From an uncultured Lachnospiraceae bacterium (GTDB lineage Bacteria > Bacillota > Clostridia > Lachnospirales > Lachnospiraceae), in contig CADCII010000044.1 in the NCBI GenBank assembly GCA_902801515.1, positions 1-34,065 of the forward strand: a stretch of 34,065 bases of DNA. The letters are read 5' to 3'. The notes beneath the pieces are model-generated. The model did no database searches. It was given only the letters and a program-made list of their open reading frames with translations, and had not been told where the DNA came from. A program made the position numbers and the translations under genes. Below are positions 1 through 34,065 of this stretch, one piece after another (position 1 is the stretch's first letter; each line of letters starts with the position of its first letter).

Positions 1-41
1 TTATGTCCTTTCCGGATCCTGATCTGCCTGGTCCTGTACAT
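1..41 (-). CDS. tnpB: Start of a TnpB-like (IS200/IS605) gene, cut by window edge
   Basis: Only 13 codons are inside the window, reading MYRTRQIRIRKGH before the sequence ends. This basic start resembles the first residues of IS605-type TnpB proteins (RNA-guided nucleases carried by IS200/IS605 elements). The ATG is preceded by AGAGG at 8 bases, and a good minus-strand promoter lies at 114-142. The tnpA fragment on the opposite strand at 242-454 gives the divergent arrangement known for IS605-type elements. The identification rests on very few residues plus the neighbour. Confidence 0.4.
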   Translation of the reverse strand, partial: MYRTRQIRIRKGH

Positions 42-113
42 ATCTAAGCCTCTTGACAAAGTGTTCGGGTAACTTTTAAAATGTGGTTTGGCGTTACTCC
101 TGAATCCTCCTTT

Positions 114-151
114 ATTATAACATGTTTCATGCTGCTATGCAAACATATGTT
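114..151 (-). promoter_or_regulatory. Sigma-A promoter overlapping a LexA-like dyad
   Basis: On the minus strand TTGCAT (142-137) is followed after exactly 17 bases by TATAAT (119-114). It would drive the leftward tnpB-like gene. The -35 box abuts a palindrome AACATATGTT (142-151) that matches the core of the Gram-positive LexA box (GAAC-N4-GTTC) except for one outer base. That LexA acts here is inference. Confidence 0.55.
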
Positions 152-241
152 CTTTTTGTTTCGCTTGTTTTTCATTCTTTTTCTCAATCTGTTTTTCAGT
201 ACTTTTTCAGTTTTGTTTTATCCTTCGCGACAGGGTCTTTT

Positions 242-454
242 TTCCTGGAGCTTTCAAAAGAAGTCAGGGCAGGGTATACTGAACATGTCAGGAAGTACCT
301 GCGGGGGGACGCGCCGTTCTGGAGCAACAGTTATTTTATTGCAACTACCGGGACAACGGTTATGGGGAAGGTAAAAGAATATAACGAAAAGCAGAAGACA
401 GAAGAACACAAACGCAAATATGTCAAGAGTGGAAGATATGTAAAGAAGAGGAAT
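242..454 (+). pseudogene. tnpA: C-terminal fragment of IS200/IS605 TnpA transposase
   Basis: This frame encodes about 70 residues typical of the C-terminal half of the Y1 (HUH) transposase TnpA: a basic stretch, then FWSNSYFIATTG, then VKEYNEKQ. In the family the Tyr of the YxxxQ helix is the catalytic nucleophile, and both Tyr and Gln are kept here. The N-terminal half with the HUH metal-binding histidines is missing; upstream of about position 240 the frame reads low-complexity, T-rich sequence (150-215) with no resemblance to TnpA. The open frame runs on to 577 without recognisable content. It is a dead remnant. The match is by motif only, but the FWSxSYF / YxxxQ combination is characteristic. 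Confidence 0.75.
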
Positions 455-584
455 TGGCGTGATATCCCGGGCAATTCATCCCCAACCGATGCTTTAGCGG
501 AAGATATAAAATCCCTGGAAGCCAGGCTTTTATGTCGCATCGGATGGAGTTTTCTTGCCAGTCTTACGATAAAATAATTTATAC

Positions 585-863
585 CTATCTCTTCCCGTTT
601 TCTTCCAAAATCCTCAGGGCTTCTTTATAGTCCTGCCCGAGGATTTCCTGCACTTTCTGAAAATCATATTTCTCATGCAATCTTGCCTGGATTTTTATAA
701 AATCTTTCTTTCCATACTTTCTGATATACAAAGACTGTGCTTTAATCTGTTGGAACAGTTCATTCCTGAATTCGAGCAGTTTCCTTACGGCTTCGTCAAA
801 GGTGGCTTCCTTTGACAACAGTTTCTGTATTTGCTTATTCTCCTGTGACCAATTCTCATTCAT
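585..863 (-). CDS. Small hypothetical protein, N-terminus DinB-like
   Basis: This 92-residue soluble protein is rich in Lys and Glu and probably all-helical. The first 40 residues (MNENWSQENKQIQKLL, then FDEAVRKLLEFRNELFQQI) resemble the first helix pair of Firmicutes DinB-family proteins, but the rest of that roughly 150-residue fold, including the metal-binding histidines, is absent. The C-terminal 50 residues (ending LGQDYKEALRILEENGKR) look unrelated. It may therefore be a truncated or rearranged gene. It follows the flavodoxin-like gene on the same strand with a 19-base gap and may be cotranscribed. The ATG at 863 has only a distant AGAGGA upstream. No function is assigned. Confidence 0.5.
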   Translation of the reverse strand: MNENWSQENKQIQKLLSKEATFDEAVRKLLEFRNELFQQIKAQSLYIRKYGKKDFIKIQARLHEKYDFQKVQEILGQDYKEALRILEENGKR

Positions 864-882
864 AAGCTTAATCCGTTTCCTC

Positions 883-1281
883 TCAGAAAAAACCTTTCCC
901 TATCTCATATGCCTTTTGAATGTTCATATCCCAGTTTTTTTCTCTAAGTTCATTTTCTCTCGATGTATTATCGAAGACTACGAACCCGGTCTGTTTTGCA
1001 GGTGCTTCCGTCCAGAATACAGGATAGATAAAGACTATCGCGTCTGACGAATTGATCTTATTCTGTTCGTCAAGAACATCATCCGCAACCTCCGGTGTAT
1101 CCCTGTAGTTGGCATCTCGAAGATACTCCTCCTCTGTCATATCTGTTTGAAACCCCATCTTGTACAGGTCCGATATGATATATTCATTTCCCGAATCAGT
1201 AATGCCCCTGATAAACGCATCACACATATTCTTTGTGAAGGAATCCTCTGATGGATGGCAATATACAATGAATACCCTCAT
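883..1281 (-). CDS. NAD(P)H-dependent oxidoreductase, flavodoxin-like fold, internally deleted
   Basis: The product is 132 residues. It starts MRVFIVYCHPSEDSFT, the phosphate-binding strand-loop of the flavodoxin-like quinone reductase (MdaB/KefF-like) family, and reaches the conserved FIYPVFWTEAPAK at residues 84-96. In intact relatives this is followed by roughly 55-60 residues (a GWxDRV segment and the FMN/dimer region) before the terminal VFDxTSRE...NW...AYEIGK. Here APAK joins directly to TGFVVFDNTSREN (98-110) in the same frame, so an in-frame deletion has removed the middle. The ATG at 1281 is the natural start; the frame continues upstream only as an overlap with the next gene. Activity is doubtful because cofactor-binding elements are missing. 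Confidence 0.7.
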   Translation of the reverse strand: MRVFIVYCHPSEDSFTKNMCDAFIRGITDSGNEYIISDLYKMGFQTDMTEEEYLRDANYRDTPEVADDVLDEQNKINSSDAIVFIYPVFWTEAPAKQTGFVVFDNTSRENELREKNWDMNIQKAYEIGKGFF

Positions 1282-1313
1282 TTCATACTCCTTTACATAT
1301 AAGTCAGTAAAAG

Positions 1314-1811
1314 TTATAGTGACATTCTCCGCAGATTTCCCAGTACATGAAAGAAGTGCACTGCCAGGAATACGGACCCAGTCACAGCTAACGGCGTGTT
1401 TTGCCGCCAAAGACCTATGGCTGCATAATACAGTGGTGGCATGGTTACAATAAAAAGCATCATCACAAAAGTACTCTGATGACCTGTGAAGTACAGCATC
1501 CAGCCAAAAAAGTTGGCAAACAGGATAACCACAGCCAGTGTGAAGAACAGCTTTTCTCTGCCGTTCGACACCGAGAATACTATGGCGTTTTCGTGAATAA
1601 CAAAGGTCATAAGGGCAATACACAGTGAACCCAGGATCTTCTCGCATATGTCCAAAACTGCTGATGTTTCCGTCATATTCATGATCGGATTTGTTTCCAG
1701 GTGGAAAAGGGGCATCAGCATATATGGGATTTCCTGAAGGGCAAACAAAACGAGCCCCAGCACCCAGAAACCGAAATATTGATTTCCAACTATCTTAACC
1801 CAGCGTACCAT
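1314..1811 (-). CDS. Conserved-type membrane protein of unknown function
   Basis: The 165-residue product is very hydrophobic, with about five predicted membrane helices (roughly residues 12-35, 54-72, 86-106, 111-130 and 140-158) and no cleavable signal peptide. The ATG at 1811 has GGAG 9 bases upstream. It lies 32 bases upstream of the flavodoxin-like gene on the same strand, so the two may share a transcript. I do not recognise the family and see no catalytic motif. The 118 bases between this gene and the GNAT gene show no clear signal. Confidence 0.7.
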   Translation of the reverse strand: MVRWVKIVGNQYFGFWVLGLVLFALQEIPYMLMPLFHLETNPIMNMTETSAVLDICEKILGSLCIALMTFVIHENAIVFSVSNGREKLFFTLAVVILFANFFGWMLYFTGHQSTFVMMLFIVTMPPLYYAAIGLWRQNTPLAVTGSVFLAVHFFHVLGNLRRMSL

Positions 1812-1929
1812 ATACTGTTCTCCAATTACCCGATTCTCACGGGGCCATTTTCAAGATTATATCTCACATTCTGTGATGGATCCGGATGGTTTTCCTCAGT
1901 TCAGCCACATACTGGCCGCGTTGTCTAAA

Positions 1930-2376
1930 TTACCTGTGCATATACATTCGGGTCATATCAGGTTCACCATCCCCCTGAACCATACAAAGAAACTCCCATC
2001 CGTATCTCTCGTAGAATCCCGTATGGTCAGTAACCAGATAAACCGGTGAGATGCCTCTTGTTCGAAGATCCTCAACAACCATGTTCAGCAGATGACCGGC
2101 AATGCCTTTACAGCGATACTCTGTCTCAGTAAAGACAGCACAGATATTCGGGGAAAGATCTTTTCTGTCATGAAAATCATTTTCAATGACACCCATACCG
2201 CCGACAATTCGATCTCCATCCAGGCAGAGGTACCATCCATATTCCGTTTCTCCCTTGACATATGCTTCCATACAATCCAAATATGCTTTAGCCGGAACCC
2301 CAAATTTGTTATGAAACCATTCCGCAGCAGTTTCTTTCAGGTCGGGCTTTTCTCTCAACGTAATATAAGTATACAT
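1930..2376 (-). CDS. GNAT-family N-acetyltransferase
   Basis: The 148-residue product has the GNAT fold. The strand carrying GDRIVGGMGVIEND is followed by the acetyl-CoA pyrophosphate-binding loop YRCKGIAGHLLNMVVEDL (the Q/RxxGxG/A motif) and a C-terminal FYERYGWEFL, the usual beta-bulge segment. It should transfer an acetyl group from acetyl-CoA to an amine; the substrate cannot be told. Two ATGs lie close together. GGAGGTG is only 2 bases from the one at 2382 but 8 from the one at 2376, so 2376 is chosen. It sits 92 bases downstream of the ABC-F gene on the same strand and may be read from the same regulated promoter. Confidence 0.85.
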   Translation of the reverse strand: MYTYITLREKPDLKETAAEWFHNKFGVPAKAYLDCMEAYVKGETEYGWYLCLDGDRIVGGMGVIENDFHDRKDLSPNICAVFTETEYRCKGIAGHLLNMVVEDLRTRGISPVYLVTDHTGFYERYGWEFLCMVQGDGEPDMTRMYMHR

Positions 2377-2468
2377 TCTCATTTCACCTCCATGAACTAC
2401 CGCTCCATTAATCTGTTACGATCATATATATCCAGAATTGCATACCCGTATCAGCAGTACATACTCAA

Positions 2469-4010
2469 TTATACCTGCAAACATACAATATTTGTTGCAA
2501 TCTTCTCCTGGAACCGGACATCATGCTCTACCAGCAGCATTGTCGGCATATAACTCAGAATCAGTTTCTCAATCTGTATCCTGGAAAACACATCTATATA
2601 GTTTAGAGGTTCATCCCAGATATACAGATGTGCCGGCGTAAGCAGGCTGGCTGCAATCAGTACCTTCTTCTTCTGGCCTTCTGAAAAATCCTCCATCTTC
2701 TTGAAAAACTGCTCCCGACCAAAATCAAGCTGACGGAGAATGGCAAAAAACAGGCTTGCATTCAGGCTTTGCTTCTCACAGTATTTCCTCAGGGATCCCG
2801 ATAGAAAGGATGTATCCTGATTCACATATGAGATGATTAGGCCAGGCGCAGCCTCAAGAGTTCCATCTACAATCAATTGCGGGCTGTCTGCTGACGGCTG
2901 TCTGAATGAAGCCCGCTGCAAAACTGCTCTGATAACACTGGATTTTCCGCATCCGTTTTCTCCGGACAATACCACCCGCTCTCCCCTTCTGACCTGAAAG
3001 CTCAGTTCTTTAAAAAGAGTTCTTTGAGCACCTTCATAACATAAGGACAGCTCTCTGGCATTAACCAGTATATCCTTGTGAAACTGAAGTGGGTTTAGTT
3101 TCAGATCAGCAGGATCCTCTATGTCCTGAAGCAATCCTTCTTTTTCCTCGATCTCCCTTTCAACTCTCTTTTCAAAGTTTTTCACTCTGGCCTGCATTTT
3201 TTTCGTTTTTGCCCCGATATAGGATCTGGTAGATATGCTTCTGTCATTCTCCATCACAGGGTCAAACCCAATCTTACGGTTTTCTCCTTTTTCCGCCCAC
3301 CTGCCGCTCCTGTCGGCAGACGCTTTCAGCTTACTGATCTCTTTGATGTGTTTCTCATTCTCTGTTTTGGCAAAAGTATCCATGCGTTCCTTGTTTTCCC
3401 ACCAGCTGGAAAAGTGTCCGGCCTGAACCTCGATTGTCTTCCGGTTAAGAACAAGAACATGATCACATACTGCATCCAGCAGATCCCTGTCATGAGAGGC
3501 AAGGATAAAACCTTTTTTAGATGCCAGGTATTCTTTTACAATTTCCCTGGCCCGTGTATCCAGGTGATTGGTCGGCTCATCGATCAGCAGAAATTCATCC
3601 TCTTCCGCAAACAGGACGGCAAGCATCACTCTTGTCCGTTCCCCATGGCTTAAGGTGCCAAAAGGGCGATAAAGACATTCCGGATCCATCCCTATCAGAT
3701 TTATCTGGAGGAGTACCTGCCATGTTTCCACACCGGGTTTCCAGACCGGAGCCAGTTCGCAGGCACATCTGCCCAGGTCATCATCTGTAATCTGATATGG
3801 AAAATAGTCAAACCTTGTACTGGCTGAGATACTTCCCTTGTATTCATACTTTCCCATCAGAAGATTCAAAAGCGTTGTTTTCCCTTTTCCGTTTCTCCCG
3901 ATCAGCCCCAGCTTCCAGTTCGTATCAATATGAAATGTTACATTCTCCAGGACAGCATCCACACCGCCCTCATAAGTAAATGTCAGGTTATTCACAGCTA
4001 TCTGTGCCAT
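2469..4010 (-). CDS. ABC-F ribosomal protection protein, Lsa type
   Basis: This soluble twin-ATPase has 513 residues and no membrane domain. Domain 1 has Walker A GRNGKGKT (38-45), signature LSHGE (120-124) and Walker B LLIDEPTNHLD (141-151). A long basic interdomain linker spans about 190-300. Domain 2 has Walker A GENGCGKS (350-357), signature FSEGQ (442-446) and WDEPLNYID (465-473), a variant typical of Lsa/Vga-like proteins. Such proteins bind the ribosomal E site and dislodge lincosamides, streptogramin A and pleuromutilins. The start at 4010 is set by GGAGG 8 bases upstream; the ATG at 4016 is too close to it. The leader carries a terminator and small ORF (4044-4161). The drug spectrum is inference. 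Confidence 0.93.
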   Translation of the reverse strand: MAQIAVNNLTFTYEGGVDAVLENVTFHIDTNWKLGLIGRNGKGKTTLLNLLMGKYEYKGSISASTRFDYFPYQITDDDLGRCACELAPVWKPGVETWQVLLQINLIGMDPECLYRPFGTLSHGERTRVMLAVLFAEEDEFLLIDEPTNHLDTRAREIVKEYLASKKGFILASHDRDLLDAVCDHVLVLNRKTIEVQAGHFSSWWENKERMDTFAKTENEKHIKEISKLKASADRSGRWAEKGENRKIGFDPVMENDRSISTRSYIGAKTKKMQARVKNFEKRVEREIEEKEGLLQDIEDPADLKLNPLQFHKDILVNARELSLCYEGAQRTLFKELSFQVRRGERVVLSGENGCGKSSVIRAVLQRASFRQPSADSPQLIVDGTLEAAPGLIISYVNQDTSFLSGSLRKYCEKQSLNASLFFAILRQLDFGREQFFKKMEDFSEGQKKKVLIAASLLTPAHLYIWDEPLNYIDVFSRIQIEKLILSYMPTMLLVEHDVRFQEKIATNIVCLQV

Positions 4011-4043
4011 ATTCATCACCTCCGGTATCCCCAATTAAGGCAT

Positions 4044-4069
4044 AAAAAAACTGCTTCATACCGAAGCAG
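4044..4069 (-). terminator. Intrinsic terminator in the ABC-F leader (attenuator)
   Basis: Read on the minus strand, CTGCTTC and GAAGCAG form a perfect 7-bp stem around a GGTAT loop, followed directly by seven Ts. It lies 33 bases before the ABC-F start codon and downstream of a leader ORF, so it can only act on transcripts heading into that gene. That placement is typical of antibiotic-induced attenuators. Confidence 0.85.
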
Positions 4070-4071
4070 AA

Positions 4072-4161
4072 CTATCGCATAGCCGGAGCAGACGTATATA
4101 CCGAAAGAACAGTATTACCCTGGGAAAGAACCGGAATAAATACGATAATCTGATTCGGCAT
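4072..4161 (-). CDS. Possible 29-residue leader peptide of the ABC-F gene
   Basis: An ATG-started frame reads MPNQIIVFIPVL, then SQGNTVLSVYTSAPAMR, and stops two bases before the terminator stem. Its Shine-Dalgarno is weak (AAAGGG about 11 bases upstream). Its last codons include CTCCGG (GCT CCG GCT), which can pair with CCGGAG of the ABC-F ribosome-binding site. Its first codons (AAT CAG ATT ATC) pair with an upstream GATAATC-A-GATT (12 positions, one mismatch; 4223-4212 with 4155-4144). Drug-stalled ribosomes on such an ORF could alter both the terminator and access to the start site. Translation is not proven. Confidence 0.45.
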   Translation of the reverse strand: MPNQIIVFIPVLSQGNTVLSVYTSAPAMR

Positions 4162-4400
4162 ACACAAACAAGCCCTTTGCGGGCTATATTTTCCAAATGT
4201 CTGCATTCACCAAATCTGATTATCTGTTTATCATTCCTTCACCCTACACACTCAGCATGTGCCCTTTTGTTTATTTTCTCGACCATAACATGAAATTATA
4301 CAAGCATCAATCACAATTGTTATCGGGATTGACGACAGGTGATCTATCCTTTCGGGCGGAGCCAATCCGTGCTATGCTTAGTAGTGGAGTCGTGGAATAT
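4162..4400. promoter_or_regulatory. Divergent control region between ABC-F and ktrB
   Basis: No credible gene is seen. On the minus strand a TATAAT lies at 4300-4295 with a poor -35, giving a leader of about 245 bases to the ABC-F terminator; TTGGTG-17-AATATA nearer the leader ORF is a weaker alternative. A small hairpin GCCC-GCAAA-GGGC lies at 4172-4184. On the plus strand TATGCT near 4374 is a possible -10 for ktrB. I looked for a c-di-AMP riboswitch in front of ktrB and did not see its conserved segments. Confidence 0.4.
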
Positions 4401-5771
4401 ATGAACGGAACAGGAAAGATATCTAATATTCAGATGATTAAGTGGAATACATTTAAGAATAAGCTTTCTCCTTTTCAGATCATTCTATTGGCGTTTGCCG
4501 GCGTTATCATCTTAGGCGGAATTCTACTGATGCTTCCGGTATCGGCTAAGAGTGGGGATATTACGTCTCCGGAGTGTGCCTTCTTCACAGCAACATCTGC
4601 AGTATGCGTCACCGGTCTCATAATCCGGGATACCGCCTCCTACTGGTCACCCTTCGGGCAGGCGGTCATCCTTCTCCTGATCCAGGCGGGCGGTCTTGGC
4701 GTGATTACTGTTGCCCTTTTCATTGAGACTCTCAGGGGCAAGAAACTCTCATTGCTGGAGCGGGACCTCGTGGAGGACAGCATCTCTGCTTTTCAGATCG
4801 GCGGAATCGCGGAGATGATGCGCTTTATTTTCCGGGTTGCCTTCATCATTGAAGCTGCGGGAGCGCTTCTGATGATGCCGGTATTCTGCACGGACTTCGG
4901 ATTTTCCGGGATATGGATGGCTGTGTTTCATTCTATCTCCGCCTTTTGCAACGCAGGATTTGACCTGATGGGAACGCACAGCGGCGCGTTTTCTTCCCTG
5001 ACAGCTTACAGCAATAATGTTCTGATCGTTCTGCCGATCTCATTCCTAATCATCTTCGGTGGGCTGGGATTTCTGACCTGGGAGGATATCGTCACCAGAA
5101 AAAGGAACCTGAGGCGCTACAGGATGCAGAGCAAGGTAATCCTTGCGACAACGGCAGTCCTGATCGTCATTCCGGCTGTCCTTTATTTCTTTGCAGAGTT
5201 TACGGGCACACCACTGATGGAAAGGGTAAGCCTTTCCCTGTTTCAGTCTGTCACACCCAGGACCGCCGGTTTTAACACGGCGGATCTTACGAAGATGAGC
5301 GGGGCGGGAATCAGCCTCATGATCGTTCTGATGCTGACCGGAGGCTCTCCGGGTTCGACAGCAGGCGGTATGAAAAACACCACTCTGGCAGTGTTTGCCG
5401 CAAATGCACTTTCCGTATTCCGAAAGAAAGAGGAGACCCAGATGTTCGGAAAGAGAGTGGAGAACAGCACGGTTTTCAGTGCTTCCGCTCTTGTTCTGCT
5501 CTATCTGTTCCTGACTCTGTCTGCAGCTATGCTGATAAGCAGAGTGGAAGGTCTGCCTATGAGACAATGTTTGTTTGAGACAGCATCTGCTGTCGGAACC
5601 GTTGGACTGACCCTCGGGATCACACCTTCCCTCGGGCTATTCTCTCACATCATTCTGATGCTGCTGATGTTTTTCGGCAGGGTGGGCGGTCTGACGCTGA
5701 TGTATGCCGCGATCTCCGGAAATAAACCGGAAGTGTCACGGTGTCCCGTGGAGAAGATCAATGTTGGCTGA
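4401..5771 (+). CDS. ktrB: TrkH/KtrB-type potassium uptake membrane subunit
   Basis: The 456-residue membrane protein has four repeated M1-P-M2 units. The pore-loop selectivity segments are visible as SAVCVTGL, SISAFCNAGFD, TPRTAGFNTAD and SAVGTVGLTLG, each with the conserved Gly. The third membrane region contains GSPGSTAGGMKNTT, the intramembrane gating loop of the family. The end is FFGRVGGLTL plus a short tail. It should carry K+ (with Na+ or H+) inward with the cytoplasmic subunit encoded 47 bases downstream. The start is uncertain: ATG 4401 has GGAG 11 bases upstream and gives the usual family length; ATG 4434 is possible; the frame is open back to 4197 but that part looks non-coding. 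Confidence 0.92.
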   Translation: MNGTGKISNIQMIKWNTFKNKLSPFQIILLAFAGVIILGGILLMLPVSAKSGDITSPECAFFTATSAVCVTGLIIRDTASYWSPFGQAVILLLIQAGGLGVITVALFIETLRGKKLSLLERDLVEDSISAFQIGGIAEMMRFIFRVAFIIEAAGALLMMPVFCTDFGFSGIWMAVFHSISAFCNAGFDLMGTHSGAFSSLTAYSNNVLIVLPISFLIIFGGLGFLTWEDIVTRKRNLRRYRMQSKVILATTAVLIVIPAVLYFFAEFTGTPLMERVSLSLFQSVTPRTAGFNTADLTKMSGAGISLMIVLMLTGGSPGSTAGGMKNTTLAVFAANALSVFRKKEETQMFGKRVENSTVFSASALVLLYLFLTLSAAMLISRVEGLPMRQCLFETASAVGTVGLTLGITPSLGLFSHIILMLLMFFGRVGGLTLMYAAISGNKPEVSRCPVEKINVG

Positions 5772-5818
5772 TCCTGAAACAAGGACAGGCAGAGTACCGG
5801 AAGGAGGATAATAAATCG

Positions 5819-6229
5819 ATGAAGTCTTGTTTACTGATCGGTGTGAATCACCTTGGAACGCTGATTGCAAAAAAGATGATGGAGAGCGGATATGAAGTCA
5901 TGGCTGTAGACAATGATGAGGAGCGGATCAACATGATCCAGTCATATGTCACGGATGCCCTGATCGGGGACAGCACAAACGAGGAATTCCTGAAGTCTCT
6001 CGGAGTCAAAGAATATGACCTCTGCTTTGTGACAATCGCTTCCGACTTCCAGTATGCACTGATGACGATCTTTCTGCTGAAAGAGCTGGGCGCCGGCAGA
6101 GTCATCGGCCGTGCGAACGGTGAGATCCAGGAAAAACTGCTGTTCCGCAGCGGGGCGGATGAGGTTATCTATCCGGAGAAGCTGGCTGCAGAATGGGCAG
6201 CGGCAAGATATGGATGCACGGATGAATGA
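5819..6229 (+). CDS. ktrA: TrkA/KtrA-like RCK_N protein lacking RCK_C
   Basis: The 136-residue cytoplasmic protein is a Rossmann-type RCK_N domain: IGVNHLG (7-13) in place of the usual GxGxxG (the second Gly is Asn), then VDNDEE with the ribose-binding Asp at 31, DALIGDSTNEEFL and VIYPEKLAAEW. Family members bind nucleotide, form an octameric ring and gate the membrane subunit. Normal KtrA is about 220 residues and continues with an RCK_C domain, which in several Firmicutes binds c-di-AMP. Here the protein ends right after RCK_N, and no RCK_C-like sequence occurs in any frame before the next gene. A strong AAGGAGG precedes ATG 5819. It forms an operon with ktrB. Confidence 0.88.
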   Translation: MKSCLLIGVNHLGTLIAKKMMESGYEVMAVDNDEERINMIQSYVTDALIGDSTNEEFLKSLGVKEYDLCFVTIASDFQYALMTIFLLKELGAGRVIGRANGEIQEKLLFRSGADEVIYPEKLAAEWAAARYGCTDE

Positions 6230-6371
6230 TGCCCGGATGAGAGATGCATGAAAAGATTGAGATTCACGAAAAGCGAATGACAGTTCTGTGATAAATCTCC
6301 TGATATAGTGAACACATCAAAAAAAACAAACACCTTCCGAACAGGAAGAACTGAAAAAGGAGAAAATAAAA

Positions 6372-6641
6372 ATGATGAAAAGAACAGAACTTACAATGGA
6401 TTGCATGAATTACGTTAATGGCGGAAAAGACGTTCAGGTGAATAATAAGACTGTGCCGTATGCAAACCTGAGAAAAGCACCGGGCCTCAGCACCGAAGTC
6501 GAGATGAAGCTCGATAATGGAGACTGGGTAGGCACGACCGGCAAAACAGTAAAGAAAGATGGTTATACCTGGTATCAGGTGTATGTACTCGGCTGCGAGG
6601 ACTGCTTCGGCTGGATCGCCGGAAGCCTGATCGGATTCTGA
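6372..6641 (+). CDS. Small peptide: double-glycine leader plus SH3-like core
   Basis: The 89-residue product starts MMKRTELTMDCMNYVNGG. Counting back from the GG, hydrophobic residues sit at -4 (V), -7 (M) and -12 (L), the pattern recognised by C39 peptidase-ABC exporters of class II bacteriocins. The predicted mature part (71 residues) is a compact SH3b-like fold: ANLRKAPG, DNGDWVGTTG, GYTWYQV and GWIAGSLI are its usual strands, with two cysteines (75 and 78) near the end. There is no Sec signal. RBS AAGGAG lies 9 bases before the ATG. It is monocistronic, with a strong terminator at 6665. No exporter gene lies in the window. Bacteriocin, signal or wall-binding peptide are all open; the export route is inference. 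Confidence 0.75.
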   Translation: MMKRTELTMDCMNYVNGGKDVQVNNKTVPYANLRKAPGLSTEVEMKLDNGDWVGTTGKTVKKDGYTWYQVYVLGCEDCFGWIAGSLIGF

Positions 6642-6664
6642 TAACGAATAAATCACTTCGCGGT

Positions 6665-6700
6665 AAAGGGCATCAACCCCAAAAGGTTGGTGCCCTTTTT
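6665..6700 (+). terminator. Intrinsic terminator after the double-glycine peptide gene
   Basis: A 14-bp stem (AAAGGGCATCAACC with GGTTGGTGCCCTTT, one G-U pair) and loop CCAAAA are followed by TTTTT. The A-run on the far side lets it also serve the minus-strand XRE gene ending at 6731. Confidence 0.92.
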
Positions 6701-6730
6701 GATCTCAGCTTTTCATAATATACAAGTCGG

Positions 6731-7246
6731 TTACATAGGTCTGGATTTTCTGAGAAGTCTCAGCTTGTACTCACGGATTCTGGCAGCGTATCTGCTTGTA
6801 AATATCACGCCAAAAACGATCATGCCAAATGCGATACCCAGTCCCACGCCGGCAATGAAGTCATAGACGGGGGAACCGTCTTTTCCGGTGAAGTAGATGA
6901 TAAAGAATGTGACAAATCCGGCCAGCCCGGCTATAAACAGCCAGTGTATCCTCTTAAGTAGTCTTGCTTTCTCTTCGCTGCTGTAATCAGCTACCTGCAT
7001 TACAGTTTCTTTCAGTTCTTCGTTCATGTGCTCACTTTTCCTTTCTCCGTTCAATATCTCACGGAGGTCGACCGTATAAAGATCGGACAGTTCCATCAGA
7101 ATGTCCAGGTCAGGCATGTTGCTGCCGGTCTCCCAGCGTGAAACCGTTCTGCGGGAGACTCCCAGCTGCTCTGCCAGCTGTTCCTGTGTGAAGTTTTTTT
7201 CTTTGCGAAGTGTCTGAAGGAACGCTCCTATCTTTACAAGATCCAT
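6731..7246 (-). CDS. XRE-family regulator with membrane anchor
   Basis: The product is 171 residues. Residues 1-65 are a Cro/CI helix-turn-helix: FTQEQLAEQLGVSRRTVSRWE is the DNA-binding unit, followed by PDLDILMELSDLYTVDL. After a charged linker two membrane helices occur at about 104-123 and 130-152, and the protein ends in a basic tail. This HTH-plus-membrane layout is common in Firmicutes and often senses envelope or peptide stress. Transcription runs convergent to the double-glycine peptide gene. AAGGAGG lies 9 bases before the ATG. A short dyad GACAC-ACC-GTGTC in the upstream region could be its operator, but this is weak. Confidence 0.88.
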   Translation of the reverse strand: MDLVKIGAFLQTLRKEKNFTQEQLAEQLGVSRRTVSRWETGSNMPDLDILMELSDLYTVDLREILNGERKSEHMNEELKETVMQVADYSSEEKARLLKRIHWLFIAGLAGFVTFFIIYFTGKDGSPVYDFIAGVGLGIAFGMIVFGVIFTSRYAARIREYKLRLLRKSRPM

Positions 7247-7420
7247 TTTCTGTCGGCCTCCTTATTACGCCCTCAGTATGCAGCTGTTTCTTCTTCCGGA
7301 ACAGGACACAAAGTGAGCAAATGCCCTGTTTTCTGCAATGAGACACACCGTGTCCCATGGATAAACCCTGCATTTTGTGAAGAACCGTGCAGACAACGCA
7401 GGAATGTCTGACAAGTGATC
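7247..7420. other. Intergenic stretch upstream of the XRE gene
   Basis: No gene or terminator is seen. It contains the ribosome-binding site AAGGAGG of the XRE gene and a GACACACCGTGTC dyad around 7341-7354. No convincing -35/-10 pair was found on either strand. Confidence 0.3.
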
Positions 7421-8368
7421 TTATGAAAAAGGAGCGGGATACAAAACCTCATTTACATGGGTTTCAAGGTATCTTGTCCTCTCTTTGATCAGGTGCTTTT
7501 CCTGCAGCATCCCTTCCAGTAAGGAGGCGATCTCCTCTGCAAGGACTACGATCTTGTCCTTAAAATTAACTCTGTTCGGATGATACTTTATCCCGATCCA
7601 GGCATCCGGACTGATGGGTGTCTGTGCCAGTTTCTGTATGCGGTCTGACATAACGCCATCTGCATCCAGCTCTGTAAGGGCCCGGTAGGTCCATTTATAA
7701 TAAGGCGGGTATTCTCTTCGCAGCAGGAAAAACAGTTCCATAGCCGACCTTATACCCTGCGATCTGCAAAGTTCTGCAGCTACAAGATCTTTCCTGCTCA
7801 TGCATCTTGCATAGTTAACCTGCAAAGAGGCGGCATATTCATGCAGCTGCTCCGCAATCCGTGTCCGCCAGACCCGGTCCGGATAATAGTCCAGCAGCAG
7901 CTGGCGGAATGCTGTAAACGCACCCAGGTCATCACGGAAGACCACCCCGTTCGTAGCGGTCTTCAGACAGGAATGATCCAGATGATACCATTCAGATTCC
8001 GTCATCGTGCAGTTCTGCGTATCACAGTCCATCTGCAGGATATCCGAATAGAAATCATGAATCGTCATGACTCCTCTTCTCTCCCGGAGCCGCTCCGTAT
8101 AATAAGATCTTTCCGCGCTGTCAACGAGATTATTGTAGGCGATGTCCAGATCGTGTCCGAACCTGTCCATATCTTCATCGGTCACCCACAGGCAGACCCC
8201 CGTTCCGAAATCATGGTCCCTGGATATCTCGTCATCATACCCAAAGCAGTCCGAGCCTTCTCCTGCGATCCCGACCGCGATCCGGTCTTCGTATTCAGGA
8301 AACTGCCGGTGGATCAGATCCGCGACATACAATTCGTAAAACCGTCTGTTTTTCTCAATTACATTCAT
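7421..8368 (-). CDS. DUF4037 domain protein, nucleotidyltransferase-like
   Basis: The 315-residue soluble protein has near its N-terminus GIAGEGSDCFGYDDEISRDH followed by DFG, which matches the GS...D.D pattern of nucleotidyltransferase-fold enzymes and is the hallmark of DUF4037 proteins. The C-terminal half is helical. The acidic residues suggest metal-dependent nucleotidyl transfer, but the substrate is unknown for the family. It is the last gene of a probable three-gene operon (rrf2, SIMPL, this gene), starting 9 bases after the SIMPL stop codon; its own Shine-Dalgarno is poor, suggesting translational coupling. Confidence 0.85.
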   Translation of the reverse strand: MNVIEKNRRFYELYVADLIHRQFPEYEDRIAVGIAGEGSDCFGYDDEISRDHDFGTGVCLWVTDEDMDRFGHDLDIAYNNLVDSAERSYYTERLRERRGVMTIHDFYSDILQMDCDTQNCTMTESEWYHLDHSCLKTATNGVVFRDDLGAFTAFRQLLLDYYPDRVWRTRIAEQLHEYAASLQVNYARCMSRKDLVAAELCRSQGIRSAMELFFLLRREYPPYYKWTYRALTELDADGVMSDRIQKLAQTPISPDAWIGIKYHPNRVNFKDKIVVLAEEIASLLEGMLQEKHLIKERTRYLETHVNEVLYPAPFS

Positions 8369-8377
8369 CTTATAGTT

Positions 8378-9112
8378 TTATTCTTCGCCTGAATCGATCG
8401 CATAGCAAACTGTGACAGTTGCCGTAACCTCTGTAGTCCCGGCAGTAAAGTCCAGCCCGCTGCCGGCCTCGGCAGCTTCATCAAACTGCGCCATCATATA
8501 ATTCCCGGCGACGTTTTTTTCAGCGGATCTGAGGGAATCGTTCTGATATCCTTCTGTGACAGTAAAACGTTCCGTCACCCTGGCTCCTTCTGCCGCCGCA
8601 AGTGTCTCCGCTTTCTGTCTTGCCTGCTGCATCGCTTTTCCAAGCGCTTCATTGTAAGCTTCATCATATCCGGAATAGAAGACGCTGATGCCGTCAATCT
8701 GGTTTACGCCGTTTGCCGAAAGGACCTGCAGGTATCTCCCTATATCATCGGTGCTGATCTCTTTTATTGACATGGCAACCTGTCCCCGGTATCCCACAGC
8801 TTTCTCTTCACCCGAGGAGTAATCATAGTTCGTGTACAGCTGTACACCTTCCGTCTTGCACTGTTCTTCCGGAAGCCCTTCTTCAAGAAGAGCCTCTTTG
8901 ACTGTATTTGCTTTTTCCGTTATGGACTTCTGGACGTCAGCAGCTTCCTTCCCTTCTTCAGTTATCGCAAATGAAATCGTCCCAAGATCCGGCGTTACGG
9001 TCACTCTGCCATTCCCCTGAACCGTGACAGACGGCACGATCTCCTCCGCCCCGGCTACTGCCGGACAGCCAAGCGCAAGTACCAGTGCTGCAGTTATAAT
9101 CCATTTTCTCAT
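8378..9112 (-). CDS. Secreted SIMPL (DUF541) domain protein
   Basis: The 244-residue product has a signal peptide (MRKWIITAALVLALG, cleavage likely after AGA near residue 22). The rest is the SIMPL fold: PSVTVQGNGRVTVTPDLGTI at the start, the TEGVQLY strand, the YRGQVAMSIKE strand, NQIDGISVF, and the helix with AMQQARQKAETLA. Members are periplasmic or extracellular and are linked to oxidative stress or signalling, without a known reaction. It lies 13 bases downstream of rrf2 on the same strand and 9 bases upstream of the DUF4037 gene, so it should share the autoregulated rrf2 promoter. Confidence 0.9.
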   Translation of the reverse strand: MRKWIITAALVLALGCPAVAGAEEIVPSVTVQGNGRVTVTPDLGTISFAITEEGKEAADVQKSITEKANTVKEALLEEGLPEEQCKTEGVQLYTNYDYSSGEEKAVGYRGQVAMSIKEISTDDIGRYLQVLSANGVNQIDGISVFYSGYDEAYNEALGKAMQQARQKAETLAAAEGARVTERFTVTEGYQNDSLRSAEKNVAGNYMMAQFDEAAEAGSGLDFTAGTTEVTATVTVCYAIDSGEE

Positions 9113-9125
9113 GCTGTTCCCCCCC

Positions 9126-9536
9126 TTACTCTTTTGTTGTCTGTATCAGGTCGCTGAGTCGTTTGCTGTAGAAATAATCATGTGTCAGCCTGTCATATTC
9201 TTCCCAGAGTGGAAGTGTCTGGCAGGCAGACGCTCTCGGGCATGTCTGGGCACCCTCTCCAAGGCAGGCGACCGCCGCAAGAGTGCCTTCCATTAATTCT
9301 ATGATCTCCCCGATCGGGTAATCCTCCGGTTTCCGGACAAGTTTGTAGCCGCCGCCTTTTCCGCTGGCTCCGACAAGGAGACCTCCCGCAACCATCTCCT
9401 TAACGATGATCTCAAGGTATTTCTTTGAGATGCCCTGCCTTGCGGCAATATCCTTCAGCGGGATATATTTACCATTTTCATTTTCAGCAAGATCGATCAT
9501 GACGCGGATCGCATACCGTCCTCTAGTTGATATCAT
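9126..9536 (-). CDS. Rrf2-family regulator (IscR/CymR-like)
   Basis: The 136-residue product has a winged helix at the N-terminus (STRGRYAIRVMIDLA ... IPLKDIAARQGISKKYLE), then the GGYKLVRKPEDYPIGEIIE wing typical of Rrf2 proteins. Three cysteines at 91, 99 and 105 sit at nearly the same positions as the Fe-S ligands of E. coli IscR (92, 98, 104), so an Fe-S cluster is likely. It probably represses its own operon and the nifS and cysK promoters, which share a sequence element with its promoter (9589-9605, 11704-11720, 13388-13404). Without a cluster it could instead work CymR-like with cysteine synthase, whose gene lies 4 kb away. Confidence 0.92.
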   Translation of the reverse strand: MISTRGRYAIRVMIDLAENENGKYIPLKDIAARQGISKKYLEIIVKEMVAGGLLVGASGKGGGYKLVRKPEDYPIGEIIELMEGTLAAVACLGEGAQTCPRASACQTLPLWEEYDRLTHDYFYSKRLSDLIQTTKE

Positions 9537-9582
9537 AATGAATCCTCCTACGCGTTATAACTTCGGCCACCAATATGAACCC

Positions 9583-9611
9583 ATTATACAGTAGGCAAAT
9601 AGGCAAATCAA
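9583..9611 (-). promoter_or_regulatory. rrf2 promoter with Rrf2-type element in the spacer
   Basis: Minus strand: TTGATT, 17-base spacer, TATAAT. On the plus strand the spacer reads CAGTAGGCAAATAGGCA, matching the spacers of the nifS and cysK promoters (common AGTAGGyAwwwAG). The element is in the opposite orientation to transcription here, unlike at the other two promoters. Confidence 0.8.
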
Positions 9612-9635
9612 CATTTCCCATATTTCCCAAACCGG

Positions 9636-10520
9636 TCACTCGACCGGGGCAATATTGATCTGAGTGTGTCCCTCGTTATCCTCGAAGATCTCCAGACTGT
9701 AGTGATATTCATTTCCCCCGTCTGTTATGGTAAATGCTGTGGATCCGTATTTCCTGGCCTGTATGCCAACCATGCTGTCCTCGCCAGTCTTCTCGACCTG
9801 CACAGTTATCTCCGGATCATCAACAGTGACAGACGCTTCCTCGGATAAAACCGGATCGCCGGGAAGAAACTGGGTGGTATTGATATCTGCCTCAGGAGTA
9901 ATAAGCGTCAGTGCAAACATTACAGCCAGAGGCGCCACCAGCCCGATCAGCTTTTGAACCGTCTTCTCCGTAAATACATACAGATAGATCAGCACCTGCA
10001 GCAGACAGAACAGCGCCATCACGAGCATTCTCGGGAAATGGCTGTATGCTGTCCTGAAGCCATCGACATACAGCCAGGTCAGGTAGCACAGAACCGGCGC
10101 CAGGATCAGGAGGCTCAGCCAGTTCTTCTTCGTGATATACCACCCGATATACGCCATCGGCAGGGTGAGCAGCGTCCAGATAAACCAGTACCGGTAATAC
10201 ATGAAGATCTGCCAGCCTAAAACAGTGAACGGAACCTGGATCAGATAGATCAGAGGCTGACTGATCAGGAAGAACACGAATGTCTTAAGTGCGGATTCAA
10301 GAGGCGTCCTGCAGTTTGCCATTATGATGACCGCAAAAAATATCCATGCTTCGAAGGTCACGCCCATTCTTGCAAATGAAGTATCCTTGAACACCGGCAG
10401 GATCAGAAAAATGGATGTAAGCAGCGCAGCCGCGACCGCATACATCACTGTCACCGGCCAGCTCATGTTCAGTCCGCCGTATATCTTGTCAGTGCAGCGT
10501 CTTAATATGTTCTTTTTCAT
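9636..10520 (-). CDS. Membrane protein with C-terminal extracytoplasmic domain
   Basis: The 294-residue product has seven to eight membrane helices within residues 20-210, then about 80 polar residues predicted as beta strands (ASVTVDDPEITVQVEKT ... HYSLEIFEDNEGH). The layout suggests a membrane part carrying a small Ig-like or sandwich domain outside the cell. I do not recognise the family. The ATG follows AGGGGGAGG at very short spacing (1-3 bases), so initiation may be inefficient; the next in-frame ATG is at residue 19. It stands alone between the rrf2 promoter and the divergent SDR gene. Confidence 0.75.
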   Translation of the reverse strand: MKKNILRRCTDKIYGGLNMSWPVTVMYAVAAALLTSIFLILPVFKDTSFARMGVTFEAWIFFAVIIMANCRTPLESALKTFVFFLISQPLIYLIQVPFTVLGWQIFMYYRYWFIWTLLTLPMAYIGWYITKKNWLSLLILAPVLCYLTWLYVDGFRTAYSHFPRMLVMALFCLLQVLIYLYVFTEKTVQKLIGLVAPLAVMFALTLITPEADINTTQFLPGDPVLSEEASVTVDDPEITVQVEKTGEDSMVGIQARKYGSTAFTITDGGNEYHYSLEIFEDNEGHTQINIAPVE

Positions 10521-10696
10521 GCCTCCCCCTAAGTTGCTATTTCAAATACGCCATCGGTATACTTGCGCCCGACCGCGCGGCTGCTTTGCAGCCGTAAAAC
10601 AGTATATCATATATCATCCGGCAGCGCTTTCTCTGTGTATTCGCTGCAGCCTCCTCATTCTCACTTGATATTATATCTCAGGAGCCGTCTGCACAC

Positions 10697-10726
10697 TTGA
10701 CATAAGTCTCAGTAACATACTATATT
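10697..10726 (+). promoter_or_regulatory. Promoter of the SDR gene
   Basis: TTGACA, 18-base spacer, TATATT. The predicted transcript starts near 10733, leaving a leader of about 64 bases before AAAGGAG and ATG 10797. The spacer does not carry the AGTAGG element found at rrf2, nifS and cysK. The rest of 10521-10696 shows only a GC-rich hairpin without a T run (10578-10594). Confidence 0.75.
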
Positions 10727-10796
10727 TTCTTGTGGTTGTATATTAATAATATGCAATTGTTATTACTTATCATCTTATCTGTGAAAGGAGCAGACC

Positions 10797-11585
10797 ATGG
10801 ACTTAAAACTCAAAGACAAAGTAGTTCTTGTAACAGGCGGCACCGGCGGAATCGGAACTGCGATCGTTAAGGGATTCCTCGCAGAAGGCGCAAAGGTTGC
10901 GTTCTCTTCTACCCGCCAGGAAAAGATCGACGCCCTTCTTCCCCAGCTTGAAGCAGCTGACGGCCAGGTCGCAGGCTTCGTTGCGGACATGAGCAAAGAA
11001 GAAGAGATCAAAAACTTTGTCGAAAACGCAAAAGCAAAATTCGGAACCATTGATATCGTTGTTCCGAACGCAGGATACGAAGGAAAGGCTCATCCGGTCC
11101 AGGATATGACCCTTGACCTGTTCGAGCAGACTTACATGCTGAACGTATTCTCCGTGATGCTCCTTATGAAATATGCTGCTCCGACACTGATCGAGAAGCA
11201 GTCAGGCGCAGTCGTTGTCGTCGCCTCTGCAGCAGCTTACGAGCCGACAGCAGGCAACAGCGCATATGTATCCTCCAAGTACGCGGTCGCAGGTCTCACA
11301 AAGTGCGTCGCAATGGAACTCGGCCCGGTGGGCGTCCATGTCAACTATGTATGCCCGGGTCCGGTCGACACGCCGATGATGCTCCGCATCGAGAAGGATT
11401 TCTTCGGAGATTCCATGACTCACGAGCAGGCTATGGAGATGCTCGCAGGAACTTATGCGATGGACAAGCGCTATGCGAAGCCGGAAGAGGTCGCGAACGC
11501 AGTTCTGTACCTTGCTTCGGAAGTATCCGCTCATACCGCCGGCATGGGAATGCACGTAGACTCCAAGGTCTCCGCTCCGAACTGA
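10797..11585 (+). CDS. Short-chain dehydrogenase/reductase (SDR)
   Basis: The 262-residue classical SDR has the nucleotide-binding TGGTGGIG at 13-20, NAG at 91-93, and the catalytic Ser144, Tyr157 and Lys161 (SAAAY ... YVSSK). CPGPVDTPM follows as the usual loop after strand 6. It should oxidise or reduce a hydroxyl/carbonyl group with NAD(P)(H). FSSTR after strand 2 suggests a preference for NADP(H), which is inference. The substrate cannot be read from the sequence. Codon use is highly biased toward frequent codons, suggesting strong expression. It is monocistronic, with its own promoter and a strong terminator. Confidence 0.93.
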   Translation: MDLKLKDKVVLVTGGTGGIGTAIVKGFLAEGAKVAFSSTRQEKIDALLPQLEAADGQVAGFVADMSKEEEIKNFVENAKAKFGTIDIVVPNAGYEGKAHPVQDMTLDLFEQTYMLNVFSVMLLMKYAAPTLIEKQSGAVVVVASAAAYEPTAGNSAYVSSKYAVAGLTKCVAMELGPVGVHVNYVCPGPVDTPMMLRIEKDFFGDSMTHEQAMEMLAGTYAMDKRYAKPEEVANAVLYLASEVSAHTAGMGMHVDSKVSAPN

Positions 11586-11612
11586 TCATTTCTACAGAAA
11601 ATGAGTCTTACA

Positions 11613-11647
11613 GGCTCTGGCTGAATATTCAGCCGGAGCTTTTTTTA
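11613..11647 (+). terminator. Intrinsic terminator after the SDR gene
   Basis: GGCTGAA and TTCAGCC form the inner stem, extended by GCTC/GAGC with one T-G pair, followed by seven Ts from about 11640. It separates the SDR gene from the nifS promoter. Confidence 0.93.
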
Positions 11648-11697
11648 TTTCCTGACGCCCAGCTTATAAGAGAACCTTACATGCTTTTTAAAACCCA

Positions 11698-11726
11698 TTG
11701 ACATAGTAGGTAATAAGGGTTATGAT
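11698..11726 (+). promoter_or_regulatory. nifS promoter with Rrf2-type element in the spacer
   Basis: TTGACA, 17-base spacer TAGTAGGTAATAAGGGT, TATGAT. The spacer shares AGTAGG and a following A/T-rich half with the cysK and rrf2 promoters. A repressor bound here would sit between -35 and -10. Confidence 0.85.
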
Positions 11727-11768
11727 TGTACCGAAGCCAGATAACTGAAAGACAAGGAGCGAATATTC

Positions 11769-12953
11769 ATGATTTATGCAGATAATGCCGCTACAACCAA
11801 AATGAGTGCTGCGGCGATTGAAACTATGACCTCTCTGCTGAATGAGACCTGGGGAAATCCGTCGAGTCTGTACGGTTTCGGGCAGAAGGCAAAAGAGGTT
11901 CTTGAAAGCGCAAGGGAAAAAGTGGCTGCCGTGATCGGTGCGCAGCCGCGCGATATCATATTTACTTCAGGAGGCAGCGAGGCTGACAATCAGGCTATCC
12001 TGTCCGCAGCAGCGCTGGGCAGGCAGAAAGGGAAGATGCACATCGTCTCTTCTGCTTTTGAACACCATGCTGTTCTGCACACCCTCAAAAAACTGGAGAA
12101 GGAAGGCTTTGAGGTCACACTCCTGGACGTCCACGAGGACGGTCTGATCCGGGTCCCTGAGGTAGAAGAGGCAATCCGTGACGACACCTGCCTGGTGACG
12201 ATCATGTATGCCAACAATGAGATCGGTACAATCCAGCCGATCCGGGAGATCGGAGCTGTGTGCAGGAAGAAAAATGTACTGTTTCACACAGACGCGGTCC
12301 AGGCGATCGGACACATCTCCATCGATGTTGACCGTGACAATATCGACATGCTGTCCGCTTCCGGCCACAAATTCCATGGCCCCAAGGGAACGGGATTTCT
12401 CTATGTAAGAAAAGGGATCCTCATCTCGAACCTGATCGAGGGCGGCGCTCAGGAGCGCGGAAAACGCGCCGGTACGGAAAATGTTCCGGGCATCGCTGCC
12501 ATGGCCGCGGCTCTGGAAGAAGTCAGTGCAAACATGGAGCGCAATACCACTCACCAGAGAGAAATGAGAGACAGACTGATCGCCGGTCTGAAACAGATCC
12601 CGCACTCTGCCCTGAATGGAGATGAAACAAACCGGCTTCCCGGAAATGTAAACTTCTGCTTTGAAGGAATCGAGGGAGAATCACTGCTGCTTCTGCTGGA
12701 CGACAAGGGAATCGAAGCATCTTCCGGCAGCGCCTGCACATCAGGATCCCTGGATCCGAGCCATGTCCTTCTCGCAATCGGCCGGGTGCACGACGTAGCC
12801 CACGGATCTCTCAGACTGAGCATCGGAGAAGAGATTACCGAAGAAGAAGTTGATTACCTGATCCGGTCAGTAACAGAAGTTGTGGAGTATCTGCGCAGCT
12901 TCTCTCCGATCTGGAGAGATCTGATGACCGGCAAAAAAGAATTCATTTTGTAA
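11769..12953 (+). CDS. nifS: Cysteine desulfurase (NifS/IscS-like)
   Basis: The 394-residue PLP enzyme takes sulfur from cysteine for Fe-S cluster assembly. Visible are MIYADNAATT at the start, SAFEHH with the PLP-stacking His100, ANNEIGTIQP, HTDAVQA, the PLP lysine in SASGHKFHGPKG (Lys201) and the persulfide cysteine in SSGSACTSG (Cys323). ACTSG followed by LDPSHVLLAIG is the long, flexible loop of the group I NifS/IscS enzymes. It is followed after 13 bases by the scaffold gene, the usual pair. RBS AAGGAG lies 9 bases before the ATG. The promoter carries the Rrf2-type element, so induction under Fe-S or sulfur shortage is expected. Confidence 0.95.
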   Translation: MIYADNAATTKMSAAAIETMTSLLNETWGNPSSLYGFGQKAKEVLESAREKVAAVIGAQPRDIIFTSGGSEADNQAILSAAALGRQKGKMHIVSSAFEHHAVLHTLKKLEKEGFEVTLLDVHEDGLIRVPEVEEAIRDDTCLVTIMYANNEIGTIQPIREIGAVCRKKNVLFHTDAVQAIGHISIDVDRDNIDMLSASGHKFHGPKGTGFLYVRKGILISNLIEGGAQERGKRAGTENVPGIAAMAAALEEVSANMERNTTHQREMRDRLIAGLKQIPHSALNGDETNRLPGNVNFCFEGIEGESLLLLLDDKGIEASSGSACTSGSLDPSHVLLAIGRVHDVAHGSLRLSIGEEITEEEVDYLIRSVTEVVEYLRSFSPIWRDLMTGKKEFIL

Positions 12954-12966
12954 GGAGGAATACAGG

Positions 12967-13350
12967 ATGGCTTTATACAGCGAAAAAGTAATGGAACACT
13001 TCCGCAATCCGCGCAACGTCGGCGTGATCGAGGACGCGAACGGGATCGGCGAAGTCGGCAATGCAAAATGCGGAGATATCATGAAGATGTACCTCAAGAT
13101 CGAGGATGATATCATACAGGATGTGAAGTTTGAGACATTCGGCTGCGGAAGTGCGATCGCATCCAGCTCCATGGCGACGGAACTGATCAAGGGAAAGCCG
13201 GTATCAGAAGCCATGAAGCTGACAAACAAGGCAGTCGCGGAAGCACTGGACGGACTTCCCGCCTACAAAATGCACTGCAGTGTGCTGGCGGAAGAAGCGA
13301 TCCAGTCCGCTCTTGAAGACTATCAGAACCGCACGGGGAAAAAGATCTGA
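12967..13350 (+). CDS. nifU: Fe-S cluster scaffold protein (NifU N-terminal/IscU-like)
   Basis: The 127-residue product has the three cluster-binding cysteines in their standard settings: GNAKCGD (Cys35, with Asp37), FGCGSAIASSS (Cys60) and KMHCSVLAEEA (Cys104). The start MALYSEKVMEHFRNPRNVG is typical. It receives sulfur from the upstream desulfurase and assembles Fe-S clusters. Compared with IscU, the helical segment between the second and third Cys is as expected and there is no C-terminal Nfu domain. No terminator follows, so transcription may read into the cysK leader. Confidence 0.95.
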   Translation: MALYSEKVMEHFRNPRNVGVIEDANGIGEVGNAKCGDIMKMYLKIEDDIIQDVKFETFGCGSAIASSSMATELIKGKPVSEAMKLTNKAVAEALDGLPAYKMHCSVLAEEAIQSALEDYQNRTGKKI

Positions 13351-13381
13351 CCTGAAAAAAGAGTAAAAGCAAAATCACCTA

Positions 13382-13410
13382 TTGACATAGTAGGTATATA
13401 GTGTTACAGT
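13382..13410 (+). promoter_or_regulatory. cysK promoter with Rrf2-type element in the spacer
   Basis: TTGACA, 17-base spacer TAGTAGGTATATAGTGT, TACAGT. The first eight spacer bases, and the -35 box, are identical to those of the nifS promoter. It starts only about 30 bases after nifU. Confidence 0.85.
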
Positions 13411-13441
13411 AACGTCAATCAAATCGGAAGGAGACGCGGAT

Positions 13442-13567
13442 ATGAACGGCATCGTATCTGACAGACAGAACAACTGTATGTGTTGTCGAATGCTAAACTC
13501 CCGGACATGTACTGTGGCTGGGACGTCTGGCTTCCTGTCAGCGCGTCTTCAGACCACACGATGTTGA
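13442..13567 (+). CDS. Cys-rich leader peptide of cysK
   Basis: The 41-codon ORF has a strong Shine-Dalgarno (GGAAGGAG, 8 bases before the ATG). It begins MNGIVSDRQNNCMCCRMLN and has three Cys codons within four (12, 14, 15), plus Cys23 and a final Cys41 just before the stop. It lies between the cysK promoter and an intrinsic terminator. A segment right after the Cys cluster, CTCCCGG (13498-13504), is complementary to the 5' arm of the terminator. This is the layout of an amino-acid attenuator: ribosomes slowed at Cys codons would allow antitermination. Cys-cluster leader peptides are known in other bacteria; this one I do not recognise. Confidence 0.8.
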   Translation: MNGIVSDRQNNCMCCRMLNSRTCTVAGTSGFLSARLQTTRC

Positions 13568-13594
13568 TCTGTAAGAAAAAGATCGCATACCAAT

Positions 13595-13628
13595 CCGGGA
13601 GCTGATTCAGACAGTTCCCGGTTTTTTT
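13595..13628 (+). terminator. Intrinsic terminator in the cysK leader (attenuator)
   Basis: CCGGGAGCTG pairs with CAGTTCCCGG (10 bp including one G-U), loop ATTCAGA, then seven Ts. It lies between the leader ORF and cysK and therefore must be bypassed for cysK expression. Its 5' arm can pair instead with CTCCCGG at 13498-13504. Confidence 0.93.
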
Positions 13629-13764
13629 ATGTAAACAAAACCACATTTGGTGGTATCATAGTAAAGGTCGGCACAAAACACATTGATGATATTATCGCGG
13701 ATTCCGGGAAAGGGTTCGCTTCTGAAATAATAAAAAACCACATCAGGAAAGGAAGGTATTCACT

Positions 13765-14697
13765 ATGTCAAACATCTACAGAGGAACTTTGGGACTGATC
13801 GGAAACACACCGCTCGTTGAGGTGGCTAATATTGAGAAAGAACTGGGACTTGAGGCAACTGTCCTGGTGAAACTCGAGTATTTCAATCCGGCAGGAAGCG
13901 TCAAAGACCGTATCGCGAAGGCAATGATCGAGGACGCGGAGGAGAAAGGACTTCTGAAGGAAGGTTCTGTCATTATCGAACCCACATCCGGAAACACCGG
14001 AATCGGACTTGCTGCGATCGCTGCCGCAAAGGGATACCGCATCATCCTGACGATGCCGGAGACCATGAGCGTTGAGAGAAGGAATATTCTGAAAGCCTAT
14101 GGCGCAGAGCTGGTGCTGACGGAAGGTTCCAAGGGAATGAAAGGAGCCATCGCCAAAGCGGAAGAACTCTCAAAAGAAATCCCGAACAGCTTCATCCCCG
14201 GCCAGTTTGTAAATCCGGCAAATCCGGCCGTCCATAAGGCGACAACCGGTCCGGAGATCTGGAAGGATACAGACGGTAAAGTTGATATCTTCATCGCCGG
14301 CGTAGGCACAGGCGGAACCGTGACCGGAACAGGTGAATATCTGAAGGAGCAGAACCCAGATGTCAAGGTCGTTGCACTGGAGCCGGAAGACTCTCCTGTC
14401 CTCTCCGAAGGCAGGGCAGGCGCCCATAAGATCCAGGGAATAGGCGCAGGCTTCGTTCCGGATGTACTGAACACAGCCGTCTATGATGAAGTCTTCAAGG
14501 CGTCAAATGAGAAAGCCTTTGAAACAGCCAAGCTCCTGGCAAAGAAAGAAGGCATCTCGGTAGGTATCTCCTCCGGAGCAGCCCTGTACGGAGCGATCGA
14601 GCTGGCGAAGCGTCCCGAGAATAAGGGAAAGGTAATCGTAGCACTTCTTCCGGACAGCGGCGACAGGTATTACTCCACCGCTCTGTTTACAGAGTGA
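13765..14697 (+). CDS. cysK: Cysteine synthase (O-acetylserine sulfhydrylase)
   Basis: The 310-residue PLP enzyme makes cysteine from O-acetylserine and sulfide. PLP lysine 47 lies in [20 protein letters not shown] (74-83) binds the substrate, [10 protein letters not shown] binds the PLP phosphate, and [11 protein letters not shown] is the CysK substrate-closing segment. Length and motifs fit CysK rather than cystathionine beta-synthase. RBS AAGGAAGG lies 8 bases from the ATG. It is preceded by an Rrf2-type promoter, a Cys-rich leader ORF and an attenuator, and followed by a strong terminator, so it is a single-gene unit with two levels of control. In Bacillus, CysK also acts as partner of the Rrf2 protein CymR. 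Confidence 0.95.
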
Positions 14698-14756
14698 ATC
14701 TTATTTACAGATTAAAACCAGTAAGAGGGGTACTGCGTTTTGACTCACTTAACTCC

Positions 14757-14793
14757 AATAGCAGCCCGGGTCATTCCCGGGCTGTTATTATAT
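14757..14793 (+). terminator. Intrinsic terminator after cysK
   Basis: AATAGCAGCCCGGG and CCCGGGCTGTTATT form a 14-bp stem (one G-U pair) around TCATT, followed by an AT-rich tail. It lies just before the convergent esterase gene ending at 14804. Confidence 0.85.
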
Positions 14794-14803
14794 TCTGAAT
14801 TTT

Positions 14804-15712
14804 CTATTCTTTATCCTCTATTCCTAATCGGTTCAGCAGCTCATCAACTCCATCCTGAGACAGTACCCCGCGCTTCAGATCCGCCGGGAACAGTCCGGCT
14901 TCATCTGCCTCATAATCTTCAAGCCATTCCCCTGACGTATAATACTGCTCAAGTCTTGCTGCCTTGTCCCGCAGTTTATCCGACAAAGAAGATCCTCTCT
15001 GTACCGCTGCAGTTAATTCATCATAAATCTGCTCATAGAAAACGACACGATCAAGCATGCATCTTCTATCATCCGAAACAGATCCGTTCTGAAGCACCCA
15101 GGCAAACGCCTTCGCTGTCCTTCTGTCCGGCTCTTTGAAATGATTCCCCTTATTCCATTCGAGCACACAGTTTACGCCGGAGTCTTTCAGCAGATCGTAA
15201 GTATCCCGGATCCTGTTCCCAACCTCGGACATGACCGGATTCCTGGTCCTCTCTTCCCTGTCTCCGAGGCTGAGGTAGACAGCGGCTGCATGGAGGTTAT
15301 TTTCTTTCATATGCTCTGTGAACCCCGGGAACCAGACAGAGGGAGACGCCGCTGCCACGCCGGTGAAAATGTCTGTATGACAGGCGCTCCACAGAGCAAA
15401 TAAACCTGCCAGAGAATAGCCGCCGATAAAGTACTGATTCTCTCGGTCAGCAGGTTCAAGTTCCTCAAGCACAGCCTTCAGTGTTTCCTGCGCTTTTCCG
15501 CCGAAGTCTTCATTTCCAAAAACAGCCGGAGCTTTCCAGGGCGACAGATCCCGGTTCCAGTCATCCACCTTCAGGGCAATCAGAAAGAAGTCCGGTCCTG
15601 CAAACTCCCGGATCAATGATACTTCGCTCTCGATCACTGACAGATCGTGATCATCAACCATCTGCACCAGAATATTGGATGCGGCCGGATCACCGAATGT
15701 ATATCTTTTCAT
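14804..15712 (-). CDS. Putative esterase, alpha/beta hydrolase fold
   Basis: The 302-residue soluble protein has a nucleophile elbow GYSLAGLFALWSA (Ser in GxSxxG) and a late His in WNKGNHFKEPDRR, consistent with a Fes/EstD-like putative esterase; the acid is probably in the strand VYLSLGDREER. The last 90 residues form a helical C-terminal extension with no motif I recognise. The start MKRYTFGDPAASNILVQMV fits relatives even though no good Shine-Dalgarno is visible. It is last on the minus-strand run from the Y-family polymerase, 60 bases after the flavodoxin gene; the gap contains three 18-bp repeats. The substrate is unknown. Confidence 0.8.
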   Translation of the reverse strand: MKRYTFGDPAASNILVQMVDDHDLSVIESEVSLIREFAGPDFFLIALKVDDWNRDLSPWKAPAVFGNEDFGGKAQETLKAVLEELEPADRENQYFIGGYSLAGLFALWSACHTDIFTGVAAASPSVWFPGFTEHMKENNLHAAAVYLSLGDREERTRNPVMSEVGNRIRDTYDLLKDSGVNCVLEWNKGNHFKEPDRRTAKAFAWVLQNGSVSDDRRCMLDRVVFYEQIYDELTAAVQRGSSLSDKLRDKAARLEQYYTSGEWLEDYEADEAGLFPADLKRGVLSQDGVDELLNRLGIEDKE

Positions 15713-15728
15713 CGCTATCTAATGTCAC

Positions 15729-15782
15729 ACTTGTTGTCATCTATTGACTTGTTGTCACTTGCTAACTTGATGTCATTTACTA
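15729..15782. repeat. Three tandem 18-bp repeats
   Basis: Units start at 15729, 15747 and 15765 and share ACTTGwTGTCA followed by a variable 7-base tail. The array covers the stop codon of the flavodoxin gene and most of the gap to the esterase gene. It resembles a small polymerase-slippage array; its function, if any, is unknown. Confidence 0.75.
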
Positions 15783-16186
15783 ACGATCGATTTTGCAAAG
15801 TTTGCTGCTGCCGCGATATCGCCCGCATCTGGTTTGCCTTTATGGATCCCTTTGAATTCTCCCTTGCAGTGGAACTCACGCTCATCCATCTTGATACCGA
15901 CTTTATCCGCTTCCGCTTTTACTTTCTTCCAGGTAGAATTCAGCATGCACGCAGAACCGAAATTAACGATGCGGCCAACCTTGTTCTTGTCCAGTGAACG
16001 GACAAAATCCCTGACTTCAGGATCGATACTGAATGCATAGTAGGAGTTTCCGAGAAACAGGATGTCTACCGGTTCGCTGACAGGCGTGCTGATGGGAAGA
16101 GCCTCCACACCGACTGCGTTGGCAACGGCTTCTGCGAGGCGTTTCGTGTTTCCTGTCTTTGTATAGTACCTGACTGCAATATTCAT
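15773..16186 (-). CDS. Flavodoxin-family protein
   Basis: The 137-residue product starts MNIAVRYYTKTGNTKRLAEA; the TKTGNTK loop binds the FMN phosphate. LGNSYYAFSIDPEVRDFV contains the second flavin loop, and the central strand is VNFGSACM. It resembles short flavodoxin-like proteins that act as electron carriers or in menaquinone/protoporphyrinogen chemistry; the partner is unknown. The ATG at 16186 has AGGTGAG 7 bases upstream; an in-frame GTG at 16198 overlaps that site and is rejected. The last codons lie inside the first unit of an 18-bp repeat array. Confidence 0.87.
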   Translation of the reverse strand: MNIAVRYYTKTGNTKRLAEAVANAVGVEALPISTPVSEPVDILFLGNSYYAFSIDPEVRDFVRSLDKNKVGRIVNFGSACMLNSTWKKVKAEADKVGIKMDEREFHCKGEFKGIHKGKPDAGDIAAAANFAKSIVSK

Positions 16187-16221
16187 CTTAAAACTCACCT
16201 TTCTTTTTTATACTTCGGCTG

Positions 16222-16962
16222 TCACAGCGCTTCGCTCAGGGAATTCGGGATCCCCCGGGGTCCACGAACAGCATAGATTCCATATTCTTCTTTCAATACG
16301 TCAAATGTGAATTTATCCGGAGCATACCGTTTCTGAAGTTTTATCTTCATCAGCGCCGTGATCGTCAGGTTCCGGTCCTGGTACTGGTACGGAATGTGTG
16401 TCTCGATAACTTTGCACTTATACATGATCGCCGAAACGGGCGCTCCCACGTACAGGAATACCGTATCACCCTTCTTGATTCCGGCGCCCTGCTTCCAGTC
16501 GATGATATCCTTATCATCAAAAGCATGGATGATGTCATAATACTTCGGGTTGGAAGGAATGATCCACTCTTTTGGAGGCCGGATCTTTTCCTTCTTTTTT
16601 GCCGACGCGGTCGCCATGAAGCTCATATCGATCAACTGGAATACATTATCCTCCGGCACTGTACCGTCCAGGAGAACCGTGATCCAGTGCATCTTATTCA
16701 TGTGGTAAGCCGGCATAATGCCGCTCTCACGGATGAGCATATCCCGGAAGAACATATCGTCAATCTTCAGATTGATCACATCTGTCCATTCATCACCGTC
16801 AAGTCCCAGTTTATCTCTTTGCACCGACATTACAAGTGCGAACCACTTTTTATTGTCAGCGTGCCGGAAGACCGCATTATCATCATACCTGCGCCAGGGA
16901 TATTCCGGCAGTGTTTTGTATTTCTTTTTTATATAAGTGAATACCGTATCTCGATCCATCAT
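16222..16962 (-). CDS. MmcQ/YjbR-like N-terminus fused to an EVE-like domain
   Basis: The product is about 246 residues. Residues 1-115 look like the MmcQ/YjbR fold (YPWRRYDDNAVFRHADNKKW ... KWFALVMSV ... VINLKID ... GIMPAYHMNKMHWITVLLDG). After a basic linker (AKKKEKIRPPKEW) the C-terminal half resembles an EVE/PUA-type domain: WIIPSNPKYYDII, IDWKQG, GDTVFLYVGAPVSAIMY. EVE domains bind modified bases in nucleic acid. The combination downstream of a Y-family polymerase fits a nucleic-acid or repair role, which is inference. Two ATGs (16962 and 16959) follow GAGGTGGG; either may be used. It lies 20 bases after the preceding gene, so cotranscription is likely. Confidence 0.8.
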   Translation of the reverse strand: MMDRDTVFTYIKKKYKTLPEYPWRRYDDNAVFRHADNKKWFALVMSVQRDKLGLDGDEWTDVINLKIDDMFFRDMLIRESGIMPAYHMNKMHWITVLLDGTVPEDNVFQLIDMSFMATASAKKKEKIRPPKEWIIPSNPKYYDIIHAFDDKDIIDWKQGAGIKKGDTVFLYVGAPVSAIMYKCKVIETHIPYQYQDRNLTITALMKIKLQKRYAPDKFTFDVLKEEYGIYAVRGPRGIPNSLSEAL

Positions 16963-16982
16963 CCCACCTCTCATATTCCGGT

Positions 16983-17387
16983 TCACCCTGCATCAACTAT
17001 ATTCTCTGTCCGTATCCTGCTGCCGTCCTCCAGGATGATCTCACCAAATTCGATCTTCCGGATCTTTCCCACCGTTTCCATATAGGAACCGCCGGCCTTC
17101 CTGTCATCCGGGACAAAATGAACGATTCTTATCTCCCGGCCGGAGGCTGACGCTTCATATATCCGACGGTTCAGCTCGTTTACAGCATCTTCTGTCAGGT
17201 CCACTCGATCGTCCGTTAGCCTTGCTGTTTCAGCAACAGCATCATCATATCCGGTCAGGGCGGCAAACGGTGCGAACTGTGCTGCGCGCTTGATCATCGG
17301 CATCGGTATATGCGTGGAGGATACATGATGCGGAAGTCCCACGATGTCCTCATAAGGCCATTCGCCTTTATTCGTATCTTTCTTCAA
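16983..17387 (-). CDS. YolD-like protein accompanying the Y-family polymerase
   Basis: The 134-residue product contains YEDIVGLPHHVSSTHIPM, then RAAQFAPFAALTGYDDAV, a block I associate with small proteins encoded next to UmuC-like polymerases in Clostridia (YolD-like). The second half has REIRIVHFVPDDRKAGGSY and ends in a short beta region. The likely start is TTG at 17387, overlapping the TGA of the polymerase's original reading frame, a sign of translational coupling. Such proteins may modulate polymerase action, but the mechanism is unknown. Because the polymerase tail is frameshifted, coupling may be disturbed in this strain. Confidence 0.75.
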   Translation of the reverse strand: MKKDTNKGEWPYEDIVGLPHHVSSTHIPMPMIKRAAQFAPFAALTGYDDAVAETARLTDDRVDLTEDAVNELNRRIYEASASGREIRIVHFVPDDRKAGGSYMETVGKIRKIEFGEIILEDGSRIRTENIVDAG

Positions 17388-17518
17388 GCTTTATGACCTC
17401 CCACCTGCCGGTTCCGGTCCCGTCCGGTCGCGCCTTCTTCAAAGTTCACGCCCTTTAATATAGCATTCTTTCCATATCTGTTTTTGATCTTCAGCATGGC
17501 TTCCTGCATCGAACGCTC
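17384..17518 (-). pseudogene. Displaced C-terminal tail of the Y-family polymerase
   Basis: In a different frame from the polymerase body, 44 codons read ERSMQEAMLKIKNRYGKN, then AILKGVNFEEGATGRDRNRQ and VGGHKA before TGA. This is the expected end of Clostridia UmuC-like polymerases. A one-base deletion near 17516-17524 (in GCCCGGGAGAG) would explain the shift. The tail's stop overlaps the start of the next gene, so the original reading frame must have run to here. Confidence 0.8.
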
Positions 17519-18822
17519 TCCCGGGCGGCATAGTCGGTAAAGAGATCCAGCTGTTCGTATCGTTCCGGAACCTTATCTTCCGGCAGGACATGGTTTACTC
17601 CGATCGTAATCCTGCGTACCAGCAGATTCCTGTCCACCGTACGGTCATAGATTCTCAGTGCGGCGTCTACGATCAGTCTCCCGGAAGAAGTGAAACGGTC
17701 CAGGTTTTCCGTTCCATGCGCATGCTTCGGGACTTTATTTCCATAGTAGCCAACCGCCACTTCTCCTTTATAGCCGGCTTTCTGCCTGTCCAGATTCTCG
17801 TAATTCACTGTCAATACGATCTGGTCCGTGACCATCCGCTTTTCCACCAGGTCCAGGGCAGCTGTGTCAGCCATCTCATGGACAATGACCCGTGCCTTAT
17901 CAAATGAATATGGCTCCATCAGTACCTGACCGGAAGAGAAGCTGCGGTCCTCCGGTTCATATGCTTTCACCAGATCAATTGTACACGGCTCCCATCCCCA
18001 GGCATGATCGATCAGGAGTTCAGCATTGACACCGAACATATGATACAGGATCTCCTCATTGGCTATACTGCACCTTGCTATATCACCCATGGTTGAGAGT
18101 CCTGCTGCTTCCAGTTTCTTCGCGTATCCTCTTCCCACTCGCCAGAAATCCGTGAGAGGGGTATGATCCCACAGCTGTCTGCGGTAGCTCATTTCATCCA
18201 GTTCGGCGATCCGCACACCGTCCTTATCCGGAGCAGCTTTCTTAGCCATGATGTCCATCGCGATCTTGGCAAGGTACAGATTCGTCCCGATACCGGCAGT
18301 TGCGGTAATACCCGTCTCCTTCAGAACCTCCCGCATCATCTTCATAGCCAGCTCGTGCGCAGACATATTGTATGTCTTCAGATAATCCGTCGCGTCAATA
18401 AAAACTTCGTCGATGGAATAGACATGGATGTCTTCCGGGGCGATGTAGCGTAGATAGATCTGGTAGATCCGCGTACTGTATTCCATGTACAGTGACATGC
18501 GGGGAGTTGCTGCGATATAACTGAGTTTCAGAGACGGATCCGCATTCAGCTCTGTGATATTGTAAGATACCCCGGTGAACTCTCCTGCTCTTCGAAGCCG
18601 CATGCGGTTGACTTCAGCCACTTTCTGGACAACCTCAAACAGACGTGCCCTCCCGGGTATACCGAAAGATTTCAGAGAAGGAGATACGGCAAGGCAGATC
18701 GTCTTCTCCGTCCTGGATACGTCTGCCACAACAAGATTCGTGGTCAACGGATCCAGACCACGCTCTCCGGCTTCCACCGACGCATAGAATGACTTCAGAT
18801 CGATCGCGATAAACTGCCGCAT
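17491..18822 (-). CDS. Y-family DNA polymerase (UmuC/DinB-like), C-terminus frameshifted
   Basis: The 443-residue translesion polymerase has the first catalytic Asp in FIAIDLKSFYASVE (residue 8) and the Asp-Glu pair in YSIDEVFID (138-139). A helix-hairpin-helix region follows (FWRVGRGYAKKLEAAGLSTMG), then the little-finger domain. The sliding-clamp binding motif QLDLF is near the end. After it the frame reads YAARESVRCRKPC and stops, while the conserved tail continues in another frame (17384-17518). The catalytic core and clamp motif are intact, so the enzyme may still work. Start 18822 is favoured by GGAGG 9 bases upstream; ATG 18828 is too close. No clear LexA box is seen upstream. Confidence 0.92.
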   Translation of the reverse strand: MRQFIAIDLKSFYASVEAGERGLDPLTTNLVVADVSRTEKTICLAVSPSLKSFGIPGRARLFEVVQKVAEVNRMRLRRAGEFTGVSYNITELNADPSLKLSYIAATPRMSLYMEYSTRIYQIYLRYIAPEDIHVYSIDEVFIDATDYLKTYNMSAHELAMKMMREVLKETGITATAGIGTNLYLAKIAMDIMAKKAAPDKDGVRIAELDEMSYRRQLWDHTPLTDFWRVGRGYAKKLEAAGLSTMGDIARCSIANEEILYHMFGVNAELLIDHAWGWEPCTIDLVKAYEPEDRSFSSGQVLMEPYSFDKARVIVHEMADTAALDLVEKRMVTDQIVLTVNYENLDRQKAGYKGEVAVGYYGNKVPKHAHGTENLDRFTSSGRLIVDAALRIYDRTVDRNLLVRRITIGVNHVLPEDKVPERYEQLDLFTDYAARESVRCRKPC

Positions 18823-18918
18823 CCGCATGTGCCTCCGCTAAATGAACGACTTCCTTCTCCAGAATAATCCATCTGCCCGGACTTCGCAATTTAATTCCGC
18901 CGCAGCAAAGAATAATGC

Positions 18919-18951
18919 AAAAGATCCCGCGCTTTTATCAAGCGCGGGATC
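18919..18951 (-). terminator. Intrinsic terminator after the secreted SH3 gene
   Basis: Minus strand: GATCCCGCGCTT and AAGCGCGGGATC form a perfect 12-bp stem around GATAA or TGATAA, followed by TTTT. It lies just downstream of the SH3 protein stop codon and upstream of the polymerase operon. Confidence 0.88.
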
Positions 18952-18971
18952 TGTAATCCTTCGTTTTTCTA

Positions 18972-20060
18972 TTAGTAAACGGTCAGGTGCTTATTTCCTT
19001 CATTGACCTGGAAGTCAGTATCAGAATGCCTGATATAGGCGGTTCCTTCACTGTCATACCAGTATCCGTCCGTTGATTCATAGAGTGTCACAGCCGTTCC
19101 GTTTTCATCATAAGCCGTTACTACGCCGGGGTCCTGAGAAGATCCGCCTGAAGCGGGATTGAAGGTGAATACCCTCTTCGTTCCTTCATAAACCTGGAAT
19201 TCAGTTTCTGAAAGTCTGGTGTATGCCGTGCCTGCTTTGTCACGCCACAGACCATCCGTGCACTCATAAAGTGTCGATGACTCTCCGTTTTCATCGTAGA
19301 CCGTCTTCACATTTCCGGTGTAACTGGGTCCTACAGGATCCTTCTTCTCAGGCTCAGTGTCTGAAAGGAAATTAGCCGAAACATATCCGGTGCCGTTTCC
19401 GTAAGAAACCTGATACCAGCCGTAATCCGCTCCATTTCTCTGCACAACGCCGGTCACATGGACTGACTCTCCATATCCGAGAGTACCGAGGATCTGGTCA
19501 TCTGTGGAATAGCCTGCCCGGACATTAAGTCCGCTGGCAGTGACATACATTGTCTTATCCGTCGGAACTACCGAGAACTCGCTGGTGGATGCCTGATCTT
19601 CCTTGCTGACAGCAAGTTTCGTATCATATTTAAGCACTTTGGCTGACATGATAATATTGGCTACTTCGCCAATCTTATCAGAGTCCACAACACCACCCGT
19701 GATAACAAAGACCTCATTCTGTGTAGAAGCAACTGCCTGGTAGACTCTTACATAGTGATCATCTGCCACAGCCATTTCCGGAAGTTTCTCACCGTTGGAA
19801 TAATGTTCGATCGTGACGATATCATCACCGTCGCTGAGAACGACCCATTTAGACGGATCTTCCACTTCTTTCCATGTATCGTTCGGCAATACTACGGAAA
19901 GCACACCATCCGATGTTGTAAATGTACTCGATGTATCCGTTGTTTCTGCTGCTGCTGTTGTTTCCAGTGTTTCCTGAGTTTCCTGTGTTTCCGCTACAGC
20001 CGGTACTGACATGGAGGCTGCAAGCGCCAGCGCTAAAGCTGCGATAACTGTTTTTTTCAT
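18972..20060 (-). CDS. Secreted SH3-domain protein with two C-terminal repeats
   Basis: The 362-residue product has a signal peptide (MKKTVIAALALALAASMSVPAVA), then a Thr/Glu-rich segment (TQETQETLETTAAAETT). A globular region follows (SDGVLSVVLPNDTWKEV ... VITGGVVDSDKIGE), then one bacterial SH3b domain (VTASGLNVRAGYSTDD ... WYQVSYGNGTGYVSANFL). Two homologous 50-residue repeats close the protein, each with YDENG, LYE(C/S)TDG, W, GTAY and DFQV/EFQV. SH3b domains usually bind cell-wall peptides. No catalytic domain is seen, so it is probably an envelope-associated adaptor or sensor. The start at 20060 is chosen for the signal peptide; GGAG lies 5 bases upstream. It is probably monocistronic, ending at the terminator at 18919. 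Confidence 0.87.
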   Translation of the reverse strand: MKKTVIAALALALAASMSVPAVAETQETQETLETTAAAETTDTSSTFTTSDGVLSVVLPNDTWKEVEDPSKWVVLSDGDDIVTIEHYSNGEKLPEMAVADDHYVRVYQAVASTQNEVFVITGGVVDSDKIGEVANIIMSAKVLKYDTKLAVSKEDQASTSEFSVVPTDKTMYVTASGLNVRAGYSTDDQILGTLGYGESVHVTGVVQRNGADYGWYQVSYGNGTGYVSANFLSDTEPEKKDPVGPSYTGNVKTVYDENGESSTLYECTDGLWRDKAGTAYTRLSETEFQVYEGTKRVFTFNPASGGSSQDPGVVTAYDENGTAVTLYESTDGYWYDSEGTAYIRHSDTDFQVNEGNKHLTVY

Positions 20061-20125
20061 TTTTCTCCATTTCCTTTCTGTATATAGATATGAAGAGTCA
20101 GAAGGATTCACAAAGTTTCCTTTTC

Positions 20126-20218
20126 TTACAGCGCTTTTGCAAAATCTCTGACTTCATTCAGTTTCGCTTCTGAACCGTTCTCTTCGCCATTGGAGGTGAT
20201 CACGCCTGCAGCCTCATT
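20126..20218 (-). pseudogene. Short 3' gene remnant
   Basis: Between the AraC gene and the SH3 gene one frame reads NEAAGVITSNGEENGSEAK and LNEVRDFAKAL before a TAA, with the codon use and helical character of a real protein end (flavodoxin-like proteins end this way). There is no start codon or upstream body, because the AraC gene ends 23 bases away. It is likely the leftover of a deleted gene. The match to a flavodoxin-type end is only an impression. Confidence 0.4.
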
Positions 20219-20241
20219 AATTGATCAGTCCCGCCGGGGGC

Positions 20242-21093
20242 TCAGACCATCTTCCGAATCTCCCGCGGTGAAAATCCATACATCTCCCGGAATACTTTCC
20301 CGAAGGTTTTGTAGTTCGCAATCCCGTTCATTTCCAGCAATTCCATGACCGGCGTATCCGTGGTCACCAGATCATGATGAAAATGAGCGATCCTGACCCT
20401 GGTCAGATGCTGGTAAAAGCTCATCCCGACCATCCTGCGAAACAGTCTGCTGAAGTACTCCCTTGAAAGAGAAAAATGATCCGCGATCCGTCCCAGCGGC
20501 ATTTCTTCCCGGTAATGCGTATCGATGTAATCCAGGATCTCCTGGATCCTCTGGCTGCTCTCAGTAGTCCGTTCGTCCCTCTCTTCATACAGGGGATAAG
20601 TGAAATGCTGTACCAGAAGAAAGAGAATATCAAGCACGACGGACTCTGTCTTGAGCCGGAATCCATCCGGCTGCTCCACATACAGAAGCGTGAGTCCTTT
20701 GAACAGTTCACAAATGGCAAGGTACGGTTCCAGCTGTTCCCGTTCCAGGTCCTCGCGCCTGCAGTGAGTGGCCCATCCGGTCTGCCCTTCCTTCATTACA
20801 AGCGCAGCCTTGGCCGCAAGGAATTCTCCGTCCACACGAATGCGGACTTCCATGAACTGCTCGCTGCAGCTGAGTTCATAGACATGCCCGCTCCCGATCA
20901 CGATAAACTCCCCGTGGACCAGATTCAGGGAGCGGCCGTCCAGGAGAATCGACGCATTTCCATTCAGAAGAAACACGATCTCAAGCCCCTTAACATAATG
21001 AGCAGTATGGTACTGTCCGTAATCTGTGATAAAGTCCACACTGACCTGCGCATCCTGCGCTTCATAATGTCTCTCACTTCTTCCGCCTGGCAT
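20242..21093 (-). CDS. AraC-family transcriptional regulator with cupin sensor
   Basis: The 283-residue product has an N-terminal cupin-like ligand-binding half (YVKGLEIVFLLNGNASILLD ... GEFIVIGSGHVYEL). The C-terminal double helix-turn-helix consists of MPLGRIADHFSLSREYFSRLF and then VMELLEMNGIANYKTFGKVF, followed by REMYGFSPREIR. Regulators of this layout mostly sense sugars or other small molecules and act on nearby genes; the target here is unclear, with the orphan 65-codon gene diverging from it. ATG 21093 is chosen because AGGAG lies 8 bases upstream; the frame is open to a GTG at 21120 without a site. Its promoter is at 21263-21290. Confidence 0.9.
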   Translation of the reverse strand: MPGGRSERHYEAQDAQVSVDFITDYGQYHTAHYVKGLEIVFLLNGNASILLDGRSLNLVHGEFIVIGSGHVYELSCSEQFMEVRIRVDGEFLAAKAALVMKEGQTGWATHCRREDLEREQLEPYLAICELFKGLTLLYVEQPDGFRLKTESVVLDILFLLVQHFTYPLYEERDERTTESSQRIQEILDYIDTHYREEMPLGRIADHFSLSREYFSRLFRRMVGMSFYQHLTRVRIAHFHHDLVTTDTPVMELLEMNGIANYKTFGKVFREMYGFSPREIRKMV

Positions 21094-21262
21094 ATCATCT
21101 TCTCCTGGTAGCTGCAGCACTCCACTTCTCTTCCTGGTGCACAGCTAATTTCATATCTAACGTACAACACAATGCTGTTAACGTATCCGTATATCTAGCA
21201 CGCAAAAATATCAACGTTTACACATTATGTTCATTTTTTCTGCATCATTTCTTAATATTTAC

Positions 21263-21290
21263 AGTATATCTGCCCAGCACAAAAAGTCAA
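21263..21290 (-). promoter_or_regulatory. Promoter of the AraC-family gene
   Basis: Minus strand: TTGACT, 16-base spacer, TATACT. The transcript would start near 21256, giving an untranslated leader of about 160 bases before the chosen ATG. Confidence 0.7.
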
Positions 21291-21343
21291 TAATTACCTA
21301 ATTTCAGTCAAATACTCCCCTTATTTTCCACCCCCGGAGCGGT

Positions 21344-21349
21344 TATAAT
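21344..21349 (+). promoter_or_regulatory. Possible -10 box of the 65-codon gene
   Basis: TATAAT lies 82 bases before the ATG of the small gene. The -35 region (TTATTT at 17 bases) is poor, so activation by a regulator such as the divergent AraC protein is possible. Confidence 0.4.
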
Positions 21350-21431
21350 CAGTATCGTAACAGGGAAACAAAATAAACACAGCAAAGTAATAAAAACAAG
21401 ACAAAAAGCAGAATAAAGGAGGTGCTGATTT

Positions 21432-21629
21432 ATGTCATATGTATACGCAATGAAGGGATATAGAGACGCACGGAATTTTAATAATAAGAAGTCTTCCAGT
21501 ATTATGGAAGCGGTCAGAACCGTCAAGAGCTGGTTCGATCTTCCGGTGTTCAACGATCTCTACGAAGCTCAGAGAAGATGTGTGAGTGCTTCTGAAATGA
21601 ATAGTGTGTTTGAAAAATGGGGCAGGTAA
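21432..21629 (+). CDS. Orphan 65-residue small protein
   Basis: The product starts MSYVYAMKGYRDARNFNNKK and ends SASEMNSVFEKWGR; it is basic, soluble and probably helical, with a single Cys. I do not recognise the family. Coding is supported by a near-perfect Shine-Dalgarno (AAGGAGGTG, 7 bases from the ATG) and by a perfect 13-bp terminator beginning inside the last codons. It stands alone between divergent AraC and convergent hydrolase genes. The signals of a strongly expressed, compact transcript suggest a real small protein or a dual-function RNA. Confidence 0.7.
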   Translation: MSYVYAMKGYRDARNFNNKKSSSIMEAVRTVKSWFDLPVFNDLYEAQRRCVSASEMNSVFEKWGR

Positions 21630-21642
21630 CTGCCCCATTTTT
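21613..21642 (+). terminator. Bidirectional intrinsic terminator
   Basis: AAAAATGGGGCAG and CTGCCCCATTTTT form a perfect 13-bp inverted repeat with loop GTAA. Ts end it on one strand and, by symmetry, on the other, so it serves both the small gene and the hydrolase gene ending at 21646. Confidence 0.93.
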
Positions 21643-21645
21643 CTG

Positions 21646-22380
21646 TCATCCACAGAAGAATTCTTCCATCGTATCCATCCAGCCTTCCGCCGAAGTTCCG
21701 ATTCCCAGGCTGCACCCGTGTTCTCCCTGCGGAAAGATCACGCACTTATGAGAAACGCCGTTTCTCTCCAGCGCCTCATCCATGCATTCTGTGTTCCGTG
21801 GAGGAACAAGAGAATCATCCGCACAGGTCCACAGAAATGTCTTCGGATATTCCGGGGTAACCCGGGTCTCGATCGAGAGTGCCTCCCTCAGGGATTCATT
21901 TCCTCCCGCCAGGCACTGGAAGCTCGGTTCATGATGCGGCTCTATGAAACTTATGACAGGATAGCACAGGCATACCTTATCCGGCTTCCCGGAGATTCCT
22001 CTGCAAAGATCTGCATACTCCGGGCGATACGTCTTCAGCTCTTTATCCAGTACAGCCTCCAGTTCTCCTTCCAACGCAGCCGTGGATGCACACAGGTGTC
22101 CGCCTGCGGAATATCCCAGAATGGTAAGATCATCCGGATCGATCTGGTATTCCGCAGCTTTTGCTCTCAGAAACCGGATCGCCAGCAGCAGGTCCAGCTG
22201 CGGAGCAGGATAACGGTTCGGGCTTACTCTGTAACTTAAAATAAATGTGCGATACCCATACTTCTGAAGTGCCTGGGCGGTCCTCACGCCTTCCATATCA
22301 AAAGACAGATCCTGATATCCTCCACCCGGACAGATCACTACAGCCGGACATATTCCTTCCAGATGATCTTTCATATGCAT
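21646..22380 (-). CDS. Alpha/beta hydrolase (carbohydrate-esterase-like), 5' end frameshifted
   Basis: The 244 residues from ATG 22380 hold an alpha/beta hydrolase of the BD-FAE/acetyl-esterase type: CPGGGYQDLSF oxyanion loop, GYSAGGHL nucleophile elbow, an Asp in CADDSLVPP and a His in GEHGCSLG. Relatives carry additional N-terminal sequence. In this frame, 31 further codons upstream of the ATG, back to a TGA at 22474-22476, read FPLGGRYWDLIPLW and SEKLTIETEDRNSVFL, which looks like real protein without a start codon. The missing beginning seems to lie in the overlapping response-regulator frame (from about 22633). The intact gene was probably longer; the shortened form lacks the N-terminus but keeps the catalytic triad. 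Confidence 0.75.
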   Translation of the reverse strand: MHMKDHLEGICPAVVICPGGGYQDLSFDMEGVRTAQALQKYGYRTFILSYRVSPNRYPAPQLDLLLAIRFLRAKAAEYQIDPDDLTILGYSAGGHLCASTAALEGELEAVLDKELKTYRPEYADLCRGISGKPDKVCLCYPVISFIEPHHEPSFQCLAGGNESLREALSIETRVTPEYPKTFLWTCADDSLVPPRNTECMDEALERNGVSHKCVIFPQGEHGCSLGIGTSAEGWMDTMEEFFCG

Positions 22381-22402
22381 CAGAAAAACGGAATTGCGGT
22401 CT

Positions 22403-23242
22403 TCAGTCTCGATAGTCAGTTTCTCTGACCACAGTGGGATAAGGTCCCAGTAGCGGCCGCCCAGAGGGAAACATCATTCCCCATGGCAGCCTCAGTTCTG
22501 CTGCCAGTTTTTCCAGGGATTCGTCTCTGTATTCCTGCGGCACAAGCTCCAGAAAGTTTTCAGAGAAGAAAACCGAAAAAAGCGGAGGGCTGTTCTGAAT
22601 AATCTGTGTGATAGTGTTTTGAAGTGTAAACATACCGGTGCTGTCCTTTCTCATCTCTAAAACCTGCGTGCTGCATTGTCTGCTGCGTAATCCTTCCCCG
22701 TGAAACGCAAGACGCTCTTCCTCACTGCCCGTATCCTGCGCCGCTCCGTCCGCGGTTTCCATTCCACTGTCCTGCAGAATAGAATTGAGGAAATGCTGTC
22801 TGGCTTCCTGCCGGTAGGACTCCTGCTGCTCCGCAAAGGCTTCATTCTCCCGGCGGTTTGCGTCCGTCTTCCTGCGCTCCTCAATGATGCGGTCCAGTGT
22901 CTCCATCAGCTCCGTGCGGTCTATAGGTTTGAGCAGATAATGGCGCACTCCCATTGTCAGAGCCTGATGCGCATAATCAAAGTTCTTATAGCCGCTGATA
23001 ATGATGAAATCAAGGGATTCATCGATCTTCATTGCTTCCTCGATCAGCTCCAGGCCGGTCAGCCCAGGCATCCTGATATCGGTTATAACAATGTCAGGGT
23101 GCAATTCCCTGATCTGGTCAAGAACGTCCAGGCCATTGTTTGCCATACCGGCAAGTGCAAGGCCGCGTCCCTCCCAGTCGATCATCTTGTTGATCATGCT
23201 GCAGATCAATTGTTCATCATCCGCAATCAATACTTTCAGCAT
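22403..23242 (-). CDS. Response regulator without output domain, C-terminus chimeric
   Basis: The 279-residue product starts with a complete receiver domain: DDE (8-10), phosphoacceptor Asp55 in ITDIRMPG, and Lys105 in YLLKPID. A helical linker to about 160 follows, as in AraC-type (YesN-like) regulators. The double helix-turn-helix expected near the C-terminus is absent. Instead residues from about 204 (MFTLQNTITQIIQNSP ... ELRLPWGM) look like the N-terminus of the downstream hydrolase. A deletion seems to have joined the two genes in frame, and a later frameshift near 22470 ends the protein with PYPTVVRETDYRD. A good promoter (23285-23313) and RBS (GGAG) are kept. DNA binding is unlikely. 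Confidence 0.75.
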   Translation of the reverse strand: MLKVLIADDEQLICSMINKMIDWEGRGLALAGMANNGLDVLDQIRELHPDIVITDIRMPGLTGLELIEEAMKIDESLDFIIISGYKNFDYAHQALTMGVRHYLLKPIDRTELMETLDRIIEERRKTDANRRENEAFAEQQESYRQEARQHFLNSILQDSGMETADGAAQDTGSEEERLAFHGEGLRSRQCSTQVLEMRKDSTGMFTLQNTITQIIQNSPPLFSVFFSENFLELVPQEYRDESLEKLAAELRLPWGMMFPSGRPLLGPYPTVVRETDYRD

Positions 23243-23284
23243 CTCTTCTCTCCGCTTCAGTAGTCTGCCTCAAGTGGTGATAAA

Positions 23285-23313
23285 ATTCTATTGTCAGTAT
23301 AGCACAAAGTCAA
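23285..23313 (-). promoter_or_regulatory. Promoter of the truncated response regulator
   Basis: Minus strand: TTGACT, 17-base spacer, TAGAAT. It immediately follows a hairpin (23314-23337) at the end of the GH31 operon. Confidence 0.75.
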
Positions 23314-23337
23314 GAATGCCGGTTTGACCCGGCATTC
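23314..23337 (-). terminator. Hairpin after the GH31 gene, possible terminator
   Basis: GAATGCCGG and CCGGCATTC form a 9-bp stem with a 6-base loop, 48 bases after the GH31 stop. The T run that follows on the minus strand is poor (TTGACTTT), so termination may be weak. The stem resembles the hairpin at 27524-27549 in the same operon. Confidence 0.5.
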
Positions 23338-23384
23338 AACAAAGCAGTTCACAAGTTCATTTATATCATTAAATATATTTGATA

Positions 23385-25451
23385 TTAGAGAAGAATCTTA
23401 TATCCGTTGGTTGTAAACAGCGGAATCTGCTCCAGCGGCGTGTTCACGCAGATCCGGACGCCTCCTTCGATCGTTTCTCCTGTCCAGGCGTTGGTCCAGG
23501 TGCTTCCCTTCGGGAGGTAGACCTCTCTCTCGGATTGCCTGCTCTCCGTCACCGGTGCCACCAGGATATCCGGACCAAACATGTACTCATCTTCGATATC
23601 CCACGAGGCAGCATCTTCCGGATAATCGTAGAACAGCGGCCGCATGACCGGCGTCCCTTTCTCATGTGCCTGACGCATCAGGTCACGGACGTAGGGGCGC
23701 ATATTTTCACGGATCCGGATATATCGCTCCAGGATCTTCTCCACATCTTTGCCATAGCTCCAGATCTCATTCGGTGCTCCGGACACACAGGCAGCTCCGC
23801 CGGTGGTGCCGTACTGCGGCTGATAGGGCATCCGGTATCCATGAAGGCGCATGACCGGGCAGAAGGCTCCGTACTCAAACCACCGCACCAGCAGTTCATG
23901 GAATGCGGGATCGGTGCTGTCTCCTCCGAAGAATCCGCCAATGTCCGTCGTCCACCAGGGGATTCCGGCGATCGCCATATTCAGACCGGCCTTGATCTGA
24001 CAGCGCATGCTCGGGAAACTGGACTGGATGTCGCCGGACCACACGAGAGCGCCGTAACGCTGGCTGCCTGCCCACGCACAGCGAAGAAGATTGACGATAT
24101 TCTCCATCCCTTCGTTCTTCATTCCGTCGAAGAAGCCCTTCGCGTACATCACAGGGTAGATATTCCCGACTTCCAGGTTGGTTCCCCTGAAATAGCGGTA
24201 GTTCTCAAAATCATAGACCGTATATTCCGGTTCTGCTTCGTCCAGCCAGAAGATCCGGACCCCTTTATCGAAGTAGTTCTGTCTGATCTTGTCCCAGACA
24301 TATTCCCTTGCTTCCGGGTTGGTTGCGTCAAAATGAACTGTATTTCCCATGTACAGGCTGTCGATCCGGACTCCCTTCTCTACTCGCGTAAGAAGGCCGC
24401 GGGATTTCATTTCCTCATAGTTCTCACTCAGGAAATCAACCATAGGCCAGACGGATACCATCAGCTCGATCCCCATCTCTTTCAGTTCACGGATCATAGC
24501 GTCCGGATCCGGCCAGTAGGTCTCGTCGAATCTCCAGTCTCCCTGCTTTGGCCAGTGGAAGAAGTCAGCTACGATGACATCCAGAGGGATATTTCTTCTC
24601 TTGTATTCCCTTGCCACTTCCAACAGTTCCTCCTGCGTCTGGTAACGCAGCTTGCACTGCCAGAAGCCCAGTCCGTACTCCGGCATCATGGGGACTGTTC
24701 CCGTCACCCCGGCGTAGGCTTCCTCGATCATGGCCGGCGTGTCGCCCGCACAGATCCAGTAGTCCAGTTTCTTCGTGGAATAGGCCTCCCAGGTCGTCAG
24801 GTTCTTTGCGAAATTCACTCTGCCGATCGCGGGATTGTTCCAGAGGAAACCGTATCCGAGAGAAGAGATCATAAACGGAACGCTGGCCTGTGAATTGCGG
24901 TGAGCAAGTTCCAGATCCGCCCCCTTCAGGTTCAGAAAGTTCTGCTGATACTGTCCCATCCCGAAGATCTTCTCTGAAGGATCAGACTCAAACCGCATGG
25001 TGAGATGATACTGTCCACCGATCAGCGGCTTGAACTCTCTGGCTTCTATCAGGAGTGAACTGGTGGTAGAGGCAAACATATCCTCACGGTTGCGGAGGAA
25101 TTCTTCCAGCAGCAGTTTCCCGTCCTGATTGTAGAAAGAGATCTTACCGATATTATTGATGACAGCCGTCAGCTTTCCGTTCCGGATTCTTGCTTCATAT
25201 TCACTGATATCGATCTGTACATCCGCAGGATATGTGGGTTTGACAGTCAGCGCCCAATCCTCCGGATCCAGGGCTGCCGACTTTGACGCGCGCACGCGCA
25301 GTGCATTCTCGCCCCAGGGTGTGATCCAGAGACGCTCCGCGTCATACCTGTACAGCAGGCTTCCGTCTATCTCCTCAAAATACCCTATCAGAAAACAGCT
25401 GTCGGCTCGAAAATCGCCTTTGTTTTCGTTGTTATCTTTATTCTCTGCCAT
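23385..25451 (-). CDS. GH31 alpha-xylosidase/alpha-glucosidase
   Basis: The 688-residue glycoside hydrolase family 31 enzyme releases alpha-linked xylose or glucose from non-reducing ends. The catalytic nucleophile is Asp404 in RIFWLDEAEPE and the acid/base Asp474 in WSGDIQSSF. FGMGQYQQ, WWTTDIGGF, RLHGYR and GPDILVAPV are further family blocks. WLDxxEPE is common in the alpha-xylosidase group, so xylosidase is favoured, not certain. There is no signal peptide, so it acts inside the cell on imported oligosaccharides. Start 25451 is set by GGGGAGG 8 bases upstream; the upstream in-frame ATGs lie in or before that site. It follows the GH127 gene after 31 bases. Confidence 0.93.
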   Translation of the reverse strand: MAENKDNNENKGDFRADSCFLIGYFEEIDGSLLYRYDAERLWITPWGENALRVRASKSAALDPEDWALTVKPTYPADVQIDISEYEARIRNGKLTAVINNIGKISFYNQDGKLLLEEFLRNREDMFASTTSSLLIEAREFKPLIGGQYHLTMRFESDPSEKIFGMGQYQQNFLNLKGADLELAHRNSQASVPFMISSLGYGFLWNNPAIGRVNFAKNLTTWEAYSTKKLDYWICAGDTPAMIEEAYAGVTGTVPMMPEYGLGFWQCKLRYQTQEELLEVAREYKRRNIPLDVIVADFFHWPKQGDWRFDETYWPDPDAMIRELKEMGIELMVSVWPMVDFLSENYEEMKSRGLLTRVEKGVRIDSLYMGNTVHFDATNPEAREYVWDKIRQNYFDKGVRIFWLDEAEPEYTVYDFENYRYFRGTNLEVGNIYPVMYAKGFFDGMKNEGMENIVNLLRCAWAGSQRYGALVWSGDIQSSFPSMRCQIKAGLNMAIAGIPWWTTDIGGFFGGDSTDPAFHELLVRWFEYGAFCPVMRLHGYRMPYQPQYGTTGGAACVSGAPNEIWSYGKDVEKILERYIRIRENMRPYVRDLMRQAHEKGTPVMRPLFYDYPEDAASWDIEDEYMFGPDILVAPVTESRQSEREVYLPKGSTWTNAWTGETIEGGVRICVNTPLEQIPLFTTNGYKILL

Positions 25452-25482
25452 AGTATTCCTCCCCATGACAATCATATTAATA

Positions 25483-27495
25483 TCACACCGTCCGTACCCA
25501 CACGCTCATCTCGTTACTTCCGCGGTTAGCCCATGTATAGTATGGAATGAAACTGAGGCGGACATTTTCTTCCTGCAGTTCAGTTTCATCTGCCGGCCGG
25601 TACAGGCTCTGGCCATCCTCCGGCTCCCGGATCCTCCGCCCGTCAGCAATGATCCTGATAATATGTCCGAGTTCCCCGTCTTCAGTTTCTCCTTCCGTCT
25701 TCCCTGCAGGATCGACGGACAGAAGATGCAGGTTCTTCCCGTTATCCACTTCTTCCAGGCAGTAGACGACAGGGCCTCTGGTCAGGGCAACTTTCCCGAC
25801 GTCATCCCTCACACGGGGATCTGCTCTCCAGAAACGCGGTTCCATGCAGAGTTTCAGGATGATCTCGTGCTCTCCGGTCAGGTTCCTGAGGTAGAAGTAA
25901 CCGTTCTTGTAAACGCCTGAACTGCAGCCGGCTTCGTTCCCGCCGATGCTTAAGCTCGCGCCGGTTTCGCCCGCATGGCTCTCACCATCCAAAGTTACTT
26001 CATATGTCCTGGACCAGCCCGGGATCCTGAGCCCCAGGTCAAATGGGTGATCCTGCTGCGCGCTCACCTGAATACGGATGGTTCCGCTCTCTGGATAATC
26101 CGTCTGCTGTGTGATCTTCACACTCCCGCCGGATACAGTCAGGTCTGCTGTGCTGCTGATATAGAGGTTCACCAGGCACTGGTTTTCTTTCACCGTGTAG
26201 ATGTACCGGTCGACGGAAGCGAGAAGCCTTGCCAGGTTCGGCGGACAGCATGCGCAGCCGAGCCACTCCGGGCGGACCGGTTTTACATGGCTCTTGCCGG
26301 GATCCAGCTGTGACGCGGCGGGATTCACCTCCAGCGGGTTCACATAGAAGAAATGTTTCCCGTCGAGTGCAGTGCCGGAGAGCACCGTATTGTACAGAGC
26401 ACGCTCCATCACGTCTCCATACTCACCGACGCTTTCATTTCGCAGCATCTGCGTCGCAAAGAAGATAAGTCCCACTGACGCGCAGGTCTCGCAGTACATG
26501 GTGTCATTCGGAAGGTCATAGTCGAAGGTGAACGCCTCTCCGTGCACGGTAGATCCGATGCCGCCGGTGATGTACATCCTGCGGTCCACGATGTTTCTCC
26601 AGATCCTTCTGCATGCATCGAGCATATCCTGGTCTCCGGCAGACGCTGCGACATCCGCCATGGCCGTGCACAGATAGACCAGGCGTACAGCATGCCCCTC
26701 CGCGGTATCCTGTTCTACGGGCGGTTTATGCACCTGGAAATACCGCCGGGTGAGCTGATCCATCCCGCCGATGACCGGCTTTTTGCCCGGGTCGGCTTTC
26801 TTCTGATCTCCGAAAAAGTCTTCATCCGTTCCTCGTATCCTGAGGAAATAATTGCTGAGGCGCAGATACCTCTCCTCGCCGGTCAGATGGTACAGTTTCA
26901 TAAGGCCGATCTCGATCTCCTCGTGCCCGTCATAGCCGAACTCCCCGCCCGGTCCCAGCGCCTTCTCGATATGTTCAGCCAGTTTCATGGCTGTATCCAG
27001 CACCTTCTGATTACCGACAGCCTCATAGTAAGTAGCGGCCGCCTCCATGAAATGACCTGCGCAGTAGAGTTCATGGCTGTTCATCAGGCTCTTGAACTTC
27101 CGGTACGGCTCCTCGATGGTGAAATAAGTTCCCAGATAACCGTCGTCCTCCTGCGCCTGTGCTATGAGGTCCACCACACTGTCCGCCATCTTTTTCAGAG
27201 ATTCATCCGGCTCTTCCATGAGGGAGTAGGCGACTGCCTCCAGCCATTTGTAGACATCGCTGTCCTGGAACACCCATCCATAGTGGTGGCCTTCGTGGAT
27301 GCCGGCTGCGATCCGGAAGTTCTCCAGCGCATGGCTCTTCTCGTTCGGTATGGACGAGTCGTTTCTCTCCCGCTCGATATTTACATCGATCTCATCATTC
27401 AGGACTTTCCACTGATAGGGGATCATCTCATGCCGGACAACGCTGCGGTAGCGCAGCCAGAAGGGATCTGTGATTACGGTTTTTCCGGTTTTCAT
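25483..27495 (-). CDS. GH127 beta-L-arabinofuranosidase
   Basis: The 670-residue protein is of glycoside hydrolase family 127 (formerly DUF1680). The residues known to bind Zn and catalyse in HypBA1 are present at nearly identical positions: Glu320 (GEAF), Glu336 and Cys338 (CETCAS), Cys416 and Cys417 (CACCPPN), the first of these two cysteines being the nucleophile. An (alpha/alpha)6 barrel precedes C-terminal beta domains ending FIPYYTWANRG. It removes beta-L-arabinofuranose, for example from hydroxyproline-linked plant glycans. There is no signal peptide, so it is intracellular. The start at 27495 is the first ATG; the frame opens upstream only to a GTG overlapping the ribosome-binding site. 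It is cotranscribed with the sugar-binding protein and GH31. Confidence 0.94.
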   Translation of the reverse strand: MKTGKTVITDPFWLRYRSVVRHEMIPYQWKVLNDEIDVNIERERNDSSIPNEKSHALENFRIAAGIHEGHHYGWVFQDSDVYKWLEAVAYSLMEEPDESLKKMADSVVDLIAQAQEDDGYLGTYFTIEEPYRKFKSLMNSHELYCAGHFMEAAATYYEAVGNQKVLDTAMKLAEHIEKALGPGGEFGYDGHEEIEIGLMKLYHLTGEERYLRLSNYFLRIRGTDEDFFGDQKKADPGKKPVIGGMDQLTRRYFQVHKPPVEQDTAEGHAVRLVYLCTAMADVAASAGDQDMLDACRRIWRNIVDRRMYITGGIGSTVHGEAFTFDYDLPNDTMYCETCASVGLIFFATQMLRNESVGEYGDVMERALYNTVLSGTALDGKHFFYVNPLEVNPAASQLDPGKSHVKPVRPEWLGCACCPPNLARLLASVDRYIYTVKENQCLVNLYISSTADLTVSGGSVKITQQTDYPESGTIRIQVSAQQDHPFDLGLRIPGWSRTYEVTLDGESHAGETGASLSIGGNEAGCSSGVYKNGYFYLRNLTGEHEIILKLCMEPRFWRADPRVRDDVGKVALTRGPVVYCLEEVDNGKNLHLLSVDPAGKTEGETEDGELGHIIRIIADGRRIREPEDGQSLYRPADETELQEENVRLSFIPYYTWANRGSNEMSVWVRTV

Positions 27496-27523
27496 TTTGC
27501 ACCTCACACTCTCTATTTACACG

Positions 27524-27549
27524 AATGCCGGCTGTTTCCAGCCGGCATT
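27524..27549 (-). other. Intercistronic hairpin between binding protein and GH127 genes
   Basis: AATGCCGGCTG and CAGCCGGCATT form a perfect 11-bp stem with a 4-base loop and no T run on either strand, so it is not a classic terminator. Placed after a binding-protein gene it could protect the upstream mRNA from 3' decay, raising binding-protein levels over the enzymes, as known for malE-type operons. Confidence 0.65.
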
Positions 27550-27598
27550 TCCTGTGGCTGCCTCAAGGCTGCCTGTTTATCTTTTTCTATGTTACCAG

Positions 27599-28795
27599 TT
27601 ATCCGATGATGCCGTCAATCGTTGCCTGTGCTTCTGCTGCTGCATCTTCCGGAGCGCTCTCACCGGTGATGACCTTATTGAAGGCAAGTGAGATTGCGTC
27701 AGAGATGCTCGGCCATTCCGGCAGCGGGCCTCTTGCATGAGCGTACTGCATCTCATCTACGAAGACCTGGTATACTTCGTCACCCTCAAACTGATCCTTG
27801 GCAATGGTGGAGTCAGCTGAGATATAGCCCATTGCATTCATCATGTACAGGCAGGTTTCCGGTGTGGTTGCGAACTCGAGGAACTTCACTGCTGCGTCTT
27901 CATTGCCGCCTGCGATCACCGCATAGTTCTCGCCGCCAAGGCCGGATGCCTGCTCTTTATCCTGCGGGATCGGTGCTACGTTCCAGTTCAGATCCGGAAC
28001 TTCTTCACGCATGGTCGGGATCTGCCAGGTTCCGTTGATCATCATTGCCAGGTTTCCGGCGATGAACTGATGCATCGTGTCGCCCTGTGTCCAGTTGATC
28101 GCTTCCTTCGTCATAGCTCCGGAATCAACCAGTTCCTTCTCAAAGTTCAGAGCCTTGATGCCGCCTTCGGAATTGATCTCGTAAGAGGTTGCGCCTGTGG
28201 ACCATACCCACGGAAGGAAGTTGAATGTTCCCTCTTCATTCTGCAGTGCGCAGTGAGCGAATCCGAATACAGAATCTGTTGTTGTTGCCTTTGCAACCTC
28301 AAGAAGTTCGTCCCAGGTCGTGGGAACTTCGCATCCTGCTTCCTTCAGCATGTCTTCATTATAGAACAGTACCAGGTCATTGCTTCCGAACGGAACGCCG
28401 TACAGTTTTCCATCCAGTGTGCAGGAGTTTACAGGTCCTTCATAGTAGTTGCTGACATCGAACTTGTCTGTTATATCTGCGAAGATTCCCATGGCTGCAT
28501 AGGCTGCGTGATCCGGGTTGTCAAGGATGACCAGATCCGGCAGTTCATCCGCAGACGCTCCGATGGAGAGCTGTTTCTTGAAATCCGCGAACGGCACATA
28601 TTTTGCCTCTACGGTGATGCTGTCCTGAGAACCATTGAACTCTTCAATAATGTGGTTCAGCGCTTTCTGGTGGCCTTCTGTCTCCCAGTAATACCAGATT
28701 GTAACATCCCCGCTTGCTTCCTCCGCATATGCTGCGGTTCCCAGCATGGAGCAGGCAAGGACTGCTGTCAAAAGTAACGAAATGAGTTTCTTCAT
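27599..28795 (-). CDS. Extracellular sugar-binding protein of an ABC transporter
   Basis: The 398-residue family 1 solute-binding protein begins with a signal peptide MKKLISLLLTAVLACSMLG. VLAC could be a weak lipobox (Cys15) or cleavage may occur after AYA near residue 24; a lipoprotein is usual in Gram-positives. The mature part starts VTIWYYWETEGHQKALNHI and has the typical DLVILDNPDHAAYAAMGIFAD and GENYAVIAGG segments. It should deliver an oligosaccharide, perhaps arabinose- or xylose-containing judging by the enzymes downstream, to the permeases at 30818-32570. RBS GGGAGGG lies 7 bases from the ATG. The promoter at 28876 has a regulator element, and the leader forms a 5' hairpin. Confidence 0.93.
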   Translation of the reverse strand: MKKLISLLLTAVLACSMLGTAAYAEEASGDVTIWYYWETEGHQKALNHIIEEFNGSQDSITVEAKYVPFADFKKQLSIGASADELPDLVILDNPDHAAYAAMGIFADITDKFDVSNYYEGPVNSCTLDGKLYGVPFGSNDLVLFYNEDMLKEAGCEVPTTWDELLEVAKATTTDSVFGFAHCALQNEEGTFNFLPWVWSTGATSYEINSEGGIKALNFEKELVDSGAMTKEAINWTQGDTMHQFIAGNLAMMINGTWQIPTMREEVPDLNWNVAPIPQDKEQASGLGGENYAVIAGGNEDAAVKFLEFATTPETCLYMMNAMGYISADSTIAKDQFEGDEVYQVFVDEMQYAHARGPLPEWPSISDAISLAFNKVITGESAPEDAAAEAQATIDGIIG

Positions 28796-28835
28796 GGCGA
28801 TTCCCTCCCAAAAAATAAGTTTTGCTGTGTCTGTA

Positions 28836-28864
28836 TTACAGGAACCACTTCGTACCTCCTGTAA
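28836..28864 (-). other. 5'-terminal hairpin in the binding-protein mRNA
   Basis: TTACAGGA and TCCTGTAA form a perfect 8-bp stem that would begin about 5 bases from the predicted transcript start. Such 5' stems can protect mRNA from decay. Confidence 0.55.
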
Positions 28865-28875
28865 CCGTTATGTGC

Positions 28876-28928
28876 ATTATAGGATGGACCTCATTTTTAG
28901 AAACTGGGTGAAATCTGAAAAAGGGGGG
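28876..28928 (-). promoter_or_regulatory. Promoter and regulator element of the binding-protein operon
   Basis: Minus strand: TATAAT at 28881-28876 with no good -35 (TTTCTA), suggesting activator dependence. Upstream lies CCCCCTTTTTCAGATTTCAC, whose start is 46 bases from the -10. The same element with 47-base spacing precedes the permease operon. It is the likely site for the AraC-type response regulator at 32680. Confidence 0.7.
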
Positions 28929-28984
28929 ACGTTTCTAACCTTGTTTGAATATTTATATTTTTCATTCATCTGCCTCAGGGAATT

Positions 28985-30808
28985 TCATTTCTGCTGTTCT
29001 TCATCCGCTTCAGGGAATTCCATTTCTACAGTTGTGCCTTCGCCCAGATGGCTGTCGATCTTCAGGATCCCGCGGCCATCTGTATACATGTCAAACCGCA
29101 GGATCGCGTTTTCCAGCCCGATATGTCCCTTCTCATCCTCAGGCGCAGGCTCTCCTCTCATGATCCTATCCACCACGGAGGTGTCAAACCCGGCGCCATT
29201 GTCCGTGATCCGTATCTTCAGCCTGCCCTCCTCCTGGCTGAACACAATCTCCAGCAGGTACTCCTCCTGCGCATAGCGGAAGCCGTGGAGGATCGCATTT
29301 TCCACAAACGGCTGAAGCAGGAGTTTGTGGATCTTCCAGTCCTGGACCTCCGGGCTTACATGGATGTCACAGTGGAACTTGTTCTTCATCCGGTACTGCT
29401 GCAGGTAGACATAACGCTTCAGCCATTCCACTTCATCCCGCACCGTAACTTCCCCGTCATAGTCGGATATGGCGTAGCGCAGGATGAACGCAAGGGAATT
29501 GATGGCGTTGCTGATGTCATACTCTTCCCGGTCGATCGCCATCCAGTTGATGGTGTCCAGCGTATTATACAGGAAATGAGGATTGATCTGGGCCTCCAGT
29601 GCCTTCAGCTCCGCTTTCTGGCGGTTCTGCGCAGCCTCTTTCTCCTTCTGCCTGGAGACACTCAGCTTACGAAGAGTGTCATTGAATTCATTTGCAACCG
29701 TCTCAATCTCTATAGGAAGGGATTCCTCAATAGGGATCTGCACCGACAGATCTCCGGATCCTGCTTCCTTCATCGCGTCCGTCACCGTGTGCACGGAGGA
29801 GACGAGTTTGTCAGTCTGCCTGCGCAGCAGGTAAATGGTGATCCCAAGGAGCAGCAGCCAGACGGCTCCGATGATCAGCAGGCTCCTGCGTACTTCCTGC
29901 CAGAAGTTCAGACGGTTGATGGCGTTGACGATCACCCATTCCAGTTTCCTGTCCGTGAATGCATATACATCGTACTGTGCAGGGGACTTGATCTCTCTCT
30001 CCTTCAGGAACGTCCGTATCTCGTCAGCCAGTGCCTTTTCATCCTGCATACCGGAGCTGCCTGAGAGAGTCTCCCCGATCCAGCTCTTATCCGGACCGGA
30101 TATGATACGGCCGTTCTGGTCGATGAGAAGGTTGTAGCTCCGGCCTTCCTGTTCTTCCTCTTCCATATAAAGAACACTGTGCAGGAGATCCTCATCCAGG
30201 CTGACGACCACGATCCCGCACTGCTTCTTCAGGTCGCGGTAATCGATGATCCTGTGGGCGATATGGAACAGATAATGATCTTCCCCGGCGAAATTCGTAG
30301 CGTATTCCGTGGGGAAGATATAGTAGTCATTTCTCTGGGAAACAGAGTCATAGAGATCCTGCTGATCCAGATGGAACTGGCTCAGCCACGGATTCTCGTA
30401 AGTTGCCGCATTGAGCGTATGGGTGGTGACCATCCTGCCGCTGTCGGAGATCACAGTGATCGCGCCGATGTCATCCTTGGAATAAAGAAGTGCATTCATA
30501 TAGCGGCGCAGCTGATTGGTGGTCACGGCTTCATCTTCACCCTCGTTCAGGCTCTCCATCCATCCGACCACATCATCGTCCGTATAGATCTGGTACACCA
30601 GGTCCTTATACGAATCAAGAAGCAGATTCATGTTGTCATCAATCTGCTTCAGGTTCTGCTGCGTCAGAGTCCTCGTGTTCTCTCTGATCAGGCGGATCGT
30701 ATTATAGGACAGAAAGATACCCACAAACAGCAACGGAACCGTTGATGTCAGGATAAAGATACTGATCAGCCTGTTTCTCAGACTCTGTTTCGCCATAAAG
30801 ATATTCAT
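28985..30808 (-). CDS. Sensor histidine kinase (YesM/LytS-like)
   Basis: The 607-residue product has a membrane helix at about 13-35, an extracellular Cache-like sensor of about 270 residues, and a second helix at 310-328. A HAMP-like region and coiled coil (330-400) follow. The His_kinase block has the phosphorylated His411 in QINPHFLYNTLDTINW, and the ATPase domain shows LLLQPFVENAILHGF (N box), ITDNGAGFD and GHIGLENA. Kinases of this type sit beside sugar ABC transporters and signal to AraC-type response regulators. It starts 9 bases after the second permease gene. The Shine-Dalgarno is weak, so coupling is likely; ATG 30796 is an alternative start. Its partner is the regulator at the right edge. 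Confidence 0.93.
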   Translation of the reverse strand: MNIFMAKQSLRNRLISIFILTSTVPLLFVGIFLSYNTIRLIRENTRTLTQQNLKQIDDNMNLLLDSYKDLVYQIYTDDDVVGWMESLNEGEDEAVTTNQLRRYMNALLYSKDDIGAITVISDSGRMVTTHTLNAATYENPWLSQFHLDQQDLYDSVSQRNDYYIFPTEYATNFAGEDHYLFHIAHRIIDYRDLKKQCGIVVVSLDEDLLHSVLYMEEEEQEGRSYNLLIDQNGRIISGPDKSWIGETLSGSSGMQDEKALADEIRTFLKEREIKSPAQYDVYAFTDRKLEWVIVNAINRLNFWQEVRRSLLIIGAVWLLLLGITIYLLRRQTDKLVSSVHTVTDAMKEAGSGDLSVQIPIEESLPIEIETVANEFNDTLRKLSVSRQKEKEAAQNRQKAELKALEAQINPHFLYNTLDTINWMAIDREEYDISNAINSLAFILRYAISDYDGEVTVRDEVEWLKRYVYLQQYRMKNKFHCDIHVSPEVQDWKIHKLLLQPFVENAILHGFRYAQEEYLLEIVFSQEEGRLKIRITDNGAGFDTSVVDRIMRGEPAPEDEKGHIGLENAILRFDMYTDGRGILKIDSHLGEGTTVEMEFPEADEEQQK

Positions 30809-30817
30809 TCTGTTATA

Positions 30818-31666
30818 TTAACCCTTCACGGCCCCGTTTGTCATTCCCGCAATGATATATTTTTGCATAAAGATGAAAATGACTGCGACCGGAATGATCG
30901 TTACGATGGCGAAGGCGGACAGGTAGCTCCATTTCGTGCCGTACTGTCCCATGAAGTTGAAGATCCCGGCTGTGATCGGACGCTTCTGCTGATCCAGGAT
31001 AAACGTCATTCCGTAGGCCAGGTCGCCCCATGCGTACAGGAAGGAGAATACGGCGCACACGATGATACCGGGTTTTGCCACCGGCACCAGGATCCGCATG
31101 AACGCACCGAATCTTGTACATCCGTCGATATATGCCGCCTCTTCCAGTTCCTTCGGGATCGATGCGAAATAATTCTTCAGGATCAGTATGGAAAATGGGA
31201 TCCCGATCGTCGTATCCGCAAGGATCGCCGACCACCAGGTATTATAAACATGCATTCCCTTGAACATGATGAACATGGGCGTGAGCAGCACGGACACCGG
31301 AAGCATCTGGGTGACCAGGAAGAACAGCAGCATGACCTTCCTGCCCTTAAAACGATACTTGGCGATGGCGTACGACGCCGGCACTGCCAGGACAACAGAG
31401 ATCAGCATGGAACTCAGGGAGATCAGGAAGCTGTTCGCAAATGAACGGAACATGTTGAAGTCTCCGGTCTCCACCTGCGCCGCATAGGACTGCGTGTTCA
31501 GGACGTGCGGATAGAACGTCGGCGGGTTCTGGAATATCTCCTGCTCCGTCTTCAGGGAAGTGTTCAGTGTCCAGAACAGCGGGAACAGCAGGAAACACAG
31601 TACCAGAACGGAAACGATACAGAGGAGCACATTTTTCCTGCCGGTAATCTTTTTCTCTTCTCCCAT
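30818..31666 (-). CDS. Sugar ABC transporter permease, MalG type
   Basis: The 282-residue protein has six membrane helices. The first is near residues 12-32, followed by the typical NTSLKTEQEIF loop. The EAA loop that contacts the ATPase reads EEAAYIDGCTRFGAFMRI, followed by LVPVAKPGI. It ends MTNGAVKG, the usual MalG-type end. It pairs with the MalF-type permease encoded 4 bases upstream. No ATPase gene occurs in this window, so a shared MsmX-like ATPase elsewhere must energise it. Confidence 0.94.
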   Translation of the reverse strand: MGEEKKITGRKNVLLCIVSVLVLCFLLFPLFWTLNTSLKTEQEIFQNPPTFYPHVLNTQSYAAQVETGDFNMFRSFANSFLISLSSMLISVVLAVPASYAIAKYRFKGRKVMLLFFLVTQMLPVSVLLTPMFIMFKGMHVYNTWWSAILADTTIGIPFSILILKNYFASIPKELEEAAYIDGCTRFGAFMRILVPVAKPGIIVCAVFSFLYAWGDLAYGMTFILDQQKRPITAGIFNFMGQYGTKWSYLSAFAIVTIIPVAVIFIFMQKYIIAGMTNGAVKG

Positions 31667-31670
31667 TTCC

Positions 31671-32570
31671 TCAGTCCTCCTCTCCCTGCATGGTGATCCT
31701 CAGGTAGATGATACCGACCATCAGAAGGATCAGGAGCAGTACATTCGCTACTGCCGAACCGATGCTGTAATTAAACAGTTCAAATGACTGTTTGTAGGAA
31801 TATGTTGACAAAAGGTGAGTAGAGTTGACCGGTCCGCCGCTTGTCATAACATAGACCAGATCATAGACCTTGAATGTGTAGATGAACCCCAGTACAAGAA
31901 CCGATTCGATCGTGGGGCGCAGAAGCGGCAGTGTGATTCGCCAGAAACTCTGGCTGGCGCTAGCGCCGTCGATTGCCGCGCTCTCATACAGTTCCTGGGG
32001 GATGGTAGTCAGCCCGGTGGACAGCAGGATCGTGTTAAACGGGATCCCGATCCAGACATTTGCGATAATGACCACCAGCATTGCCGTCTTCGAACTGGTC
32101 AGCCAGTCAATATTCTGGGAGATCAGATGCACGGATCTCAGGATATAATTCACCACACCGATATCCGTCGCAAACAGTAGTTTGAAGATCAGAGCCGTGA
32201 CCGTCATCGGGATCATCCATGGGATCATGAGGATCCCGCGCACCGTTCTGGCGAAGCTGAAATTCTTATTTAAGAACAGTGCCAGGATAAATCCGATCAG
32301 AAACTGGAATACCAGGCAGGATACCGTGAAGATCAGAGTGTTGCCGAGAGACTTCAGAAACACGTCATCATGAAACAGCTTTATGTAGTTGGCTATTCCG
32401 ATAAAATGTTTCTCTCCCCTTGACAGATTCGCCACCGTCACATCCTGCAGGCTCAGCAGAAGGTTGCTGATAATGGGATATCCCACAAAGATCAGCATAT
32501 AGACGCATGCCGGCAGAGCAAACAGAAGCCCTGCATTCTCATGCCGGAAGAATCGTTTTAATGCACGCAT
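31671..32570 (-). CDS. Sugar ABC transporter permease, MalF type
   Basis: The 299-residue protein has six membrane helices, starting with ENAGLLFALPACVYMLIFVG. The EAA loop reads YESAAIDGASASQSFWRI, followed by TLPLLRPTI. GIANYIKLFHDDVFLKSLGN before the second helix is typical of the family. It is first in an operon with the MalG-type permease (stop and start 4 bases apart) and the sensor kinase. RBS AAGGGGG lies 8 bases before the ATG. The promoter at 32605 carries the CCCCCTTTTT element shared with the binding-protein operon. Confidence 0.94.
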   Translation of the reverse strand: MRALKRFFRHENAGLLFALPACVYMLIFVGYPIISNLLLSLQDVTVANLSRGEKHFIGIANYIKLFHDDVFLKSLGNTLIFTVSCLVFQFLIGFILALFLNKNFSFARTVRGILMIPWMIPMTVTALIFKLLFATDIGVVNYILRSVHLISQNIDWLTSSKTAMLVVIIANVWIGIPFNTILLSTGLTTIPQELYESAAIDGASASQSFWRITLPLLRPTIESVLVLGFIYTFKVYDLVYVMTSGGPVNSTHLLSTYSYKQSFELFNYSIGSAVANVLLLILLMVGIIYLRITMQGEED

Positions 32571-32604
32571 AATAAAACCCCCTTTTGCGATCTCTCTTGC
32601 AGAA

Positions 32605-32657
32605 AGTATAGAACGTCAGCGTCAACTTCTAAATGTGAGAAATCTTTAAAAAGGGGG
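32605..32657 (-). promoter_or_regulatory. Promoter and regulator element of the permease-kinase operon
   Basis: Minus strand: TATACT at 32610-32605 with no -35 at the right distance. Upstream lies CCCCCTTTTTAAAGATTTCT, starting 47 bases before the -10. The match and spacing to the element at 28876-28928 indicate common control. Confidence 0.7.
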
Positions 32658-32679
32658 AATCACCTAATCTTTATTGATT

Positions 32680-34065
32680 TTATTTTACATTTCTCCGGTA
32701 CTCGACGGGAAGCTGCCCCGTGATCTCCTTGAAGACCCTGCTGAAATACTTGGGATCCGAATAACCGACCTTCTCCGCCACCTCGTACAGTTTCAGGTTC
32801 GTTCCCACCAGCAGCTCCTTCGCCTTCGAGATCCTGTAGTTCTTGACATAATTGCTGAAAGTGGTACCCGTCTCCCTGTGGAACAGCGTCCCCAGATACT
32901 CCGGCGTCATATCCAGCTTTCTTGAGATCTCATCCAGCATGATCCCTGTCTGATAGAACTCATGGATCATACTCTTCATTCTCTTTACTGTCAGATGGGT
33001 GGTATCCGTATCCTGTGTGCCGGTAAGTTTTTCCAGTACGAGCGAAGAGGCGTCTGTCAGTTCCTCCCGCAGTTTCGCATTCATGATCCGGCTCAGCAGT
33101 TCCTGCTGGTTGATCTGGCTGACTTGAACCTTCCCCACTTCTTTCGCTATGGCGATGATATTCCACAGAAAACGAACATAGCTTTCCTTGATCTCTTTGG
33201 GCGCATAGATCTTTCCGTCGCAAAATGAGTCGTGGAACTCTTTCATCACTTCCTGTTCCCTTGCCTGATCGTCAGAACATATGGCAGTCCGCATCTGCAT
33301 CTCCAGGTCAATGGGATAATTGCAGGACGCGGTCTGGACATTCTTGATCTGCGGGTAGCAGATCAGTACCTTATTGTCCATGGAGATATTCCAGTCCAGA
33401 TACGGGTACAAAAGAGAGAACCCTTCTCCCAGTGCATTCAGATCATCTACCTCGACCCAGCCTGCAGCCATCTTCTTCGGACTTCGCTGCAGGATCTGCT
33501 GCTGCACCCATCTCTCCAGATCCTTCAGGTCCCGGTATCCCCTGACTACTACAGTGACAGTATTCCGGTAAACCAGGTCCGGATAATAACAGTCCAGCCC
33601 CGGATAAGAACTGAACACATGCCGGATGTACCTTCGCGTATCCTCTGAACTCACATCACCGCCGTGGTAGGCACACAGAAGACTCATTTTCTCATGACAG
33701 TCGATATGATACCTGCTTTCAAGATAGGCTTCCGTCTGCTCATCAACCGTCAGCTTCCCGGAGAGCACAGAGAAAAAGATCTGCTCGGGAGTACCGATCT
33801 GCTCAGGCTTCTCCAGGCGTTCCTTCTCGATCTGGAATGTGACATTCTCCAGCGACTGCATCAGCTCATTGTAGGCAATGGGCTTCAGAAGATATTCCGT
33901 CACCCCTAGCTTCATCGCAGATCTGGCATACTCAAACTCCGAGAACGCACTCAGCACGATCGCCTTCGTATGAATGCCGGCCTGCACCATCTGCTCCAGC
34001 ATCTCCAGTCCATCCATATCCGGCATCCGGATATCCGTGATCACAATATCCGGTTTCAGCTGAAG
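32680..34065 (-). CDS. AraC-type response regulator, N-terminus outside window
   Basis: About 460 residues are visible and the frame is open to the window edge. The receiver domain shows the phosphoacceptor in IVITDIRMPDMDG, LSAFSEFEYAR and YLLKPI. A long middle region follows. The C-terminal AraC helix-turn-helix pair is MLDEISRKLDMTPEYLGTLF and then KLYEVAEKVGYSDPKYFSRVF, followed by KEITGQLPVEYRRN. It is the likely partner of the kinase at 28985 and activator of the two promoters with the CCCCCTTTTT element. The start codon is beyond 34065. No terminator is seen after it, so some transcription may continue into the permease operon. Confidence 0.93.
   Translation of the reverse strand, partial: LQLKPDIVITDIRMPDMDGLEMLEQMVQAGIHTKAIVLSAFSEFEYARSAMKLGVTEYLLKPIAYNELMQSLENVTFQIEKERLEKPEQIGTPEQIFFSVLSGKLTVDEQTEAYLESRYHIDCHEKMSLLCAYHGGDVSSEDTRRYIRHVFSSYPGLDCYYPDLVYRNTVTVVVRGYRDLKDLERWVQQQILQRSPKKMAAGWVEVDDLNALGEGFSLLYPYLDWNISMDNKVLICYPQIKNVQTASCNYPIDLEMQMRTAICSDDQAREQEVMKEFHDSFCDGKIYAPKEIKESYVRFLWNIIAIAKEVGKVQVSQINQQELLSRIMNAKLREELTDASSLVLEKLTGTQDTDTTHLTVKRMKSMIHEFYQTGIMLDEISRKLDMTPEYLGTLFHRETGTTFSNYVKNYRISKAKELLVGTNLKLYEVAEKVGYSDPKYFSRVFKEITGQLPVEYRRNVK

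Follow-up and report, generated by a model that had tools for sequence, protein, structure and literature searches.

The window analyzed here, 34,065 nucleotides long, is the entire contig C44 of an uncultured Lachnospiraceae genome of 3.08 Mb in 94 contigs (genome code G000). On its forward strand lies a short gene, here called GG-SH3, whose product joins a double-glycine (GG) leader to a single SH3-like domain (Table 1).

Table 1. The GG-SH3 gene of the window, its parts, and its flanking signals
Feature	Position	Strand	Details and basis
GG-SH3 gene with stop codon	6372..6641	+	89 aa; ORF call, Pfam, homologues
Ribosome-binding site AAAGGAG	6356..6362	+	9 bases 5' of ATG; read in sequence
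Double-glycine leader	6372..6425	+	18 aa (Leu-12, Met-7, Val-4, Gly-2, Gly-1); leader alignments
Predicted mature protein	6426..6638	+	71 aa, single SH3_3-type domain; Pfam, AlphaFold2, Foldseek
Intrinsic terminator, hairpin and U run	6660..6705	+	-23.7 kcal/mol, z = -4.53

The original prediction had credited the gene with expression signals of its own. The ribosome-binding site is present, and the terminator stands on its hairpin energy, with 0 of 200 shuffled sequences equally low, but the hairpin is absent from the list given by a simple scan for terminators. A simple scan of positions 6150 to 6800 found no sigma-70-like promoter. The gene is adjoined by an XRE regulator (HTH_3 match in Pfam, membrane part judged by eye), and the gene upstream is one that we take to be TrkA-like. 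Both were considered as parts of a system and dropped, as neither stands beside the related genes in the ten loci read; the regulator singled out by the original prediction is a genuine neighbor of the window gene. A plasmid-borne origin was likewise rejected (a plasmid search gave one weak SH3 match only, in Nostoc), as were a phage origin (best PHROGs E value of 0.09 for the window protein) and a defense gene (PADLOC gave none). Rfam had no matches within the window, and the window protein was without a match in NCBIfam at E ≤ 1.

Leader and mature part of the window protein

Residues 1 to 18 (MMKRTELTMDCMNYVNGG) had been read as a leader of the C39-peptidase type, and this reading holds: the double glycine follows hydrophobic residues at -4, -7, and -12, the arrangement by which double-glycine substrates, with leaders ending in GG or else in GA or GS, are recognized, while position -8 is Cys, where Glu is usual. 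A search for the leader pattern in all six frames of the window gave this one match only, which, together with the conservation across relatives described below, argues that the leader is more than a chance resemblance. The leader code was established by experiment for LahT (PMC6363468, in excerpt) and is the same in PCAT1, with a substrate of 24 + 66 residues; specificity is set by position -4, where Val contacts Ile137 of LahT (both PMC6959990, in excerpt). A similar motif before the GG occurs in class II bacteriocins and in Nif11-type and NHLP precursors (PMC2887384, in excerpt).

The proposal that the remaining 71 residues are SH3-like is borne out mainly by the structure model. Residues 31 to 86 match Pfam SH3_3 (PF08239) at 20.1 bits, under the 27-bit cut-off; in alignment A1, made of 12 proteins of type A, all 12 members match SH3_3 at E ≤ 0.1, and two of them scanned singly exceed the cut-off (35.0 and 31.7 bits). 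The AlphaFold2 model of the window protein, built with A1, has 10-residue block means of 85 to 96 from residue 21 on and below 50 at residues 1 to 8 and 10 to 16, and Foldseek places bacterial SH3 domains at the top of its matches (2krs, E = 4.4e-3; 2kt8, E = 1.2e-2; probability 1.00). On this modeling, the mature part is predicted to adopt the SH3 beta-barrel fold. The closely spaced Cys75 and Cys78, to which attention had been drawn, are indeed present, but the pair is confined to the window protein among 30 tabulated genes and was dropped as a family hallmark.

A second type of GG-SH3 protein, type B, is tied to SH3 more indirectly. Its AlphaFold2 model has a mean pLDDT of 79 and no clear structural match by Foldseek (best E = 0.18), and Pfam scans of six B proteins gave sub-cut-off matches to SH3_3 for four, a match to SH3_2 only for another (E = 0.07), and nothing at E ≤ 1 for the sixth. 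The link comes mainly through a protein with a Sec-type start from the window's genome (G000:C1), which matches SH3_3 at 56.3 bits in two stretches; matches between its second domain and type B reach 2e-16. The proteins from G010 and G018 have no Pfam match at E ≤ 1 and are linked to type B by BLASTP only, G018 being tied to G000:C51 (51% identity) and G010 to G018 (42%).

Distribution of the family and its leaders

In all, we count 35 GG-SH3 genes in 14 genomes. Thirty were tabulated, 26 of them complete and 4 cut by contig ends, and five were added (G122:C94, G010:C11, G010:C26, G018:C38, and G018:C19), the last two encoding an identical protein; the counts omit a partial match at G122:C75. 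A search of the genome for paralogues sharing the leader had been suggested, and two more genes with the same leader type are found there, at C51 and at C26:24859 (B-type). A protein search of 60 relatives (E ≤ 0.01) matched 12: in 9 genomes, all from the same genus, the homologue is short, and in the other 3 the matching frames are long. A public goat-ileum contig (L003, genome G437) carries two A-type genes. The A-type profile led to type B within the genus (G000:C51, G009:C27, G009:C97, and G006:C389). In a profile search of 397 family genomes, the matches listed include a B gene in G267 and, in G122, which is of another genus, many copies of types A and B. Near-identical copies in G122 lie on contigs C36, C74, C76, C88, C90, C92, C93, C94, and C13, several of them at contig ends; some may therefore be assembly duplicates, and repeats may break the assembly. 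At class level, an A1 search (E ≤ 1e-9) returned only the window's own genome among 391. For seven close homologue pairs that leave out the window gene, dN/dS is about 0.06 to 0.26; the window gene itself has no close relative among the homologues found.

Several matches were excluded as GG proteins: those in G180 and G169 by their Sec-type starts, those in the public relatives L004 and L005 as long proteins, and the order-level A3 matches in G722, G661, and G720 as multi-repeat proteins with Sec-type starts (these three were read, among matches that lie also in G304, G705, and G370). No partner gene is common to all of ten A-type neighborhoods; three A-type loci (in G002, G008, and G016) have a local gene order in common.

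The architecture of the precursor is conserved. Among the 24 distinct leaders obtained from the 30 tabulated genes, in which leader length ranges from 15 to 19 residues, the GG is kept in all 24, as it is throughout A1. Position -4 fits in 24/24 (V in 17, I in 2, and A in 5), -12 is L, I, or M in 24/24, and -7 is L, M, or F in 23/24, the exception being a leader one residue shorter. Glu occupies -8 in 17 of the 24, and Cys at this position is unique to the window protein. Homologues without the GG or the hydrophobic positions had been named in advance as evidence against a leader of this type; apart from the one shortened leader, the homologues keep both.

The same leader stands before mature parts of very different sequence. 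On G122:C76, two neighboring genes have leaders alike in 17 of 18 residues and mature parts alike in 15 of 63 aligned residues. A profile built from leaders only, with matches counted outside the rows used to build it, finds G000:C51 (E = 8e-8), G000:C26 (E = 0.01), and new members in G010 and G018, and also two cargoes that are not SH3 by eye (G122:C1:113702 and G010:C13). A tree of 49 SH3 domains (71 columns, 25 open forks, and an unsettled bootstrap; the row for G010:C11 has its leader clipped at the start, with the mature part unaffected) places type A in one group (89/86) and sets type B apart, along with repeats from long proteins, by a branch with good support (100/98). Its SEC group comprises 27 rows, with N termini read for G000:C1, G000:C15, G722, G661, and a further protein of the window (positions 18972 to 20111, minus strand). 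Given the starred branches, there must have been two or more changes between the GG rows and the others, of undefined direction and among forks that are mostly weak. The further window protein has an SH3_3 domain at 47.3 bits, over the Pfam cut-off, and a start that looks Sec-type by eye; to judge from these sequences, the window's genome seems to export SH3 domains via two routes, Sec and C39.

C39 exporters in the carrier genomes

A whole-genome search found two C39 proteins in the window's genome, on contigs C9 and C2 and none on C44, in line with the original view that the exporter must be encoded outside the window. Both exceed the TIGR03796 cut-off, and each has an ABC2 partner (against TIGR03797, with a cut-off of 709.4, the C9 partner scores 711 bits and the C2 partner 695, just under). 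The exporters are preceded by short HlyD-like proteins, which at 39.3 and 23.2 bits fall far short of the 156.2 required. The closest PDB entry to the C9 peptidase domain is LahT (6mpz, E = 2.2e-60), and the domain keeps Cys27, His101, and Asp117, with Val in place of Ile137, the residue meeting -4.

Lying beside its exporter is usual, though not strictly defining, for a double-glycine substrate, and the window gene does not. A C39 match is found on the same contig for only 1 of 35 GG-SH3 genes, and the other 34 lie apart, on contigs some of which are short; for type A, a contig is shared in 0 of 12 genomes, again with some contigs short. The one exception is G009:C97. There, 425 bp separate the end of a B-type gene from the convergent end of an exporter operon that has an orthologue in the window's genome, and the C39 domain encoded in this operon shares 83% identity with that of C9. 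Precursors and substrates distant from their export genes have been described (PMC2887384, in excerpt). Two GG-leader proteins with mature parts of 66 to 76 residues and no Pfam match are of a different kind. One, on G122:C1 (L137, positions 8500 to 8781, plus strand), ends 127 bp before the HlyD-ABC1-ABC2 genes of an NHLM exporter operon, and the other, on G267:C115 (L097, 6543 to 6250, minus strand), has 40% identity to it over 93 aligned columns and adjoins a B gene.

All 14 genomes with a GG-SH3 gene encode a C39 exporter, whose absence from carrier genomes would have spoken against the original prediction; the background is a C39 match over the cut-off in 149 of 397 family genomes (157 at E ≤ 0.001). 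Within the genus, C39 occurs in 16 of 19 genomes, and the gene is present in 11 of the 16 with C39 and 0 of the 3 without, a hypergeometric probability of 0.058 that ignores relatedness and is only suggestive of an association; the five C39 genomes without the gene (G003, G007, G011, G013, and G015) were searched with the A1 profile rather than the leader profile. The three gene-bearing genomes outside the genus also have C39. G017 has no C39 match and one long-leader GG gene, and since its assembly is in 690 contigs, the absence of an exporter is uncertain.

Other GG-leader candidates came to light on contigs of these genomes. Just before a C39 exporter in G003 (L160, contig C19, position 8910, plus strand), a GG leader precedes a 48-residue mature part that resembles a single C2H2 zinc finger by eye (FCNYCGV...MKAHQIAAHG), which would be a strange thing for a bacteriocin exporter to carry. 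On C39 contigs of G014 and G002 there are two GG-leader genes (L142 2715, minus strand, and L144 10855, plus strand) that are almost the same and encode a core of 50 residues rich in Cys and Gly. In the window's genome, a 102-aa ORF near the second C39 exporter (L049, G000:C2, 15714 to 16022, minus strand) reads ISEELVDLVIGG and then a 26-residue basic tail; it has no NCBIfam match and is a candidate long-leader precursor. An ORF of 59 codons on G000:C56 (L188, 2449 to 2627, minus strand) begins like a leader (MTTEELENVTAG), its core is non-SH3 by eye, and it could encode a class II-like peptide.

Possible roles and relation to known systems

Our preferred reading, to which we assign a probability of about 0.65, is that GG-SH3 is a C39-exported, leader-cleaved single SH3 domain that acts at the wall, probably without killing. 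In this scheme, a precursor of 18 + 71 residues would be made, its leader would be recognized by the C39 peptidase domain at the N terminus of the NHLM-type ABC exporter encoded on C9 or C2, and after a cut behind the Gly-Gly, the SH3 domain would leave the cell and fold outside. Cleavage and export are predicted by analogy with the published LahT and PCAT1 experiments, and we regard export by a C39 transporter as highly likely. Once outside, the single domain would most likely bind to the envelope of the producing cell or of cells nearby, with peptidoglycan, a wall polymer, or a wall protein as its target. SH3_3 domains occur in secreted wall proteins and lysins, and it is on account of this family membership that we conjecture wall binding; that such binding proceeds without killing is in our estimate an even call. 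That no immunity-like neighbor was seen among ORFs of at least 60 aa in ten loci, the several copies in some genomes, and the lack of a catalytic part suggest a binder rather than a killer. We speculate that the protein serves at the wall as a modulator, adhesin, or shield, which seems more likely than a self-lethal bacteriocin.

It could instead be a class II-like bacteriocin. The exported SH3 domain would then attach to competitors' walls and be lethal or inhibitory to those cells, and the producer would be immune through a gene located elsewhere or through the chemistry of its own wall. Class II bacteriocins have this leader type and this exporter family, weak matches to Pfam Bacteriocin_IIc occur in 4 of 12 A-type members (best E = 0.01), and an arms race would fit with the large number of diverged copies in G122. 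We nevertheless find this unlikely: the genes are single and at differing places, no conserved immunity candidate appears among neighboring ORFs of at least 60 aa in ten loci, and in lysins the SH3b part is the binding module, killing being the work of a distinct catalytic domain. Another thought is a secreted protein of the matrix or biofilm, similar to the EbfG proteins of Synechococcus, for non-bacteriocin cargoes of the C39 route do exist, given that efficient secretion of EbfG1-4 depends on the PteB peptidase (PMC4997328, in excerpt); with no observation here pointing to a matrix role, it seems quite improbable. That the leader is a mere look-alike on a cytoplasmic, SH3-fold adaptor would fit with the 34 of 35 genes on contigs without a C39 match, yet several observations make it very improbable. 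The invariant GG and the fit of the hydrophobic positions to the C39 code speak against it, and the leader is common to SH3 domains of different branches and found also on cargoes seemingly unrelated to SH3 (L222 and L210, by eye). AlphaFold2 confidence is low over most of the leader, and related domains in the same genome occur in proteins with Sec-type starts.

A C39-exported wall binder would be a substrate of a familiar kind with an unfamiliar cargo, and we classify GG-SH3 as a variant within double-glycine export. Class II bacteriocin precursors (PF10439, TIGR01847) have a comparable short leader with the -12/-7/-4/GG pattern, and C39 export of GG-SH3 is predicted in their likeness. Their mature part is a short amphipathic or hydrophobic peptide, whereas that of GG-SH3 is an SH3-type beta domain of about 70 to 82 residues; GG-SH3 also differs in that no immunity gene was seen among ORFs of at least 60 aa, its genes lie apart from exporters, and it falls short of the curated cut-offs. 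The Lah cluster of Lachnospiraceae bacterium C6A11 (6mpz; NHLM families TIGR03796/TIGR03797) is related through its peptidase LahT, nearest to that of C9, and through matching leader positions. Its cargoes are lanthipeptide precursors with Nif11-type leaders, encoded in the exporter's own cluster (PMC6363468, in excerpt), in contrast to the short leader, SH3 domain, and unlinked gene of GG-SH3. NHLP and Nif11 precursors (TIGR03793, TIGR03798) have leaders averaging 83 and 70 residues (PMC2887384, in excerpt), against 15 to 19 in GG-SH3. EbfG1-4 of Synechococcus elongatus are small GG-motif proteins that use the C39 exporter PteB, require its peptidase cysteine for efficient secretion, and are needed for biofilm (PMC4997328, in excerpt). 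They are cyanobacterial with a demonstrated role, where that of GG-SH3 is conjectural, and the abstract of that paper names no SH3 domain. Finally, the SH3_3 wall proteins and lysin SH3b domains (2krs, 2kt8, 4krt, and 5leo) share the fold of the window protein by Foldseek at modest E values; theirs are domains within larger proteins, while the mature GG-SH3 product is one domain with a GG leader in front.

An SH3 domain behind a double-glycine leader is undescribed in titles and abstract openings among the literature matches listed, a scope outside which most subscription journals lie. Three papers with both terms have SH3 and GG leader on separate proteins in the portions available (PMC9610097, PMC5167698, and PMC2828477); in excerpts of their main texts, PMC3482391 has the SH3 term only and PMC13289728 no SH3. 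The PCAT1 cargo is unstructured within the transporter (PMC6959990, in excerpt), and early folding of a domain could therefore block its passage. If the SH3 domain is exported as proposed, this raises the question of whether it crosses the exporter unfolded or folded within the cavity, and the GG-SH3 family would offer ready substrates for a LahT-type peptidase.

As a broader and more tentative proposal, bacteriocin exporters might offer a second route by which entire wall-binding domains are secreted, with a leader module joined more than once to different SH3 lineages, the same genome exporting related SH3 domains by Sec and by C39, and a multi-copy, diversifying set of single domains labeling, protecting, or competing at walls. 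Double-glycine leaders are usually taken as the mark of a bacteriocin or signaling peptide. A leader carrying a complete wall-type domain would, if true, widen the known cargo range of C39 exporters, and a class of secreted proteins would then be overlooked as well as wrongly labeled in searches for bacteriocins.
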